Source of the DNA: Ancylobacter polymorphus
GTDB lineage: Bacteria; Pseudomonadota; Alphaproteobacteria; Rhizobiales; Xanthobacteraceae
Reading direction: 5' to 3'
Assembly: GCF_022836935.1 (NCBI RefSeq)
Contig: NZ_CP083241.1
Span: 124,001-188,000 of the forward strand
Length of the DNA stretch: 64,000 nucleotides
The translations under genes were made by a program, and so were the position numbers. The stretch's first letter is position 1. Each line of letters begins with the position of its first letter. The notes beneath the pieces were generated by a model, which was not told the DNA's origin, searched no databases, and worked only from the letters and a program-made list of their open reading frames with translations. Shown piece by piece: positions 1 through 64,000 of this stretch.

Positions 1-1
1 C

Positions 2-667
2 CGCGCGCTAGCGGCCGATCCGCCGGTGCTGCTCATGGACGAGCCGTTCGGCGCCATCGATCCGATCAACCGCGAGGTGATCCAGGACGAGTTCATGAAG
101 CTGCAGTCAGCGCTGAAGAAGACCGTGATCTTCGTCAGCCACGACATCGACGAAGCAGTGAAGATGGCCTCGCGCATCGCCATCTTCCGCTCTGGCCGGC
201 TCATCCAGTATGACACGCCCGACAATATCCTCGCCCACCCGACCGACAGCTTCGTTGCCGATTTCGTCGGGCAGGACCGCACGCTGAAGCGCCTGCGACT
301 GATCTCGGTGCGCGAGGCGATGACTGTGAATCCGCCCACCGTGGTGGCGGACGACAGTGTCGAGACCGCAATCGCGAAGATGGAGGGACATGGCCACATC
401 TCAGTGGTGATGGTGAGCCCACAGGGCAAGGTGCTCGGCTGCGTGCGGCTGGAAGCGCTGCGTGGCAAGCGCGGCAAGGTCGGCGAGCACTATGAGAAGC
501 TCACCAGCGTGGTGCGCTCCGACAACAATCTGCGCAACGCGGTCTCGCAGATGTTCACCAACGACCAATCCTGGCTCGCCTGCGTAAACGCCGACGGCGT
601 CTATGAGGGCTACATAACCCAGCGGGGCATCACGCACCTGCTCGCTGCCACCTATCGGGATAAGTGA
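2..667 (+). CDS. OpuC/OsmV-type ABC transporter ATP-binding protein with CBS domains (5' end outside window)
   Basis: This is the C-terminal part of a quaternary-amine ABC transporter ATPase, which would power glycine betaine/choline-like solute import at the inner membrane. The open frame enters from the left edge, so Walker A and the start are missing. Visible are the Walker B region (VLLMDEPFGAIDP), the H-loop (VSHDIDEAV) and a C-terminal pair of CBS-like segments that begins at REAMTVNPPTVV. Tandem CBS domains are typical of OpuA/OpuC ATPases, where they sense ionic strength. The stop overlaps the start of the permease gene, which indicates translational coupling in an ATPase-permease-binding protein operon. 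The substrate is not determined. Confidence 0.9.
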   Translation, partial: RALAADPPVLLMDEPFGAIDPINREVIQDEFMKLQSALKKTVIFVSHDIDEAVKMASRIAIFRSGRLIQYDTPDNILAHPTDSFVADFVGQDRTLKRLRLISVREAMTVNPPTVVADDSVETAIAKMEGHGHISVVMVSPQGKVLGCVRLEALRGKRGKVGEHYEKLTSVVRSDNNLRNAVSQMFTNDQSWLACVNADGVYEGYITQRGITHLLAATYRDK

Positions 668-1416
668 TGACCGGGGCGCGCACCGCACATCCGATGGCGG
701 CGCTGGCGAGCCTGTGGCGGCTCATCGTGCTCGGCCTCGTGTTCTTGCTCGGCATATGGGCGAGCACGAGCGGTACGCTTACCGCTATGCTAGCCTATCG
801 CGAGGATATCGCCTTCCTCACGGTGCAGCATCTCGAACTGGTGGCGATCTCCAGCGCGATTGCAATCGTCACCGGCATTCCGATCGGCATCCTGCTGGCG
901 CGGCGAAGCCTTGGCATGTTTGGGCCGGTGCTGGCCCAGATCATCAATCTCGGCACCACCATCCCGACGCTCGCGATCCTTGCTCTGGCAATGACGGTGC
1001 TGGGTCTCGGCGCGCCGCCGGCGATCTTCGGCCTTGCCGTTCTCACCCTGCTGCCGGTGGTGCTGAACACGGTTTCCGGGCTGCGCGCCGTGCCGCCCGC
1101 GCTGATCGAGGCCGCGCGCGGCATGGGCATGACCCCGGCGCAGATCCTGTTTCAGGTCGAGATTCCCAACGCGCTGTTCGTGATGGCGGCCGGCATCCGC
1201 ACCGCTCTCGCCATCAATGTCGGCACCGTGCCACTGGCCTTTCTGATCGGCGGCGGCGGCCTTGGCGAACTGATCTTCACTGGCATCGACCTGATGGACA
1301 CCGGCCTGTTGCTGGCGGGGGCGATCCCCACGGCGATGCTGGCGGTGAGCATCGATTTTATCGCGGGTCAGCTGCAGTTCTGGCTGGTACCACGCGGTGT
1401 CAACCCTTTGAGATAA
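667..1416 (+). CDS. OpuC/OsmW-type ABC transporter permease
   Basis: Inner-membrane permease of the betaine/choline-type importer (BPD_transp_1, ProW/OpuCB class), about 249 residues with several hydrophobic segments. The EAA-like cytoplasmic loop that docks the ATPase is visible as EAARGMGMTPAQILFQVEIP. ATG at 667 overlaps the TGA of the ATPase gene; an in-frame GTG at 664 is an alternative start. The binding-protein gene follows after 24 bases, preceded by an AGGAGA ribosome-binding site. Only one permease gene is present here, which suggests a homodimeric channel, unlike the two-permease operon downstream. Confidence 0.9.
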   Translation: MTGARTAHPMAALASLWRLIVLGLVFLLGIWASTSGTLTAMLAYREDIAFLTVQHLELVAISSAIAIVTGIPIGILLARRSLGMFGPVLAQIINLGTTIPTLAILALAMTVLGLGAPPAIFGLAVLTLLPVVLNTVSGLRAVPPALIEAARGMGMTPAQILFQVEIPNALFVMAAGIRTALAINVGTVPLAFLIGGGGLGELIFTGIDLMDTGLLLAGAIPTAMLAVSIDFIAGQLQFWLVPRGVNPLR

Positions 1417-1440
1417 AAAACACTTCCAGAGGAGAAGACC

Positions 1441-2328
1441 ATGTCCATGCGTTTCCTGAAACGGGCCGCCGTAGCCGCCTTTCTTCTTGGAGCGGCCGGC
1501 GCGGCGAGCGCCGCGACCATCGTGGTCGGCGGCAAGAACTACACCGAGCAGCAGCTCATGGCGGAGATGACTGCCCAACTGCTCAAGGCCAAGGGCTTCG
1601 AAGTGGACAAGCGCGCGGGCCTCGGCACCGCGCCACTGCGCCAGGCCCAGGAGAATGGCCAGATCGACGTGTACTGGGAATACACCGGTACTTCGCTAAT
1701 CACCTTCAACAAGATTACCGACAAGCTCGACGCCGCCGGCACCTATGCCAAGGTGAAGGAACTCGACGCCGCCAAGGGGCTCGTCTGGCTCGATCCGTCG
1801 AAGGCCAACAACACCTATGCCTTCGCGATGCGCGCCGCGGATGCCAAGGCCAAGGATATCGTCTCGATCTCCGACCTGTCGGCCAAGATCAAGGGCGGCG
1901 ACAAGCTTACCTTCGGCTCCAACGCCGAGTTCTACGCTCGCCCGGACGGCCTGAAGCCACTGGAGGACAGCTATGGCTTCAGCTTCGGCCGTGACTCGGT
2001 GAAGCGCATGGATACGGGCATCGTCTATCAGGCTCTGAAGGATGGTCAGGTCGATGTCGGTCTGGTCTTCGCCACCGACGGGCGTATCCCGGCCTTCGAC
2101 TTCGTGGTGCTGAAGGACGACAAGGGCTATTTCCCGACCTATGCGATGACCCCGGTCATCCGCAAGCAGGTGCTTGATGCCAACCCGCAGCTCGCCGAGA
2201 TCCTGAACGGCCTGTCCGCCAAGCTCGACGACGCCACCATGGCGAAGCTCAACGCCTCGATCGACGTCGATAAGAAGACGGTAGAAGAAGCGGCCGCCAG
2301 CTTCCTGAAGCAGCAGGGCCTGATCTGA
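1441..2328 (+). CDS. Glycine betaine/choline-type ABC transporter substrate-binding protein
   Basis: Periplasmic solute-binding protein of the OpuAC/OsmX family, 295 residues, with a Sec signal peptide (residues 1-24, hydrophobic core ending ASA-AT). The mature part opens with the family-typical VVGGKNYTEQQ and contains DVYWEYTGT, the region that supplies ligand-cage residues in this fold. It is the third gene of the operon and is followed by a clear intrinsic terminator. Aromatic cage residues suggest a quaternary-ammonium ligand, but the exact solute cannot be read from sequence. A second in-frame ATG two codons downstream (1447) is also possible. Confidence 0.9.
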   Translation: MSMRFLKRAAVAAFLLGAAGAASAATIVVGGKNYTEQQLMAEMTAQLLKAKGFEVDKRAGLGTAPLRQAQENGQIDVYWEYTGTSLITFNKITDKLDAAGTYAKVKELDAAKGLVWLDPSKANNTYAFAMRAADAKAKDIVSISDLSAKIKGGDKLTFGSNAEFYARPDGLKPLEDSYGFSFGRDSVKRMDTGIVYQALKDGQVDVGLVFATDGRIPAFDFVVLKDDKGYFPTYAMTPVIRKQVLDANPQLAEILNGLSAKLDDATMAKLNASIDVDKKTVEEAAASFLKQQGLI

Positions 2329-2369
2329 GATCTGTCTCACGCACAAAGAGGGGAGCCAAAAACATAAGA

Positions 2370-2393
2370 GCCGGGCTCAGCCCGGCCCTTTTT
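2370..2393 (+). terminator. Intrinsic terminator of the first ABC operon
   Basis: A perfect GCCGGGC / GCCCGGC stem (2370-2376 with 2380-2386) with a three-base loop is followed by CCTTTTT. It lies 41 bases after the binding-protein stop and before the convergent amidohydrolase gene. Confidence 0.85.
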
Positions 2394-2413
2394 CAGTTGT
2401 TGGCAGGCTCGCC

Positions 2414-3205
2414 TCAGCTCAGCCGGTAGATATCCGACCGGCGGTCGGCCAGATAATCGTGACCCGCCCGCCAGGCGTCGACAGTGGCGCGCTTTACCTC
2501 GGCCGAAATGATCGCGGCGCCCTGATCGTCCGCTCTCGCCAGAATCGATCCGTCCGGCGCGGTGATGCGACTCATGCCGATGAAATTGAACGCGGCATCA
2601 CGGCCGACGACATTGGCGTAGACGACGTGGCAGCCATTCTCATAGCCGCGTGCCGGCACTAGCACATCCGGCACCATGCTATAGGGGCGGCTGGTGGCGC
2701 TGATGACAATGAGCGTATCCGCGCCCCGCAGCACGAGATCGCGGGCGGCCTCGGCGAACTCCAGATCGTAGCAGATCAGCAGGCCAAGCTTTAGGCCATC
2801 CCACTCCATGACCGGCGAGGGTGTGCCGGGCGCAAACAGGCTTTTCTCGTAAGGCCCCCAGAGGTTCACCTTGCGATAATTGCCGCGCACCTTGCCATCG
2901 GGCCCGATGGCGATGGCGGAATTGTAGCGCATGTGCCCCGCCTGCTCGGCGTAGCCGGTGATCAGGCCCGTTCCCGAGCACCGGGCAAGCTCGGCCACCT
3001 GCCGGATGAACGCGGAATCCTTCTCCACAGCGAGGCGCTGCACGCGCTCGGCCTCCCCATAGCCGCACAGAGCGAGCTCCGGCAGCACGATGAGCTGGGC
3101 TTCCGGCGCAGCGCCGAGGGCTCGCTGCACCATGACAATTGCCTCGTCATGGGTCTCCGGCGGCGTGGCGGTCTGGGCGACCGCGATATGAAGGCTGTTT
3201 TTCAT
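2414..3205 (-). CDS. Carbon-nitrogen hydrolase (nitrilase superfamily)
   Basis: A 263-residue amidase/nitrilase-superfamily enzyme that would hydrolyse a C-N bond of an amide, carbamoyl or nitrile substrate in the cytoplasm. The Glu-Lys-Cys triad is visible: Glu in IVLPELALCGYG, Lys in NYRKVNLWGPYE and the nucleophile Cys in LLICYDLEF. No signal peptide is seen. It is the last gene of the minus-strand operon that starts at 10450 and follows a hairpin after the binding-protein gene. Its place with two CocE-like hydrolases and an importer suggests it acts on a product of the imported compound; the true substrate is unknown. Confidence 0.88.
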   Translation of the reverse strand: MKNSLHIAVAQTATPPETHDEAIVMVQRALGAAPEAQLIVLPELALCGYGEAERVQRLAVEKDSAFIRQVAELARCSGTGLITGYAEQAGHMRYNSAIAIGPDGKVRGNYRKVNLWGPYEKSLFAPGTPSPVMEWDGLKLGLLICYDLEFAEAARDLVLRGADTLIVISATSRPYSMVPDVLVPARGYENGCHVVYANVVGRDAAFNFIGMSRITAPDGSILARADDQGAAIISAEVKRATVDAWRAGHDYLADRRSDIYRLS

Positions 3206-3225
3206 GGTCGTCTCTCAACGCATAA

Positions 3226-3249
3226 GGCCGGGACCTCTCGATCCCGGCC
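3226..3249 (-). terminator. Hairpin between binding-protein and amidohydrolase genes
   Basis: GGCCGGGA (3226-3233) pairs with TCCCGGCC (3242-3249). No strong T-tract follows on the minus strand, so this may be an attenuator or mRNA-stabilising hairpin rather than a full terminator. Confidence 0.5.
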
Positions 3250-3279
3250 CAATGAAAGATATGCGCTAAAGCGGGGACC

Positions 3280-4191
3280 TCACTTGGGAATGAAGCCCTT
3301 CTCCTTCAGGTAGATCTCGGCGACCTTCTCGATGTCGAGGCCGTCAATGTCCGCCTGTCCGTTCAGCTTGATCTGGGTTTCGGTGTCGAGCGAGTTGGTG
3401 ACGGCCTCGATCGCCGGGCCAATCTCCGGATGCTTGGCGAGCACGTCATCGCGGACGGTGATGGCGGCGTTGTAGGCCGGGAAGAACAGCTTGTCGTCGT
3501 CGAGCACAGCGAGGCCGACCTTGCCGATGCGCGCATCGGTGGCGAAGGCAACGATGACGTCGACCGAGCCGCTATCGACGGCGGTGTACATGAGGCCGAT
3601 TTCCATCGGCTTGATCGAACCGAACTTGAACCCGTAGTGCTTGCTCATGCCGGGATAGCCGTCGAGCGGACGCGCGGCGAATTCGACCGACGAACCGAGC
3701 GTCCACTTCGGCGCCTGCGCGGCAAGGTCGGAGATGGTCTTGATCTTCAGTTCCTTGGCCTTGTCCGCCTTCAGTGCCAGCGCATAGGTGTTATTGAAGC
3801 TGGTGGGCGCCAGCCAGGTGATCTTGTACTTGTCCTTGTAGCCGTCGCGGACGACTTCATAGGCCTTTTTCGGGTCGGTGATCGGATCGAGCTTCAGCAC
3901 GTTGGCGAGTGCGTCGCCGGTGTAGTCCGGCAGCACATCGATGGCGCCGGAGATTATAGCCTGCTGGGCGATGCCGGTGCCGCCGAGGTTCGGGAAGCGC
4001 TCAACGGGCAGGCCGAGCTTCTTCTCAATGACCAGCGCCGCCATGATGCCGAGCATGGCCTGCTCGGTGATGTTCGGCCAACCGATCTTGATGGCGTCCG
4101 CGGCCTGCGCCTTCGGCAGGGACACGGCGGTAAAGGCGAACGCGGCCGCAGCAGCGGCGCAAATGGCGCGGCGGGTGAAACGCGAAATCAT
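3280..4191 (-). CDS. OpuC-type ABC transporter substrate-binding protein
   Basis: Periplasmic binding protein of the glycine betaine/choline family, 303 residues. The start at 4191 gives a signal peptide (MISRFTRRAICAAAAAAFAF, cleavage near AQA-AD). The mature protein begins IKIGWPNITEQAML and holds the DVLPDYTGDAL segment equivalent to the ligand-binding region of the other binding protein at 1441. It lies five bases after the CocE-like gene in the same minus-strand operon. It is clearly diverged from the 1441 protein, so the two importers probably have different ligands. Confidence 0.9.
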   Translation of the reverse strand: MISRFTRRAICAAAAAAFAFTAVSLPKAQAADAIKIGWPNITEQAMLGIMAALVIEKKLGLPVERFPNLGGTGIAQQAIISGAIDVLPDYTGDALANVLKLDPITDPKKAYEVVRDGYKDKYKITWLAPTSFNNTYALALKADKAKELKIKTISDLAAQAPKWTLGSSVEFAARPLDGYPGMSKHYGFKFGSIKPMEIGLMYTAVDSGSVDVIVAFATDARIGKVGLAVLDDDKLFFPAYNAAITVRDDVLAKHPEIGPAIEAVTNSLDTETQIKLNGQADIDGLDIEKVAEIYLKEKGFIPK

Positions 4192-4196
4192 GGTTT

Positions 4197-6254
4197 TCAG
4201 TCCTCTGGATGTTTGACGTTGTTGATCGTGTCCTGGGGGAGAAGGCTTTCTCTGGGAATCTTGATGTCCCATTTTCTGGTCTTGACGCGATTTTCGCCCT
4301 CGAAGAGGTCGAGCCCCGCCGTGATGCGGAAACCGTCAATGTCGTGCGTCATCTGGGCGACGCTCTGGGTGCGGATCGACCAGTCGCCGCGCGACATGAT
4401 CATGACCCAGCCGGTCTCGATGCGGGCGGAGAGGGGGACGCCGGCGATGACGTCATAGGTCTCGTCATTGATCCGGCCGAGCACCATGCCGCTCGGCTCG
4501 ATGCGTTCGTCGCCATAGTCGAGGCGCACATGCGTGCGGCGCAGGCAGGAGACAAGATCGCTCGACAGTTCCCGACGGAAGCTACCCGCGCGCAGCGTGG
4601 AGCGCGGCTCTGGCGGCGGTGCGTGCGGCGGGTTCATCTCGGGCAAGAAGCGCGAGCCGGGGCCCGGCTGCCAGACCGGGAGATCGAGCCGGGCCGCGCC
4701 GGTGAACAGGCTGAGCGTGGCCGCCTCGGGCGCCGGCCATGCGGTCGGCCAGTAGGAGGTCGAGACGGCGACGCGGATGCGGTGGCCGGCCTTGAAGCGA
4801 TGGGCGATATCGCAGAGCGGGATATCGATCGCGTAGCGCCGGCCGGGCTCCAGCGCAACGGCACGTTCATGGCCCTCGATATGGTTGAGGTTGAACAGCC
4901 CGTAGCTCACCCGCGCCGAGGAGCCGTCCGGTGCGAGATCGTTCAGCCGCACCGCCACCATGGCGCGCGGGCGGTCGACCGCAAATTCAAGATGCAGCAC
5001 CGGCTGGCCGACCGACGCCAGATCCTCGCCCAGCGGCGCGGTGTCGAAACACAGCGAGCGGGCATCGTCCTCACGCTGGTCGGTCGGCTGGTCGGCAGCG
5101 ACGCCATATGCGCACCATTCGCCGGCCCCGAAACCGCAATCCAGCGGGCTCAGATGCCGGAGTTCACCGGCCTGCGGCGGCTCCATCCCAAGCGTGTCGT
5201 CCCCGAGATAAAGCGCCTGGGTCGTGACATCCGGCGAGGGCCACGCATCGAAGCCGACCCAACGACCGGGCCGTTCAGTGTGGGCGGCATCCGCCGGCAG
5301 TTCGTCCTGCAGCCAGAGACGCATCGTCGGTTCGGCTTCGACCGAGTTGTCGCGGCGCTTCAGCCAGCGATCCCACCAACGCAGGCACTCGCTGAGAAAG
5401 TCGATTTGCGGGCCAGGTACGGCCAGGTGGGGATAGTCATGCCCCCACGGCCCGATCAGTCCCTTGGCGACGCGGGGAAGACCGCGGACGAGCCGGGGCA
5501 CCGCATTGGTGTAGGAATCCGACCAGCCGCCGACCGCGAGCACCGGCACCTCGATGCGGGAAAAATCCTCGCACACCGAACCGCGCTGCCAATAAGCGTC
5601 GCGCAGCGGGTGGCGGGTCCACTCGGCGATGAAAAGCTGGGCATTGTCGACCCGCTCCATCCACATGTCGCGCCAGCGCGCGCCCACCACTTCGGGGTCC
5701 GGTGGGCGCGACAGGTCGGCGAAGAAGGTCTGCGACCAGGTGAGGTTGGCGCTGAGTGGGCAGCCGCCCATGTAATGGACGTCGTCGGCATAGCGGTCAT
5801 CGGTCGAGCCGACGGTGATGATGGCCTCGAGCTGGGGCGGGCGCAGCGCGGCGATCTGCAGTGCGTTGAAGCCACCCCAGGAGATGCCCATCATGCCGAT
5901 GCGGCCATTGCACCACGGCTGGGCGGCGATCCATTCCAGGGCGATCAGCGCATCGGCCTGCTCCTGCGGGGTGTACTCGTCGGCGAGCAGCCCCTCGGAG
6001 TCACCGGAGCCGCGAATGTCGATGCGCAGGCAGGCATAGCCATGGGTGGCGAAGAACGGATGCACCAGCGCGTCCCGCGCCGACATGCCGTCCGACTTGC
6101 GATAGGGGATGTATTCGAAAATCGCCGGCACCGGGCCGTCGGCACCCACCGGCAGCCACAGCCGCGCGGCAAGGCGCACGCCATCTGGCATCGGAACCCA
6201 GATGTTCCGCTGGCACTCGACCTCATAGGGGGCGGCTTGGTCCCTCATCAGCAT
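4197..6254 (-). CDS. CocE/NonD family serine hydrolase (first copy)
   Basis: A 685-residue hydrolase of the X-Pro dipeptidyl-peptidase/cocaine-esterase class (Peptidase_S15 alpha/beta fold plus C-terminal jelly-roll domain). The catalytic Ser is in MGISWGGFNAL, the acid is probably Asp in VGGWSDSYTNAV, and the His is in GPWGHDYPH. No signal peptide is apparent, so a cytoplasmic location is likely. Family members cleave esters or amides, including acyl esters and some peptides. It sits between the ATPase gene and the binding-protein gene of an OpuC-type importer, so it most likely processes the imported solute. It is a paralogue of the gene at 8462-10450. Confidence 0.88.
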   Translation of the reverse strand: MLMRDQAAPYEVECQRNIWVPMPDGVRLAARLWLPVGADGPVPAIFEYIPYRKSDGMSARDALVHPFFATHGYACLRIDIRGSGDSEGLLADEYTPQEQADALIALEWIAAQPWCNGRIGMMGISWGGFNALQIAALRPPQLEAIITVGSTDDRYADDVHYMGGCPLSANLTWSQTFFADLSRPPDPEVVGARWRDMWMERVDNAQLFIAEWTRHPLRDAYWQRGSVCEDFSRIEVPVLAVGGWSDSYTNAVPRLVRGLPRVAKGLIGPWGHDYPHLAVPGPQIDFLSECLRWWDRWLKRRDNSVEAEPTMRLWLQDELPADAAHTERPGRWVGFDAWPSPDVTTQALYLGDDTLGMEPPQAGELRHLSPLDCGFGAGEWCAYGVAADQPTDQREDDARSLCFDTAPLGEDLASVGQPVLHLEFAVDRPRAMVAVRLNDLAPDGSSARVSYGLFNLNHIEGHERAVALEPGRRYAIDIPLCDIAHRFKAGHRIRVAVSTSYWPTAWPAPEAATLSLFTGAARLDLPVWQPGPGSRFLPEMNPPHAPPPEPRSTLRAGSFRRELSSDLVSCLRRTHVRLDYGDERIEPSGMVLGRINDETYDVIAGVPLSARIETGWVMIMSRGDWSIRTQSVAQMTHDIDGFRITAGLDLFEGENRVKTRKWDIKIPRESLLPQDTINNVKHPED

Positions 6255-6256
6255 CC

Positions 6257-7186
6257 TCAGCCAGTGCTGGCGCGCAGGAGATCGCGGATATGCAGCGCGC
6301 CGCCGCCTTCCACGGCGAGCACATCGCGCCCAGTGTCGAGCATGCGCAGGAAGGCCGCCTCCAGCGTGGCGGTGCTGTCGATGACCGGTGCGTCGGCCGG
6401 CGCGGCCTCAGTGCTCGTCGCGGAGCCGACGGTGAGCGTCGTCAGCAGCTTCACCAGCCGATCGTGGCCGATCAGTTCGGAAACGAAGGTATCCTTTGGA
6501 TGGCGCAGCACATCCACCGGCGCCGCGTGCTGAACCAGCCGGCCCGCACGCAGCACGGCCACCTTGTCACCGAGCCTGACCGCCTCGTCCATGTCGTGGG
6601 TGACGATGACGATCGTCTTGCGCACCTTGCTCTGGATCGCGAGAAGCTCGTCCTGAACGCGCACGCGGGTGATGGGGTCGAGCGCGCCGAACGGCTCGTC
6701 CATCAGCAAAACTGGCGGATCAGCCGCAAGCGCGCGGGCGACGCCGACACGCTGCTGCTGGCCGCCGGAGAGGCTGCGCGGGTAGCGGTTGCGATGCTCG
6801 GGAGGCAGGCCGACCAGTGCCAGAAGCTCGTCGATGCGGGCGTCGATCCGTGCCCTGTTCCAGCCGAGCAGCTTAGGAACGACGGCGATGTTCTCGCCCA
6901 CGCTCATATGCGGGAACAGCCCGACATACTGGATGACGTAGCCGATCATCCGCCGCAGCTCTTTAAGCGGGATGTGCGAGATCGGCTTTTCGCCGAGGAA
7001 GATCTCGCCGCTCGACGGCTCGATGAGCCGGTTGATCATCTTCATCGTCGTGGTCTTGCCGCAGCCGGACGGCCCCACGAGAGCCAGGATGCTGCCGGCC
7101 TCGATGGTCAGCGACAGGCGGTCCACGGCAGGCGGAGTGCCGGGGAACTGCTTGGTGACATCGCGAAACTCGACCTGAAGCGCCAT
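6257..7186 (-). CDS. OpuC-type ABC transporter ATP-binding protein
   Basis: ATPase subunit, 309 residues, of a quaternary-amine importer. Walker A GPSGCGKTT lies at residues 38-46, followed by the Q-loop with VGLFPHMSV, signature LSGGQQQR, Walker B VLLMDEPFGALDP and H-loop VTHDMDEAV. The C-terminal part after about residue 240 is shorter and more degenerate than a normal tandem CBS pair, so ionic-strength sensing may be weakened or absent. It lies two bases from the CocE-like gene and eleven from the permease gene. Confidence 0.9.
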   Translation of the reverse strand: MALQVEFRDVTKQFPGTPPAVDRLSLTIEAGSILALVGPSGCGKTTTMKMINRLIEPSSGEIFLGEKPISHIPLKELRRMIGYVIQYVGLFPHMSVGENIAVVPKLLGWNRARIDARIDELLALVGLPPEHRNRYPRSLSGGQQQRVGVARALAADPPVLLMDEPFGALDPITRVRVQDELLAIQSKVRKTIVIVTHDMDEAVRLGDKVAVLRAGRLVQHAAPVDVLRHPKDTFVSELIGHDRLVKLLTTLTVGSATSTEAAPADAPVIDSTATLEAAFLRMLDTGRDVLAVEGGGALHIRDLLRASTG

Positions 7187-7197
7187 GGGCGCGTCTC

Positions 7198-7827
7198 CTA
7201 TGATACGCGCCGGCTGGCAAGGCGTTCCAGCCCGAACAGCAGGTAGTTGACGGTGACGGCGAGCAGCGCGGTGAGGCCGGAGCCGATGAGCAGCGGCGTC
7301 GTGTCCATGCGCGAGATGCCCTGCAGGATCAGCGTGCCCAGGCTATCGACGCCGATATAGGCGGTAAGCGTCAGTACCGAGACCAGCATCACCGCGGAGA
7401 TACGCACCCCGGCAATGACGATGGGCAGCACCGCCGGCACCTCGACGCGCACCAGGATCTGCGCCGGCGACATGCCCATGCCGCGCGCGGCTTCCAGCAT
7501 GCGCGGATCGATCGAGGCGAAGCCGCTTGCCGTATTGCGCAGGATTGGCAGTACGCCCTTCACGAACAGGGGGATCAGCGCGCCGGAAATGCCGATGCCG
7601 AGAAACGGGATCGCCAGCGCCAGCAGCACGATCTCCGGGCAGGCCTGAAGCACGTTCACGACCGGCACGATCAGTGTGCTCAGCCCTCTGAAGCGGTGCA
7701 CCAGCGTGCCCAGCGTGACGCCGAGCACGAGGGCGGCGGCAAGCGAGATCGCAAACAGGATGATGTGCTGTTCGAGCAAATAGAGGATGTTGTCGCCGAA
7801 GACGTCAATGTACTCCGCAAAGCTCAT
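7198..7827 (-). CDS. OpuC-type ABC transporter permease (second)
   Basis: Inner-membrane permease of 209 residues with about five to six hydrophobic helices. The EAA-like loop is EAARGMGMSPAQILVRVEVP. Its start overlaps the stop of the partner permease (7824-7827), the usual arrangement for a heterodimeric OpuCB/OpuCD-like or OsmW/OsmY-like channel. It acts with the ATPase encoded next. Confidence 0.9.
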   Translation of the reverse strand: MSFAEYIDVFGDNILYLLEQHIILFAISLAAALVLGVTLGTLVHRFRGLSTLIVPVVNVLQACPEIVLLALAIPFLGIGISGALIPLFVKGVLPILRNTASGFASIDPRMLEAARGMGMSPAQILVRVEVPAVLPIVIAGVRISAVMLVSVLTLTAYIGVDSLGTLILQGISRMDTTPLLIGSGLTALLAVTVNYLLFGLERLASRRVS

Positions 7828-8465
7828 GGCGTGGCCACCTCCCGGGAGCGGGAGAGGCGCTGCTCGGCGAGCTTAAGCAGATAATCCGCGCCCAGCGCCA
7901 TGATCAGTACCGGCGCCGAGCCGGCGATGACCAGGTTCCACGACATGATCGAGATGCCGCGGAAGATGAAATCGCCTAGGCCGCCGGCGGCGATGAGCGA
8001 GGCGAGCGTGACCATGCCGATCGCATTGACCACCGCAACGCGCAGGCCCGCGAATATGACCGGCAGCGCCAGTGGCAGTTCGACCCGGAACAGTCGCGTC
8101 ACCCGGCCCATGCCCATGCCGACGGCAACCTCGCGTAGATGGGGGTCGACATTTGCGAGGCCGGTATAGGTGTTCTGCACCACCGGCAGCAGCGAATAGA
8201 GCACCACAGCCGCGATCGCCGGTACAACGCCCAGGCCGAGCAGCGGAATCATCAGGCCGAAAAGCGCCAGTGTTGGCACGGTGTAGATCATGCTGACCGT
8301 GTTGAGCACCAAAGCCGCCGCCACGCGGTTCAGATGGCTGATCACGCCGAGCGGCAGGCCGATGCCCAGCGCGAGGCCCACCGCCATCAGCGACAGCCGC
8401 AAGTGCCACCAGGACACGGCGAGAATGTCCTCCCAGCGGGTGGCAAGAAAATCCGTGAGGCTCAT
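7824..8465 (-). CDS. OpuC-type ABC transporter permease (first)
   Basis: Inner-membrane permease of 213 residues. I chose ATG at 8465 because it overlaps the end of the upstream CocE-like gene by four bases and gives a normal N-terminus (MSLTDFLATRWEDIL); a longer in-frame extension to 8513 lies inside the upstream gene. The EAA-like loop is recognisable but diverged (REVAVGMGMGRVTRLFRVELP). It forms a heterodimer candidate with the following permease. Confidence 0.9.
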   Translation of the reverse strand: MSLTDFLATRWEDILAVSWWHLRLSLMAVGLALGIGLPLGVISHLNRVAAALVLNTVSMIYTVPTLALFGLMIPLLGLGVVPAIAAVVLYSLLPVVQNTYTGLANVDPHLREVAVGMGMGRVTRLFRVELPLALPVIFAGLRVAVVNAIGMVTLASLIAAGGLGDFIFRGISIMSWNLVIAGSAPVLIMALGADYLLKLAEQRLSRSREVATP

Positions 8466-10450
8466 CGATCGTCGCCTCTGGGAGCGCCGGCGCGCGGCGT
8501 CTCGATGGTCCACTCACGCGCGAAAATCCGCTCGCCACGGTCATAGGCGCCGTACTGTGCGTGAAGACGCCATCCGGTGGATGTGGCCGTCACCGTGCTC
8601 CGCGTCTCGATACGGGCTTGCCAGTCGCCGCGGATGAACTCGGCCTTGCGCCATGCGGTGGAAGAGGCGCTCGCTGGATCGTTGCGCAGCGTTGTGTAGA
8701 CCTCGTTGCCCAGTGCGCGCAGTTCAAGCCCGGTCTCGGCGATGCGGACGGCACCGAGATTTCGGACGACCTCCACGGTGGCGCGGCCGGTCGCGACCTC
8801 ATGTTCGATGCGCAAGCGGCCGCGCGCCGGCGCCTCGATGACTTCCGTCTCCAGCGGCGGCGGCGACCAGGCGGCGCCAAGATCGGGTGCGGCAACCGTG
8901 TCGCCCGCGCGGACCGGAACACTTAGCGAACCGGTCTTGAGCGTGACGGTCGCGGCGACCGGCAGCGGCATGGTCAGCGGCCAATACTGCGTCGAGATGG
9001 CCAGACGCAGCTTCTGTCCGGGCGCAACCCGATAGCCGACCACCTTTAGCGAGATCGTCACCTCGATGGTCTCGCCCGGCACGAGCGGCTCGCCCGCCGC
9101 AAAGCCATCACGGTGCGCGAGGTTGAGCAGACCGTAGGTGATGCGCGTGCTGGTGCCGTCCGGGGTAACCGCGTTCAGGCGGATGGCGAGGATCGCCTCC
9201 GGCTGGTCGACGGTCAGCATCAGCTTGACCTCGGGGCGGCCGAGGATCTCGATCGGCTCGTCGAGCGGGAGCGTGTCGAAGCAGGCCGAGCCGGCATCGT
9301 CCTCGCGTTGGTCGAGCGGCATGTCCGGCCCCCAGCCATAGGGACACCATTCGCCCGAGGCGAGGCCGACGGTCGCCGGCGATTTCACGGTCACGGCGAA
9401 GGGGGTGGCCGCCTCGCCGAGACCCGCACCTGAGAGGTGCAGCAGGCGAGAAGCCACATGGGGGCTCGGCCATTCGGCCTCGGCGATCCAGCGTCCCTTG
9501 CGGGTTTCATATTGCGGTTGCGGCGGCTCGTGCTCCTGCATCCAGGTGGTGAGCATGGGTTCGGCATCTATGCCGTTGTCGATCCCCTTTAGCCAGCGGT
9601 CGAACCAGCGCACGGCAAGGCCGATGAAGTCGAAGTTGGGTCCCGGCGTCGCGACATGTGAATAGGCATGGGCGCCAGGGCCGATCACGCCCTTGCGCGG
9701 ACCGGGCAGGTTCGACAGCAGGCGGTGCACGGCATTGGTGTAGCCGTCTGCCCAACCGCCGACGGCGAGCACGGGCACCTCGATATGCGAATAATCCTCA
9801 CAAACCGAACCGGACTGCCAGTAGGCGTCGCGGCTGGCGTGGCGCATCCAACGCGCCGCCGGCGGTTCACTGATCGCTTCCATGCGGCCGAGCCACATGT
9901 CGCGCCAGTTCCCGCCGACGATCTCGGGATCCGGCGGCGGCGCGAGCCAGGTGAACAGGGTCGAGCCGTACTGCAGATTATCGTTCAGCAGCGCCCCGCC
10001 CATATAGTGCATGTCGTCGGCAAACCGGTCGTCGGAACCGCAGGTGGTCACGATCGCCTTGAGTGCCGGCGGCTGGGTTGCGGCGATCTGCAGCGAATTG
10101 AACGCGCTCCACGAAAGCCCGATCATGCCGACCACGCCGGAGCACCAGGGCTGCCGGGCAATCCAGTCGATCACTTCATTGGCGTCGGCCCATTCCTGCG
10201 GCGTGTATTCGTCGTCCATCGTGCCGTCAGAATCGCCAGCGCCGCGCATATCGACGCGGATCGCCGCATAGCCTTTGGCCGCTAGACCCGGATGCAAGAT
10301 CGCGTCGTCGCCGCGGTGCCGGTCGCGGCGTCGATAGGGCAGGTATTCGAGAATCGCGGGAACGGGATCTGCAGTTTCAGGCAACCATAATCGGGCCGCC
10401 AGCCGGCAGCCGTCTTTCAGGACGATCCAGACGGTCTCTCGGGCGGGCAT
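8462..10450 (-). CDS. CocE/NonD family serine hydrolase (second copy)
   Basis: First gene of the seven-gene minus-strand operon. It is 662 residues long, with the same architecture as the 4197-6254 hydrolase: alpha/beta-hydrolase core with Ser in IGLSWSAFNSL, acid in VGGWADGYTNAV, His in GPGAHAYSH, then a C-terminal beta-rich domain. Both copies share the N-terminal LPYRRRD/IPYRKSD region and the RGAGDSDG/RGSGDSEG motif. Two diverged hydrolases in one importer operon suggest either two related substrates or a two-step cleavage. The substrate is not deducible; ester, amide or peptide bonds are possible. Confidence 0.88.
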   Translation of the reverse strand: MPARETVWIVLKDGCRLAARLWLPETADPVPAILEYLPYRRRDRHRGDDAILHPGLAAKGYAAIRVDMRGAGDSDGTMDDEYTPQEWADANEVIDWIARQPWCSGVVGMIGLSWSAFNSLQIAATQPPALKAIVTTCGSDDRFADDMHYMGGALLNDNLQYGSTLFTWLAPPPDPEIVGGNWRDMWLGRMEAISEPPAARWMRHASRDAYWQSGSVCEDYSHIEVPVLAVGGWADGYTNAVHRLLSNLPGPRKGVIGPGAHAYSHVATPGPNFDFIGLAVRWFDRWLKGIDNGIDAEPMLTTWMQEHEPPQPQYETRKGRWIAEAEWPSPHVASRLLHLSGAGLGEAATPFAVTVKSPATVGLASGEWCPYGWGPDMPLDQREDDAGSACFDTLPLDEPIEILGRPEVKLMLTVDQPEAILAIRLNAVTPDGTSTRITYGLLNLAHRDGFAAGEPLVPGETIEVTISLKVVGYRVAPGQKLRLAISTQYWPLTMPLPVAATVTLKTGSLSVPVRAGDTVAAPDLGAAWSPPPLETEVIEAPARGRLRIEHEVATGRATVEVVRNLGAVRIAETGLELRALGNEVYTTLRNDPASASSTAWRKAEFIRGDWQARIETRSTVTATSTGWRLHAQYGAYDRGERIFAREWTIETPRAGAPRGDDR

Positions 10451-10848
10451 GGCTTCCTATCAGGGTGAGAGGACACATTGGCCCAACTGATACATGGCAG
10501 GTTGCCGATCAAGGTGACGTTTCCGACCTCACGCATCAGATAGCCGACAGAAAGCGGCGTCGGTCCGCATCGTCATTGTGCAGAATTCTCCGCAGCACAA
10601 ATTAGGGGCACGCTGTGATGGCGGCGGCTTTGGGGACGCAACTAACTTAGCTGCTGTCTCTCGCGCTCCGCTCCGGCGGCGCATTAGCCCCCGCTGTGAA
10701 GGGCCATGCCTTCTTTGTCTACGCCATCAATGATCTGATTGACCTCGACCACGCCGTTATCGTCGCGTGCAGGCCTCTCGCGCGATCCGTCAGGCGGAAG
10801 CGGGCGCAGCGCGCACCCTTATCGGTTGTATTGCTCTTTATAGAGGAG
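10451..10848. other. Intergenic region between the importer operon and the recombinase gene
   Basis: About 400 bases with no convincing gene. It must hold the promoter of the leftward seven-gene operon. An imperfect palindrome around 10580-10603 (TGTGC ... GCACA flanking GAATTC) is a possible regulator site. The right part could be read as an N-terminal extension of the recombinase (open from 10696), but that extension has no counterpart in the paralogue at 52577 and is not counted. Confidence 0.5.
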
Positions 10849-11991
10849 ATGATCGAAAACACCGCGCAAACCGACGAAAATTGCCCTGCGGAGCGCTCCA
10901 CGGCGCCTCAGGGCACAGGCGATCCCGTCGTTGTTTCTGATGCCGCGCCGTCGGCCGAGGGCACCGCCTTCCCCGCTCCGCTTCCGGAAGAACGTGCCTC
11001 GCTGCCCGCGCATCTCGATCGTCTCGCCGGCCGGGCGCGCGACTATGCCAAGGCGTCGAGCTCGGCGAATACGCGGCGCGCCTATGCCGGCGACTGGGCA
11101 CACTTTTCATCGTGGTGCCGGCGCCAGGGGCTGGAGCCTCTTCCCCCCTCCCTGCAGGTCGTCGGGCTCTATATCACCGCCTGCGCCTCCGGCGCCGCGA
11201 TTCCCGGTGGCAAGGCGAACTCCGTGTCCACCATCGAGCGCCGGCTCTCGGCGCTGACCTGGAACTACGCCCAGCGCGGCACACCGCTCGATCGCCGCGA
11301 CCGCCACATCGCTACCGTGCTCGCCGGCATCCGCAACACCCATGCCGCCCCGCCCCGTCAGAAGGAGGCGGTGCTGCCCGAGGACCTGATCGCCATGCTG
11401 GAGGTGCTGGAGCGCGGCACGCTGCGCGGCCTGCGTGATCGCGCCATGCTGCTGCTCGGCTTCGCCGGTGGCCTGCGCCGCTCGGAGATCGTCGGGCTCG
11501 ATGTGGGGCGCGAGCAGACGCAGGACGGGCGCGGCTGGATCGAGGTGCTCGACAAGGGCATGGTGGTGACGCTGCGCGGAAAAACCGGCTGGCGTGAGGT
11601 CGAGATCGGCCGCGGCTCGGCGAACGTCACCTGCCCGGTGGTCGCACTGCAAACCTGGCTCAAACTGGCGAAGATTGCCCATGGCCCGCTGTTTCGCCGC
11701 GTGACTGGCCGGGGCAAGGATGTGGGTGTCGACCGCCTCAACGACCGCGAGGTTGCCCGGCTGGTCAAGCGCACGGCGCTCGCCGCCGGGGTGCGCGGCG
11801 ATCTCACCGAGAGCGAGCGGGAAGAGAAATTCGCCGGTCACTCGCTGCGCGCCGGTCTCGCCTCCTCGGCGGAAGTCGACGAGCGCCACGTCCAGAAGCA
11901 GCTCGGCCACTCCTCTGCCGAGATGACCCGTCGCTATCAGCGCCGGCGCGACAGATTCCGCGTCAATCTCACCAAGGCCGCCGGACTTTGA
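10849..11991 (+). CDS. Tyrosine-type recombinase/integrase (copy 1)
   Basis: A 380-residue phage-integrase-family recombinase. The N-terminal SAM-like core-binding domain (SSANTRRAYAGDW) is followed by a catalytic domain with Arg in FAGGLRRSE, HSLRAG (His-x-x-Arg) and the GHSSAEMTRRYQ segment carrying the nucleophilic Tyr. It would cut and rejoin specific DNA sites, for example in dimer resolution or gene capture. ATG at 10849 was chosen because AGAGGAG abuts it and upstream sequence is not conserved in the second copy; the spacing is unusually tight, so an internal start is possible. About seven in eight residues match the recombinase at 52577-53647 over the shared 325 or so residues. No att site is recognisable. 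Confidence 0.9.
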   Translation: MIENTAQTDENCPAERSTAPQGTGDPVVVSDAAPSAEGTAFPAPLPEERASLPAHLDRLAGRARDYAKASSSANTRRAYAGDWAHFSSWCRRQGLEPLPPSLQVVGLYITACASGAAIPGGKANSVSTIERRLSALTWNYAQRGTPLDRRDRHIATVLAGIRNTHAAPPRQKEAVLPEDLIAMLEVLERGTLRGLRDRAMLLLGFAGGLRRSEIVGLDVGREQTQDGRGWIEVLDKGMVVTLRGKTGWREVEIGRGSANVTCPVVALQTWLKLAKIAHGPLFRRVTGRGKDVGVDRLNDREVARLVKRTALAAGVRGDLTESEREEKFAGHSLRAGLASSAEVDERHVQKQLGHSSAEMTRRYQRRRDRFRVNLTKAAGL

Positions 11992-12019
11992 GGGCCCCCC
12001 TGCTTCGGAGAAGGGCAAA

Positions 12020-12538
12020 TCAACGCCAAGACAATTGATCCTTCGGAAGCCGACCGCTGGGGTCGAAGACGGCTACCTTGTGCGGTAGATCCGGACCCCA
12101 TCTCCAAAGCACCAGATTGTTATCGTCTGCTTCGGCGCCGGGCGCGAAGCTCGGCACGCATATGCCCGCAATGCCCCGTGCTTTGAGCCGATCATAAACC
12201 GACCACGAGGCTGGACGATCGCCATCGGCAAGGGCCGAGGCCCATGCACAAGCCATGTCATCGAACGCGATCGCGCGCTCTCCCCTCCCCTCTTCGGTCG
12301 TCAGATCGGCAATGTCCTCGCAGTCGACTTCGTAGGAGCACAGCACGCAAGGATCGATCCGGTGCGCAAATCCCTGATTAGCCTCCTTGACCGCCGTCAT
12401 GATGCTCAAACCGAGATAAAGCGCTGGAATGCCCTTTGGATTGAAGCGGGCGCCCCTGATCGCCGCGCCATCCCCGGACGTGGGCTTGAACGCCCATCGC
12501 GGATCATGCGCCCGGTAGCAGGTTCCAACGAACCTCAC
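12020..12538 (-). CDS. RES-domain toxin (type II toxin-antitoxin)
   Basis: A 172-residue RES-family toxin. Members such as MbcT and Res degrade or ADP-ribosylate targets using NAD+, and this copy carries the family-type Arg in CYRAHDPRWAF, the GARFNPKGIPALYL segment and the C-terminal GRLPKDQLSWR. GTG at 12538 was chosen because it overlaps the antitoxin TGA as GTGA, exactly as in the second RES pair at 44164. An upstream in-frame extension lies inside the antitoxin gene. Toxicity is inferred from family. Confidence 0.88.
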   Translation of the reverse strand: MRFVGTCYRAHDPRWAFKPTSGDGAAIRGARFNPKGIPALYLGLSIMTAVKEANQGFAHRIDPCVLCSYEVDCEDIADLTTEEGRGERAIAFDDMACAWASALADGDRPASWSVYDRLKARGIAGICVPSFAPGAEADDNNLVLWRWGPDLPHKVAVFDPSGRLPKDQLSWR

Positions 12539-12924
12539 GCAAATCCGCCGACGGCCATATGGTCGAGATAGTCGCGAACGGCTGCGGCCTTGCCATCCTT
12601 GACGAGCGCCTCCGCAGTCCGCCCCCCAAACGCCGGCAGCGGTTGAGCTCGATACCAGGCCATGGCCTGCTCCTTGCCCCCGGCCCAATCCGAGACCCGG
12701 CTGATGATTTCGAGCATTTCGCGGAGCCTGCCCTGCGTTCTCTGAGCACGGCTACGCTCAACGCGATAAAGCGTCTCACGGGCAAGACCGGCCGTTTCGG
12801 CAAGCTGAGACTTGGACATGCCGAAACCATCCGCGAGTTCATTCACCGCGATCCGACCGGCTCGATCCATATAGGTCAGAACCAAAGATCCAGCCTCGAT
12901 TGGAGCTTTCTCAGCCTGCGCCAT
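12535..12924 (-). CDS. Xre/MbcA/ParS-type antitoxin (DUF2384) of the RES toxin
   Basis: A 129-residue antitoxin with a helix-turn-helix region around FGMSKSQLAETAGLARETLY and a C-terminal DUF2384-like toxin-binding domain (WAGGKEQAMAWYRAQPLPAFGG, TAEALVKDGKAAAVRDYL). It would neutralise the downstream RES toxin and repress the operon. ATG at 12924 is used, because upstream in-frame codons are not conserved. It precedes and overlaps the toxin by four bases. It is distantly related to the antitoxin at 43781, the second such pair in the window. Confidence 0.88.
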   Translation of the reverse strand: MAQAEKAPIEAGSLVLTYMDRAGRIAVNELADGFGMSKSQLAETAGLARETLYRVERSRAQRTQGRLREMLEIISRVSDWAGGKEQAMAWYRAQPLPAFGGRTAEALVKDGKAAAVRDYLDHMAVGGFA

Positions 12925-13219
12925 CAAAGCCTCCCGCCATACCCACATCCATATTTCCATGACAACATATATGGCAGGCTCGAAGGGAGTTCAACGCGTA
13001 GCCGCGATCCGGTGCCAACTGCGCCTGCTGAGACAACCTCAAACGATCGGTTATCCGTATCTTCAACATCTGGAATTCCGCGCCTGAACGATCTCTCGCA
13101 CGCTCCAAATAGCCGCCGACACTCAAAATCGCGCTTCCCGTCGACCACAGGGCCGGCTGGTCGACTATTCTTGCTCGCACCAAATCGGCGTCGTAGACGA
13201 CCCTCGAAACAAGGGCACC
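12925..13219. other. Intergenic region upstream of the RES/Xre pair
   Basis: It contains AT-rich DNA just upstream of the antitoxin (12945-12980, with TATATG and ATGGAAATATGG on the minus strand), which likely holds the promoter and operator of the toxin-antitoxin operon. Nothing coding is seen in the rest. Confidence 0.4.
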
Positions 13220-13551
13220 ATGCGCATTGCGGTGACCGGTGCGCATGGCACCGGCAAGAGACGACGTTGATCGACGACTTCGTAGCCATGTATCGCGACT
13301 CCGAGAGCGTGCCGGAGCCCTATTGGCTTCTCGAGCTGGGAGACATGCCTTTCGCCAACGGGGCAACGACAACCGACCTCGAATATCAGCCCATGGAAAG
13401 CTGCAAGCTGGTTCTCGCTCATACTGGTGAGCGCGAGGTGATTTTCGATCGATGCCCGCTCGACTTCCTCGCCTATCTCTCGCATTACCCTCGGCTCATC
13501 CGCCGCGGCACCGATCCCAGATTTTGCCGCGTCAATGGATGGAGGAGGTAA
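13220..13551 (+). pseudogene. Broken P-loop ATPase/kinase (AAA_28-like), frameshifted in Walker A and truncated
   Basis: The frame from ATG 13220 reads MRIAVTGAHGTGK, a textbook P-loop, then stops after three more codons. Shifting frame directly after the Lys continues as TTLIDDFVAMYRDSE and later REVIFDRCPLDFLAYLSHYPR, a Walker-B-like segment of the same ATPase type. So an indel lies in the P-loop near 13256-13262 (GGCAAGAGACGACG; removal of two bases restores GKTT). The C-terminus is lost soon after 13500. A full member would be about 180 residues. Likely inactive debris next to the mobilisation gene. Confidence 0.7.
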
Positions 13552-13650
13552 GCTCCTCCCTGAAAAGGACGAACGCGACTCGGTAATGAACAGACCAGAT
13601 TGTTGTGCTTACCGACTTGACCTCCTGATCCTTTCGCAGCTTCTCCAAGA

Positions 13651-14889
13651 TCACATTCCCGGTCCATAGTCAGCGCTCCAGCCTGGTCTCTCGATCGACT
13701 CGGCATAATTCTTGATTTCGACATCGTGGCGAGTCAGCAATTGGCGGAAAGCCGTCAGGAAAGAACACACGATCGTCTTGAATGGCTCGAGGATTCTCGA
13801 CAAAAAGCGCTTCCGCAAATTATGGATCTCTGGATTATAGTGGATTTTCCACTCACCCGGTCTGGCGTTCTCTATTGCTGTAATTTCCCCCGCCAATAAC
13901 GCCTCAACCCCTATCTCCACGGCCTCCATGGCTTTTCGCCGTTCCTGGGCCGCCTTGTCACGTTCCGCGATGATAGAGGCGAGCAGCCCACGAAGCCCCG
14001 GCCGAACATGTACACTTAATTCCGCCAGTTCCCGGTGCCGGGGAGTCCCGATCAAATCCGCGCGCAGCGTCAGCTTGGCCTTACCGCCGGGCTGCTTGTC
14101 GGCGCTTATGATCTCGCCATTCTGACAGGCCGACAGCATGGCAGATTCGGCTCTTTCCTGTAGGTCCAGATCGGCTTCGCGCTTTCTCAGCCTCTCCGCC
14201 CGTTCACGAAAGATGTCTGCGTGCACGTGCTGCCGCTGGGTCTCACGCTTCGGCTTTCCCCTCTTCAACCTCGGGTCAATGTACGCACAGGCCCACCGTC
14301 CCCATGAATCCTGAAGAGCTTCGAAAGACTTGAGAATCCCTTCTCGTCCCTGCAACTCCTTTTCTCGGGCTGCGAGCCCTTCCAAGGCCGACTTAACGGA
14401 AACGGTCAGTTTTAAAGGGCGCCCGCGCCCGCCCGCCTGCATGGCGGTCGGACAGAGGTACAGGTCCACGATCCCTGAGCCCGCTTCATCGACATCCAGC
14501 CGTGATGCGATCAATGCCTCCGGACCGAACTCAGCCTTTGCCCATGCCTGAGCCTGGTCGAAGAGAGCGCGCACCCGCGGATTGTTAGGGTCGCGAGGGT
14601 CGCCAGCCTCCACGAGCACCTCTGGTGATATGATTGCGATCACGTGAGCCATAATCGCCGCGTTCTTCCCCTCGACAGCCCCTGTCCTCTGCTTGAACGC
14701 CTTAAACGCGGCCTCCAGGGCAAGCGGATCCTCGGCGCAGTACTGGCTTGCCGCCAGATTGCCAGGCGTACGGGCGGCGTCGACACGCCTTTTGCTGGTC
14801 TCGTCCATGCGGCGGCCATGAGCTTCTGCGGCACGAATGGCGGCCATGTTCCGGAAGCGCTGCAAACGAACGGCGACGAAAGCTTCCAT
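13651..14889 (-). CDS. MobV/Pre-type plasmid mobilisation (relaxase-like) protein
   Basis: A 412-residue protein whose N-terminus matches MobV relaxases of the pMV158 type: FVAVRLQRFRNM, then AEAHGRR with His24, in the place of the MobM nucleophilic His22. A second conserved block, ASRLDVDEAGSGIVDLYLCP (residues around 150), corresponds to the metal site of MobV, but the usual PHxH histidines are replaced. The C-terminal half is rich in charged helices (probable coiled coil). ATG at 14889 was chosen because a MobV-like origin of transfer lies immediately upstream, as in pMV158. If active it would nick oriT and stay bound to the transferred strand. Confidence 0.72.
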   Translation of the reverse strand: MEAFVAVRLQRFRNMAAIRAAEAHGRRMDETSKRRVDAARTPGNLAASQYCAEDPLALEAAFKAFKQRTGAVEGKNAAIMAHVIAIISPEVLVEAGDPRDPNNPRVRALFDQAQAWAKAEFGPEALIASRLDVDEAGSGIVDLYLCPTAMQAGGRGRPLKLTVSVKSALEGLAAREKELQGREGILKSFEALQDSWGRWACAYIDPRLKRGKPKRETQRQHVHADIFRERAERLRKREADLDLQERAESAMLSACQNGEIISADKQPGGKAKLTLRADLIGTPRHRELAELSVHVRPGLRGLLASIIAERDKAAQERRKAMEAVEIGVEALLAGEITAIENARPGEWKIHYNPEIHNLRKRFLSRILEPFKTIVCSFLTAFRQLLTRHDVEIKNYAESIERPGWSADYGPGM

Positions 14890-14893
14890 GACG

Positions 14894-14926
14894 GTTATCC
14901 CATTTATGGGATAACACACTATCCCC
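14894..14926 (-). other. Putative MobV-type oriT with overlapping inverted repeats
   Basis: On the minus strand, just before the mob start, GGGATA-GTGTGT-TATCCC forms a stem-loop, and the TATCCCA arm can alternatively pair with TGGGATA in a second hairpin (14894-14902 with 14907-14915, perfect nine-base arms). The pMV158 oriT has the same design: a TAGTGTG/TTA nick core in the loop, with arms shared by alternative hairpins, abutting the mob start codon. The core TAGTGTGTTA is present here. The predicted nick is on the minus strand between the bases opposite 14915 and 14914. The 9-bp palindrome may also act as an operator. Confidence 0.65.
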
Positions 14927-15459
14927 TATTGTCCTGCGGTCAACCGGCTCCGCCTTAGGAGTGTGGAAGGGCGCACCCTTCACCGCAAAGAGGTCATTCC
15001 CATCCCCTACGTTACCGTATGGCAATGCGTGTAACTCTCCTTCTCGGGACCAAATGGCTCCGATAGGGCCTTAAGCCTGCCAAAAGGGCGTTGTTGGCCG
15101 CGTTATCGTTGTCGCTGGTCCCACTGGGTCCGTGAAAACGGTGCCCACCCGACCGTCATCCGTCACCGCGATTTCTCACACGGCGTAGGGAGCCGTCACT
15201 GCGCGCGCGCATTCCACGACGTGGAGGCACTTCCAGCGCCCCCGCGCCGCCTCTGTCATCCCATTCGCTCTCAGTCCACCTCCCGGACGGCGAGCGGCAC
15301 AGAATCAACCCAAACGCCCGGAAGTCATTGCGTCTGCACAGGCTTTCGGCCTGATGCAATTCTTTGCAATAGAATTGCATACTATAGAAAAGTAATAGCA
15401 ACCCATTGTCATATAAGACGTTCTTCTGAAATGGCACACTTCGCGCCCCAAATCGGCTG
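14927..15459. other. Intergenic region with a 10-bp-arm palindrome
   Basis: No gene is supported. ATGCAATTCT (15354-15363) and AGAATTGCAT (15371-15380) form a perfect inverted repeat with a seven-base spacer, followed by CATACTATAG, a plausible -10-like element. It looks like the operator of a regulator or antitoxin, perhaps of the HTH gene whose remnant lies downstream. Confidence 0.5.
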
Positions 15460-15690
15460 ATGCAGTTCTTCCATGAACAGCGGCGCAGCCTCTTTGTCTG
15501 GAACGCCGGCTCGCTTACCAGTCCCGGCTGGGACGCCGCCGGCGCGATCGGATACATCGGCATCGCCGCGCCGGCCATCGCGCAGTTGGGCGGCATTCGG
15601 CGTTTCCGGTCCCGGCTGCTCGTCACTCCGCTGCTCGGAGCGACCCTCCTGTGGTTCGCGGACCAGCTCACGCCGATCAATCCGCTGAGC
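15460..15690 (+). pseudogene. Fragment of a FhuB/FecCD-type siderophore permease
   Basis: The frame reads RSLFVWNAGSLTSPGWDAAG, then IGYIGIAAPAIAQLGG, IRRFRSRLLVTPLLGA and LLWFADQ. This resembles parts of FhuB/FecCD permeases: the WxxGS..W segment, the conserved GxIGFVGLxxPHxARLLG motif and the following LLGALLLxxAD helix. Both ends are missing and there seems to be an internal deletion between GWD and AAGAIGY. It runs directly into an HTH-like sequence in the same frame, so this is recombined debris rather than a working protein. Confidence 0.55.
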
Positions 15691-15910
15691 CCGACCGAAC
15701 TTACGCCCGCGCGAATTCGCTCGATCCGCGAGAGCGTGGGATCGCGGAAGGCATTCGAGGAGATGGCGGGGATCCCGGCCAGAACTATTGACGAATATGA
15801 AATGAGGTCGCCGCCGACCGGATGCCGCCACACAAGCTCTGTTCCGTGTCGTCGAGCGCGAAGCGGAGGCGATCCACCGTGCTCTCATCGCGGAAGGCCG
15901 GGTAGCATGA
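15691..15910 (+). pseudogene. Remnant of an Xre-type HTH regulator/antitoxin with a frameshift
   Basis: LTPARIRSIRESVGSRKAFEEM followed by AGIPARTIDEYE is a recognisable Xre helix-turn-helix of the HigA/NadS kind. The expected continuation GRRRPDAATQALFRVVEREA is found one base out of frame directly after (15807 onward, to a TGA at 15908-15910), so a one-base indel lies near 15801-15807. The start of the gene is replaced by the permease fragment. The partner toxin is not seen. Confidence 0.65.
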
Positions 15911-16146
15911 TTCAGCTGTTAAGCAGGCAATGAACAGGCCGCAGCGGCCATCGACAGAGGACGCGCTGGTCGTCCGACCGAGTGCCGCCGCATGGTGCCT
16001 CTTGCGTTGGCCCTTTACCTAGAAGACGAATGGCGGACCCAAACAGGACGGCTGGGGCGAAGAAACGGCGCAGTCGTGTCCATGCAATAGGTTCGACGAC
16101 CATTTGCATGGCACATCGGCTAAGGGCACGTGAACGGACGGTCTGC
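15911..16146. other. Short intergenic region
   Basis: No supported gene. A minus-strand frame beginning at 16154 overlaps the end of the Phd-like antitoxin, where a toxin gene would be expected, but its translation shows no PIN, Doc or RelE motif. Confidence 0.4.
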
Positions 16147-16407
16147 TCAGTCAAGCTCTGCGGGCTTCAGGCGTATTCTCGCCGGCTCTGGATCGAATTC
16201 GACGCTTTCGCCATCGCCATCCTTCTGGCGGATCCGATCGCTGATGGACCGAGGTGGTGCTGCGAGTGCTTGCCAAGCCGGGTAGGACAAGAGGACATAG
16301 GCGGGCTTGCCGTTCTCATCGACGATGAACACAGCGCCCTGCGCGGCGGCCTTCAGGGCGCGGGCGAGGTTGTCGTCCAGAACCTGCAGGGTCAGGGTCG
16401 TATCCAT
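16147..16407 (-). CDS. Phd/YefM-type antitoxin (no partner toxin seen)
   Basis: An 86-residue protein with the Phd/YefM beta-alpha core: TLQVLDDNLARALKAAAQGAV, then FIVDENGKPAYVLLSYPAWQAL, and an acidic disordered tail. Phd antitoxins bind DNA through the N-terminus and inhibit Doc, PIN or RelE-like toxins through the tail. It is the last gene of a minus-strand run (WGR, exonuclease, phosphoesterase, this gene). No toxin follows, so it is either orphan or regulates a toxin elsewhere. Confidence 0.75.
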   Translation of the reverse strand: MDTTLTLQVLDDNLARALKAAAQGAVFIVDENGKPAYVLLSYPAWQALAAPPRSISDRIRQKDGDGESVEFDPEPARIRLKPAELD

Positions 16408-16472
16408 CTACACCTCGCTCCGCTGTCGCCTGGAGTTTGTAGCGTGTTCTCTTCGGTGTCGAACAAGAGGCC

Positions 16473-17213
16473 TCAAAGCTCGACAATGAGAGTGGGATTG
16501 AAGCCGGGGTTCTGCGGCCCATACCCCATGGGATTGGCCAGAATGCGGGTGTTACCGATCCGGTAATCGGCATTTGCGTGAAGATGGCCATGCACCCAAA
16601 GCTGCGGCTGCAACTGTCCGATGAGCGAGGTGAGGTTGCTGGCATAGGCGCCGTGATAAATCCATTTCTTCGGTCCATAATCAGGCACCGAGAGCTCGGA
16701 CGGGGCATGGTGGGTGACCACGACATCGGCACCACTGGTGGCGAGAAAGGCGACGCTTTCCTGGTGCCGCTGGAGTGCCTGTTCGGGGGCGAACGGTTGG
16801 TCAGAGTCCCGGGTGCGGATGAGCCGAAAGTCATTCACATATTGGCGGGCATTTTCCATGGCATCCACCGGCTCGGTGTTGACCGCGAAATCGCTCCACA
16901 AGGTGGCGCCAGCGAAGGTGAGCCCGCCAAACCGGATGGTCTCATTCTCGAGGAACAGGACGTCATAGCGCGGTGCCGCCTCGCGGGCAGCTTCCAGCTC
17001 GTGCTCGATCACCCGGTGATAGAAGGTGTGATTGCCGGCGACCGTCAGAATGGGCGTTGAGGGAATGAGGTGGCGCAGCCATCTAAAGCCGTCTTCGCTA
17101 CCTTCACAGACATCGCCGGCGACGATGACCAGATCGACATCCAGTCCGACCACGATGTCATGCGCCGGGCGAAGCACGTCGAAATGCACGTCGGAGAATA
17201 TCTGTACGAGCAT
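16473..17213 (-). CDS. Calcineurin-like metallophosphoesterase
   Basis: A 246-residue metal-dependent phosphoesterase with all family motifs in order: FSDVHFD (residues 6-12), AGDVCEG, GNHTFYH, VTHHAPS and GHLHANADY. The two-metal site would hydrolyse phosphomonoesters or phosphodiesters; substrate unknown. No signal peptide, so cytoplasmic. Genes on both sides run in the same direction, with 38 bases to the exonuclease gene and 65 to the Phd-like gene, so one transcript is likely. Confidence 0.88.
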   Translation of the reverse strand: MLVQIFSDVHFDVLRPAHDIVVGLDVDLVIVAGDVCEGSEDGFRWLRHLIPSTPILTVAGNHTFYHRVIEHELEAAREAAPRYDVLFLENETIRFGGLTFAGATLWSDFAVNTEPVDAMENARQYVNDFRLIRTRDSDQPFAPEQALQRHQESVAFLATSGADVVVTHHAPSELSVPDYGPKKWIYHGAYASNLTSLIGQLQPQLWVHGHLHANADYRIGNTRILANPMGYGPQNPGFNPTLIVEL

Positions 17214-17251
17214 AGGGCCGCGCAGTCCTTCGGCTGAAATTGGGGGCGTCG

Positions 17252-17824
17252 TCAGCGAGAGGCAGGGAGGGGAGCCGCGAGATCGTGCCGGATCACATGT
17301 ACGTCGACATTGATGGCGCGGGCGAGGGCACGCAGCAGTCTCGTGGCATCATCGGCGGCTCGGTGTCGGGGCGCATTGCGCTCTACGAAACGGCGTTGCC
17401 GATACCATTGAGCCGCTTCCAGCTCCGCGAGTGCCAGATCAAACGGCAATATCTCGAAGCGGCGTGAGATCCCAGCGGCGGCAAAGAGCTTATCGATCCA
17501 GTGGCTATCGAGAGACGCAGCGTCGGAGAATGCGGAAGGAGCGGCCAATGTGTTCAGGCAAGGCGCCGCCGTTTCAACCGGCACCCCCTTTTGTAGCTCT
17601 GCCTGAGCGATACCGTGAAGGTCGGCGGATCCATCATCCCAATCCCCGAGGAGCACCCATTCTTGAGTGGGCCGGATGAGGCTCGACCAGACCTCGATTG
17701 GATGGGAAGGGCCCGGCCAGATGGCGACCGCGACTTCGATGGGGGTGGAATGTGGCGTGACGCTGGAGGCCTCCAGATCGATCATACGCAGCGGCCATGG
17801 CATGGTTCGGGGAGGTAGGCTCAT
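17252..17824 (-). CDS. DnaQ-like DEDDh 3'-5' exonuclease
   Basis: A 190-residue exonuclease-fold protein (DnaQ/RNase T superfamily). The first acidic pair is in RMIDLEASS, a middle Asp probably in SADLHGIAQ, and the last His/Asp in HRAADDATRLL, giving the DEDDh pattern. Start at 17824 overlaps the WGR gene stop as ATGA; a longer frame to 18016 would lie inside that gene. It would trim DNA or RNA 3' ends. Tight coupling to a WGR-domain protein suggests the two act on the same nucleic acid. Confidence 0.78.
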   Translation of the reverse strand: MSLPPRTMPWPLRMIDLEASSVTPHSTPIEVAVAIWPGPSHPIEVWSSLIRPTQEWVLLGDWDDGSADLHGIAQAELQKGVPVETAAPCLNTLAAPSAFSDAASLDSHWIDKLFAAAGISRRFEILPFDLALAELEAAQWYRQRRFVERNAPRHRAADDATRLLRALARAINVDVHVIRHDLAAPLPASR

Positions 17825-18138
17825 GGTGGGGTGTCTGGCTCCAGGGCCGCGTGTGCCCCATCCGTGGTGTCTGCTACCGATGAGGTTGCCTCGCATACGT
17901 CGACATAGCCGCGCTTCAGCTTCTGACACTTGAGCACGATCAGAGCCCGTTCGGCAGCTGATCGATCGTCGAACAGGTCGATGCGTGAGCGGCCCTGCGT
18001 GCCTATGCGGCCCCACGCGCGCCGCAAGGCCGTGCCCGGAAGCAGCGATGGCTCGACCGAGGCAACATAGAAGCGCGCCATGTTCCGCGAAGGGTCGATA
18101 CGGCGCAGATGGAGGTGGGTCTCACAAAATGTGCTCAT
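17821..18138 (-). CDS. WGR-domain protein
   Basis: A 105-residue protein made almost entirely of one WGR domain (RMARFYVASVEP-like strand, then RRAWGRIGTQGRSRIDLFD). WGR domains bind nucleic acids in PARPs and in some bacterial MolR-like proteins. ATG at 18138 chosen; upstream codons look non-coding. It heads the operon WGR-exonuclease-phosphoesterase-Phd and overlaps the exonuclease start. Confidence 0.8.
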   Translation of the reverse strand: MSTFCETHLHLRRIDPSRNMARFYVASVEPSLLPGTALRRAWGRIGTQGRSRIDLFDDRSAAERALIVLKCQKLKRGYVDVCEATSSVADTTDGAHAALEPDTPP

Positions 18139-18502
18139 GGGACGAGTGTCACGCCAGCCGCACCACGCGTCCAACGCGTTTTGTGAATCAATGAAGGCGG
18201 TCGATTCATATCGGCAATGGATCACCGGGCTGAATCGGACTCGGCCGCAAGCTCGACTGTGAACGGCGACTGGACGGTTCGTATCCGCGTGCCCGTCGCC
18301 ACTCTCACCGGAGGTGAGCGGCGGCTGGTCGGCGCCGCGACGCGTCGGGGCAGGTCCGGCAGCGAAAAGTAGCCAAGCCTGTGCCGGGCTGTAAGATGGG
18401 CGGGGCTGTCTTTCCGCTGAACCGGCTGCATCGCGACGGGATGCCCTTTTTCATTCATGCTCCGATCCCTGCGGCTGGGCATGTTCTCGCAGGAGATCGA
18501 CC
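18139..18502. other. Divergent intergenic region
   Basis: This separates the leftward WGR operon from the rightward AbiEii-like pair and should carry both promoters. No coding sequence is convincing. An AGGAG motif sits just before the GTG start at 18503. Confidence 0.4.
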
Positions 18503-18790
18503 GTGCCCAAGCGCCAAGGGACGTTTCCACCCAAGCCAGAGCCTCCCGCAGCGAGCGCCCCCCGTGCCGAGCTCGGTGAGGAGGAAGCGACGATCCGCAT
18601 CGGCGATTTCCCGCAGCTACGTCTCATCGCCTGGAACATGGATCCCGACATGCGGCTCACCGCGAAAGGCGCCCTCTCGCTCTATGAGCGAAATTGGCGG
18701 CATGTCGATCAGGGGAACATGCCGCCCCATGAACGCGAGCTTCTGGAGCGCCTGATCCTCACAGCCGGGAACGGCGTGCTCCATGTCTGA
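18503..18790 (+). CDS. Small protein upstream of AbiEii-like gene (candidate antitoxin)
   Basis: A 95-residue protein of unrecognised family with a Pro/Ala-rich N-terminus and a core LRLIAWNMDPDMRLTAKGAL followed by YERNWRHVDQGNMPPHERELL. GTG start at 18503 has AGGAG eight bases upstream. It overlaps the AbiEii-like gene by eight bases, which argues for strict co-expression. By position it takes the antitoxin place of an AbiE-type pair, but it shows no winged-helix AbiEi domain, so the role is an inference. Confidence 0.65.
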   Translation: MPKRQGTFPPKPEPPAASAPRAELGEEEATIRIGDFPQLRLIAWNMDPDMRLTAKGALSLYERNWRHVDQGNMPPHERELLERLILTAGNGVLHV

Positions 18791-19493
18791 GACCGGGGAC
18801 AGCCAGCGGATCGCGGAGCTGCTCGGCGCCTTTGACGCGACGCTGCTTGAGAAAGCCGGATGTTATCTCGGCGGCGGCGCGGCCCTCGTCCTCGCCTTGG
18901 GCGAGTACCGGCAACTGAACAACGTCAATTTCATGTGCAACTCGGCCGAAGGCTACCGCCTGCTGCGCAACACCGTTCAGGATACGCATCTCGGAGCCTT
19001 GCTGACGCGTTCCCTGCCGATTGTGCGAGAGGTGCGGACGTCGGCCTATGTCGTGAGCACCTTCCTTAAAGTGCAGGGAGCCCCGATCAAGGTGGATTTC
19101 GGGTGGGAGATCCGGGTTGCCATCTCAGGCACCTTTGACGCTGCCCTCGGCATTCCCGTGCTCTCGCGCGTGGACATGTACGCGGAAAAGCTGCTGGCCA
19201 ATGCCGATCGAGGCTTGGACCGGTCGACCGGAAGCCGCGACATCATCGATTTGGCGATGATGATCAGGAACTGGGGGCCGATCCCTCGGATGTCGTGGGA
19301 GAAGGTGCGGCAAGCCTATGGCGATTACGCCGTCAGGGCCTTCGATGACGCGCGCGACCTGATCCGTGACCGGCAGTACCTGTCAGATTGCCTGCGCTCG
19401 TTGCGCATGGACCCAGCCCTCGCAGACGGGCTGCCGGAGATTCTGGATCGACATGCCCCGCGGTGTTCAATGCCGGACGATGGGCCAGCGTGA
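18783..19493 (+). CDS. AbiEii/AbiGii-type nucleotidyltransferase-fold protein
   Basis: A 236-residue protein of the AbiEii/MenA nucleotidyltransferase superfamily. It has the GGGAALVLALGEYRQ motif, the helix SAEGYRLLRN, the IKVDFGWEI strand with a third acidic residue, and the SRVDMYAEKLLANADRG helix typical of the family. The catalytic D-x-D that normally follows the glycine motif reads N-V-N here (residues 47-49, codons AAC GTC AAT at 18921-18929), so both Asp are Asn. If so, nucleotidyl transfer may be lost. Family members are toxins in type IV toxin-antitoxin and abortive-infection systems. Confidence 0.78.
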   Translation: MSETGDSQRIAELLGAFDATLLEKAGCYLGGGAALVLALGEYRQLNNVNFMCNSAEGYRLLRNTVQDTHLGALLTRSLPIVREVRTSAYVVSTFLKVQGAPIKVDFGWEIRVAISGTFDAALGIPVLSRVDMYAEKLLANADRGLDRSTGSRDIIDLAMMIRNWGPIPRMSWEKVRQAYGDYAVRAFDDARDLIRDRQYLSDCLRSLRMDPALADGLPEILDRHAPRCSMPDDGPA

Positions 19494-19563
19494 GTTGGTA
19501 TGGTCTCGATCGGGAGTGCGCCGCTGCAAAGGCCGCCTGAGCCGCACTTAATTACCTTCCTCT

Positions 19564-19616
19564 GTATCATGAAACGATACATTCCATTGACTTTGGGATG
19601 TATCGCTATATGATAC
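19564..19616 (+). promoter_or_regulatory. higBA promoter with two HigA operator half-pairs
   Basis: Two 17-bp palindromes of the form GTATC-N7-GATAC lie at 19564-19580 and 19600-19616, arranged symmetrically. Between and over them are TTGACT (19587-19592) and TATGAT (19609-19614) with 16 bases spacing, a good sigma-70 promoter. The downstream palindrome covers the -10, so antitoxin binding would block transcription. Confidence 0.75.
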
Positions 19617-19635
19617 TTGCATCGCGAGGGCGGCA

Positions 19636-19917
19636 ATGATCGTTTCGACCAAAGGCAAGTTCGTCGAGGCGGTCATCGCCGGCAAGGCGCCGAAGGGATT
19701 CCCCGCCGACATCCTCCGCAGCGCCGAGCGCCGCCTGCGTGCCGTTGATGCCGCCGTCGTGCTGGACGATCTGCGCTCCCCGCCGGGCAACCACCTGGAA
19801 GCGCTCTCGGGGGACCGAGCCGGCCAGCATTCGATCCGCATCAACGATCAATGGCGCATTTGCTTCCGCTGGACCGAGGCAGGCCCTGCGGACGTTGAGA
19901 TTACCGACTATCACTGA
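19636..19917 (+). CDS. higB: HigB/RelE-type toxin
   Basis: A 93-residue toxin of the HigB (RelE superfamily) mRNA-interferase type. Recognisable segments are RRLRAVDAAVVLDDLRSPPGNHLEAL, GQHSIRINDQWRICFRW and a C-terminal DVEITDYH. Such toxins cut mRNA at the ribosome. It is the first gene of the operon, followed after 13 bases by higA, the inverted order (toxin first) characteristic of higBA. The operator sits directly upstream. Confidence 0.88.
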   Translation: MIVSTKGKFVEAVIAGKAPKGFPADILRSAERRLRAVDAAVVLDDLRSPPGNHLEALSGDRAGQHSIRINDQWRICFRWTEAGPADVEITDYH

Positions 19918-19930
19918 CCAGGAGGTCGCC

Positions 19931-20242
19931 ATGGCTGTGAACTTCGCTCGCCCCATGCATCCCGGAGAATTTCTCCGCGAAGAGTACCTCGTTCCGCTCG
20001 ACATGAGCCCCGGCAGGCTCGCCAAGGCACTTGGCCTGCCGCGTACGCGCATCGAGCGCATCGCGCGCGAGGAGATTGGCATCTCGACCGACACCGCACT
20101 CCGGCTTGCCCGCTTCTTCTCGACGACGCCGGGTTTCTGGCTCAACCTCCAGCAGGCCTATGACGTCGAGACCGAGGCGCCGAAGCTGGCGGCCGATATC
20201 GCCAGGATCGAGCCTTACGCGCCTGTTGGACAGGCGGCCTGA
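19931..20242 (+). CDS. higA: HigA antitoxin, Xre-family HTH
   Basis: A 103-residue antitoxin with the HigA signature MHPGEFLREEYLVPLDMS, HTH in PGRLAKALGLPRTRIERIAREEIG, and STTPGFWLNLQQAYDVE. It binds HigB and represses the promoter at 19587-19614. ATG at 19931 has a consensus AGGAGGT Shine-Dalgarno eight bases upstream; a longer open frame begins inside higB and is not used. Confidence 0.9.
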   Translation: MAVNFARPMHPGEFLREEYLVPLDMSPGRLAKALGLPRTRIERIAREEIGISTDTALRLARFFSTTPGFWLNLQQAYDVETEAPKLAADIARIEPYAPVGQAA

Positions 20243-20368
20243 GGGGGCACCGTCAGCCTTAAGTCGCAGTCGGCGAGGGAGGCCGGCATGCAGAGCTAAG
20301 CTCAGCTTTGTCGAGACGGTCGACCCATTGACGCTAACGTTGCTTTAGCCGCCCCCAGATGTTGCCGG

Positions 20369-20451
20369 CCCGCGTGGGGGGCGACTCCGGCGGCACGCCG
20401 CCGGCGATCCGGGCGCAGCGGTTTCGATCCACGCACCCGCGTGGGGGCGAC
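20369..20451 (+). CRISPR. Remnant of a type I-C-like CRISPR array (one intact repeat, one 5'-degraded repeat)
   Basis: The segment 20421-20451 reads GTTTCGATCCACGC at its start and GTGGGGGCGAC at its end, the form of a type I-C repeat in the orientation GTTTC...GCGAC. A copy of its 3' half, CCCGCGTGGGGGGCGAC, lies at 20369-20385. Between them is a 35-bp spacer-length segment (20386-20420), the size expected for I-C. No cas gene occurs in the window and the array is cut off within a few bases of the ATPase gene end, so it is a relic. Confidence 0.55.
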
Positions 20452-20457
20452 TGCCCC

Positions 20458-21219
20458 TCAAGTGGAGTTGATGCCGTTGAACAGCACGTGGGGTTGCCCA
20501 CGTGAGCAGGCCTCCACCCTCGCCTCCACACAAAAGACGGCTCTCAGCATGTCCGTGCAGATCACATCCGCGCTGGCGCCACAGGCCTGCACCCTTCCGC
20601 CGGCCATAACCAGGGCCTTGTCCGTGAAGCGAAGGGCGAGGTTAATGTCATGCAGGGAGATGATGACGAGCGCACCCTGTGTACGGGCGAAGGTGCGCAG
20701 AATTTCCAGCACCTCAAGCTGTCGGTGAAGGTCCAGCGCGCTCGTTGGCTCATCCATCAGCAGCACGCGCGGTTGTCGCACGAGGGACTGGGCGAGAGAG
20801 GCAAGCTGGCGCTGCCCGCCGCTCAACGCATCGAGCCCCCGAAACGCGAGATCGGTGAGCCCCAGTTGTTCGAGCACCGCGTCCACCCGCTCCAGAACCG
20901 CCTCGGGCACCGTCCATAACGCGCCGCGACGGGCGGACACGACCACCGACTCATAGACGGTAAGGGCGGGCGCGGCCGCCGAATCCTGCGGCAGATAGCC
21001 GATGTCCTCCGGACCCGCGCCTTTAAGCTCCAGCCGCCCCGTGCCCGGCAGCACGCCCGCCATCCGCTTCAGCAGGGTTGATTTTCCGGACCCGTTCGGC
21101 CCGAGCAGGGCCACGACCTCGCCGCCGAAAAAGGCCGGCGTGGTCACGCCCTTCAGCACGGGCCGGCGACCATAGGAGGCTGCCACATCCACAAGCCGGG
21201 CGGAGAGGGGCTCGGTCAT
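20458..21219 (-). CDS. FecE/FhuC-type iron-siderophore ABC ATPase
   Basis: ATP-binding protein of 253 residues. Walker A GPNGSGKST, signature ALSGGQRQLASLAQS, Walker B VLLMDEPTSALDL and H-loop SLHDINLAL are all present. ATG at 21219 overlaps the permease stop (ATGA). A longer open frame through the permease gene exists but is not coding. It energises ferric-siderophore import with the FecCD permease. It is the last gene of the operon and its end abuts the CRISPR relic. Confidence 0.92.
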   Translation of the reverse strand: MTEPLSARLVDVAASYGRRPVLKGVTTPAFFGGEVVALLGPNGSGKSTLLKRMAGVLPGTGRLELKGAGPEDIGYLPQDSAAAPALTVYESVVVSARRGALWTVPEAVLERVDAVLEQLGLTDLAFRGLDALSGGQRQLASLAQSLVRQPRVLLMDEPTSALDLHRQLEVLEILRTFARTQGALVIISLHDINLALRFTDKALVMAGGRVQACGASADVICTDMLRAVFCVEARVEACSRGQPHVLFNGINST

Positions 21220-22286
21220 GGGCGCACCCGGACGCTGCGCAGGATCAGAAACACGAACAGCGGCACGCCGATGATGGCCGTCACGATCCCGATGGGCAGG
21301 ATCGTGCCCGGCACCAGAGTCTTGCTGAGGATGGAACTGGCCGAAAGCAGCACCGCTCCACACAAAGCGGAGGCCGGGAGGAGAAACCGCTGGTCTTCGC
21401 CGATGAGCAGGCGTGCCATGTGCGGACCCACGAGGCCTATAAAGCCGATCGTACCCACGAAACTGATGGGCACGGCCGCCAGAAGGGCCACCAGTGCCAT
21501 CGTCTCGAGTTTCAGCCGGCGCACGCGGATGCCGAGGCTCGCCGCGCGCTCCTCGCCGAGGCGCAGACTGGTCAGCGCCCAGGCGCGCCTCATGAAGACG
21601 GGGAAAATAAGCACCGCCGCCGCTGTGCAGATCGCCAGTCGCTCCCATGTGGCCTTCGTCAGGCTGCCCATGGTCCAGAACACGATGGCGGCGATGGCCT
21701 GTTCGGACGCGAGATACTGCACCAGGGTCAGCAAGGCGTTGAAGGAAAAGACAAGGGCGATGCCGAGAAGGATCACGCTCTCCGTCGTGACGCCCCTTTG
21801 CAGGCTGAACACATGGATGATGCCGGCCGCCAGCAGGGCCATGGCAAGGGCATTCAGCGGCACCATGATGCCCATGAGCGCGGGCACCAGCGATACGCCA
21901 AAGGCCAGCGCCAGGGAGGCGCCAAAGCCGGCTGCCGCCGAAATGCCGAGCGTGAAGGGAGACGCGAGGGGGTTGGCGAGAATGGTCTGCATCTGCGCCC
22001 CGGCCACGGCGAGGGACGCGCCCACCACCACGGCCATGAGGGCGGTTGGCAGGCGCAGGCTCCACAGCACTGCAACGACTTCGGGCGGAGCCGCAGCCGG
22101 CGAGAGAAGGGCACGGAGGACATCCGCCGGCGAGAAGCGTGCCGGCCCCAGAGCAAGGTCGAGCGTCACCGAGACGAGCAGGGCCAGGGTGATAAGGGCC
22201 AGCAGAAGCTGCTTGCGGCGTGTGCGGGCGCGAAAGGTCGCGCCGAGGCTTGCGGCCGCCGCGCCGCCGCGCAGGCTGGCGCTCAC
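21216..22286 (-). CDS. FecCD-family iron-siderophore ABC permease
   Basis: Inner-membrane permease of 356 residues with about ten hydrophobic helices (BtuCD fold). Family motifs include GASLAVAGAQMQTILANPLASPF, and FVGTIGFIGLVGPHMARLLIG, which docks the ATPase. The start overlaps the stop of the siderophore-interacting protein gene. Only one permease gene is present, so it should form a homodimer. Confidence 0.92.
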   Translation of the reverse strand: MSASLRGGAAAASLGATFRARTRRKQLLLALITLALLVSVTLDLALGPARFSPADVLRALLSPAAAPPEVVAVLWSLRLPTALMAVVVGASLAVAGAQMQTILANPLASPFTLGISAAAGFGASLALAFGVSLVPALMGIMVPLNALAMALLAAGIIHVFSLQRGVTTESVILLGIALVFSFNALLTLVQYLASEQAIAAIVFWTMGSLTKATWERLAICTAAAVLIFPVFMRRAWALTSLRLGEERAASLGIRVRRLKLETMALVALLAAVPISFVGTIGFIGLVGPHMARLLIGEDQRFLLPASALCGAVLLSASSILSKTLVPGTILPIGIVTAIIGVPLFVFLILRSVRVRP

Positions 22287-23377
22287 GCGGCCACCGCATC
22301 GCCGCCAACGGCGATGATGTCCTCCTCGCTCATGCCGCGCCGCCAGTGGGAGAAGGCCACCACCTGCGCCGCCGGAAGCTTCACCTCATCGCGCAGGAAG
22401 TGCCGGAGGGTGCGGAATTCATGGAACTCGCAGCCGATCCAGACGGACAGGTCAGCCCGATCCGCCTCCCAGTCCAGCAGGCGGATCGCCGCCGCGAGGG
22501 GCTGCGTATCCGGAAGCTCATTGCGGAGCAGCCAGCGGACCTCCATGCCGGATGGTGCCCGCAGGGGCTGCCGCTCAGCAGCATCGGCGACAGAGATCAG
22601 CGCCAGGCCGCGCGTCTCTTTCGGCGCGTCCTCAAGGATGCGGGCAATGCCCGGCAGGCCCGTCTCGTCGCCGGCCAGAATCATCCGCCGGGCAGGCTTC
22701 GGGCCATGGGCGGCAGGCCCCAGAGCGCCCACCACGTCGCCGGGGCGGGCGCGCCGCAGCCAGCGGGCGCCCGGCCCCTCGCCACCATGATCGAAGAAAT
22801 CGATCCAGAGCCGGCCGGCTGACGCATCCACGTGCCGAAGGGTATAGACGCGCGAGCCGAGCCGCTGCACGCCGCCGGGCCACTGGATGAGGCCGGCATC
22901 GTCCAGCAGCGGCCATTCGGGAAACACCGCGTCCTCGGGCTGGAACAGGAGGCGCGTGTGGATCTGCTCCCCGGTGGCGAACCGTCCAAGATCCGCGCCG
23001 TCGAACATCACCCGCCGCATGCGGGGCGTGAGCACCTGAATCTCGCGGACCGTGAGGATGCGCAGATCGGGCGGGAGAGTGGCGCCCGCAACGTCTCCCT
23101 CCCATCGGATATCCAGTTGCTCGCTTTTGGCGACAAAGCCGATGAGGCCGGTGATCGCATGCCGAACGCGGTTGAGCTCCGGCCCCGTTACGGCGCGCAC
23201 ATGGATGGTGAGCGTCCCGTCCCCCGGCTCCAGCCGGGCTTCGCCGAAGGAGGAGCGGGCCACATGGGCGCCATCCTCGGCGGCCACGGCCATGTCGTGT
23301 GCCGCCAGAGAGTCCAGGATCGCCTCCAGGAAAGCGGCGATGCGGGGAAAGGCGACGGTGGTGCTGGCTGAAAGCAT
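22283..23377 (-). CDS. Siderophore-interacting protein (FAD-dependent ferric-siderophore reductase) with DUF2218 domain
   Basis: A 364-residue cytoplasmic reductase. Residues 1-90 form a DUF2218 domain (RSSFGEARLEPGDGTLTIHV), followed by the FAD-binding SIP domain (YTLRHVDASAGRLWIDFFDH, GPGARWLRRARPGDVVGALGP) and the C-terminal SIP domain (ILAGDETGLPGIARIL ... WIGCEFHEFRTLRHFLRDE). It would use NAD(P)H to reduce Fe(III) and release it from the imported siderophore. The gene lies between the binding-protein and permease genes with overlapping ends. Confidence 0.92.
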   Translation of the reverse strand: MLSASTTVAFPRIAAFLEAILDSLAAHDMAVAAEDGAHVARSSFGEARLEPGDGTLTIHVRAVTGPELNRVRHAITGLIGFVAKSEQLDIRWEGDVAGATLPPDLRILTVREIQVLTPRMRRVMFDGADLGRFATGEQIHTRLLFQPEDAVFPEWPLLDDAGLIQWPGGVQRLGSRVYTLRHVDASAGRLWIDFFDHGGEGPGARWLRRARPGDVVGALGPAAHGPKPARRMILAGDETGLPGIARILEDAPKETRGLALISVADAAERQPLRAPSGMEVRWLLRNELPDTQPLAAAIRLLDWEADRADLSVWIGCEFHEFRTLRHFLRDEVKLPAAQVVAFSHWRRGMSEEDIIAVGGDAVAA

Positions 23378-23400
23378 TGGCGGGCCTCACGCATCGGTTT

Positions 23401-24525
23401 TCAGGAACTGGCCAGGCTGACCCAGAGGGGCATCGCGACCGGAACGGAGAGAAAGCGGCGGTTGAGTTCGTCGAGTGTCTGGTCCGGATGGATGGCGCCG
23501 CACCGCTCCGGGTGCAGCCAGGTCGCCATGCGCTCCACGAACAGGATGTTGAGGGGGCGAATGGCGACCAGCCCGGTCCAGACGCCATAGACGCGCCGGT
23601 CGCGTACCGCCGTCAGAAGGTCCATGCCTGCTCGCACGGTGAGTGGCGCCAGGCCGTTGCGTGCGGCGTCCGCAGAAAGGCCCGGCGCGATGGGCGGACG
23701 CGTCCCTTTGGCGAAGGCGCCGCCTGCGGCCACGTAGACATCCGGCTGCTCGGCGATGAGCTGCTCCACATGCAGCTTCTGGAACCAGGGGGCCGTGGCC
23801 GCGTCCAGGTTCCTGCCGCCAGCGAGGGCCAGTAGTTCGCCCCAGACCATGCGGCCTGCAGCCCAGCAGCAGTCGTCATAGGTGGACTGCACTTCCAGAT
23901 AGACCTTCCGCGCTGGGGCTCCCTCTATGCAGGCGGCCACCGCCGCAAAGCGTCCGGTGAGGAAGGTGAGCAGACGATCGGCCTGTTGCTCGCGCCCCAG
24001 CAGGCGGCCCCACATGCGCAGCACGGCGGCCAGATCGTCGCTCCCATTGCGGCCGATGCCACTGCTCGCGCTGTCGCTGAACACCACGGGAATGCCGAAC
24101 GCAGCAAGCTGCGCCGCACTCTCGCCATTGCTGCTTTCCGCGTTGCGCGTGGTCACGACCAGATCGGGCTTAAGCGCCACGATGCGTTCCACCGAGACGC
24201 TGCCGGGTGCGAGTCCGCCAATAACGGGAATGTCGCGCCCCGCCTTTGCCTTTAGGGCCGCCAGCAACACGTCGCTGTCGAGCACCTCCGGCGCCGCCCA
24301 GCCGGCGATGCGGCGCATGGGGTCGGGATCAAGCAGGGCGATGGTCACGGCGTCGCGCGCATCCATCAGCACAATGCGCTGCGGCGGGGCGGGAAGCGTC
24401 AGGCTCCGGCCCAGCATGTCGGTGATGCGCACCGACGGGACCGCCGCTGCCGGCAGGGCACTGAGAGCCAGGCCGGCAAAGGTGCCGGACAGGAGCCGGC
24501 GGCGGCTGATCCCTTGCATCACCAT
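23401..24525 (-). CDS. Tat-exported iron-siderophore ABC substrate-binding protein
   Basis: A 374-residue FecB/TroA-fold binding protein. The N-terminus MVMQGISRRRLLSGTFAGLA carries a twin-arginine motif (SRRRLL), so export by Tat is likely. The mature part has VRITDMLGRSLTLPAPPQRIV and VERIVALKPDLVV, typical of the ferric-siderophore family. ATG codons at 24525 and 24519 are both possible; the second overlaps the receptor stop. It hands the siderophore to the FecCD permease. Confidence 0.9.
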   Translation of the reverse strand: MVMQGISRRRLLSGTFAGLALSALPAAAVPSVRITDMLGRSLTLPAPPQRIVLMDARDAVTIALLDPDPMRRIAGWAAPEVLDSDVLLAALKAKAGRDIPVIGGLAPGSVSVERIVALKPDLVVTTRNAESSNGESAAQLAAFGIPVVFSDSASSGIGRNGSDDLAAVLRMWGRLLGREQQADRLLTFLTGRFAAVAACIEGAPARKVYLEVQSTYDDCCWAAGRMVWGELLALAGGRNLDAATAPWFQKLHVEQLIAEQPDVYVAAGGAFAKGTRPPIAPGLSADAARNGLAPLTVRAGMDLLTAVRDRRVYGVWTGLVAIRPLNILFVERMATWLHPERCGAIHPDQTLDELNRRFLSVPVAMPLWVSLASS

Positions 24526-26669
24526 GTCTTGCGCAGGCCCGCCAGGAAGGTGCGGCCGGTGCCGTACTGACAGTAAATGTCGTAGGTGCAACTGGTGTAA
24601 TAGGTGGTGTCCGCGATGTTGCGCACATCCAGCGTCGCGGTGACGCCCTTCAGGCGGTCGCTGAACTGGCCGAGATCGTAGCGCAGCGAGGCATCGAACA
24701 ACGTGTAGCCGTCAACCTCGATGGTGTTGGCATCGTCGGCATAGCTCGGGCCCATCACCCGCACGCCACCGCCCGCCGTCAACCCGTTCAGCACGCCGGT
24801 GGTGAAGCGGTAGTTCAGCCAGAGCGAGCCGAAATAGTCCGGCACCGCCTGCGGCCGCTTGCCGACATAGTCCGCCACATTGGAGGCCGTTACCTTGGTG
24901 TCCAACAGGGTGACGGCGCCAATCATCTCGAGATTGGCGCTCAGATCCGCCCGCGCCTCGAATTCCACGCCGCGGGAGCGGATCTCGCCGGTCTGGACGT
25001 TGAAGCCGAGCACCGGGCCGGGCGTGAGGACATTCTGCTGGCGGATGTCGAAGGCGGAGAGGGTGAAGAGCGCATCCATAAAGGTCGGCTGGTACTTCAC
25101 GCCGATCTCGACCTGCTGCGCCTCGGTCGGCACGAAGGGCTGTCCCTCGGCATCGACACCAATGACCGGCTCGAACGAGGTGGAGTAGCTCGCGTAAGGC
25201 GCCACGCCGTTGTCGAACAGGTAGAGCAAGGCGGCGCGATACGTGGTGGCGGAAGAGGACTGATCCGAAGTGCTGCCGCCGGCAAGATGATTGTCGGTTT
25301 CCTGCGTCACCCAATCCTGCCGGATGCCCAGCACCGCCCGCCAGTTTCCGAGCGCGATCTGGTCCTGCAGGTAAAGGCCCGTCTGCTGGAGGATCTGCGT
25401 GTTGTCGATGAGGGTGAGGAAGGGCCCCGGCGCCACCCCATAGACGGGGTACACCACGTTGAGGCTCGGGGCCGCGCCCCATTGATAGGTCCAGTCGCTG
25501 GTGAACCACTGATAGTCGAGCCCGGTGATCACCTTGTGGCTGAGCGGCCCAGTGCCGAAGGTGAAGACCGCGCTGTTATCCGTGGCGACACCGCTCGCCT
25601 GCTCGGTGGAGATAACCGCCTGCCGGGGGATGATGCCGTCGGCGCTCATGGGGCCGGCCATCTGGATGCCCTGCAGGTCGCTGGACACCTCTGAATAGCG
25701 GGTGCTGGAGCGGATCTCGAACCAGTCGGTGAAACGATGTTCGAAGGAATAGCCGATGCCGCCCTGCTGGCGCGTGTACCCGTCGAAGTCGGGATCGCCG
25801 ACATTGACGGTCGGGCCGAGGAAAGCGCGGTACTGCGGCGGCGCGAGGAAGGTGGGGTAGATCGAATTGAAGTAGCCACCTTCGGGGTCGTTCTCATAGA
25901 ATGCGCTGATCGTCAGCCGCGTGTCGGTGCTCGGCTGCCAGGTGAGCGAGGGGGCAACGCCGAAGCGCTGCTCGTCGACATCGTCATATTGGGTGCCCGA
26001 GGTGCGGCCGATGGCGGAGAGGCTGTACTGCCACACGCCCGCCTCGTCGAAGGCGCCTTGAGTGGTGAGCCCCGCCTGCAGGCGGCCATAGGAACCTGTC
26101 TCGACCCGCAGCTCATTATAGGGAACAGCGCTCGGTTGGCGGCTGACCATGTTGACGAGGCCGCCAGGGCTGACCTGCCCGTACAGCACGGCGGACGGCC
26201 CCTTGAGCACATCGATGCGCTCCAGCAGGAAGGGGTCGATCTGGAACTGGCCGAAGGCCTGGCCGCGCGGAAGGCGAAGCCCATCGAGAAAGCCGACGAA
26301 GGTCGTCGACGTGCCGAAGCCGCCGAAACCTCGCAGGAAAAGTCCGTCAAAACGGTTCGTCGCATCGGGCGTGAAAACGCCCGCCGTGTACTGGAGCGCA
26401 CCGGCGACCGTCTGGGGATTCTGATCGTCCAGCTGCTTGCGGCTAATGACGTCTACCGATTGCGGCGTCTCGATGAGCGGCGTCTCGGTCTTGGTGGCGG
26501 CGGAATCCCGCCGTACGACGATCGTCTCGTCGGAGGCGCGTTCGCCATCGCCCTCCACCGTGACCGGCGGCAGCACGATGGCCTCTTCGGCGCTGGCGAT
26601 GAACGCGACGGAGCCAAGCAATATTGTAGTCATTCCAAATAAAACGCTGCGTCCACCGTGCGTTCGCAT
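24519..26669 (-). CDS. TonB-dependent siderophore receptor (FhuA/FpvA-like)
   Basis: A 716-residue outer-membrane receptor. The signal peptide is residues 1-27 (ending ASA-EE). The plug shows ETPQSVDVISRKQLDDQNPQT and VLKGPSAVLYGQVSPGGLVNMVS, both hallmarks of ferrichrome-type receptors. The barrel runs to an aromatic C-terminus (LAGLRKTW), including a Cys pair in YYTSCTYDIYCQYG. No STN signalling domain is present. It is the first gene of the five-gene siderophore operon and is divergent from a TetR gene, so both probably share a control region at 26670-26860. Confidence 0.92.
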   Translation of the reverse strand: MRTHGGRSVLFGMTTILLGSVAFIASAEEAIVLPPVTVEGDGERASDETIVVRRDSAATKTETPLIETPQSVDVISRKQLDDQNPQTVAGALQYTAGVFTPDATNRFDGLFLRGFGGFGTSTTFVGFLDGLRLPRGQAFGQFQIDPFLLERIDVLKGPSAVLYGQVSPGGLVNMVSRQPSAVPYNELRVETGSYGRLQAGLTTQGAFDEAGVWQYSLSAIGRTSGTQYDDVDEQRFGVAPSLTWQPSTDTRLTISAFYENDPEGGYFNSIYPTFLAPPQYRAFLGPTVNVGDPDFDGYTRQQGGIGYSFEHRFTDWFEIRSSTRYSEVSSDLQGIQMAGPMSADGIIPRQAVISTEQASGVATDNSAVFTFGTGPLSHKVITGLDYQWFTSDWTYQWGAAPSLNVVYPVYGVAPGPFLTLIDNTQILQQTGLYLQDQIALGNWRAVLGIRQDWVTQETDNHLAGGSTSDQSSSATTYRAALLYLFDNGVAPYASYSTSFEPVIGVDAEGQPFVPTEAQQVEIGVKYQPTFMDALFTLSAFDIRQQNVLTPGPVLGFNVQTGEIRSRGVEFEARADLSANLEMIGAVTLLDTKVTASNVADYVGKRPQAVPDYFGSLWLNYRFTTGVLNGLTAGGGVRVMGPSYADDANTIEVDGYTLFDASLRYDLGQFSDRLKGVTATLDVRNIADTTYYTSCTYDIYCQYGTGRTFLAGLRKTW

Positions 26670-26860
26670 TGTAGTGTCCCGTCTGGCGATGCCTTATGTC
26701 TCTGGATTCTGCGCATAACAGAAACGGGACGATAACGTCCAGTTAATTTCCAGCGCTGTCGGATCACCGCCACAAGGCTGTTGCCAAGCAGCAACGGAAC
26801 GCTTGCGTTTGGTTATTGAGCAAGGTTAGATGCGTTCTAAATAATTCTTCGCGGGGGCAG
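26670..26860. promoter_or_regulatory. Divergent promoter region of the siderophore operon and tetR
   Basis: GTCCCGT near 26680 and ACGGGAC near 26730 form a distant inverted repeat, and AT-rich GTTCTAAATAATTC (around 26832-26846) precedes the tetR start. Iron-responsive or TetR operators are expected here, but no site matches a Fur, RirA or Irr consensus well enough to name. Confidence 0.4.
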
Positions 26861-27559
26861 ATGACGCAGCAACGGGCAGAGGCGCGGGTGGTGCCAAGCA
26901 GCAAGGTGAGGGTACGCGAGGCGGTTGCGGCTCCGGTACCGGCGCGCGGCGGGCGGCCGACCAAGAAGGCCGCGGAGGAGCTCGGGCATCGGATCCTCGC
27001 CACGGCCGCGCGCCTGTTCTCCACCCAGGGGTTCGCCGCCACCACAATGGAGCAGGTGGCCACGGCATGTGGAGCCGGCAAGGACACTATCTATCGCCGC
27101 TATCCCTCGAAGGCGGCGCTGTTCACGGCGCTGATGGACCAGTTGCGCGCCAGCGTGGTCGCCGAGATTGATGCGGCGCTGGAGCCGGAGAGCGCGCCGC
27201 TGGACCGTCTCAAGTCCTATGCCCGCCGCCTGCTGGCCATCAATTTGCGCCAGGATATGCTGGCGCTCAATCGCGTGGCGTTGGCGGAGGCCGTTCCCTC
27301 TGGCGGGGTACGGGCGCCAGCGGGCGAGGACGATCCCTTCATGGTCCGGTTCGCCCATCTTGTGGCGGCGGCGCAGGCGGAGGGCGAGCTTGCTACGGGA
27401 GATGCCCTGTTCATCGCCGACCAGTTGCTCTACGCCACTTCCATCAAGCCGATGATCCGCGCGATGCTGGGCGACGAAAGTTTCGCCGAGACCAGCGCGC
27501 AGGACCGCTATTTCGAACAGGCATGGTCACTGGTCCTGGCTGGCGTGGCGCGGTCCTGA
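26861..27559 (+). CDS. TetR/AcrR-family transcriptional regulator
   Basis: A 232-residue repressor-type regulator. The TetR HTH is clear: HRILATAARLFSTQGFAATTMEQVA followed by CGAGKDTIYRRYPSKAALF. The C-terminal ligand domain shows a TetR_C-like segment (FAHLVAAAQAEGEL ... FIADQLLYA). Translation from ATG 26861 (GGGGGCAG upstream) leaves about 35 extra N-terminal residues rich in Ala/Pro/Arg. Being divergent from the siderophore receptor, it likely regulates that operon; the ligand is unknown. Confidence 0.88.
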   Translation: MTQQRAEARVVPSSKVRVREAVAAPVPARGGRPTKKAAEELGHRILATAARLFSTQGFAATTMEQVATACGAGKDTIYRRYPSKAALFTALMDQLRASVVAEIDAALEPESAPLDRLKSYARRLLAINLRQDMLALNRVALAEAVPSGGVRAPAGEDDPFMVRFAHLVAAAQAEGELATGDALFIADQLLYATSIKPMIRAMLGDESFAETSAQDRYFEQAWSLVLAGVARS

Positions 27560-27895
27560 GCTGGGTGGCTTGCTTCGCCGATTAACTTAGGGTGGACACC
27601 ATCTCTGCCGCTCTCCACCTGCTAGTTGAACGGCCCCGGCTCCAACGGAGGGCCTCTGGTTTAAGCCGTCCAGCCTTTGCTCGTCGAGCACCGGGCAGAA
27701 GAAGGCGCCAGGGTGACGCCCGAAGCGAGTCACCTGACCAGCATAGAACGCTTGTGGGAGACGGCGATGATTGGCGAACCGTGTCGCGCTAGGAGCATAC
27801 ATACCAAATGGTACCACGGAGCGTCGGTTCGGGGGCCGGAAGCAGACTTTCCGCTATTGGGGACTTCAAATGAGAAGCAGACATTTCAATCCGTG
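27560..27895. other. Intergenic region with no supported gene
   Basis: Several short open frames exist on both strands, but none shows a recognisable domain, a convincing start or codon use like neighbouring genes. It lies between the converging ends of tetR and the aldolase-family gene. No clear terminator hairpin with a T-tract is seen. Confidence 0.4.
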
Positions 27896-28567
27896 TCATC
27901 CGAGCGGCAACTTTTCGAACGGATGTAAGTCGCCTGCAGGAAAACGGCGTTCCAGTTCGGTGACCTGCTCACAGGTCAGCGTGCGGGTCTTCTGGCCCTG
28001 CAGCATGAGGTACAGCTTGGCGGTCTCCTCCAGTTCCTCGGTCGAATAGACCGCCGAGGCAAGGTCCGTGCCCGCGACTACCGGCCCGTGATTGGCGAGC
28101 AAGACCGCGCGATGGTCGCGTGCCTTGTTCGCCACTTCGATAGCGAGGGTCTCTTCGCCCGGCGGGTGATAGGGAATGAGCGGCAGCTTGCCGACGCGCA
28201 TCACGTAATAGGGCGTGAGAGCCGGCAGCACATCATTCTGGTCGATGCCGCACAGGCAGCTCACCGCGACGGAATGGGTGGAATGCAGATGCACCACCGC
28301 CCGCGCCTTCGGCCGCTCGCTATAGATGGCGCGGTGCAGGAAGGCTTCCTTAGTTGGAGGATCGCCGGAGACGAGTCGGCAGTCGGCGTCGAGCTTCGAG
28401 ATGCGGGCCGGATCGAGATCGCCAAGCGAGGAGCCGGTCGGCGTCATTAGCCAGCCATCCTCGGTGCGGACGCTGATGTTGCCGGTCGAGCCGGAAGTAA
28501 GCCCACGGTCGAACAGCGACTTGCCGTGTTTGGCGATTTCCTCGCGCAGCTGCGTTTCGCTCGACAT
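27896..28567 (-). CDS. otnC: Class II aldolase-family 3-oxo-tetronate 4-phosphate decarboxylase (OtnC-like)
   Basis: A 223-residue class II aldolase/adducin-family enzyme. GLTSGSTGNISVR (phosphate-binding), PTKEAFLHRAIYSERP with Glu, AVVHLHSTHSVAVSCL with the zinc His pair and LLANHGPVVAG with a further zinc His are all present. With a four-carbon acid-sugar kinase just upstream, it fits OtnC, which decarboxylates 3-oxo-tetronate 4-phosphate to dihydroxyacetone phosphate. ATG at 28567 is used; an in-frame extension lies inside the kinase gene. It is the last gene of the seven-gene operon. Confidence 0.82.
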   Translation of the reverse strand: MSSETQLREEIAKHGKSLFDRGLTSGSTGNISVRTEDGWLMTPTGSSLGDLDPARISKLDADCRLVSGDPPTKEAFLHRAIYSERPKARAVVHLHSTHSVAVSCLCGIDQNDVLPALTPYYVMRVGKLPLIPYHPPGEETLAIEVANKARDHRAVLLANHGPVVAGTDLASAVYSTEELEETAKLYLMLQGQKTRTLTCEQVTELERRFPAGDLHPFEKLPLG

Positions 28568-28575
28568 CTTGGCCC

Positions 28576-29823
28576 TCAGAATGGCGTTGCCAGTGCCCGC
28601 TCGAAGAAATCCGGCCCGCCGAAATTTCCGCTCTTCAGGGCGATCTCGAGTGCGGGTTCGTTGATGGTGCGCGTCCAGGGCACGCCGGGCGCAATCTCGC
28701 TGCCGATCTCCAGCGCCGTAATGCCAAGAGCCGAGACCACCGCACCCGATGTTTCGCCGCCCGCAACCATGAGACGGGAGACGCCGCCGGCAACCGCCTC
28801 GCGCACCAGAGCGGACAAGGCCCGCTCCATCATTTCGCCCGCTCGCTCGCGGCCGTATCGTGCCTGATTGGCTGCAACCTCCGCCGGATCGGCGGAGCCA
28901 TAGACCACGACGGGCTGTGCGGGGGGCTGCGCGTGCAGCCATTTCGCGGCCTTCTCGACGATGGGCTCACCCGCCGCGATCCCGTCCATATCCAGCTTGT
29001 GGTGCGGCCAGATCACCATCGCCCGGCGCAGCTGCTCGCGTGTCGCCGCCGAGCAGCTCCCGGCCAGCACGATGACCCGTCCGCGTGAGGAGGATGTGAT
29101 GGTGGAGGTTTTGCGTGGCGCCGCAGTGCGTTCCGTCGCGAGGCCTATGGCGATGGCCGAGCCACCGGTGATGAGACGACTGTCGCGCGCCGCGCGGCCG
29201 ATTGCCATGAGGTCGCTATCGGTGACCGCATCTGTGACGAGATAGCGGATGCCGTCCCGCGCCGCCTGCGCGAAAGCTGAGCGGATCGCCTGCGTTCCTT
29301 TGGCGACAACCGCATGCGGCACCAGCCCGACCTTGTAGCGTGACTGTTCGGCCATCAGTTCGACGAGATTGGACCGTCGCATCGGGGTGAGCGGATGGTC
29401 CCTCATGGACGAGTTCTGAAGCAGCCTGTCGCCGACGAACAGATGCCCCTGATAGATGGTGCGGCAATTGGTGGGGAAGGCCGGGCACACGATCGCGGGG
29501 CCGGCACCGAGAGCATCACCGAGCGCATCTGCGACCGGGCCGATATTGCCTGCCGCGGTGGAATCGAAGGTCGAGCAATATTTGAACAGAATCTGCCCGG
29601 CGCCCTGTGTTTTCAGCCACCTAAGAGCGTCGAGCGACTGCTGGACGGCTTCCGCCGCCGGAATGGTGCGCGACTTCAGCGCAACGACGATCGCGTCCGC
29701 CGGCGGCAGGGGCTGATCCGGTACGCCTATCACGAACAGCACGCGGCGTCCGTCACGGGCGAGGATGCCAGCTAGATCGGTCGCGCCGGTGAAATCATCG
29801 GCAATGGCTCCGAGCACGGTCAC
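28576..29823 (-). CDS. otnK: Four-carbon acid-sugar kinase (OtnK-like)
   Basis: A 415-residue kinase of the DUF1537 family. The N-terminal motif GAIADDFTGATDLAGILARDG and the C-terminal nucleotide-binding region LMVAGGETSGAVVSALG are diagnostic. Members phosphorylate 3-oxo-tetronate or related acids at C4. GTG at 29823 overlaps the racemase stop (GTGA). Next to an OtnC-like decarboxylase it would deliver dihydroxyacetone phosphate to central metabolism. The stereochemistry of the substrate (L-threonate, D-erythronate or a branched acid) cannot be read. Confidence 0.85.
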   Translation of the reverse strand: MTVLGAIADDFTGATDLAGILARDGRRVLFVIGVPDQPLPPADAIVVALKSRTIPAAEAVQQSLDALRWLKTQGAGQILFKYCSTFDSTAAGNIGPVADALGDALGAGPAIVCPAFPTNCRTIYQGHLFVGDRLLQNSSMRDHPLTPMRRSNLVELMAEQSRYKVGLVPHAVVAKGTQAIRSAFAQAARDGIRYLVTDAVTDSDLMAIGRAARDSRLITGGSAIAIGLATERTAAPRKTSTITSSSRGRVIVLAGSCSAATREQLRRAMVIWPHHKLDMDGIAAGEPIVEKAAKWLHAQPPAQPVVVYGSADPAEVAANQARYGRERAGEMMERALSALVREAVAGGVSRLMVAGGETSGAVVSALGITALEIGSEIAPGVPWTRTINEPALEIALKSGNFGGPDFFERALATPF

Positions 29824-30476
29824 GCCCTCTGGTTGATCCGGTCGCGCAGGGCGTTGACGGCAGCGCTTGGGCTGGTGAGCACAGACCGGCCAAGCGCCTG
29901 TTCTACTGTTACTTTTGCCCGCGAGGTCGAGAACTGTGCGAGCATGATGGCATCGCAATCTGCGAGTTCGGAGGCACGCTCGGCGACGAGGCGGTTATGG
30001 GCTTCGGTGTCTCCAGCCCTCAGCGCCTCGATGGCGCCTTCGACCAGAATGGTCTCGAGCCGGGCATCGCTGCCGACCGCCGCCTCGCGAAACTCGGCCT
30101 CCATGGTGGCAATCGCAGGGGCGAAAGTGGCGAGCATGCCGATGCGCTTTCCGGCGCTAAGTGCCTGTACGAACATCGCTTCGTTCGGTTTGAGCACCGG
30201 CACCGGCAATCGCTTCGCCGCCTCTTCAATTGCCGGGCCGAAAGCTGAGCAGGTGAAGAGGATGCCGTCGGCGCCGGTCAGCACCGCGTAATCCGCCAAG
30301 ATATTGATACGGCTGGACATTTCGACCGAAAGCGAGCCCTCCGCGGCGCGGTCGGCGGAGAGGCTGTCCTCCAGCAAATTGGTGCAGCGCGCCTCCGGCC
30401 ACAGCGCCGCGAAGGCGCTGGTGATCGGCTCGATCGCGACTTCAACGGCGTGGATGAGTGCTATCCTCGGCGACAT
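29820..30476 (-). CDS. Asp/Glu/hydantoin racemase-superfamily protein
   Basis: A 218-residue protein with the racemase fold. ILFTCSAFGPAIEEA supplies the first catalytic Cys in the TCSAFG motif, but the second half reads IMLAQFSTSRAK, where the usual second Cys region has no Cys. A one-Cys version would not be a simple two-base racemase, so it may isomerise or hydrolyse a sugar-acid intermediate. Start ATG 30476. It lies between the SAF-domain oxidoreductase and the kinase in one operon. Confidence 0.75.
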   Translation of the reverse strand: MSPRIALIHAVEVAIEPITSAFAALWPEARCTNLLEDSLSADRAAEGSLSVEMSSRINILADYAVLTGADGILFTCSAFGPAIEEAAKRLPVPVLKPNEAMFVQALSAGKRIGMLATFAPAIATMEAEFREAAVGSDARLETILVEGAIEALRAGDTEAHNRLVAERASELADCDAIMLAQFSTSRAKVTVEQALGRSVLTSPSAAVNALRDRINQRA

Positions 30477-30481
30477 CTTTG

Positions 30482-31921
30482 TTACGCCACAAGGGTTTGC
30501 GCGGGCTCGCGCAGGAAGGTTTCGTCCTGCAGCCGGCGCAGACGCCACAGCTCGGAGCCGGCCGGCTCCTCGATCATGTCGTAGGTGACGACCGTGCCCG
30601 CCGGGATGTCCACGCGCGCCCGATTGCCGGTCAAAAGGGCGGAAATCACCGGATTTCCGGGCGCAATGGGCGCGGCGGGCACAATTCGGGCGCTCAATTG
30701 CGGGCTGTGGTCGTTGCCGAACACATCGCCCGCTTTGATGTCGCGCGCGGTCACCTTGATCAGGTCGTAGCGCGGCAGGAAATTATCCGAGGCGGTGTCG
30801 AGGCCGAGCAGGCCCGCGACCAGCAGCGAGCTCGAGGTCTCCACGCCACAGAGATGATAGGGCCGGTAGATCACCGCCGTGGTGTCGTCGTAATTCGCGA
30901 TCTGGCCCTTGGTCGTCAGCACATGGTTGGAATAGGCGTTGTCGCAACGCACCACCAGGAACACGCCGCCACCGAGACCCGATTCGATCGGCGCACGCAT
31001 GCAGGTGGCGAGGTCGATGATGCCATCGCGCTCGAAAATGCCGCCCTGCTCCTTGGAGCAATAGGCCACGGGGATTTCAGTGATGCGCAGGGGTGCATGG
31101 ACCAGCGTGTCGATGGCGGGAGCAAGGCCGGTGTAGTTGGCCGCCACCGTCATCTCGCACAGATCGTAGGAACCGGGCTGCGGCAGAAGGCTGAGGATCT
31201 GCGCGCGCTTCTCGATATATTCGGCCGCCCGCCCCTTCGGGATCATCTCCAGATATTTGCGGTCTTCCGGCGCAATGGTGATGGTCTCCTGATAGGGCGC
31301 GTGGATCTTCTTGTCGGTCTTGATGGTGACGGTGCCGCGCGCCTCGTCATAGATGTACTCGCCATCGGTCGCCTTGCCGCCGCTGATCACAGTGAGCCCG
31401 ATCGACTTCGCCCATTCATAGAGCTGGATCAGCAGGCCGTGCTGGTCGCCATCGACCGGCGTGTAGACAACGCCGACCTCACCGGCCATGCGCTTGAGCA
31501 GCGGGCCGATGCTGGCGTCGCAGTCCTTGGTGATCATGGCGACATGCTTGCGATTGGCGAAAGCATCGAGCGTGTAGACCGCGCTCGCTTCCGGCACGCC
31601 GGTGCTCTCGCAGACGATATCGACCTCGGGAATGCGGGCGATGATCTCGCAGCGGTCGGTATAGACCCGCTTGCCCTGCGCGATCTGTTCCTGAGCCTCG
31701 CCCTCGCTGGTGCAATAGGCGAGCTCCGCCTCGTCGAAGCCAGCTTTGAGATAGGCGCCTTTCGCGGCTTCCAGCGAGAGGTCCGCCACCGCGATCACGC
31801 GCAGCATCGGGGTGTAGGGGTCCTGGGTGACGATGGCGGTGCCGTAATTGCCGGCACCGATGACCCCGACCCGAACCACGTCCTTCGTGGCGAACTTCTT
31901 GTAGAGATGATGATAGATCAT
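30482..31921 (-). CDS. NAD(P)-dependent oxidoreductase with C-terminal SAF domain
   Basis: A 479-residue protein. Residues 15-45 form a Rossmann dinucleotide site (VVRVGVIGAGNYGTAIV) of the homoserine-dehydrogenase/Gfo-Idh type; VDIVCESTGVPEAS follows. The C-terminus (about 385-460) is SAF-like (DLIKVTARDIKAGDVFG ... IPAGTVVTYDMI). Proteins of this design accompany sugar-acid catabolic operons and probably oxidise a hydroxy acid to the oxo acid. Here it sits between the TctA transporter gene and the kinase/decarboxylase pair, in the place usually filled by LtnD/ErnD-type dehydrogenases. Confidence 0.78.
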   Translation of the reverse strand: MIYHHLYKKFATKDVVRVGVIGAGNYGTAIVTQDPYTPMLRVIAVADLSLEAAKGAYLKAGFDEAELAYCTSEGEAQEQIAQGKRVYTDRCEIIARIPEVDIVCESTGVPEASAVYTLDAFANRKHVAMITKDCDASIGPLLKRMAGEVGVVYTPVDGDQHGLLIQLYEWAKSIGLTVISGGKATDGEYIYDEARGTVTIKTDKKIHAPYQETITIAPEDRKYLEMIPKGRAAEYIEKRAQILSLLPQPGSYDLCEMTVAANYTGLAPAIDTLVHAPLRITEIPVAYCSKEQGGIFERDGIIDLATCMRAPIESGLGGGVFLVVRCDNAYSNHVLTTKGQIANYDDTTAVIYRPYHLCGVETSSSLLVAGLLGLDTASDNFLPRYDLIKVTARDIKAGDVFGNDHSPQLSARIVPAAPIAPGNPVISALLTGNRARVDIPAGTVVTYDMIEEPAGSELWRLRRLQDETFLREPAQTLVA

Positions 31922-31977
31922 GGACGTGCTCTCTCAGGTAAGTCTGGGCAGGCGCGTGGGTGGTGAGGTGACAGGCG

Positions 31978-33507
31978 TCAGGCGCGCGCGGTGATCGCGT
32001 CGTCCCGCTTGGCCTTGTCGTGCTTGGCCTTGGCGCGACACTTCATCAGCAGGGGCACCACGAACAGGGCGAGGGTGATGGCGAAGATCGCCAGCGCGAT
32101 CGGGCTCTTGAAGAACACGCTGAGATCGCCATCCGAGGCCACCAGCGTGCGGCGGATGCCGCGCTCCAGCATCGGGCCGAGGATCAGGCCGAGCACCAGC
32201 GGCACCGGCGGGTAGCCGAGCTTCGACATCAGATAGCCGACCACGCCGAAGCCGATGGCGAGCGAGACGTCGAACATCGAGTAGTTGATCGAGAACACGC
32301 CGTAGATCACCACCGCGATCACGATCGGATAGAGATAACCGGGCTTGAGGAAGGCGCAGGCGGCGAGCAGCGGGGTGAGCAGGATGGTGATCGCCACCAG
32401 CGCCAGGTTGCCGATGTAGAAGCTGCCGAACACGGTCCACACGAAGGCCGGCTGGGTGGCGAACAGCATCGGGCCGGGCTGGAGGCCGATCATCAGCAGG
32501 CCGCCCATCAGCACCGCCGTGGTTCCGGAACCGGGAATGCCGAGCGCGAACATCGGGATCATCGAACCATAGGACGCCGCATTATTGGCGGCCTCCGGCG
32601 CGGCGACGCCTTCCATGGCGCCATTGCCGAACTGCTCGGGGTGCTTTGACTGCCGCTTGGCGAACGCATAGGAGATCATGGTCGCCGCCGTGGCGCCGGC
32701 GCCGGGCAGAACGCCGACGAAGAAGCCGATCAGCGAGCCGGAGATCAGTTCGCGCCAGCAGCGCAGCGTGTCGCTGATCTTCGGCAGGAGCTCGCGGAAG
32801 CGGAAGCGCGCGGTGGTGCTGGATTCATCCGCAGCCGGCGTTGCCAGCATTTCGGCAAGGCCGAACAGGCCGACGGCGAGGATGGAGAACTCGATGCCAT
32901 CGAACAGCCGGACATCGCCGAAATCAAAGCGCGGCATGCCCATGATCGGATAGAGACCGATGGTGCCGAGCCAGACGCCGAGGAACAGCGCGATGAACGC
33001 CTTCACCGGGTCCGCGCCGCCGAGCACGCTGACCAGCGACAGCGAGAAGATCATCAGCGCGGTCATCTCGATCGGGCCGAAGGCGATGGCCGCTTTGGCA
33101 ATCGTAGTGGCGAAGGCGGTGAGCAGCACCAGGCCGATAAGGCCGCCAATGAAGGAGGCGGCGACGCTGATGCCAAGCGCAACGCCGGCCTTACCCTGCT
33201 TGGCCATCTGGTAGCCGTCGATGACGGTCATGGTCGCCGACGAGTCGCCGGGGATGCCGAGCAGGATGGCGGTGACGGCGCCGCCATATTGCGCGCCGTA
33301 ATACACCGCGCCGAGCGCAGCGATGGCGGCAGTGCCATCAAAGCTGACGGCGACCGGCAGCAGGATCGCGACGCCGGCGGTCGGGCCGAGGCCCGGCAGC
33401 GCGCCGATGAACAGGCCGATGACGGCACCGACCATGATCGCCAGAAGGATCGACGGTTCGGAGGCGGCGGACAGGCCGCCGAGCAGCAGGGTCCAGGTCT
33501 CGGTCAT
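31978..33507 (-). CDS. tctA: Tripartite tricarboxylate transporter large permease TctA
   Basis: A 509-residue membrane protein with about 11-12 helices. The family motifs [17 protein letters not shown] and [22 protein letters not shown], plus the mirrored [17 protein letters not shown] and [20 protein letters not shown], are all present. It uses an ion gradient to import carboxylates bound by TctC. The gene follows tctB after 21 bases. Confidence 0.93.
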
Positions 33508-33528
33508 GATTGCATTCTCCCTCTCGCG

Positions 33529-33993
33529 TCAGATCAGCGGGACGCCGAGGAGGTTGGCGAAGGTGAAATAGAGGATGGCAGTCATCACCAGCGCGATGGC
33601 GGTGAGCACCACGTAGAAGCGGATGTTGCGCGGGCCGAACACGGCGCCGATGGCCAGCATCAGCACGAAGATTGCCGGGGTCATGCCAATGGCAAAGGCC
33701 AGCACGATGAAGCCGGCCATCAGGGCGGAGGCGCCGAGCACCTTGCCGATTTCGCCATAAGGAATGTCGGTGAGGCCGAGGTCGGCCAGCGTCGCGCCGT
33801 CGCGATGGAAGGCGCGATAGGCGTTGACGGCCGCGCAGACCACGAGGCCGAGGCCCACCCAGAACGGGAAGAAGCCGCCGCCGGGAACGCCGTTCTCGGC
33901 AAAGCCATAGCCGATGCCCTGAAAGACGATCCAGCCACCGAAGATGACGAGGATGATGGAGACGTAGATATCGAGCTGGCGGACCTGCAGCAT
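33529..33993 (-). CDS. tctB: Tripartite tricarboxylate transporter small permease TctB
   Basis: A 154-residue four-helix membrane protein; ATG 33993 begins MLQVRQLDIYVSIILVIFGG. The pattern of two helical pairs and the PGGGFFPFWVGLGLV segment are typical of TctB. It is placed between tctC and tctA. Confidence 0.88.
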   Translation of the reverse strand: MLQVRQLDIYVSIILVIFGGWIVFQGIGYGFAENGVPGGGFFPFWVGLGLVVCAAVNAYRAFHRDGATLADLGLTDIPYGEIGKVLGASALMAGFIVLAFAIGMTPAIFVLMLAIGAVFGPRNIRFYVVLTAIALVMTAILYFTFANLLGVPLI

Positions 33994-34069
33994 GCGGACC
34001 TCCCCTGCGCGTGATGAATGGACAAGATGGGCCCCGGTGCTCCGCCCGATGCGGCGCACCGGCAGCCGA

Positions 34070-35059
34070 TTACTTGATGAGCTTCAGCTCTTTCATCAGC
34101 TTTTCATAGCGAGCGCTGGTGACGTCCATCTGCTTGGCGAACTCGGCGCTGTTCAGGAAGATCGGCTCTTCGTTGAAGCGCTGGATGTACTGGGTCTTCC
34201 AGGCATCGCCCTCGGCGACCTTCTTCAGCACGCCTTCCCAGTAAGCTACGGCTTCCGGCGGCACGTCCTTCGGCATGATGATGCCGCGGAGCTGGGTGTG
34301 GACGATGTCGTAGCCCTGCTCCTTGAAGGTCGGCACGTCCGGCAGCGAGGTCAGGCGATCCGGCGACGACACGGCGAGCGGACGCAGCGCGCCGGCCTTG
34401 ATCTGCTCAAGGATCTCGTTGGGGTTGCCGTAGATGAGGTCGATATGGCCGCCGAGCAGGGCCGCCAGCACTTCGCCTTCGCCATCATAGGGCACGGCGC
34501 GGATCTGGGTGCCGAGCTGCTGGGCGGTCATGGTGGCGAGCAGCGCCGGGTCGGACACCGCGCCGGAGGTGCCGGTGGTCAGGCCCGACTTGGTCTTGAT
34601 GTCGGCGACGCTCTTGATCGGCGAATCCGCGCGCACCGCGAGGATGTAGGGCGAGCGGGCGATGGCCGCGAGCGGGGTGAAGTCCTTGTAATTGACCGGC
34701 ATCTTGCCGAGCAGAGGCGTCGTGAAAAAGCTGACGCCGACGCCGCCGAGCACATAGGGGCTCGCCTTCTGGCCGGCGATGTAGCTATAGGCGATGGCAC
34801 CGGAGCCGCCGGGGCGGTTCTCGACCAGCACATTGGTCGGGATCAGCTTCTCCTCATGCAGGATCTTGGCGAGGGTGCGGGCGAGAATATCGCTGCCGCC
34901 GCCGACGCCGGTCTGCACGATGTACTGGAAATTCTTGGCCGGATAATTCTCGGCGACGGCGCTGCCGAGGCCTGAGAACAGCGCGGCGGCGGCAAGGGCC
35001 GCCTTCATCGCGTGACGCCGAGAAAGCGCGGGAATACCGGCGCGGGCAGAGCTATGCAT
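34070..35059 (-). CDS. tctC: Tripartite tricarboxylate transporter substrate-binding protein TctC (Bug family)
   Basis: A 329-residue periplasmic binding protein with a signal peptide containing SRRH before a hydrophobic Ala/Leu run (cleavage near AVA-EN); Tat use is possible. Bug-family motifs include YIVQTGVGGGSDILARTLAKIL, VENRPGGSGAIAY and DVPTFKEQGYDI. It is the first gene of the catabolic operon and divergent from the LysR gene. The ligand is presumably the C4 sugar acid processed by the downstream kinase and decarboxylase. Confidence 0.92.
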   Translation of the reverse strand: MHSSARAGIPALSRRHAMKAALAAAALFSGLGSAVAENYPAKNFQYIVQTGVGGGSDILARTLAKILHEEKLIPTNVLVENRPGGSGAIAYSYIAGQKASPYVLGGVGVSFFTTPLLGKMPVNYKDFTPLAAIARSPYILAVRADSPIKSVADIKTKSGLTTGTSGAVSDPALLATMTAQQLGTQIRAVPYDGEGEVLAALLGGHIDLIYGNPNEILEQIKAGALRPLAVSSPDRLTSLPDVPTFKEQGYDIVHTQLRGIIMPKDVPPEAVAYWEGVLKKVAEGDAWKTQYIQRFNEEPIFLNSAEFAKQMDVTSARYEKLMKELKLIK

Positions 35060-35241
35060 TCATTCCTCCTATTTGTTCTTTTTGAGTGCCGCCAACGGGA
35101 TACGCTGACAAGGCCGCTCATTCGGGCGCCACGAGGAGCATTGGCGTGCCCATCCGCAGCGTTGTCGTTGTATGGCTCTCGATGAACCTTGGGTAACGAT
35201 AGGCCAGCCCAACTAGACACACAAAGCCGAAAATCCTACTG

Positions 35242-35264
35242 ATTGGTCAGCTTATCGAACCAAT
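35242..35264 (+). promoter_or_regulatory. Inverted repeat in the lysR/tctC divergent region
   Basis: ATTGGT (35242-35247) and ACCAAT (35259-35264) form an inverted repeat ten bases upstream of the lysR start, with an 11-base centre. It is a candidate LysR autoregulatory site. The rest of 35060-35273 must carry the tctC promoter. Confidence 0.5.
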
Positions 35265-35273
35265 GAGCAGGCC

Positions 35274-36194
35274 ATGGATTTCGTCGGCAATGTGAACATG
35301 AAGCTGCTCCAGAGCTTCCTAGCGGTCGCCGAACAGGGCAGCTTCCGGCTGGCGGCTGAGGTGCTGAACCGTTCGCATTCGGCGATCAGCGCGCAGATCA
35401 TGCAGCTTGAGGCGCAGCTCGACGTGCGGCTGTTTGAGCGCACCACGCGCAATGTCCAGCTCACCGACGAGGGCCGGCAACTGCTGGATAGCGCAAGGCG
35501 GGCGCTCTACGAACTCCAGCTCGGCATGCGGCTGATACGTGAGAGTGCCGACATCAAGCGCGGGCAGCTCTCATTGGCGGCCTCGTCCAACCTTGCCTCG
35601 ATCTATTTGCCGAAGGTGCTCGCCGAATTCGTCGAAACCCACCCGCAGATCGCGGTGACGGTGAGCGAGCTGACCTCGAAGGAGCTGTTCGAGGCGGTGA
35701 GGTCGAAGAAAGTCGATTTCGCCATCGGGCCGGAGATCGACGACAAGGCGCTGCGCTTCGAGACCATACTGATCGAGCCGCTTCAGGCGCTGGTACCCTT
35801 GCGCTTTCCCGAGGCGCAACGCGAGCACATCACGCTCGAGGAACTGTTACGCCTGCCGCTGGTGCTCTCCAGCCCGGCGACCGCGATCCGCGAGCGCTTC
35901 GAGACCGCGCTGCGCGAGCAGAACCTGTCGATCTCTAGCCGCTTCCAGTTCATACAGGCGCAGACGATCATCGCCATGGCGGAGGCCGGACTGGGCGTGG
36001 CGGTGCTGCCCGCCTCGTCGCTGACCAAGGCGCATTCGCCGACCGCCCGCATCGTGTCGATCGAGCCGCCGATCCGGCGCAAGATGGCTCTGATCACCCT
36101 GCCGACACAGACGCTTTCACCCGCGGCGGCGCGGCTGGCCGACAAGATCACCAATGACTTCCGCCGAATGACCGGCTATCGCACCGATGTCTAG
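35274..36194 (+). CDS. LysR-family transcriptional regulator
   Basis: A 306-residue LysR regulator. The HTH reads LLQSFLAVAEQGSFRLAAEVL with NRSHSAISAQIMQLEAQLDV and LFERTTRNVQLTDEGRQLL; the effector-binding domain follows. Divergent from the tct/otn operon, it most likely activates it in response to a pathway acid. The stop codon TAG is formed by the CTAG target duplication of the neighbouring IS701-like element, split by the IS5-like element after TA. Reconstructing the uninterrupted site gives the same TAG, so the protein is intact. Confidence 0.9.
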   Translation: MDFVGNVNMKLLQSFLAVAEQGSFRLAAEVLNRSHSAISAQIMQLEAQLDVRLFERTTRNVQLTDEGRQLLDSARRALYELQLGMRLIRESADIKRGQLSLAASSNLASIYLPKVLAEFVETHPQIAVTVSELTSKELFEAVRSKKVDFAIGPEIDDKALRFETILIEPLQALVPLRFPEAQREHITLEELLRLPLVLSSPATAIRERFETALREQNLSISSRFQFIQAQTIIAMAEAGLGVAVLPASSLTKAHSPTARIVSIEPPIRRKMALITLPTQTLSPAAARLADKITNDFRRMTGYRTDV

Positions 36195-37025
36195 GCTCAG
36201 GACCTATTAATCTGCTGTGAGTTGTGATTCACAGTCTCCATTGAGGAGGCTGGCATGGGTGACTTGTTCCTGCCGAGCGAGCGGCAGATGTCTCGGATCT
36301 CGCCGTTTTTCCCGTTGGCCCATGGCGTGCCACGGGTGGATGACCGCCGGGTGGTGAGCGGCATCGTCTACGTGATCCGCTATGGGTTGCAGTGGAAGGA
36401 TGCGCCGAAGGACTACGGCCCGCACAAGACGCTGTACAACCGATTCATCCGCTGGAGCCGGCTCGGGGTCTTCGACCGCATCTTCGCCAGCCTCGCGGGC
36501 GAAGGTCCCAGACCCGAACGGGTCATGATCGATGCCACCCACCTGAAGGCCCACCGCACGGCGGCAAGCCTGCTTAAAAGGGGATGTTCCCCGTCGTATC
36601 GGGCGCACCAAAGGCGGCCTGAACTCCAAGCGCCATATGGTCTGCGACGGCGAGGGCCGGCCGATCATCATGATGCTGTCGGAAGGCCAGATAAGCGACC
36701 ACAAGGGCGCCCGCCTTATCCTCGATGCCCTGCCGCCGGCCCGATGCCTGATCGCCGACCGGGGCTATGACAGTGCCTGGTTCCGCGAGGCACTGGCCGC
36801 CAGGGGTATCGATCCCTGCATCCCGTCATCGCGGAGCCGCAAGCGGCCTTATCCCTACGACAAAACCCTCTACCGACAGCGCCACAAGGTCGAGAACCTG
36901 TTCGCCAAGCTCAAGGACTGGCGCCGCATCGCCACACGCTACGACCGATGCGCTCACACCTTCTTCTCGGCCATCTGCATCGCCGCAGCCGTCATCTTCT
37001 GGCTCTGATCAATGAGTCCTGAGCC
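36194..37025 (+). mobile_element. IS5-family (IS427-like) insertion sequence, 832 bp
   Basis: Terminal inverted repeats start GGCTCAGGAC at both ends (left GGCTCAGGACCTATTAATC, right on the minus strand GGCTCAGGACTCATTGATC). The flanking TA (36192-36193 and 37026-37027) is a 2-bp target duplication. The element contains a two-frame transposase. It has inserted into the left CTAG duplication of the IS701-like element next door. Confidence 0.85.
36255..37008 (+). CDS. IS5-family transposase in two frames (frameshifted)
   Basis: The first frame (36255 onward) encodes the N-terminal part (LFLPSERQMSRISPFFP ... ERVMIDATHLKAHRTAASLL) with the first DDE Asp. The second frame carries GRTKGGLNSKRHMVCDG, LIADRGYDS with the second Asp, and RQRHKVENLFAKLKDWRR with the Glu, ending at 37008. 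The join is at TTAAAAGGGG (36574-36583) and needs a +1 (or -2) shift. That could be programmed slippage on the A-run or a disabling indel; a fused product would be about 250 residues. Confidence 0.8.
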
Positions 37026-37028
37026 TAG

Positions 37029-38459
37029 CACTACTTTGGCAGATTTTGAGGGGCTGGCGGTTTTGGGGTTCCTCTTGCGCGGTTTGCGTGATTCATGGGT
37101 GATCGGCATTCTGGAGGGCCGACCATGGACGCGGCCTGGAAGTCCGATCTCGAGAGCTGGCTTACGCCCTTTCTCGGTGCGCTGCGGCACAAGGTGCGGG
37201 CGCGGATGTGTCCGGCCTATGTGGCGGGGCTGATCGGAATCGGCGATCGCAAGAGCGTCCAGCCAATGGCCGCGCGCGACGGTGGCGTTGGCTACGACCA
37301 GCTTCATCACTTCATCGCCGGCGGTGTTTGGGATGCGGGCCCGCTGGAGAAGGTTCTGCTCACTGAAGCCGACAGGACGGTCGGCGGCCCCGAGGCCTGG
37401 CTGATCGTCGACGACACGGCGCTGCCGAAGAAGGGCGAGCGCTCGGTCGGCGTCGCGCCGCAATACGCCTCGGACCTGGGCAAGAATGCCAACTGCCAGA
37501 CACTGGTGTCGCTGACGCTGGCTTCCGGCGAGGTTCCGGTCATGGTGGGGTTGCGGCTGTTCCTGCCCGAGAGCTGGACGAGCGATCCCACGCGACTGGC
37601 CCGAGCCGGCGTGCCGGACGATCACCGAGGCTATCGGACCAAGCCCGAGATCGCGCTCGCCGAGATCGATCGGGCGCGCACGGCCGGCCTGCGCTTCGGC
37701 TGCGTGCTGGCCGATGCCGGTTATGGCCTCTCCGCGCCGTTCCGTCAGGCTTTGAGCGAGCGTGGCCTCACCTGGGCCGTCGGCATTGGGGCGCGCCAGA
37801 AGGTCTATCCGGTCGACGTGGCCCTCGTCTTCCCCGTCTCCGGGCGTGGCCGCCCGCGCAAGAACCATGGGCCCGACGCGAAGTCGGTCTCGGCGGAGAA
37901 GACGCTGGCGACGGCGCCCTGGCGCACGCTGAGCTGGCGGCGTGGCACCAAGGGCCCGCTGAAGGCTCGCTTCGCCGCCGTGCGGATCAAGGTGGCCGAC
38001 GGGCCGCCCCAGAGGATCGGTGACATGGGACAGCAGCATCTGCCGGGAGAGGAGGCCTGGCTGATCGGCGAACATCGCTCGAATGGAGAGCGCAAATATT
38101 ACCTCTCGAACCTGCCGGCCGGCACCCCGCTCAAGCGCCTGGCCGGCGCGATCAAGGCGCGCTGGATCTGCGAGCAGGCGCATCAGCAACTGAAGGAGGA
38201 ACTCGGACTCGATCACTTCGAGGGACGATCATGGACGGGGCTGCACCGGCACGCGCTCATGACCATGATCGCCTATGCCTTCCTTCAATCCCGTCGCCTC
38301 AAACAGGCGAAGCGGGAAAAAATGAATCCAGGGCCCGCCACCTCAGCCGACCCTGCCAGCCATCTGCACGGCCATCATCGCCGCCCTCGAACGGCCGCCG
38401 CCAACACGATGTCCGCACTGCCGCAGGCCGCTCAGCTCTAAAAATATGCCAAAGTAGTG
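37029..38459 (+). mobile_element. IS701-family insertion sequence, 1431 bp
   Basis: The termini are inverted repeats CACTACTTTGGCA at both ends. The right flank is CTAG (38460-38463); the left flank is the same CTAG split by the IS5-like insertion (CTA at 36191-36193 and TAG at 37026-37028). A 4-bp YTAR-type duplication fits IS701. Confidence 0.85.
37125..38441 (+). CDS. IS701-family DDE transposase
   Basis: A 438-residue transposase. ATG 37125 begins MDAAWKSDLESWLTPFLGAL. AWLIVDDTALPKKGERSVGV supplies the first catalytic Asp (VDDT), GCVLADAGYG the second, and WICEQAHQQLKEELGLDHFEGR the conserved Glu region. It is full length with no visible frameshift, so it may be active. It would mobilise the surrounding inverted repeats. 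Confidence 0.92.
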   Translation: MDAAWKSDLESWLTPFLGALRHKVRARMCPAYVAGLIGIGDRKSVQPMAARDGGVGYDQLHHFIAGGVWDAGPLEKVLLTEADRTVGGPEAWLIVDDTALPKKGERSVGVAPQYASDLGKNANCQTLVSLTLASGEVPVMVGLRLFLPESWTSDPTRLARAGVPDDHRGYRTKPEIALAEIDRARTAGLRFGCVLADAGYGLSAPFRQALSERGLTWAVGIGARQKVYPVDVALVFPVSGRGRPRKNHGPDAKSVSAEKTLATAPWRTLSWRRGTKGPLKARFAAVRIKVADGPPQRIGDMGQQHLPGEEAWLIGEHRSNGERKYYLSNLPAGTPLKRLAGAIKARWICEQAHQQLKEELGLDHFEGRSWTGLHRHALMTMIAYAFLQSRRLKQAKREKMNPGPATSADPASHLHGHHRRPRTAAANTMSALPQAAQL

Positions 38460-38463
38460 CTAG

Positions 38464-38860
38464 AAGCGGTCGTTCCATTTTCCACCCCCAGCCGGTCATC
38501 GCCGGGGGGATCCCCATCACCAGCGGAACGGCGCAATCGGGGCCGTCAGGAGACTGTACGCTATTTCGGCGCCGGGGGACCGAAGCGGCCGTCGGTCCGA
38601 CGCAAGAAGTTTGTGGGGCCTTCGGAGCGCATCGCAGGGCATTATGCAATCCTCTAGGGGAATCTCATTAAGCACCACAAGGCCATGGACGATGTAACCA
38701 AATGGCTTACTCTGCTACACTGGCGCCATACGCCGGAGTTGACCACTCGCCCAAGGTGTTCCCGATAAGCGGCTTCCAGCTTGAGCGCTTGTCCAATAGG
38801 AAAACCGACGACGCATGACCCAGTCAGGGGCAACTCAGAGCAAATGACAAGGAAGATTTT
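38464..38860. other. Intergenic region upstream of the CBASS operon
   Basis: About 400 bases without a supported gene. The left part is GC-rich with short repeats of AAGCGG; the right part is more AT-rich and should contain the CBASS promoter. TTGACC at 38739-38744 is a possible -35 but no well-spaced -10 is evident. AAGGAAG precedes the GTG start at 38861. Confidence 0.45.
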
Positions 38861-39796
38861 GTGTCGAATGTTCATCCGGCGCCATTTCGAATTCTGAGCC
38901 TCGACGGTGGCGGCGCCAAGGGATTTTACTCGCTCGGTGTCCTGCGAGAAATCGAGGGCCTTGCCGGCAAGCGCCTGTGCGAAGTCTTCGACCTGATCTT
39001 CGGGACAAGTACGGGGGCAATCATCGCGTCGTTGCTTGCCCTCGGGCACTCAGTCGACGAGATTCACGCGTTGTACGCAGAGCACGTCGTGCGGGTCATG
39101 AAGCGCAAGTCATCGCCCGAGAAGACCGCTGCGCTCTCGGACCTTGCTCGCGAGGTCTACCGCGACACCCAGTTCGATGCTGTGAAAACGGGCATCGGCA
39201 TCGTCGCCACGAAGTGGGAGATAGAGCGCCCCATGATCTTCAAGGCGAGCGTTGCCCAAGCACATGGTCGCAAGGGCACGTTTGTTCCCGGCTTCGGCGT
39301 GCCGGTGGGCGACGCGGTTGTCGCCTCATGCTCGGCCTACCCCTTCTTCGAACGAAAGTTGGTGACCACCGCCCAGGGCGACCGCGTGGAGCTGGTCGAC
39401 GGGGGCTATTGCGCCAACAATCCCACGCTCTACGCGATCGCAGACGCCTTGAGCGCGATGGAGCAGCCCGCCGCCGCGCTACGCGTTGTCAGCGTCGGAG
39501 TTGGTGTCTACCCGCAACCCAAGCCAACCTTATTTAGTACAATGTGGTTCGCGCGATATCTGAAAAGTGTACAGCTCCTCCAAAAGACACTTGAAATAAA
39601 TACCCAGTCGATGGATCAGCTTCGGCACATTCTATACAAGCACGTTCCAACCGTCCGCATCAGCGACACTTTCGAGCGGCCGGAGATGGCTACCGATTTG
39701 TTCGAGCACGATCTCGACAAACTTAATCTATTGCGTCAACGCGGGGTAGAGTCATTCGCTAAACGGGAACTGGAGCTTGCGGCGTTGCTGGCGTAG
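38861..39796 (+). CDS. capV: CBASS effector: patatin-like phospholipase CapV
   Basis: A 311-residue patatin-fold lipase. LSLDGGGAKGFYSLG (oxyanion glycines, residues 15-21), FGTSTGAII with nucleophile Ser50, and VELVDGGYCANNP with the catalytic Asp are present. In type II CBASS, CapV is switched on by cyclic GMP-AMP and degrades inner-membrane phospholipids, killing the infected cell before phage release. GTG start with AAGGAAG upstream. The cyclase gene follows after 160 bases. Confidence 0.92.
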   Translation: MSNVHPAPFRILSLDGGGAKGFYSLGVLREIEGLAGKRLCEVFDLIFGTSTGAIIASLLALGHSVDEIHALYAEHVVRVMKRKSSPEKTAALSDLAREVYRDTQFDAVKTGIGIVATKWEIERPMIFKASVAQAHGRKGTFVPGFGVPVGDAVVASCSAYPFFERKLVTTAQGDRVELVDGGYCANNPTLYAIADALSAMEQPAAALRVVSVGVGVYPQPKPTLFSTMWFARYLKSVQLLQKTLEINTQSMDQLRHILYKHVPTVRISDTFERPEMATDLFEHDLDKLNLLRQRGVESFAKRELELAALLA

Positions 39797-39956
39797 ACGG
39801 GCTGAGCCCTTGCTGGCCAAGCTGCTTTGTAAGGGCTCGTCACGCCTCCTGTTCATGGTTTGTGCTTGAGCCCGGCACGCTACGTCGGTAGGCTAAAGGA
39901 TACAACAAGCTGCGGATGGGGTCCGTCCAACGGCTTCGATTCGCCAGAGGAAGACT

Positions 39957-41009
39957 ATGTACGACGCGTCTGCTGAACTGCTGGGCTACCACGATGCCGA
40001 GGTGAACCTACCCAGCACCGAGCGCACCAACATGCGCAAGCGGCGGGACGCCAATCGCGCCCGCTTGAAGAAGGGCCTTGCCGATGCCGGCAAACCCGCA
40101 CCGATTGGGCAGCGCACGCAAGGCTCCTACGCCATGCACACGATGGTGCAGGACGAGAACACCGATTATGACATCGACGACGGCGTCTACTTCCGTAAGG
40201 ATAAACTCGTCGGCCCGAACGGTGGAGAGTTGTCGGCCCTGAGCGTGCGCCAGATGGTTTGCGACGCGCTCCAAGACGACCGCTTCAACACGCCTCCTAA
40301 GGTGCTCAAGAACTGCGTGCGGGTCTACTACAACGAGGGCTTTCACGTCGACGTGCCCTCCTATCGTCGGATCGAATCCACCGATCCTTGGACCGGAAAG
40401 GTGGTCTACTCCTACGATCTGGCGAGCTCCGACTGGAAGGCCTCAGACGCACTTGCGGTTACTCGCTGGTTCAAGCAGCGCAATGAGCATCATAGCCACG
40501 ATTTTGACGACACCGATGGGCAGTTCTGCAGAGTAGTGCGACTGCTCAAGGCCTTCGCGCGGAGTCGGTCATCGTGGAAGTCTCTGACTGCGACCGGCTT
40601 TATGATCACCAAACTCGCCGACGACTCATTTTCGGCGTCCGCTGGCCGCGACGACATTGCGCTCCGGGAGACCATGAAGGCGATCCGTTGGCGTCTGGAG
40701 TGGAACACGACCATCGCCCACCCCACCATCAACGGTGAAACGATCGGGCACGACAACGATGCCCGACCGGGTCACTTCAAGGATCGGCTGATGGAGAACC
40801 TGAAGCACCTGGAAGTGCTCGACATCGCCGACTGCACGCATGAGGCCGCTATGGCCGCGTGGGACAAGGTGTTCTGTACGGATTGGTTTTCGCAACAGCC
40901 GCCACCAGAGGAAGGGAGTGACGGCTCAGGGAGCAAGAGCGCCCGCTCGCCGACTCGGCCTGTCGAGAAACGCGAGGGTGGTCGCTACGCCGGGTCGGCG
41001 TTGCCTTGA
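39957..41009 (+). CDS. dncV: CD-NTase: DncV-like cyclic dinucleotide synthase
   Basis: A 350-residue nucleotidyltransferase. GSYAMHTMV at residues 56-64 and DYDIDDGVYF with Asp72 and Asp74 form the OAS/CD-NTase active site, and the third acidic residue lies in FHVDVPSYRR. The similarity is to clade A enzymes such as Vibrio DncV, which makes 3',3'-cGAMP. The product here is inferred from clade and from the CapV effector. The C-terminal tail ends in a flexible stretch and is expected to be conjugated by Cap2. The stop overlaps the cap2 TTG start. Confidence 0.92.
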   Translation: MYDASAELLGYHDAEVNLPSTERTNMRKRRDANRARLKKGLADAGKPAPIGQRTQGSYAMHTMVQDENTDYDIDDGVYFRKDKLVGPNGGELSALSVRQMVCDALQDDRFNTPPKVLKNCVRVYYNEGFHVDVPSYRRIESTDPWTGKVVYSYDLASSDWKASDALAVTRWFKQRNEHHSHDFDDTDGQFCRVVRLLKAFARSRSSWKSLTATGFMITKLADDSFSASAGRDDIALRETMKAIRWRLEWNTTIAHPTINGETIGHDNDARPGHFKDRLMENLKHLEVLDIADCTHEAAMAAWDKVFCTDWFSQQPPPEEGSDGSGSKSARSPTRPVEKREGGRYAGSALP

Positions 41010-42823
41010 GTTTTCTCGCAACGAGGCGCTTGGCGGCGATCGAGCAAGTCAGGGCGTGGGTCGAGACTGAAATTCCCGACGCTCAGCGTCTTTCCGGCGC
41101 ACAGCTCCTTGCGCTCGGGCGCGACGAAAGCTGGGACGGATGGAGGTTGCCGCTTCCCGGCAGCGAAGCAGGATCGTTGAACCTGCTCCTCGATGCCGAG
41201 TTCCCCTATTCACTGCCGCGCTTCTCGCTGGATGGCCGCAGCGATCTGCTGCGTGCCCCGCACATCGAAGCAGGCGGGCGGCTCTGTCTCGCTGGTGACA
41301 GTGGCCGAGCAGACACGCTCGATCCCGTGGCCGTGGTCGAATATTCCCACCGCGAAGCGCTTGCGCTCATCGCCGAGGACGAAGCCGGGGGCAACCGAGA
41401 CGATTATCTGCTCGACTTCGATGCTTATTGGCGGCGCGATGTCACCCGCGACTTCCCAATCCGCACGTGGCTGCGCCCCGAGGCACGCAGCCGAGCCTTA
41501 GCGGCGTGGCACGGTCAGAAATTCTACCTCGTCGCCGAGAACACCGACGACTGCCGCACTTGGTTGAACAACCGCTACGGAGTGGACGACACTCGAGCGT
41601 TCAAGGACGCCGCCGTCATTTGGCTTGATCGCCTGCCCGAGCCGGACAACTATCCCAACGACGCAGGTTCGTTACGACGTTTGGTCGCCGAGCGCTCGCC
41701 GGATGGTCTCAGGGTATTCGACCGCCTCATGACCACCATGGTCGAGCGGGCGACCGTGGTGCTAACCGGAGCCACGTCGGCAGGCGAGATAGCCCAAGCA
41801 CCGGCTGTGATCGAAGATCCCAACGTGGCAAAAGCCAGCGGGAAGGCTCCGAAGCCGAGCGTGTCGAAAGGGTTCCGACCAGGGCACGTTCCGCCCAACA
41901 TTTTGGCTATCCGACGATCGGCCCGCCGGGCAACCGTGGAGCGGGTCGACGCCTGGCTAGGACGGATGCGCGCCGGCGAAGGTGCACAGCTCGCGGAGAA
42001 GCGTGTTGCCGTGCTCGGATGCGGCTCAGTGGGCGCCGGTGTCGCGAAGCTGCTGCTTCAATCCGGCCTGGGTCACGCCGTGTTGGTCGATCCCGACACC
42101 TTCGCTTGGGCCAATGTCGGCCGCCATGAGCTCGGCGCAAACAGTGTCGGGAAGAACAAGGCCGCGGCACTCGCGGACCAGTTCAGGCCGATGTACCCGC
42201 ACGCACGCGAAGTCCGGGCGGAACCGCTCAGCTGGCAATCGCTCTTGAGGCGAGAGCCCGACGCGCTGCGCGGTTGTGATCTCGTGCTTTCGTTGATCGG
42301 CGACTGGAATGCGGAGAGTGCGCTGAACGACCTACAGAGGTCCGGCACGGGAGAACTCAGTTCACCGGTACTTTACGGATGGCTAGAAGACCAGGCCGGC
42401 GCGGCGCACGCCCTTGCGATCGGATGCAACGGAGCCTGTCTTCGCTGCGGCTTCGGCGCGACCGGGACAATACGGATTCCCGCGACCGCTTGGCGCCGCA
42501 AAGGTCCGGTCGCGTGCGGTGGCCCGACGAGCATCTACGGCGCGATCGAACTCGCACCCGCACAGGCCGCCGTCGCTTCCCTCGCCGTGGATCTCCTCCT
42601 CGGCCGCTGTGCAACGCCGGTCAGGCGCGCTTGGCTGGCCCCTAAGCCGGTGCTGGAGCATGGCGGGGGTTCTTGGCATCCATCCTGGGTCGATCGCTTC
42701 GGAGACCCTGGTCGCGGGGGCGTTCTGACCGCAACTCCTTGGCCGGAAAATCCTGAGTGTCCATGCCCTCATCACCCAGCGACCTCACCTTCACCGACCC
42801 GACCGGGAGTCCTCGCGTCTTAG
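41006..42823 (+). CDS. cap2: CBASS accessory Cap2: E2-E1 ubiquitin-transfer-like fusion
   Basis: A 605-residue protein. The N-terminal E2-like domain has GGRLCLAGDS with the likely catalytic Cys94; a linker follows; the C-terminal ThiF/E1 domain has the ATP-binding VAVLGCGSVGAGVAKLLL (about residues 335-350) and VDPDTFAWANVGRHELG with the conserved Asp/Asn/Arg. A Cys-containing CGGPTSIYGA segment may carry the E1 catalytic Cys. Cap2 attaches the cyclase C-terminus to target molecules and primes it. Start codon TTG, overlapping the dncV TGA. Its end overlaps cap3 by about 65 bases. Confidence 0.92.
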   Translation: MSFLATRRLAAIEQVRAWVETEIPDAQRLSGAQLLALGRDESWDGWRLPLPGSEAGSLNLLLDAEFPYSLPRFSLDGRSDLLRAPHIEAGGRLCLAGDSGRADTLDPVAVVEYSHREALALIAEDEAGGNRDDYLLDFDAYWRRDVTRDFPIRTWLRPEARSRALAAWHGQKFYLVAENTDDCRTWLNNRYGVDDTRAFKDAAVIWLDRLPEPDNYPNDAGSLRRLVAERSPDGLRVFDRLMTTMVERATVVLTGATSAGEIAQAPAVIEDPNVAKASGKAPKPSVSKGFRPGHVPPNILAIRRSARRATVERVDAWLGRMRAGEGAQLAEKRVAVLGCGSVGAGVAKLLLQSGLGHAVLVDPDTFAWANVGRHELGANSVGKNKAAALADQFRPMYPHAREVRAEPLSWQSLLRREPDALRGCDLVLSLIGDWNAESALNDLQRSGTGELSSPVLYGWLEDQAGAAHALAIGCNGACLRCGFGATGTIRIPATAWRRKGPVACGGPTSIYGAIELAPAQAAVASLAVDLLLGRCATPVRRAWLAPKPVLEHGGGSWHPSWVDRFGDPGRGGVLTATPWPENPECPCPHHPATSPSPTRPGVLAS

Positions 42824-43272
42824 TTCGTGGAGCCGTGCTTCTGCACGTCTCACACCATCGCCAGACCTCGTACTGGAGACGAGAGGCTGGTGGACAGCTG
42901 TTCGCGCGAATTCATGGGGACGAATGGTCAGTCGAGCAGGCTACCGGACCCCGGCAGGGCGACCTTCGTAGCCGTTTCGGCTTCCGTCCCAATCGGAAAG
43001 CCGAGCAGCAAGAAATAGGAGAACGCTTCACTGCGGGATTACACTATGTTGGGGACTGGCACACCCACCCTGAGAGCAGTCCGAAGCCGTCTTCGACCGA
43101 CATTTCCAGCATGAAGGACATGGTGAGCGCCTCGCGTCATGAACTGCCAGGGTTCCTTATGATGATCGTCGGCACACTGCCTAGCCCTTCCGGTATTTGG
43201 CTTTCCATTCATCGCGCGAATGGTGAGTGGAGCCGCTTTGATCAGTTGCAGCCAACAAAGGACGAGACTTGA
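42757..43272 (+). CDS. cap3: CBASS accessory Cap3: JAB/JAMM deconjugating protease
   Basis: A 171-residue Mov34/JAB metalloprotease. The upstream Glu lies in the TSYWRREAGGQLFA segment and the zinc motif reads GDWHTHPESSPKPSSTDISS (H-x-H-x(10)-D, residues about 100-115). Cap3 removes Cap2-attached cyclase from targets and so restrains the system. Start could be GTG 42757 or ATG 42763, both inside the end of cap2. Last gene of the CBASS operon. Confidence 0.9.
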   Translation: MSMPSSPSDLTFTDPTGSPRVLVRGAVLLHVSHHRQTSYWRREAGGQLFARIHGDEWSVEQATGPRQGDLRSRFGFRPNRKAEQQEIGERFTAGLHYVGDWHTHPESSPKPSSTDISSMKDMVSASRHELPGFLMMIVGTLPSPSGIWLSIHRANGEWSRFDQLQPTKDET

Positions 43273-43460
43273 TTTTCCCCTGCTGCTTCGTTGGTGCCAA
43301 TATCCGGGTCTACCGGTGCGTCGTCACTTGAACCCGTAGTTTCGCGGGCCGCTTCGATGGCGGCTCCATCTACTCAGCGACGCATGGCTCCTCCAGTGTC
43401 CCCTTCGAACCTGCATTTTATCCAGGATTCAGTATGCAAGTTCAACACCCTCGGCGGTCG

Positions 43461-43646
43461 AAGCGGCATCGCCGCTTTCCAAGAAAGTTGAGGATCCGTC
43501 GCATGGTGGGCGGGTTTGACGCACTTAGCTGCCATCCTAGATCATCCGAACGAACGGCAGCTTTCGGGGGGCAGTGCGGGCCTGACGAATGGCCAGAATG
43601 GGGGCGCAAAGCGGCCGTTCGCCAAGGGTGCCTGGAAGGCCGCTTT
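43461..43646. repeat. Cluster of three inverted repeats in non-coding DNA
   Basis: AAGCGGC/GCCGCTT (43461-43467 with 43471-43477), AGCTGCC/GGCAGCT (43527-43533 with 43556-43562) and AAAGCGGCC/GGCCGCTTT (43608-43616 with 43638-43646) fill the 500-base gap 43273-43780. The arms are variants of the same AAAGCNGCC theme, as in dispersed intergenic repeats. No gene is supported in the gap. One hairpin could end the CBASS transcript, but no T-tract follows. Confidence 0.6.
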
Positions 43647-43727
43647 CGGTCAGCTTCGGCTGTCGGCGAGACGCGGGACCAGGAGAATGGACGGCTTAAG
43701 ATCGCCATGTGGCAGACGGCGCTGCGC

Positions 43728-43755
43728 TTGATGTGCTTCGGGATGTGCATATATT
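43728..43755 (+). promoter_or_regulatory. Promoter of the second RES/Xre pair
   Basis: TTGATG (43728-43733) and TATATT (43750-43755) are 16 bases apart, 26 bases upstream of the antitoxin ATG. GATGT and ACATC around the -10 form an imperfect palindrome that may be the antitoxin operator. Confidence 0.6.
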
Positions 43756-43780
43756 GTGCGTAACATCATAGAGGTGCCTC

Positions 43781-44167
43781 ATGACCCAGGCTCAGATTGC
43801 CCACACCGCCATGGTTTCCGGCTTCGTCGACAGCCTGCAGGAGCCGCGCACGCCCTATATCTCGCCAAAGCGCCTGTCCAAGGCTCTTGGGGTCAATGTC
43901 GCCAATCTGGCTCAGCTCACCGGCGTTCATCGCAACACCTTGCGCAACCCCTCTTCCGAGCGGCTGCAGGGACGGATGCGGGAGATGGTGAAGGTAATCT
44001 CGGCGGCCACTGAGCTCACCGGAGATATCGAGAAGGCCATCTATTGGTACCGCAACGAGCCGATCGCCGATTATGGGCACCGCACGGCGGCTGAGCTCGT
44101 CGCCGATAGCCAGGTAGAGGCGGTGCTGGCCTTCATCCGCGATCTCGAGAACGGAGCGCGCGGGTGA
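43781..44167 (+). CDS. Xre/MbcA/ParS-type antitoxin (DUF2384), second RES pair
   Basis: A 128-residue antitoxin. The HTH-like region is SPKRLSKALGVNVANLAQLTG followed by VHRNTLRN, and the C-terminal DUF2384 part is IEKAIYWYRNEPIADYGHRTA and LVADSQVEAVLAFI. It should bind the downstream RES toxin and repress its own promoter. GTGA overlap with the toxin matches the pair at 12.0-12.9 kb, though the two antitoxins are clearly diverged. Confidence 0.88.
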   Translation: MTQAQIAHTAMVSGFVDSLQEPRTPYISPKRLSKALGVNVANLAQLTGVHRNTLRNPSSERLQGRMREMVKVISAATELTGDIEKAIYWYRNEPIADYGHRTAAELVADSQVEAVLAFIRDLENGARG

Positions 44168-44688
44168 GGATTGCCCGCCTCGGTCCGGACGAGATATTCC
44201 ATCGCTATCTGACACCTAAATGGGCGTTCCTGCCGACCAGCGGCGCGGGTGCCGCAATAGATGGTGGCCGGTTCAACCGGCCCGGCATCGAGGCGCTTTA
44301 TCTCTCCCGCGCGCCGCAGACGGCGCTTGAAGAATACCGGCAAGGCGCCAGCATCACACCGCCGGCAACCCTTGCCGCCTACACGGTAACGCTCGGCGAG
44401 GTCGCGGATCTCTCGCAGGGCTACGATCCGGGCGTCTGGGATGAGACCTGGAAGGACTGGGATTGTGCGTGGCGCCGCATTGCCCGCATCGACGGAAAAG
44501 TCTCGCCATCCTGGAAGCTCGCCGATCGCGTGATCACCGCCGGGCTTCGCGGCATTCTGTTTCCCTCACTTCGCCATGCCGGCGGCACCAATCTGGTGAT
44601 CTTTCCGGCCAATCTGCTCGCTGACGACACGGTCACGGTCCACGATCCCGATCATCGGCTGCCGAAAGACCAATCTTCGTGGTCGTAG
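44164..44688 (+). CDS. RES-domain toxin, second copy
   Basis: A 174-residue RES toxin. Conserved landmarks include IFHRYLTPKWAFLPTSGAGA, GGRFNRPGIEALYLSRAP, ALEEYRQG and the C-terminal DHRLPKDQSSWS, shared with the 12020-12538 toxin (SGDGAA, GARFNPKGIPALYL, GRLPKDQLSWR). It is thought to act through NAD+. It converges on the scpB gene. Confidence 0.88.
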   Translation: MRIARLGPDEIFHRYLTPKWAFLPTSGAGAAIDGGRFNRPGIEALYLSRAPQTALEEYRQGASITPPATLAAYTVTLGEVADLSQGYDPGVWDETWKDWDCAWRRIARIDGKVSPSWKLADRVITAGLRGILFPSLRHAGGTNLVIFPANLLADDTVTVHDPDHRLPKDQSSWS

Positions 44689-44715
44689 GCTTCTTCGGGG
44701 AAATAGCAGGAGCTC

Positions 44716-45405
44716 TCAGCTCTCCTCGTCAGCCTCAACTTCCTCTCCAAGCTCCTCCCCATCGCCTTCCATCATCGCCAACGGAAACTCCCCGGCGAGC
44801 AGCCTGTCCTTGCTGAGCAGGCCGGCGTCCTCCAGCGCCTCCATGTCGGGAAGGTCGCGCAAGGTATCAAAGCCGAAATGAGCGAGGAATTCTCGTGTGG
44901 TCACATAGGTATAGGGCGCGCCGGGCTGGGGGCTGCGCGGCCCGGCGGCGATGAAGCCGAGGCGGCGCAGATGGCCGATTGTGTCGCGGCTGACCTCCTT
45001 GCCAAAGAACCGGCTGAGCTCGCCCCGGGTGATCGGCTGGAAATAGCCGATGCACAGCAGCACCAGCGCCTCGGATTGGGAGAGCGGCTTGGCCTCCGTC
45101 GTGCCGAGCCCGGTCGCCACCCCGATCGCCTCCGCATAGTGCCGGCGGGTGCGGTGCTGCCAGCCGCCAGCGACCGAAACCAACTCATAAGGGCGCCCGG
45201 CGAGTTCGGCGCGGATGTCGGCGATGATGAGATCGAGATTGCAGTCGCGGCCGACCACCTTGGCCAGCGCCTCGCGCCCGACCGGCTCAGGCGAAGCAAA
45301 GATCACCGCCTCGACCCGGCCCATCCATTCGCGCCAGCGCAGCTCGGGCGGAAGATGGGTGAGTTCGGCATCGAAGCTTACCGGGGTTTTCGCGCGCCGG
45401 CCCAT
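44716..45405 (-). CDS. scpB: ScpB-like chromosome/plasmid segregation protein
   Basis: A ScpB-family protein of about 229 residues with two winged-helix domains: RVEAVIFASPEPVGREALAKVV and QSEALVLLCIGYFQPITRGELS followed by the characteristic SRDTIGHLRRLGFI. The C-terminus is very acidic. ScpB joins SMC-kleisin complexes; a plasmid copy may aid segregation. ATG at 45405 just follows the DUF1403 stop; ATG 45417 is an alternative. No smc or scpA gene is present here. Confidence 0.82.
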   Translation of the reverse strand: MGRRAKTPVSFDAELTHLPPELRWREWMGRVEAVIFASPEPVGREALAKVVGRDCNLDLIIADIRAELAGRPYELVSVAGGWQHRTRRHYAEAIGVATGLGTTEAKPLSQSEALVLLCIGYFQPITRGELSRFFGKEVSRDTIGHLRRLGFIAAGPRSPQPGAPYTYVTTREFLAHFGFDTLRDLPDMEALEDAGLLSKDRLLAGEFPLAMMEGDGEELGEEVEADEES

Positions 45406-45406
45406 C

Positions 45407-46363
45407 TCAGAGCCCATAGAGCTTGAAGCTGGAACGGCCGGTCAGCTCGCGCACCGCACCAAACGCTTCCAGCCGCTCGAACAGCCGCCGCGCGGCCCAG
45501 CGCGAGAGTTTCGGCGTCGTCAGCGTCCCGGGCACCGCGTCCTCGTCGAGCAGAAGGGCGATCGCCTCCCCCGCCCCCTTGGCGCGCAGTTTTGGTGCGA
45601 CCGCCTGGAGCCGGGCGGCGCGGGGGGCAATCTCGGCGGCGCCGCGCAGGGCCCGCGTCGCCGCCTGCGCCACGGCGAGACAGATCGCGGTGTCGAAGCC
45701 CTCGTGCCCGGGACGCGACCGCCCTCCTCCCCGGCCCGGACGGCGAAACGCGGCACCCGGCGCTTCCGCCATCAACAGCGGCACGGGCAGCGGCCAGCGC
45801 AGGCGCAGCGCCAGGACCTGGTCGGCCAGCCACCAGCCGAGCAGCTCGGCGTCGGGCCGCAGAGCGCGAACCTCCGCGGCAATCGCGGCCGCCGCGAAGG
45901 GCGCGGGCGTCGCCGCGCGGGCCAGCCCCTCGATCCGGTCCGGCAACATCGCCAGTTCGTCGCTCCAGCGAATCCCGAGTTGCTCCGTGACCGAGCGCAG
46001 GGCTTCCACATCGACACCGGGCGAGCGGCCGGCGAGGCGGCGCCAGGCGGCGAGAATGGTGCCGGCAGGCCCCGGATCGTCGCCGGGCTGGCGCAGGTGC
46101 CACGCATCGCGCAGCACGGCCTCAGTCTCGGCCCGGCCGACGACGGACATGGCGGCGGCAGCGCAATTCAAGGCGAGACGCTGGCGCCAGGCGCCGGCCC
46201 AGGGCGGAGCCGCTCGCACGAGATTATCGAGCGAATTCAGCGCCGCTCCGGCGAAAAAGGCGGCTTCGGCGGGGTCCGTCACCGGGCCAAGCGGCAGGGC
46301 CCAGCCGGGGACCGTGGGCACAGCGAAAGAGACCGGGAGGAACGGATTCGGCGCGGCGTCCAT
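45407..46363 (-). CDS. DUF1403-family protein
   Basis: A 318-residue protein of unknown function, recognised as DUF1403 from its Ala/Leu-rich helical sequence, the FFAGAALNSLDNLVRAAPPWAG segment, and the C-terminal LSRWAARRLFERLEAFGAVREL. It is predicted to be cytoplasmic and all-helical. It is translationally adjacent to scpB, which suggests a joint role in plasmid maintenance. A strong palindrome lies upstream at 46441-46467. Confidence 0.75.
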   Translation of the reverse strand: MDAAPNPFLPVSFAVPTVPGWALPLGPVTDPAEAAFFAGAALNSLDNLVRAAPPWAGAWRQRLALNCAAAAMSVVGRAETEAVLRDAWHLRQPGDDPGPAGTILAAWRRLAGRSPGVDVEALRSVTEQLGIRWSDELAMLPDRIEGLARAATPAPFAAAAIAAEVRALRPDAELLGWWLADQVLALRLRWPLPVPLLMAEAPGAAFRRPGRGGGRSRPGHEGFDTAICLAVAQAATRALRGAAEIAPRAARLQAVAPKLRAKGAGEAIALLLDEDAVPGTLTTPKLSRWAARRLFERLEAFGAVRELTGRSSFKLYGL

Positions 46364-46440
46364 GGCGGAACCCTATCGGGCTCGTGCGCTTTCGTCTATC
46401 AGATTGGCAATTAACCGCACGCACTGTCAAACGATAATAG

Positions 46441-46467
46441 CATCCGATAATCTTGCATTATCGGATG
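46441..46467. promoter_or_regulatory. Perfect 11-bp-arm palindrome upstream of DUF1403
   Basis: CATCCGATAAT (46441-46451) and ATTATCGGATG (46457-46467) are separated by five bases. It sits 78 bases from the DUF1403 start and 22 bases from the transposon target duplication. It could be the operator of the DUF1403-scpB operon or a site that attracted the Tn402-like element. Confidence 0.65.
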
Positions 46468-46499
46468 TCATGATCCTTTATATAAGAGAGGGCGTGTCG

Positions 46500-46897
46500 C
46501 TCGGCCGAGATGGCTGGAATCGGCTGGAAAGCCGTCGTTTTTCGCCTCCCCTCTTCCCGGATGGGTGGATTCCTCGCCCTAATTGAGCGGACCGCCCGAC
46601 CTGGATCGGTGGATTTCCCACGCCGCTGGAGCCGCGAGGGCACCCCTCGGGCGGAAAATCAGCCTCTTCGGGCCCGATGGGCACGGCGCCAGCGTCCAAA
46701 ACCCCTGAAATCGCCTGTTTTCCGCACAGAGCCCCACAGGCGGCCGTTTTGGCCTCTTCTGGCACTTGGACCCATCTGCGGTGCCCGATCGACCTCCACG
46801 GGCCTCTGGCAAGGTCGATAAAACACGTCTGCAAAGGTTCGTTTGCTCAAATCTGTATTGATTGTACAAAGGGCCGGAAATCGCCCCCGGAGACGCC
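46500..46897. other. Left subterminal region of the transposon, probable res site
   Basis: A non-coding 400 bases between the transposon left end and the resolvase start. It holds two subterminal TniA-type repeats. The right part (46820-46870, with TGTATTGATTGTACAA) is AT-rich and imperfectly palindromic, where a resolvase res site would be expected. Confidence 0.5.
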
Positions 46898-47830
46898 ATG
46901 GCCCGCCCCGCCTTCTCCCCTCCCCGGCCGGCTCGCCGCCTGATCGGCTATGCCCGGGTTTCGACCGACGAGCAGGCGACCGATGCCCAGGTCGACGAGT
47001 TGCGCGCGGCCGGCTGCCAGATCATCCACCAGGAGCATGGCTCCGGGGCTTCGCGGGCCCGGCCGGTGCTGGCCAGGCTGATGCGCGAAATCGGGCCCAG
47101 TGACGTCCTGGTCGTCGTGCGGCTCGATCGCCTCGCCCGCTCGGTCAGCCACCTGCTCGCGGTAATCGAGGACCTGGAAGGACGTCAGGCCCATTTCCGC
47201 TCGTTGCGCGACCCGATCGACACCTCGACGCCGCAGGGCATGTTCTCGCTGCAGGTGCTCGGCGCTGTCGCCCAGCTTGAGCGTGCCCTTATCGCCGAGC
47301 GCACCAGGGCCGGGATGAAGGCGGCCAAGGCGCGCGGCAAGCTCCCCGGCAACCCCGGCCTGCGCGAGCGTCGGCCGGAGGCCATCCGTGCCGCCTCGGC
47401 GGCACGCCAGAAGGTCTATGTCGGTGACCTGATCGCCTCGGCCTCGGCCTGGCTGCCGATCGTGCGGCGCATGCGGCCGCAGCACAGCTGGGACGACGTG
47501 GTGCGGGTGCTGAACCATCGCGGCCAGAGCTGGACCATCGAGAAGCTGCGGCGCGCCGTGCATCGGCTGGTGCAGGAGCGGATGGCGGAGGCGGAGCTGC
47601 TTCGGCGCTCACCGCGGCGTCCGCCCGAGGACCGGCTGATGACGCTCGTCGCCGGCATCGCCATCGCCGACCCGGATCTCAGCTTGCGCGACATCGCCGC
47701 CCAGCTTGAGCGGATGCGCGAGCGCACACCGCGTGGCGGGCGGCAATGGGCCGCCTCTTCGGTCAAGTCCCTGTTGGACCAAGCGCGCCGGCTGGGGCTC
47801 GTGGTGCCGCAGCCGCGGGACGATACCTGA
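46898..47830 (+). CDS. tniR: Serine recombinase/resolvase (TniR-like)
   Basis: A 310-residue serine recombinase. The catalytic domain opens RRLIGYARVSTDEQATDAQ with nucleophile Ser, then VLVVVRLDRLARSVSHLL and VAQLERALIAERTRAGMKAAKARGK. The long C-terminal part (after about residue 145) holds HTH-like segments (WDDVVRVLNHRGQSW). It would resolve transposition cointegrates of the surrounding element. ATG at 46898; a TTG at 46862 is possible. It converges on tniQ. Confidence 0.88.
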   Translation: MARPAFSPPRPARRLIGYARVSTDEQATDAQVDELRAAGCQIIHQEHGSGASRARPVLARLMREIGPSDVLVVVRLDRLARSVSHLLAVIEDLEGRQAHFRSLRDPIDTSTPQGMFSLQVLGAVAQLERALIAERTRAGMKAAKARGKLPGNPGLRERRPEAIRAASAARQKVYVGDLIASASAWLPIVRRMRPQHSWDDVVRVLNHRGQSWTIEKLRRAVHRLVQERMAEAELLRRSPRRPPEDRLMTLVAGIAIADPDLSLRDIAAQLERMRERTPRGGRQWAASSVKSLLDQARRLGLVVPQPRDDT

Positions 47831-47889
47831 GATCGCAACGTGGCCCGCTCCGATCGCGCCGCGCTGCGCCGACGACAAGCGCGCCGAAC

Positions 47890-49086
47890 CTATGCTGCCC
47901 TGGTGTCGCTGTGCGCCGGTCCTTGGGCGGCGCCACGCTTTGCTGCCAACCGCACTGCCGACGGAGCCGGGGCATCGGCCTCAGGCCGCCGGGCCAGAGC
48001 CTTGTTGGACAGGGTGTTGAGAATTCGCCGCTGCGTGCGCGGATCCTGTCCCTGAACAGCACGCCATTCCTCACTGGCCAGGATGGACCGGGCGAGCGCC
48101 AGATAGTCCGCATCCGATCGGCCTGGGGTTTTCGCGCACGAGGAAGCCATCGGCACGGGTCGCTCCTTGGGCCGCGGGCGCGGCTCCTCGGTCCAGGCCA
48201 CCAACTGGTCCAGTGTGAGGGCCAGGCGCCCCCTCATCGAGGAGTTGCCGAGGTCCAGCAGCGCCGCGACGCCCAGCAGCGTCACCATGCGCCAGCCGAT
48301 CGGCGCCGTTGCCAGCGGCTCGCCGGGATCGACCCCTGCCTGTGCCGTCGGAGTCAGACGAAGATCCGGCACGACATCTGCCACGAACGGTGTGCGACGC
48401 CCGGTGCGGGGGCGCGGCGGCTTCCACAGTAACCGGGCGACATGGAGCATCCGATCCCGAACCGCAGACTGATCTTCGATCCCTGCCGCCACCAGCGTCG
48501 ATACGGCGGCAAAGAGGTCCGCGGAACCGCCGCGCCGCTCCTGGGGCATCGTTCGGGCGATCCTGCCGCATCGGATACAGGCGAGCCGGGCCGCCGCCTC
48601 ATGAACAACGAACCGAAAACCGGAGCTGTCGAGACAGTGAGGACACGCTTCGTCGAGAACGCGATGATGGCGGCTGCAGACCACGGTCTCGACCAAGGCC
48701 CACGTCCGGCGGATATGATGGTCACGGCCGGCGGCGGCATCGTCATCAAGACAGGCCAAACAGACCGGCCGCCGGAAAGCGCCGGCCACTCTCCCCTCCC
48801 CCCAGACATACCAGCTGCGCGACCGTGACCGCGAGGAGAGCGCGAGGGCCCGCATGCGCTTTTCCGAAAGCCGGCACGCCGCCGCCCAAGCCTGCACCAT
48901 CTCGGCCGAGGGCGCGAAGTCCCGCTCGGTGAACCTGACACAGCGGTCGTCCCGGAGGACGCCAAGCCACCTCGAAAGGTCGTCGTGGATGAGGTCATAG
49001 CGGCACGCGACGCGACCTTGCCAGGATGATAGCAGCTCATCGTCTTCCGGCCTCGGCGCGAGGGGGAGCTCGCGCCGCACTGTCAT
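47890..49086 (-). CDS. tniQ: TniQ-family transposition protein
   Basis: A 398-residue TniQ. The N-terminal TniQ domain (LPLAPRPEDDELLSSWQGRVA) is followed by two zinc-finger-like Cys/His clusters, VCLACL..DHHIRRTW and CSRHHRVLDEACPHC with LACIRCGR. TniQ directs target choice with TniB. Its ATG overlaps the tniB stop. Confidence 0.88.
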   Translation of the reverse strand: MTVRRELPLAPRPEDDELLSSWQGRVACRYDLIHDDLSRWLGVLRDDRCVRFTERDFAPSAEMVQAWAAACRLSEKRMRALALSSRSRSRSWYVWGEGRVAGAFRRPVCLACLDDDAAAGRDHHIRRTWALVETVVCSRHHRVLDEACPHCLDSSGFRFVVHEAAARLACIRCGRIARTMPQERRGGSADLFAAVSTLVAAGIEDQSAVRDRMLHVARLLWKPPRPRTGRRTPFVADVVPDLRLTPTAQAGVDPGEPLATAPIGWRMVTLLGVAALLDLGNSSMRGRLALTLDQLVAWTEEPRPRPKERPVPMASSCAKTPGRSDADYLALARSILASEEWRAVQGQDPRTQRRILNTLSNKALARRPEADAPAPSAVRLAAKRGAAQGPAHSDTRAA

Positions 49087-50000
49087 CGGCCGGCCCGCGG
49101 CTGAAGGCGCGCCTCGACCTTGCGCGTCATCGTGACGAGCGGCAGCACCAGTTCCTCGGTCTGGAAACTGTCCATGGTGATACATTCGGCGCCGGAGCGG
49201 ATCGCCTCGACCGCAACCGTCTCGATCAGGCGGAAGATCCGCACCGTGACGCCATCGGTGAGGTCGAGCACGCGGGTACGGATCGCCGGCGCCGCCAGGT
49301 TCGAGGGCCGGCGCAGCGGCAGGATCGTCGCCAGGCTCGCCAGCAACTGCGCGAGGCGGGCGTTATTCTTCCAGTGCCGCAGGTGGAGGGCTTCGAACCG
49401 CTCTGCCAGCTGCGGATCGGTCAACAGCGCCTGGCGCGCGAGGTCCGTCCCCGCGCAAACCAGAGGAATCCTGAGATCGTTGGCCAGAAACCGGATGGCG
49501 TTCAGAAAGACCCGCTGTTGCCGGAAGCTGCCGGCGAGCATGGCGTGGATCTCATCGATGATCAGCATGCGGGCGCCCATGCTGCGCAGCAGCCGGCGGC
49601 AGACTTCCTTCTGCCGGTGGGTCGCCCCGTCCGCAGGCCCGGGCGCCCCGAGCGCCGTGAGCAGCTCACTGTAGATGTCCCGTTCGATCGGCTCGGCCGG
49701 CATCTGCATGGCGACGACCGGCATGGTGGTCACGCCCGTGCCCTGGTCGAAACAGGCGGGATGGTCGCGCAGGAACTTGCGGATGATCTTGGTCTTGCCC
49801 ATGCCGGTGTCGCCATAGAGCAGCAGGCACGGCATGCGATCGCGGGGCGGATAGACTAAAAGGTCCTCGAGGCGGCTGAGCGCGGCCCGTGCCTGATCGA
49901 GGTCAAGCCACCGATCCGCTCGGATCCAGGCGATCCGCTCCGCATCCGCCAGAGCGGCCTGGTGGCGATAGGCCGGCAGGAGGTGGGCGTAGTCGGTCAT
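49083..50000 (-). CDS. tniB: TniB-family transposition ATPase
   Basis: A 305-residue AAA+ ATPase. Walker A reads LLYGDTGMGKTKIIRKFL, Walker B MLIIDEIHAMLAG, with a sensor Thr in LVCAGTDLAR. It is related to TnsC/MuB and selects target DNA for the TniA transposase. ATG 50000 overlaps the tniA TGA. A longer frame upstream lies inside tniA and is not coding. Confidence 0.9.
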   Translation of the reverse strand: MTDYAHLLPAYRHQAALADAERIAWIRADRWLDLDQARAALSRLEDLLVYPPRDRMPCLLLYGDTGMGKTKIIRKFLRDHPACFDQGTGVTTMPVVAMQMPAEPIERDIYSELLTALGAPGPADGATHRQKEVCRRLLRSMGARMLIIDEIHAMLAGSFRQQRVFLNAIRFLANDLRIPLVCAGTDLARQALLTDPQLAERFEALHLRHWKNNARLAQLLASLATILPLRRPSNLAAPAIRTRVLDLTDGVTVRIFRLIETVAVEAIRSGAECITMDSFQTEELVLPLVTMTRKVEARLQPRAGR

Positions 50001-51640
50001 GACCATTCCTCGACCGCCAGAACGGGCAAAGTCTCCGGTTCGTCCTTGGTGCCGGGCGCGACGACCTCCGCCGCGGCGCCCTGATCTGCGGCGTTGAGCG
50101 ATCTCGCCCGCCGCGCGACCTGACGACGTGCGGATTTCGTGATCGATGCCGAGGTCTCCAGCAGCTCGCGCTGGGCCTCGACCGTGTCGAAGATGAGTTG
50201 CTCGTCGGTGAGCCGCACACCGCGCTGCCGCAAGGCCGCCTGGGCCAGCCGGTGCTCGCCGAGCGTGATACGCGGCCGGCGCAGGTCCGCATACCGGATC
50301 GGCCAATGGGCGCCGTCGGGACCCTCGACGAACACGCAGGACAGGTCACGGGGATCATACTTGACCCGCAGCTGTCGATCGAGCCGACCTGCCCAAGGGC
50401 TCAGAACGTCATCCCAGTAGCGCAGGCCGAAGATGTGCACGCCATCCCGACGGATGCTGCGCTCCTCGAACGGCAGGAAGTCGTAGAAGAACTGTTGATC
50501 ATCATGCGGGTGCCGGAACGGCGCGCGGCGACGATCGAGAGCCTCCCGCCAGGCGGCATTCGGAGGCATCTGCAGGCTGCTGTGGACCTCGTTGTGGTAG
50601 CGGCCGACGATTTCGAGCGTCAGCCAGCGCTCGAGCTCCTCGATCGTCATGACCGCGTGACGCTCGGGATCGTAGTCGCCGCGCTCTGAAATGGAGCTGA
50701 ACGTAGTACCGGGGAGCATATGGACCGCTCCCATCATGGTGCCGATCAGCCGCTCGATGTGGCCGCCATAGTGCGGGGTCGCCACAGGCCGGTGGAGCAG
50801 CGAGATGCCGTACTCGGCAGCTCCACGGGCCAGCGCCCGGGCGCGGAATTCGCGCGCATTGTCGACGTGGATGATGTCCGGCAGGCCCGACACAGGCCAA
50901 TCGAGCTCGATGCCGCGCGCCAGGAGCCACTCCGCCTTTGGCATCACCGCATGATGTATGGCCAGGGCGACCGATGCCGACGACGGCGCCTCGAGGCTCA
51001 GATAAAAGCCCACCACGATGCGGCTTGCTACGTCGATCGCGAGCGTCAGCCATGGCCGCTGGATCGGCAGGCGGTAGATCGTGTCCACCACGAAGAGATC
51101 GACGCGCGTGTGATCGATCTGGACGATCTGGAGTGCGTGATCGGCACGGTATTCCTCCGGAACCGGTCTGAGCCGATCTCTGGCGGCCTTGTTGCCTTCA
51201 CGCTGGCGGACAAGCTTGAAGCGGTCGATCTGCTCGACACGGGCTCGAACGGCTTTCCAGGACGGAATGTCCAGCCCGCGTTCACGACAAAGATGCCGGA
51301 TGTGGTCATGAAGCGTGCTGACGGACGCTTTTTGCCGGGTGAGATACTTGTCGCGGATCGCCTCCTCGATGGCCGCCTCGACCTCGACGGCGAGGCGCCG
51401 GGCTCCTTTCTTTGGACCAGGTCGCGCCGCGGCCAGCGAACTCGTCACCGGCGCGCTGCGGTACTGCTCGATCAGCGCGTACAGCCGGCTTCGGCGTAAT
51501 CCGAGGATACGGCACGCCGTCGCGACATCGATCGGCGACAATTGCCCGGCGTTGATCAGTGGCCGGATGACCGCCTCTCGGGCGACCGCGACCTGCCACC
51601 GGCTATCATCGATCGCGAGCTTGTCCTGGTCGCACGGCAC
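49997..51640 (-). CDS. tniA: TniA-family DDE transposase
   Basis: A 547-residue Mu-type integrase. DDE residues lie in VQIDHTRVDLFVVD (Asp), IHVDNAREFRARAL (Asp) and YGGHIERLIGTMMG (Glu). N-terminal HTH segments (DVATACRILGLRRSRLYALI) bind the ends, and a Mu-transposase C-terminal beta-barrel (RRDGVHIFGLRYWDDVL) follows. First gene of the tniABQ operon; its promoter must lie between 51641 and 51778. Confidence 0.92.
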   Translation of the reverse strand: MPCDQDKLAIDDSRWQVAVAREAVIRPLINAGQLSPIDVATACRILGLRRSRLYALIEQYRSAPVTSSLAAARPGPKKGARRLAVEVEAAIEEAIRDKYLTRQKASVSTLHDHIRHLCRERGLDIPSWKAVRARVEQIDRFKLVRQREGNKAARDRLRPVPEEYRADHALQIVQIDHTRVDLFVVDTIYRLPIQRPWLTLAIDVASRIVVGFYLSLEAPSSASVALAIHHAVMPKAEWLLARGIELDWPVSGLPDIIHVDNAREFRARALARGAAEYGISLLHRPVATPHYGGHIERLIGTMMGAVHMLPGTTFSSISERGDYDPERHAVMTIEELERWLTLEIVGRYHNEVHSSLQMPPNAAWREALDRRRAPFRHPHDDQQFFYDFLPFEERSIRRDGVHIFGLRYWDDVLSPWAGRLDRQLRVKYDPRDLSCVFVEGPDGAHWPIRYADLRRPRITLGEHRLAQAALRQRGVRLTDEQLIFDTVEAQRELLETSASITKSARRQVARRARSLNAADQGAAAEVVAPGTKDEPETLPVLAVEEWS

Positions 51641-51863
51641 GTGTCGACCTCCGCACTCGCCTTGATCCAGCGATCAAGGCTAAGATTCCAACGAACAAGG
51701 CTGAATCCACCGAATTAGGGTGAGCCGAACATGTTAAAAATCAATCAAATGGAATCCGGGGAAAAGAGCAGTGCGACAGGGCGGTTTTGACCCTTTTGGG
51801 CCGGCCGGCGGCCATCGGCCGGGCCCGAAGCCATGAAAATCGCGTTCTGCGGGCATCGACAGG

Positions 51864-51910
51864 TTGCCCCAAATCGACGCTCAGGTAGAATATTGACAAA
51901 ATAGAACCTG
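51864..51910 (+). promoter_or_regulatory. vapBC promoter/operator
   Basis: TTGCCC (51864-51869) and TAGAAT (51886-51891) have 16-base spacing. CAGGT (51882-51886) and ACCTG (51906-51910) form an inverted repeat over the presumed start of transcription, a likely VapB operator. Confidence 0.45.
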
Positions 51911-51921
51911 GAACCATAAAA

Positions 51922-52176
51922 ATGGCGCTGAGCATAAAGGACCCTGAAACCGAGAGACTGGCCCGCGCCTTGGCCGCACGCACTGGCGAGAGCCTTACCG
52001 TGGCGACACGCCGCGCGATTGAGGAACGTCTCAAGCGAACCGGAACGGGCGCGCGCAGGGCCGCTCTCCTCGAGGACATGGAAGCAATGCAGCGGCGCTT
52101 GAGTGCGCTTCCCGTTCTCGACGATCGCAGTCCGGAGGAGATGATTGGCTACGACGAGAACGGCGTGCCCAACTGA
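51922..52176 (+). CDS. vapB: VapB-type antitoxin (Rv0623-like)
   Basis: An 84-residue antitoxin. The N-terminal ribbon-helix-helix-type DNA-binding part is MALSIKDPETERLARALAAR followed by TGESLTVATRRAIEERL; the C-terminal part binds VapC. Its TGA overlaps the vapC ATG by one base (TGATG). Confidence 0.88.
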   Translation: MALSIKDPETERLARALAARTGESLTVATRRAIEERLKRTGTGARRAALLEDMEAMQRRLSALPVLDDRSPEEMIGYDENGVPN

Positions 52177-52565
52177 TGGTGATCGACACCTCCGCCATCA
52201 TCGCGATTTTTTTCAACGAGCCGGATGCCGCCCTTTATCGCGAGCGGATCGCCGAGGATTCGGTGCGGCTGATGTCGGCCGCAACCCTTGTCGAGGCCGC
52301 AATGGTCATTGAGGCCCGCTATGGCGATACCGGCGGCGCCGAGCTCGATTTATGGCTGCACAAGGCCGAGGTCGAGATCGTGTCGGTGACGGACGATCAT
52401 GCCGACCAGGCGCGCCGCGCCTGGCGACGCTACGGTAAGGGCCGGCATCCGGCCGGCCTGAACTATGGCGACTGCTTTTCATACGCCCTGGCCGTGCTCT
52501 CCGGCGAACCGCTGCTGTTCAAGGGTGCCGACTTCGCCCAAACCGACATCGAGGCGGTGCGATAA
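52176..52565 (+). CDS. vapC: VapC PIN-domain ribonuclease toxin
   Basis: A 129-residue PIN toxin with the expected acidic residues: Asp4 in MVIDTSAIIAIF, Glu in AATLVEAAMVI, and Asp in GLNYGDCFSYALA. VapC toxins cleave tRNA or rRNA. It lies 11 bases upstream of the second tyrosine recombinase gene, so the addiction module may be co-transcribed with the recombinase. Confidence 0.9.
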   Translation: MVIDTSAIIAIFFNEPDAALYRERIAEDSVRLMSAATLVEAAMVIEARYGDTGGAELDLWLHKAEVEIVSVTDDHADQARRAWRRYGKGRHPAGLNYGDCFSYALAVLSGEPLLFKGADFAQTDIEAVR

Positions 52566-52576
52566 GCGAGGAAACG

Positions 52577-53647
52577 ATGCCCGAGCCTCCCCGCAGCGAG
52601 GATCTGCACGCCGGACCGGACTCGGCACGAGCAATTGCCGAAGCCCTCTCCGCTGCCCTGCCCGCTCATCTCGAACGTCTCACGGACCGCGCGCGCGGCT
52701 ATGTCGAGGCGGCGAGTTCGGCGAATACGCGCCGTGCCTATGCCAGCGACTGGGTGCATTTTTGCTCCTGGTGCCGGCGGCAGGGACTCGAACCGCTGCC
52801 CCCCTCCCCTCAACTGGTCGGGCTTTACATCACCGCCTGCGCCTCCGGTGCGGCCATCCCCGGCGGCAAGGCGAATTCCGTCGCCACCATCGAGCGGCGG
52901 CTGTCCGCCCTCGGCTGGAACTACGCCCAGCGCGGCACGCCGCTGGATCGCAAGGACCGGCACATCGCTACCGTGCTCGCCGGCATTCGCAACACCCATG
53001 CTGCCCCGCCCCGGCAGAAGGAAGCCGTGCTGCCGGAAGACTTGCGCGCCATGCTGGAGACGCTGGAGCGCGGATCGCTGCGCGGCCTGCGCGACCGGGC
53101 CATGCTGCTGATCGGTTTCGCCGGCGGCCTGCGCCGCTCAGAAATTGTCGGGCTGGACTGCGGGCGCGAACAGACGGCGGACGGGCGCGGCTGGATCGAG
53201 ATCCTCGACAAGGGGATGGTGGTCACGCTGCGCGGCAAGACCGGCTGGCGCGAAGTGGAGATCGGCCGCGGCTCATCGGACGCCACCTGCCCAGTCAGCG
53301 CGCTGCAGACCTGGCTGAAACTGGCGCGGATCGGCCATGGTCCGCTGTTCCGGCGCGTGACCGGTCGCGGCACGGATGTCGGCACTGAGAGGCTCAACGA
53401 CCGCGAGGTCGCCCGGCTGGTCAAGCGCGCCGCGCTCGCCGCCGGTGTGCGCGGCGACCTTTCCGAGGGCGAGCGGGAGATCAAATTCTCCGGTCATTCG
53501 CTGCGCGCCGGCCTTGCCTCCTCGGCCGAAGTCGACGAGCGCTATGTGCAACGCCAACTCGGCCACGCCTCCGCCGAAATGACCCGCCGCTATCAGCGCC
53601 GGCGCGACCGGTTCCGGGTGAATCTCACAAAGGCGGCGGGGCTATAG
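52577..53647 (+). CDS. Tyrosine-type recombinase/integrase (copy 2)
   Basis: A 356-residue paralogue of the 10849-11991 recombinase, in the same orientation. Core-binding part SSANTRRAYASDW, catalytic FAGGLRRSE, HSLRAG and GHASAEMTRRYQ. The shared portion differs at only about one residue in eight and the DNA is also alike, so the genes are recent duplicates or were acquired from related plasmids. Likely role: multimer resolution or integration for the replicon. Confidence 0.92.
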   Translation: MPEPPRSEDLHAGPDSARAIAEALSAALPAHLERLTDRARGYVEAASSANTRRAYASDWVHFCSWCRRQGLEPLPPSPQLVGLYITACASGAAIPGGKANSVATIERRLSALGWNYAQRGTPLDRKDRHIATVLAGIRNTHAAPPRQKEAVLPEDLRAMLETLERGSLRGLRDRAMLLIGFAGGLRRSEIVGLDCGREQTADGRGWIEILDKGMVVTLRGKTGWREVEIGRGSSDATCPVSALQTWLKLARIGHGPLFRRVTGRGTDVGTERLNDREVARLVKRAALAAGVRGDLSEGEREIKFSGHSLRAGLASSAEVDERYVQRQLGHASAEMTRRYQRRRDRFRVNLTKAAGL

Positions 53648-53669
53648 CGGAAGAGCACCCTCCCCCAAT

Positions 53670-54080
53670 CTAATCCTCCGCTTCCGGGGAGATCAGCGAC
53701 AGCGAGGGAAAATAGCGCGCATAGCGGCCACGGTCCCGCGTGAGCAAAGGCAGTTCGTTCACCGCCGCATGAGCGCCGATGAAGAAATCCGGCAGCACGC
53801 CTGTGCGCGTCCCCCCGCCTTGCGGTAAGAGGCAAAGACCTTGCCGGCCAGAAACAGCGCCGCGCGCGGCATAGGCGCAACGGCTATCCCCGCTTCGCTC
53901 AAAAACCGCCTCGATATCCTCGATCCGCTCATAGCGGACCGAAAGCTCGGCATAGACGACATCGTTGACGAGCAACGGACCACGCAGGGACGCCGCCTCC
54001 AACTGGTCGATCGACCATTGCGCCCAAACCGGGTCGTCGGTGACCAGATCGAGCAGGACATTGGTGTCGATCAGCGTCAC
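53670..54080 (-). CDS. PIN-domain toxin with compensating frameshifts
   Basis: A 136-residue VapC-like PIN protein. It retains MTLIDTNVLLDLV (first Asp), VVYAELSVRYERIED (Glu) and LPDFFIGAHAAV (Asp). Residues about 60-93 read as an unrelated Arg/Gly-rich stretch, while the next frame there encodes GIAVAPMPRAALFLAGKV and FASYRKAGG, the normal PIN helix. So a one-base gain near the TTTTT run (53902-53906) is undone by a one-base loss near 53808-53818. The toxin may be crippled though open. It overlaps its antitoxin by four bases. Confidence 0.75.
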   Translation of the reverse strand: MTLIDTNVLLDLVTDDPVWAQWSIDQLEAASLRGPLLVNDVVYAELSVRYERIEDIEAVFERSGDSRCAYAARGAVSGRQGLCLLPQGGGTRTGVLPDFFIGAHAAVNELPLLTRDRGRYARYFPSLSLISPEAED

Positions 54081-54310
54081 GTGTCACCGCGCGTCAGCGC
54101 CATGATCGCATCCGTCGTCAGCCCTGCGCCGGCATGCCCGCGCAGCTTGGCAAACCGACTGGGCGCGCGCTTTTCATCCGCCCGAGTCAACACCACAGTG
54201 CCATCTGGTGCGCGCCGAAAATCCACCCGGCTCCCCGCCACAATGCCGAGCAGGTCGCGCACGGGCTTCGGGATCGTCACCTGGCCCTTGGACGTCACAG
54301 TCGTGCTCAT
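54077..54310 (-). CDS. AbrB/MazE-type antitoxin of the PIN toxin
   Basis: A 77-residue swapped-hairpin AbrB protein: TVTSKGQVTIPKPVRDLLGI and SRVDFRRAPDGTVVL, with a C-terminal toxin-binding tail. ACTTA/TAAGT (54332-54336 with 54342-54346) upstream is a probable operator. The intact antitoxin beside a damaged toxin suggests a decaying module. Confidence 0.85.
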   Translation of the reverse strand: MSTTVTSKGQVTIPKPVRDLLGIVAGSRVDFRRAPDGTVVLTRADEKRAPSRFAKLRGHAGAGLTTDAIMALTRGDT

Positions 54311-54385
54311 CGCCCCTCTCCTGGTAAGGACACTTACGAGATAAGTATTACACGCCCTGGGTTCTTCAAGCCACGCCTCTCGCCC

Positions 54386-55615
54386 TCATGCCCGTTTCTT
54401 CTCCCCTTTCCGTTTGCCGATCAGCGCCATGAGCATCGGCCCGATGGAGAAGGTGCCGGCTTGCGCCTTTCGCGTCAGGTCGCGGATATAGCCGCCGGCA
54501 CTGTTGATCGCCGTGCCGCGCTGAAGAATGGCGGCGACGACCACGGCGGCCTGCACCTCGCCCATGGCGGATTGCGCCTCCTCCCAGGCGCTGGGGCTGA
54601 TCCCGAGCATCGGCCGGACCACGGCGACGGTCGCCATGAAGTCCCGCCAGTTGGAAATGCCGCCCCGGGCATAGTCGATGATATCGGGGCAGGCATCGAG
54701 GATCATGCCAAGAGGATAGGCCCCCTCTGGCGGACGCGGCGGTTCCGTCTTCAGTTCGGTCCCCGCCCCCCTGCTTTCTCGAAAGCGAGGTTCAAGATCA
54801 ATAGGAGACTTTGGATTTGAATTCTGTTTGTGGCGCTCAGTTTGAGACTCATTGGCGCTTGAAAATGAGGTTTTTGCCTGCGCTTCCAGCAAGATGAGGA
54901 TCTCGTCGGCCAGAATCGCGAGGTCTTCCGCAACACGCTCCAGCGTCGGGCGGTCAGCATTGCGCGGAATCCGCTCGACAATGGCCCGGTAGAGCCCATG
55001 GATCTCCATCCAGTCGGCGGGGCCCTGCCCGCACAGCTGCGTGGGAACGCCTTCCTCAAGGCCGGTGGCGATCATCTTGGCGATGTCCCGCCGGCACAGG
55101 GTGATGCGCTCGCGCACCAGCTTGAGCGCTCGCTCTTCCGCCTTCACTTCCTCGGCCCAGGCTTCGAACTCCTCGGCCCGCGCCACCAGCGGCGACAGGT
55201 CGAAGCCGAAGGCCCGCTCGATTTCGCCGGCGCGGTCCTTGCGGGCGTAGCGTTTGCCGTTGGGGCTGTCGCGCCGGACGATCAGCCCCGCATCCACCAG
55301 CACCGCGAGATGCCGGCGCAGCGTCGCCGGCGCCATGCCATGCGCCCGCAGCGACAATTGCTGGTTGGACGGGAAGACGATGAGGTCCTCGCCGGTCAGC
55401 GCGGTCTCCGGGTGAAACGACAGCAGCGCGTCAAGCACCGCCAGCGCCCGCTCGGACACACCGATGCGCGCCTTCGCGGTGCAGATCGCCCGGAACACGT
55501 TCCATTTATGCACCGCCTTGTCCAAGGGGCGGGCCTTCGCCACGGCCTGGCTCGCCACATGGGCAAGCGACAGCGACCGCCGCCCGAAGGGGGTCGTCGT
55601 GATATGCGTCTGCAT
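54386..55615 (-). CDS. repC: RepC replication initiator of a repABC plasmid
   Basis: A 409-residue initiator. The N-terminal RP-C domain is RRSLSLAHVASQAVAKARPLD followed by KWNVFRAICTAKARIGVSERALAVLDALLSF, with a winged-helix region (LSLRAHGMAPATLRRHLAVLV). The C-terminal RP-C_C domain has RPMLGISPSAWEEAQSAMGEV and INSAGGYIRDLTRKAQAGTFS. RepC starts replication at an origin inside its own gene. Last gene of repABC; its synthesis is restrained by the ctRNA upstream. Confidence 0.93.
   Translation of the reverse strand: MQTHITTTPFGRRSLSLAHVASQAVAKARPLDKAVHKWNVFRAICTAKARIGVSERALAVLDALLSFHPETALTGEDLIVFPSNQQLSLRAHGMAPATLRRHLAVLVDAGLIVRRDSPNGKRYARKDRAGEIERAFGFDLSPLVARAEEFEAWAEEVKAEERALKLVRERITLCRRDIAKMIATGLEEGVPTQLCGQGPADWMEIHGLYRAIVERIPRNADRPTLERVAEDLAILADEILILLEAQAKTSFSSANESQTERHKQNSNPKSPIDLEPRFRESRGAGTELKTEPPRPPEGAYPLGMILDACPDIIDYARGGISNWRDFMATVAVVRPMLGISPSAWEEAQSAMGEVQAAVVVAAILQRGTAINSAGGYIRDLTRKAQAGTFSIGPMLMALIGKRKGEKKRA
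54775..54885. other. AT-rich segment in repC, probable oriV
   Basis: Within GC-rich repC, this 110-base stretch is visibly AT-rich (TTTGGATTTGAATTC, TTGAAAATGAGGTTTTTG) and encodes the linker between the two RepC domains. In studied repABC replicons the origin is an AT-rich stretch inside repC, so this is the likely oriV. Confidence 0.6.
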
Positions 55616-55683
55616 TTTCCTTCACCTTGATCTGGGCAAAAGAAAAACGCTCGCCGAAACGGCGCTGAGGCCTCGCATGAGGC

Positions 55684-55712
55684 TTGACGGTGATTCCAGG
55701 AAGTGCGATTCT
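55684..55712 (+). promoter_or_regulatory. ctRNA promoter
   Basis: TTGACG (55684-55689) and GATTCT (55707-55712) with 17-base spacing face rightward, against repABC, and point at the terminator at 55735-55772. Confidence 0.6.
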
Positions 55713-55718
55713 CAGGCT

Positions 55719-55772
55719 GTCACACGTTGAGAAGGGCTTCCGGAACTCTGTTTCGGGGGCCTTTTTCTTTTT
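55719..55772 (+). ncRNA. Antisense ctRNA (incompatibility RNA) of repABC
   Basis: The repB-repC gap holds a rightward promoter and an intrinsic terminator that define a small RNA of roughly 55 bases complementary to the repC leader. In repABC plasmids this counter-transcribed RNA blocks repC translation and sets copy number and incompatibility. The exact start is inferred from the promoter. Confidence 0.7.
55735..55772 (+). terminator. Intrinsic terminator of the ctRNA
   Basis: GGCTTCCGGAAC (55735-55746) pairs fully, with a few G-T pairs, with GTTTCGGGGGCC (55750-55761) over a three-base loop, followed by TTTTTCTTTTT. Confidence 0.85.
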
Positions 55773-55812
55773 GCCGGGTGTAGCATTGGGGCATGGGCCC
55801 CGGCTCAGCCGG

Positions 55813-56823
55813 TCAATTCGTCATCTCATCTCCCTTGTTCGCGTCCGAGAATTCCTCAAACAGCCTGTCGAGCTGGGAGGCAACGAAGTCGGCGAAATCC
55901 GGCACGGCCTTCTCGTTGAAGACCAGCGCCGTGCGCCCGCCTCCACGCTCGACATACCCTGCCCGGCGGCCCTGCGGCGTCGTCCAGACATCGCTCCGCG
56001 CAGGCAGCCGGGGCTTGTCGGCCAGCCTCTGCCAGAGCGCCTGAAAGCGCCGGTCGCTGTCCATGGCCCGCAGGGCCGGGTCGTCCAGCATCGCTTCCAC
56101 GCTCTGGAGAAGTTTCGGGTTGTCCAGCTTCTCGGCGAGGCCGAGCCATCGTGCTCGTCCCGATTTGGGGGCCGGGCCGATACGCCGGACAAGCGCTTCC
56201 GGAATACGGCGCGCAACGGCGATGTAACGGCTAAGATCGGCCTTGTCGGTGGAAAGGGCGGCGATGATGGTCTGCCGGTCATGGCCGGCATCCTCCAGCC
56301 GCTTGGCGAACAGCGCTTTCTCGATAAACGACAGGTCTTGTCGGTCGAGATTCTCGCGCCCTTGCGCCACCACCAGCTCGGCGTCGCTCAGCGACTTGAT
56401 GATCGCCTTCACCGAACGGCCGAGCCGCTCGGCGGCTCGCAGCCGGCGTCGGCCATAGGCGATCTGAAAGCGCCCGGCCGCATCAGGGTGCGGCCGCACG
56501 AGAATGGGCACCTGCTGTCCGTTCGCCTCGATGCTCGCGACCAGTTGCTCGAAGCCGGGATCGATCTCGATCGAAATCCGGTCGGCGATTGTCGAGCCGT
56601 CGATCTGGCTCGGCTCAAGCGATACCACGACATCGCTTGTGGCCAACTGCTGCTTCAGCCGTTCGCTGGCTCTCGCGGTTTCGGACAGCTCCTGGAGCGA
56701 TGCGCCCATTGCCGCGACGGCGCCGGTGCGAACGCGCTCCGGTGCCCGCGCAGGGGAGGGGGCGGCAGCGTCCGGCTTCTTCAGGAACAGCGAATTGATC
56801 GCGTCCTTCCGACTCATCGCCAT
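55813..56823 (-). CDS. repB: RepB (ParB-like) partition protein
   Basis: A 336-residue ParB-family centromere-binding protein. The ParB/Srx core reads GFEQLVASIEANGQQVPILV and FQIAYGRRRLRAAERLG (CTP-binding motif), followed by an HTH around ERKALFAKRL-like LSFIEKALFAKRLEDAGHD. The C-terminus has the RepB dimer domain. It binds the two parS palindromes at 56871-56970 and works with RepA. Start ATG 56823 (or 56817). Confidence 0.93.
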   Translation of the reverse strand: MAMSRKDAINSLFLKKPDAAAPSPARAPERVRTGAVAAMGASLQELSETARASERLKQQLATSDVVVSLEPSQIDGSTIADRISIEIDPGFEQLVASIEANGQQVPILVRPHPDAAGRFQIAYGRRRLRAAERLGRSVKAIIKSLSDAELVVAQGRENLDRQDLSFIEKALFAKRLEDAGHDRQTIIAALSTDKADLSRYIAVARRIPEALVRRIGPAPKSGRARWLGLAEKLDNPKLLQSVEAMLDDPALRAMDSDRRFQALWQRLADKPRLPARSDVWTTPQGRRAGYVERGGGRTALVFNEKAVPDFADFVASQLDRLFEEFSDANKGDEMTN

Positions 56824-57035
56824 CCCTCCTGAATGAGGCGCCGCACGACAGGGTCGAGCCTCGGCGTGCTGTTGGGAGCTCCCAACGCGGCCGCGATGTC
56901 ACCGCGGATCGCGCGCCCATGTGAGAGGGTCGCGTAGGCTTGCCTCGCCGTGTTGGGAGCTCCCAACACGGTCGGCCGGGGAGGGGAGGAGCAGGGCGCC
57001 ATACCGCGATCCCTGTTCATCACGCCCGCCCCCAC
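56814..57035 (-). CDS. RepD-like small open frame spanning parS sites
   Basis: A 73-residue frame overlaps the ends of repA and repB. Its repeated GAPN residues are encoded by the parS palindromes themselves. pTAR/pTiC58-type repABC operons contain a similar small gene, repD, at this place with parS inside it. It might be translated to keep the repA-repB mRNA coupled, but coding is not demonstrated. Confidence 0.4.
   Translation of the reverse strand: MGAGVMNRDRGMAPCSSPPRPTVLGAPNTARQAYATLSHGRAIRGDIAAALGAPNSTPRLDPVVRRLIQEGWR
56871..56886. promoter_or_regulatory. parS site 1
   Basis: GTTGGGAGCTCCCAAC is a perfect 16-bp palindrome matching the repABC parS form GTT-N4-GC-N4-AAC. It lies in the repA-repB gap where RepB binds in related plasmids. 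Confidence 0.85.
56949..56970. promoter_or_regulatory. parS site 2 (extended)
   Basis: The same 16-bp palindrome (56952-56967) extended by CGT/ACG to 22 bp of perfect symmetry, 65 bases from parS site 1. Two adjacent parS sites between repA and repB match the arrangement known from Ti plasmids. Confidence 0.85.
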
Positions 57036-58252
57036 GCGGCCTTGATCAGCCCTTCGATCTCGGCGTTCACAGCGTCCAGGGCTTCCATCGCTCGGTCATA
57101 GGTCGACCGCGTGAGATTCTCCCGCCCGATCTCATAGAGCGTCTGCTTGGTCAGGCCGGCATCGGAGATGGCAGCGGACTTCACCATCGGGTTGGTCAGG
57201 ACATAATCGTCGAACAGGTTGCGCAGCAGGGCTGCCACCTTGGTCTGCGGGGCGTCCTGCGGCTCGAAGCGCGTGAACAGGTAGCGGAGGAAATCATATT
57301 TCAACTCTCCGCCCGCCTCGCGAACCACGCCGAGCAAGTCCCGCGTCATGAGCAGAAACTGGCTCATCGAGGCAATGTCCAGCATTTGCGGATGCACGGT
57401 AACGATCATCGCGGTCGCCGCGCACAGGCCGCTCAGGGTGAGGAATCCCAACTGAGGTGGGCAGTCGATGACAATAACGTCGTAGCGATCCGCCACCTCG
57501 TCAAAGGCCGCAGCCACGCGGGTAAAGAAGAGATCCCCTCGCGACCTGTCCGTGGCGGCCAGCGCCTTCGGCGTCGTGTGCTCGAACTCCATCAGTTCGA
57601 GATTGCCGGGGATGAGATCGAGGCCGTCAAAATAGGTGGGCCGGATCACCTCGGCCAGCGGCCGACGGGCACCGTCATACCGAATGGCGGCGTAGAGCGT
57701 TTCGTTCGCAAGGACGTCGGTTTCCGGCATCACGCCAAGCAGGGCGGAGAGGCTAGCTTGCGGGTCGAGATCGACCGCGAGCACGCGGTATCCCTGCAGT
57801 GCGAGGTACTGCGCCAGGTGAGCGGAAGTCGTGGTCTTGCCCGATCCGCCCTTGAAATTGGTGACCGCCAGAACCTGAAGATGTTCGCCCGCGCGACGAT
57901 GCGGCACGAACTCGACGCTTTCCCTGCCGCGAGCCGACCCTGCCAGAAGACGTCGGATCTCATTGAGCTGTCCCAGCGTATACAGACGCCGGCCATTGGC
58001 GGCCGTCTCCGGCAGGGGGCCTTCTCCCGCAAGCGTCATTTTCCGCAAGGTCGAATCCGAAATGCCGATCAACCGCGCCGCTTCGCCGGACGTGAAGCGG
58101 CGGAGAACCTTCTTCGACGAGGGCGGGAACAAGGCCTCGCTCATCGCCTGCAGCTGCGAACTCAACAATTCGGCCTGTGAGCCGATCGTCTCGTCCACAC
58201 CAGCTATAATTTTTCGCGCGGGATCAGCGGCGTTCACGTCGAAAACTTTCAT
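57020..58252 (-). CDS. repA: RepA (ParA-like) partition ATPase
   Basis: A 410-residue ParA ATPase. An N-terminal MerR-like HTH (FTSGEAARLIGISDSTLRKM) precedes the deviant Walker A FKGGSGKTTTSAHLAQYLA, then VLAVDLDPQASLSALLG and YDVIVIDCPPQLGFLTL. It moves plasmid copies with RepB/parS and represses the operon. ATG 58252 chosen; upstream codons belong to the promoter region. First gene of repABC. Confidence 0.93.
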   Translation of the reverse strand: MKVFDVNAADPARKIIAGVDETIGSQAELLSSQLQAMSEALFPPSSKKVLRRFTSGEAARLIGISDSTLRKMTLAGEGPLPETAANGRRLYTLGQLNEIRRLLAGSARGRESVEFVPHRRAGEHLQVLAVTNFKGGSGKTTTSAHLAQYLALQGYRVLAVDLDPQASLSALLGVMPETDVLANETLYAAIRYDGARRPLAEVIRPTYFDGLDLIPGNLELMEFEHTTPKALAATDRSRGDLFFTRVAAAFDEVADRYDVIVIDCPPQLGFLTLSGLCAATAMIVTVHPQMLDIASMSQFLLMTRDLLGVVREAGGELKYDFLRYLFTRFEPQDAPQTKVAALLRNLFDDYVLTNPMVKSAAISDAGLTKQTLYEIGRENLTRSTYDRAMEALDAVNAEIEGLIKAAWGRA

Positions 58253-58820
58253 CACGGATAAACTGCCAATACGGCATGTTTTCCGTGACGATAAGCATGA
58301 ACCGATTCGACGCAAGCGTTTAGTGGTTAACGAGACCTTACCAGCACGAAAGCGCCAGTGGCACCGGCCTGCTGACATTGAAGAACTTGGCGTGTTGTCA
58401 ATACCTTGACCAAGATGCATTCCGCGACAGGACGCTTTCGGCCGGCTAGGGCGGGCCAAAATTGTCAGTCACGCCCGCTCGCTTTGTCACCCCCAATTGC
58501 CTTCCGGTAGAGCATTCACCGGCCTCAACGCGCCGTCCGACCGGTCACGCCCGATTCCCTCCGCGAACGCGAATGAACCCCAGCCTTCAACCGCGCCAAC
58601 TCGTGGCCGAAACGCAGCAGATTTTATCTGTAATCGTTAGAAATCATTGATCTTGCATCACAATTCGGTTGAGCTAAGGCTAGCACTGCTTTTCCTTTAC
58701 AACGCGGCGCGCAGCCCATCAGCGGCGTTCGCCTTCCACCGGTAACCGCCTTGGCTCCTTGCGTGATCAACCATCGGCTCTGGACGGCATGCGCCCACGC
58801 CCGCGCCGGAGGAGGGGACC
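58253..58820. other. Divergent intergenic region between repA and the ECF sigma gene
   Basis: About 570 bases with no supported gene. The left part must hold the repA promoter and RepA operator. An AT-rich stretch at 58615-58680 (TTTTATCTGTAATCG, AGAAATCATTGATC) probably belongs to the promoter of the sigma factor gene; no Fur or Irr box can be named with confidence. Confidence 0.4.
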
Positions 58821-59333
58821 ATGCCTAGGGCGCTCAACCATTGGCTCGGAGAGCTTTACCGGCGCCATCACCGCGACCTCGTGCGGTTCGCCGCCCGGCT
58901 GGTGGGGGATCGCGACGGCGGCGAGGAAGTGGTGCAGAATGCCTATCTGCGGCTCGCCGGCCGCTCCGCGCAGGCGGTGGCGATCGAGCATCCCAAGACC
59001 TATGCGTTTGCCGCGACCCGCACCGCCGCCATCGACTTCACTGCCCGGCGCCACGCCGAATGGCTTCACCGGGTCGACATTGAGGAAATCGACGCGCTGG
59101 CCGCCCGCGGCGATTGCGAGGGCGACCTGCACCACCGGCGCCGCATCGTCCGGCTCGCTGTGCTGCTGAACGAACTGCCGCCGGCCTGCCAGAGGGCTTT
59201 CGTGATGAACAAGCTGGAAGGCCGTGGCCATCGCGAGATCGCCGCGCATCTCGGCGTCTCCGTCAGCATGGTGGAGAAGCACATCCTGCGTGCGCTCATC
59301 CATTGCCGGGACCTCATGCGCGACGAGGAGTGA
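58821..59333 (+). CDS. ECF sigma factor, FecI-like
   Basis: A 170-residue extracytoplasmic-function sigma factor. Region 2 is YRRHHRDLVRFAARLVGDRD with GGEEVVQNAYLRLA; region 4 is LPPACQRAFVMNKLEGRGHR and EIAAHLGVSVSMVEKHILRAL. It directs RNA polymerase to the receptor promoter when released by the FecR-like protein encoded next. First gene of a FecI-FecR-receptor signalling set. Confidence 0.92.
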   Translation: MPRALNHWLGELYRRHHRDLVRFAARLVGDRDGGEEVVQNAYLRLAGRSAQAVAIEHPKTYAFAATRTAAIDFTARRHAEWLHRVDIEEIDALAARGDCEGDLHHRRRIVRLAVLLNELPPACQRAFVMNKLEGRGHREIAAHLGVSVSMVEKHILRALIHCRDLMRDEE

Positions 59334-59417
59334 GGAAAGGCCATTGAGGATTTCGCGCGTGACAGGCGTCTATAGGGGTGTGCCTTTGTCCCATTCTGTT
59401 GCGAGACGCCCTTGGTA

Positions 59418-60392
59418 ATGTCGCCGCCCCATCGCCCGTCCTACCCGCCCCGTGCCCTGTCGGACGAGGCGCTGGCTTTCATCGTGCGCCTGCATTCCGG
59501 CGAGACGCAGCCGGCGGTTCTTGCCGCCTTCACGGCGTGGCGGCAACTGAGCCCCGACCACGAGGCGGCGGCACGGGAGGCGGAGCAGCTCTGGGGCGAT
59601 GCGTCGCTTCTGCACCAGGATGCCCGCAGCGGCCTCATCCGCCCGGGCCCGGGCCGGCGCGCCGGCGACGGCCTGTCGCGACGCGACCTGCTGGCGGGAG
59701 CCGCCGGGCTCGGCCTCGCCGGCGCCGGCGGGGCGTGGCTCGCGGGACGGCTGGGGCCGCGTGCCGACATCGCCACCGGAACCGGTGACGTGCGGACGGT
59801 CACACTGGCCGACCGCTCTCAAGTCACGTTGAACGCCCGCACGGCGCTCGCGCTCGATTTCACCGCCGAACGGCGCGAGGTGCGGCTGCTCGAAGGGCAG
59901 GCGTTTTTCGACGTGGCGGCCGATTCCTCGCGGCCGTTCGAGGTGGTGGCGGGGGAGAGCCGGCTGCAGGCGCTAGGCACCGCCTTCGATGTCGACGCCA
60001 ATCGCGGCGACGGCTCGGTGGCGGTGAGTGTCGTCGAACATGCGGTGCGCGTGACAGGAGCGGACGAACGCACGCTGAAGGCGGGCGAGCGCCTGCGCGT
60101 CGGTGCGGATGGGCGCCTCGGGCCGGTCACGTTGCAGCCGGCCGATATCACTCTCGCCTGGCGCTCGGGTTTTTACATCGCGCAGGACCGTTCGCTCTCG
60201 GACATCATCGCGGCGCTGCGTCCCTACCATTCCGGCTGGATCATTGCCCGCGGCGCCGGCCTCGACACGCTGCGCGTCAATGCCGTGCTCGACCTGCGCA
60301 CCCCCGAGGCGTCGCTTGCCGCTCTGGCGCAGGGGCTCCCGGTCCGGGTGATCCCGCTTTCGGCGTTCCTCACCATCGTCTCGGCGGCGTGA
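59418..60392 (+). CDS. FecR-like transmembrane anti-sigma regulator
   Basis: A FecR of about 324 residues. It has the N-terminal DUF4880 region (LSDEALAFIVRLHSGETQPA, FTAWRQLSPDHEAAAREAEQLW), a single hydrophobic segment about residues 93-112 (LLAGAAGLGLAGAGG) after SRRD, and the FecR domain (TGDVRTVTLADRSQVTLNART). The periplasmic C-terminus has the STN-contact region (FYIAQDRSLSDIIAAL). It relays ligand occupancy from the receptor to the sigma factor. ATG 59418 or the upstream TTG 59412. Confidence 0.9.
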   Translation: MSPPHRPSYPPRALSDEALAFIVRLHSGETQPAVLAAFTAWRQLSPDHEAAAREAEQLWGDASLLHQDARSGLIRPGPGRRAGDGLSRRDLLAGAAGLGLAGAGGAWLAGRLGPRADIATGTGDVRTVTLADRSQVTLNARTALALDFTAERREVRLLEGQAFFDVAADSSRPFEVVAGESRLQALGTAFDVDANRGDGSVAVSVVEHAVRVTGADERTLKAGERLRVGADGRLGPVTLQPADITLAWRSGFYIAQDRSLSDIIAALRPYHSGWIIARGAGLDTLRVNAVLDLRTPEASLAALAQGLPVRVIPLSAFLTIVSAA

Positions 60393-60509
60393 GCGCGATT
60401 TTTCTTCTGAGAGCGCTGAGGATTTCCCCGCCGCCTCCCGTCTTAGCCAGCGAGGAACCGGAAGACCCGGCAGGGCAGGGGCCTCGTCACGCGAGCGGAG
60501 ACAGGACGA

Positions 60510-63500
60510 ATGGCGGGCTTCAGGGGACGAAAGGGTGTTTTGTGGGCATGCCTGACGGCATCGACGATGCTGATGCCGCTGCATCTCGGCGCGGCGCAGG
60601 CGCAGCCGGCGGGCGCGGTCCAGCGCAGCTTCGACATACCGGCCCAGCCGCTCGGCGCGGCGCTGACCGCCTTCGCCCGCCAGACCGGCATCCAGTTCGC
60701 CTATCCCGCCTCGCTCACCTCCGGGCGGACCTCGCCGGCGCTGCGCGGCAGCTTCTCGCCGGAAGACGCGCTGGCGCGGCTGCTGGCCGGAAGCGGGCTG
60801 ATCTATGCCTTCACGGGCCCGGCCCGCGTGACGATCTCGGCGCCGGTCTCGGGCGGCGGCGTGGACAGTGCCGCCGACGGCGCGATCGCCCTTGACGCCA
60901 TCGACGTCTCCGGCGCCCGCGCGGCGGCGGACACGCCGTTCGAGACCCCGGGCTCCACCAACTACATCTCAGCCGAAGAGATCGAGCGCTTCCCGCCGCA
61001 GACCGCCGGCGCGTTGTTCCAGGGCACGCCGGGTGTCATTTCCGGCGGCGGCAATAACGGCGCCTCGATCGACCCGAACATTCGCGGCCTGCAGGGCCAG
61101 AACCGCGTCGCCACTACGATTGACGGCTCCCAGCAATCGACCTCCTCCTATCGCGGCTATTCCGGCATCGACAGCCGCACTTATGTCGACCCGGATCTCA
61201 TTTCGGGCATCACCGTCACCAAGGGCCCGGACGGCGCGGTCGCCGGGGCGATCGGCGGCACCATCGCCATGCAGACGCTGGACGTCGAGGACATTCTTCA
61301 GGCCGGCGAGCGTTGGGGCGTGCGTGTGCGCGGCGGGCTCGCCACCAATTCGGTCGCGCCGGTTGTCGGCGAAACGGCGGCGGTGTTCGGCGGCGGCGAC
61401 GGCGCGGCCATCACCAATGGCAGCTTCGCCCTCGCGGTGCGGGAGGAGAATGTCGACGTGATCGGCGCGGTGGTGCGGCGCAAGACCGGCAATTACTTTG
61501 CCGGCACGCAGGGCTCCCTCACCACCACCGACTATCTCGGAAACGAGGTGCCGCTGTCGAATTACGGCCATGGCCAGCTTGTCTACAACACCTCGGAAGA
61601 CGTGACCTCGGCGCTGCTGAAAGCCACTTTCCGCCCCACCGACGAGCAGGAACTGCAGATCGGCTATCTCTATTACGGCAACGAGTTCGGCGAGATTTCG
61701 CCTTCCGCGATCAATGCCGGAACCAATGTGACCTTCCAGATCCCGCTCAGCTCGGTCGCCATCAACCAGCTGACGGCGCGCTATCATTATGAGCCCGCCA
61801 ACAACGACCTCGTCGACCTCAAGATCAATGCCTACCTCTCCAACACCGATGAAAACAATGTCTTCGCCGTTCTCGGCACCACGCCGGAACTGCAGCAGCA
61901 ATCGAAGAATGTCGGCGTCAACGCCAGCAACACCTCGCATTTCATGCTGAAGGACACGCCGCTCGATCTCACCCTGGGCGGCTCATTCACCTATGAGGAC
62001 GCAGAGCCCGTATCCGTCGACACCTGGGCCGATGCGACGTGGTGGGCGATTCCGGCCGATGGCGACCGCACCATCGGCGCGCTGTTCGCCCGCGTGAACT
62101 GGGAGCCGACCCCGTGGCTCGCCTTGGCGGCGGGGGTGGAATACCTCGCCTATGACACCAACTTCACCGGCACGACCTATTACGCGACCGACGAACCCTT
62201 CAGCGGCTATTCCGGCGATGGCTTCAGCCCGAGCGCCAGCATCACCGTGACGCCACTTGAGGGCTGGCAGATCTATGGCCAGTACCAGAGCGGCATCCGC
62301 CCGCCCAGCGTGCGCGAGACCAGCCAGACCCGCGCCGACCAGGTGTTCACCAGCGATCTCGACGCCGAACAGGCGAGCAATTGGGAAGTGGGCACCAACT
62401 TCCTGCGCGACAATCTCTTCATGGAGGGCGACAAGGCCCGGCTGAAGCTCGCCTATTTCGACAATACCACGAACAACTATATCGGCCGCACCTTCACCGG
62501 TACGATGAGCCTGTTCAATTATGATTATGTGCGCTTCAAGGGCTTCGAAATTTCCGGCCGCTACGATGCCGGGCCGATCTTCACCGAATTCGGCTTCAAC
62601 TACTACACCGACTACGAAGCTTGCCTCGATGACGGCACCTGCCTCGACTACACTCTGCCGGCCGATTACCTGACCAATCAGGTGCCCCCGCAGTTCACCG
62701 CGTCCTTCACCGCCGGCGCGCGGCTGTTCGACGACCGCGTGACCATTGGCGGCCGCGTCACCTATATGGGCGAGCGCCTCGCCCCCGTGGTGGATGACGG
62801 CTCCTATTTCGTCGTCACCAAGCTGTGGGAGCCCTACACGGTCGTCGATGCCTTCGTGCAGTGGAAGCTGAACGAGAACCTGACGCTGGATGTCAGCGCG
62901 CTGAACATTCTCGACGCCTATTATGTCGACGCGCTGAACAACACCGACATGCCCGCCCCCGGCCGCACCATCACCGCGACCCTGACTGGGCGCTTCGGCA
63001 GCGGCGAACCGCTGGCCCCGTTGCCGCTCGGCCTGCGGCTGAACAGCGAGGCGTGGACCGGGCTCTATGCCGGCGCCTCCGTCGGCTATGGCTTCGCGTC
63101 CATCGACGGCACGACGACGCTGGCGGATGGTAGTGCCAACGCCATTGCGGCGACGGAATCGGCGAACGAGACGCTCGACGGCATGCTGGGCGGTGGCCAG
63201 ATCGGCTACAATTACCAGTTCCGCAATGGGATCGTGCTCGGCGTCGAGGCGGATTTCAGCTGGCTCGCCCACAAGACCACGCATGCAGCGATCGCCACCG
63301 AGGCGCAGATCCTCATCGACAACGAGATGTGGCAGGCCAAGACGGATTATGCGTTCGACTGGCTCTCCACCATCCGCGCCAAGGCCGGCTATGCCCTCAA
63401 CGACCGGCTGTTCGTGTATGGCACCGGCGGCGTCGCCTTCCTGCGCGAGAGCGAGCAGCGCTCGCAATACATCGCCACCACGTCAGGGGCGAGCGTGCCG

Positions 63501-63860
63501 AACGGCCACACCACGACGCTCTATTTCACCGAGGCGACCGGTGCGACCCGCACCGGCTTCGCCGTGGGCGGCGGCGCCGAATACGCGCTCTCCGACCGCT
63601 GGTCGTTGAAGATGGACTATCTGTTCACCGGCTTCGGCAGCGAGAGCTTCCTGTTCCCCGGCGCCCGGGCCGGCGTCGGCAAAAGCTATTCGGTGCGCAC
63701 GGTCTGCCGGGCCAACAACTCGACCCCGCCATGCCCTGGGGGCAAAACGGTCATCATCACCCAAAACTTCACCGGCAGCTCCGAGACGGTGAATGGCCGC
63801 GAGGCCTCCAACGAGGCGGACCTGCAGATGCTCAAGATCGGCCTCAACTATCGTTTCTGA
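60510..63860 (+). CDS. TonB-dependent transducer/heme-type receptor fused to an Omp25-like beta-barrel
   Basis: A 1116-residue outer-membrane protein in four parts. A signal peptide (about 1-31) leads to an STN signalling domain (RSFDIPAQPLGAALTAFARQ ... LLAGSGLIYAF, about 34-115). A plug (EIERFPPQTAGALFQG, IRGLQGQNRVATTIDG, VTKGPDGAVAGAIGG) and a large TonB-receptor barrel follow, ending at ITATLTGRF (Phe829). After a short linker comes a second, Omp25/opacity-type barrel (WTGLYAGASVGYGF, GGGQIGYNYQF, VLGVEADFSW, LYGTGGVAF-like, AVGGGAEYALSDRWSLKMDY) ending LKIGLNYRF. The receptor part resembles heme receptors. Two barrels in one chain is highly unusual. Confidence 0.88.
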   Translation: MAGFRGRKGVLWACLTASTMLMPLHLGAAQAQPAGAVQRSFDIPAQPLGAALTAFARQTGIQFAYPASLTSGRTSPALRGSFSPEDALARLLAGSGLIYAFTGPARVTISAPVSGGGVDSAADGAIALDAIDVSGARAAADTPFETPGSTNYISAEEIERFPPQTAGALFQGTPGVISGGGNNGASIDPNIRGLQGQNRVATTIDGSQQSTSSYRGYSGIDSRTYVDPDLISGITVTKGPDGAVAGAIGGTIAMQTLDVEDILQAGERWGVRVRGGLATNSVAPVVGETAAVFGGGDGAAITNGSFALAVREENVDVIGAVVRRKTGNYFAGTQGSLTTTDYLGNEVPLSNYGHGQLVYNTSEDVTSALLKATFRPTDEQELQIGYLYYGNEFGEISPSAINAGTNVTFQIPLSSVAINQLTARYHYEPANNDLVDLKINAYLSNTDENNVFAVLGTTPELQQQSKNVGVNASNTSHFMLKDTPLDLTLGGSFTYEDAEPVSVDTWADATWWAIPADGDRTIGALFARVNWEPTPWLALAAGVEYLAYDTNFTGTTYYATDEPFSGYSGDGFSPSASITVTPLEGWQIYGQYQSGIRPPSVRETSQTRADQVFTSDLDAEQASNWEVGTNFLRDNLFMEGDKARLKLAYFDNTTNNYIGRTFTGTMSLFNYDYVRFKGFEISGRYDAGPIFTEFGFNYYTDYEACLDDGTCLDYTLPADYLTNQVPPQFTASFTAGARLFDDRVTIGGRVTYMGERLAPVVDDGSYFVVTKLWEPYTVVDAFVQWKLNENLTLDVSALNILDAYYVDALNNTDMPAPGRTITATLTGRFGSGEPLAPLPLGLRLNSEAWTGLYAGASVGYGFASIDGTTTLADGSANAIAATESANETLDGMLGGGQIGYNYQFRNGIVLGVEADFSWLAHKTTHAAIATEAQILIDNEMWQAKTDYAFDWLSTIRAKAGYALNDRLFVYGTGGVAFLRESEQRSQYIATTSGASVPNGHTTTLYFTEATGATRTGFAVGGGAEYALSDRWSLKMDYLFTGFGSESFLFPGARAGVGKSYSVRTVCRANNSTPPCPGGKTVIITQNFTGSSETVNGREASNEADLQMLKIGLNYRF

Positions 63861-64000
63861 CCATCGGATCCCGATCAAGCGGACAGGTTCCGCAATAGGG
63901 GAGGGTAGGGATCAGGTAGCGCAGGCAGCACACGCGGCGCTGGCGCGTGCCGTCGGCGAGGTAGCGCACCGGTTCGGCGAGCGGGTTGGCGGCACCATTG
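63844..64000 (-). CDS. FhuF-like siderophore-iron reductase, C-terminal end (start outside window)
   Basis: The last 52 codons of a leftward gene that enters from the right edge and overlaps the receptor stop by 17 bases. The translation contains RRVCCLRYLIPTLPYCGTCP, the C-C-x(10)-C-x(2)-C pattern that binds the [2Fe-2S] cluster in the FhuF C-terminal domain. FhuF reduces ferric siderophores in the cytoplasm, which fits the neighbouring receptor. Confidence 0.85.
   Translation of the reverse strand, partial: NGAANPLAEPVRYLADGTRQRRVCCLRYLIPTLPYCGTCPLDRDPMVRNDS

Follow-up and report, generated by a model that had tools for sequence, protein, structure and literature searches.

TonB-dependent receptors normally end at the last strand of their barrel, at the first Phe. 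In FecI-FecR-FecA-like signalling (FecIRA), an ECF sigma factor, a FecR protein and a receptor with an STN domain stand in a row. HasR-like signalling is already known (PMC12772443), and HasR of Serratia marcescens (PDB 3csl) lacks a second barrel. Multi-barrel outer-membrane chains are an established class (Solan et al. 2021, PNAS). GfcD also carries more than one barrel per chain, and differs from the protein described here in having 12 and 13 strands and a middle domain in the periplasm (PMC11494523). The free barrels of the Omp25/Omp31/Pap31 type (OMP_b-brl, PF13505) include Omp31 of Brucella and Pap31/HbpA of Bartonella, both of which have been reported to bind hemin (PMC9728373; PMC8877253).

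The window analysed here is a stretch of 64,000 nucleotides from Ancylobacter polymorphus, in which genes for a FecI-type sigma factor, a FecR-type protein and a receptor follow one another (Table 1). Together with the STN domain, the two adjoining genes form a FecIRA-like cell-surface signalling arrangement, as an earlier note made from the sequence alone had supposed from their position upstream. The receptor differs from that of FecIRA in its HasR/heme class and in being double-barrelled. Its reading frame starts with ATG and contains no internal stop, and the protein comprises, in order, a signal-peptide-like start (by eye), STN, plug, TonB-receptor barrel, a short linker and OMP_b-brl. 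The fusion is genuine and defines a protein family conserved among rhizobia-like bacteria. What is new is a family of HasR-type receptors with two barrels, distinctive marks in the second barrel and a displaced end signal; it is a variant and not a new class, because multi-barrel chains and HasR-like signalling are known. None of the titles and abstracts searched, whose coverage leaves aside most subscription papers, describes a fusion of a TonB receptor with OMP_b-brl.

Table 1. Features of the double-barrel receptor operon, in positions of the window.
Feature	Position	Strand	Basis
FecI-type ECF sigma factor	58821..59333	+	Pfam Sigma70_r4_2 1.6e-14, Sigma70_r2 7.6e-8
FecR-type anti-sigma/signal transducer	59412..60392	+	Pfam FecR 2.7e-20, DUF4880 1.2e-10
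Double-barrel TonB-dependent receptor, 1116 aa	60510..63860	+	ORF; Pfam; AlphaFold pLDDT 85.8, pTM 0.76
STN signalling domain, residues 39-111	60624..60842	+	Pfam STN, residues 61-111, 5e-12; model strands/helices 39-110
Plug domain, residues 139-256, invariant Tyr217	60924..61277	+	Pfam Plug, residues 144-251, 4e-18; Tyr in 83/83 aligned receptors
First barrel, 22 strands, residues 269-831, conserved Cys705/Cys711	61314..63002	+	Pfam TonB_dep_Rec, residues 385-800, 9e-37; AlphaFold model; alignment
Linker, residues 832-848	63003..63053	+	pLDDT <50 at 839-845
Second barrel, 8 strands, residues 849-1116	63054..63857	+	Pfam OMP_b-brl, residues 845-1043, 3e-13, 51 bits against a cut-off of 28.7; AlphaFold model
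Long fourth outer loop of barrel 2, residues 1050-1096, with Cys1066 and Cys1075	63657..63797	+	

In the AlphaFold model of residues 1-1116, the chain forms two closed, separately folded barrels, with 22 strands at residues 269-831 and 8 at 851-1115 (DSSP listing, counted by eye). The chimeric two-barrel protein that the earlier note had described is thus borne out by the Pfam domains and by the structure prediction proposed there as a check, and one large continuous barrel is rejected. The two barrels have separate fold matches: the first is closest to HasR and the second has the OmpA fold. The Omp25/OmpA type expected for barrel 2 is confirmed by its Pfam match, eight strands and fold, in all of which it resembles the free Omp25/Omp31/Pap31-like barrels. 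It differs from these in being fused, without a signal peptide or a free N-terminus of its own, and in having a long loop 4 and an R-x-Q motif. From the strand count, the linker is predicted to be periplasmic. The two barrels are very probably inserted side by side. The first barrel ends in TITATLTGRF at Phe829 (codon 62994-62996), and the whole chain ends in LQMLKIGLNYRF (LKIGLNYRF), followed by the stop TGA. Third-position GC is unchanged across the junction (0.858 / 0.882). A W[TSN]G motif occurs 19-34 residues past the receptor end in 52 of 57 fused relatives and was unmatched in 5. The model confidence of loop 4 has block means of 88-95 in the full chain and 53-65 in barrel 2 alone, a gain that is not taken as evidence of contact between the barrels because the two alignments differ.

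The search for the same architecture in other genomes, also proposed earlier, was productive. Residues 840-1116 matched 291 long proteins at E<=1e-5; among the 120 matches listed, 97 further full-length fused proteins, each with receptor and OMP_b-brl domains, were picked and aligned, and the remaining matches listed are fragments and other multi-barrel chains. The receptor part matched 81 proteins at E<=1e-30, including 16 short single-barrel ones (own count). A scan of named genomes was based on the best 80 of 318 confirmed places, which represent 79 loci; with the paralogue of the own genome, these contained 95 ORFs with receptor sequence, and 86 complete receptors were left after the exclusion of nine incomplete ones. 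Of the 86, 57 continue for 223-323 residues beyond the receptor end and count as fused, and 29 continue for 0-7 and count as unfused; this share is not a prevalence, because the sample was ranked by similarity to the query. Fused genes 88-90% identical to that of the window are present in other assemblies. Within the same organism family, matches at E<=1e-40 occur in 11 of 119 genomes, of which eight carry fused copies or pieces of them cut off at contig ends (own reading of spans); across the class, 5 of 289 sampled genomes have matches at E<=1e-60, with a fused gene in the own genome only and single-barrel receptors in the other four. Since fused genomes are few in both samples, the fusion, though real, is patchily distributed. 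An apparent stop inside three class-wide relatives was rejected as the ordinary end of single-barrel receptors.

Several individual loci deserve mention. The six proteins P0086, P0107, P0111, P0115, P0117 and P0083 are apparently separate multi-barrel fusions; five of them, 1266-1747 aa long, combine a TonB-receptor barrel with two to four OMP_b-brl stretches, and the sixth (1218 aa) has three OMP_b-brl stretches and an OprB porin. In two fused relatives (P0108, P0132), the match to barrel 2 breaks off partway, as in a frameshift or truncation. The FecR and receptor frames of Brucella cytisi (L077:4688-9455) lie in overlapping pieces and resemble a decaying or mis-sequenced locus.

The marks of barrel 2 emerge from a comparison of 58 fused barrels with 54 sampled free ones. 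Loop 4 has a median length of 47.5 residues in the fused set against 11.5 in the free set; it reaches at least 30 residues in 46/58 fused barrels and contains at least two Cys in 38/58, against 3/54 free ones. R-x-Q at positions 984/986 is found in 54/58 fused and 0/54 free barrels, with a nearby R-x-Q in 2/54 of the latter. Within barrel 2, the linker aside, variability is highest in outer loops 2 and 3 (entropy 2.54 and 2.89, strands 1.58-2.19). In a search for free barrels, the E-value falls from 1e-63 to 4e-25 after two fragments of fused genes; among the 120 matches listed, free barrels are at most 41% identical, leaving aside these two fragments and a partial match (44% over 32%).

Omega was estimated for 17 chosen, non-independent close pairs and in all 17 lies at 0.05-0.38 for barrel 2 and 0.014-0.175 for the receptor. 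In 16/17 pairs, barrel 2 has the higher value. It is therefore regarded as maintained by purifying selection, under a constraint looser than that of the receptor. The two barrel ends have been treated differently. Position 829 is Phe in 25/25 single-barrel relatives, a set from which four remote ones (two of them Tyr-ended) were left out, and F in 35, L in 16, I in 6 and Y in 1 of the 58 fused proteins; a wider alignment of 99 fused proteins has F in 44, L in 45 and another residue in 10. Position 1116 is Phe in 58/58 and 99/99 of the same sets. The contrast in the inner Phe between fused and unfused proteins gives a Fisher p of 8.6e-5 when kinship is ignored; in a small sign test on 8 independent pairs, with a median p of 0.125 (range 0.016-0.5), Phe is lost solely in the fused member. 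On the receptor tree, position 829 switches state 12 times, and beyond the junction few receptor columns separate fused from unfused proteins. On a plain reading of these alignments, the requirement for a terminal Phe would have shifted with the chain end onto barrel 2. The earlier remark that each end looks like its own beta-signal holds for the protein of the window; across the family, the two ends are not equivalent because the inner Phe is relaxed and the chain-terminal Phe is unvaried in the sets examined. The pattern also speaks for a single-chain product. Few membrane proteins have been studied as well as TonB receptors, and their rule of ending at the last strand is systematically broken by this family.

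The plug and the 22-strand barrel, with a fold closest to HasR, place the receptor in the HasR type; its score for TIGR01785, the NCBIfam heme/hemoglobin receptor model, is a near miss (316.4 bits, cut-off 316.85). A gene of the heme oxygenase cluster lies within 5.5 kb downstream of 16/57 fused and 11/29 unfused receptors, with TonB in 19/57 and 6/29 and ExbB in 11/57 and 3/29 over the same distance; among the cluster members scanned, six are PF01126, two TonB and one of the ExbB family, the others being assigned by BLAST clustering. As heme oxygenase adjoins fused and unfused relatives, it points to heme regardless of the fusion, and heme is supported by this gene context as the putative substrate class of the family in both forms. 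Since single-barrel kin also adjoin heme oxygenase, the pathway does not require barrel 2. Heme is probably the ligand of the window receptor as well. No heme oxygenase was found among the ORFs neighbouring its gene or the paralogue; the one match of the own genome is on contig C1, next to another receptor match of 775 residues. We take His189 and His603 of HasR (numbers counted on the alignment) to be its heme ligands, and neither is kept as His here. His189 aligns with Tyr217, and the His603 region has no conserved His, nor has the receptor a conserved His column in the 83 aligned sequences. Tyr is a plausible heme ligand. A HasA query gave 0 matches in the own genome, but so did a control query.

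In the proposed mechanism, the HasR-like TonB-dependent barrel with its plug would import an iron source, most likely heme, and the STN domain would signal its presence to FecR and then to FecI. The short periplasmic linker would tether the OmpA/Omp25-type eight-stranded barrel next to the receptor in the outer membrane, where barrel 2 could serve as a surface co-receptor its enlarged outer loop capturing heme or a heme protein, or giving it a docking site, at the receptor mouth. Leaving the capture role aside, a functional heme-class double-barrel receptor and sensor appears reasonably likely. Capture or docking is the best single guess for barrel 2 because of the reported hemin binding of free relatives, the length of loop 4 and the heme-related gene context, a tentative one to which a structural role comes close; as outer loops 2 and 3 vary more than the strands, one fixed ligand is not favoured. 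The structural alternative, itself possible at best, is that barrel 2 binds no ligand and helps to assemble or position the receptor (recruitment of BAM via the chain end, packing, or anchoring, which the earlier note had also considered). It draws on the Phe kept at every terminal end against 35/58 inner ends, on the stronger conservation of the strands relative to outer loops 2 and 3, and on the reported linkage of free Omp25 to peptidoglycan in Brucella abortus, through an N-terminal Asp-Ala (PMC12729407). Here, however, the Omp25-type N-terminus is fused to barrel 1, which should abolish this mode; a pure scaffold would have no need of the long loop 4 and the R-x-Q motif, both of which should face outward by topology, and single-barrel kin exist without barrel 2.

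A shield, in which the variable outer loops of barrel 2 protect the receptor from phages, bacteriocins or antibodies, would agree with the high entropy of loops 2 and 3 relative to the strands and with the higher omega of barrel 2, but loop 4 keeps its length of at least 30 residues in most fused proteins and omega is well below 1, so this role is improbable. The variable linker, flexible in the model, would suit cleavage of the chain into two separately acting barrels; a freed first barrel should nevertheless keep its terminal Phe, which is lost in 23/58, and cleavage is very improbable. The accidental read-through considered in the earlier note, like a frameshift or an assembly chimera, finds a parallel in the 29/86 relatives that end at the first Phe. 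It is refuted by the 57 fused receptors among the 86, the closely similar fused genes in other assemblies, the 97 aligned among the matches listed, the paralogue in the same genome and purifying selection; at family level it is rejected, and its probability is negligible. Returning to the co-receptor reading, it is conceivable, if doubtful, that the family forms a distinct group of single-chain receptor and co-receptor heme sensors, in which barrel 2, a specialised small barrel, takes on at the surface the task that a secreted hemophore or lipoprotein partner performs elsewhere, and in which the assembly signal has passed to it from the first barrel. If true, these proteins would let one study in nature how internal and terminal barrel ends are read by BAM. 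The handling of two barrels per chain by BAM, with the inner Phe relaxed and the outer one fixed, becomes testable, as does a function of small Omp25/Omp31-type barrels, some reported to bind hemin, as co-receptors for TonB-dependent uptake.

The fused or unfused label changes 8 times on the receptor tree (87 rows). In a quick tree, 54/58 fused second barrels form one starred clade; the four outside it (L078, L082, L086, L093) are without the loop-4 and R-x-Q marks and may represent separate fusions. A single clade of all 58 scores better and stays unrejected (p-AU 0.919). For two of the four outliers, the nearest free barrels in their own genomes are 33-34% identical, so that no recent fusion is evident. 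Barrel-2 and receptor trees were compared for 52/58 fused rows, after two identical copies and the four outliers had been dropped, and reject each other (p-AU 1.8e-6 with barrel-2 data, 1.6e-38 with receptor data); the identities of the two parts correlate (r 0.63, 0/999 shuffles). The conflict is read as some barrel exchange, to which saturation and rate differences could contribute. Five pairs (L041, L042, L094 and L097 against L032 (222) and L035), with second barrels 53-58% identical and receptors 37-39%, hint at barrel exchange between receptor lineages. A Rosetta stone pattern, with a free barrel gene adjoining single-barrel receptors, did not emerge: in the loci, one barrel-2 query at E<=1e-4 matched only receptor ORFs, and remoter free barrels could escape it. 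No remnant of barrel 2 was detected within 2 kb downstream of the 29 unfused receptors (E<=0.05, low-complexity filter on); as controls, 10/10 fused genes were matched with the filter off.

FecI and FecR precede 55/57 fused and 20/29 unfused receptors. Single-barrel sister receptors offer a comparison, sometimes in the same genome or locus. Tandem operons place a fused gene next to a fused one in Azorhizobium (L058) and next to a single-barrel one in L056, Pseudochrobactrum L057 and Hyphomicrobium L097, and the Ancylobacter rudongensis genome has three fused second barrels. Downstream of the window receptor lies a locus of siderophore type in convergent orientation (FhuF, FecCD, binding protein, STN receptor, FecR, sigma), and the last 17 bases of the receptor gene (63844-63860) overlap the end of the convergent FhuF gene on the - strand. 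Genes matching RepC, RepB and ParA-type families occupy 54386-58459 (-), and therefore the 232-kb contig C3 is probably a repABC plasmid. The same contig encodes a second double-barrel receptor (G000:C3:18605-22162; L010:10518-14165), 43% identical and with its own FecI and FecR.
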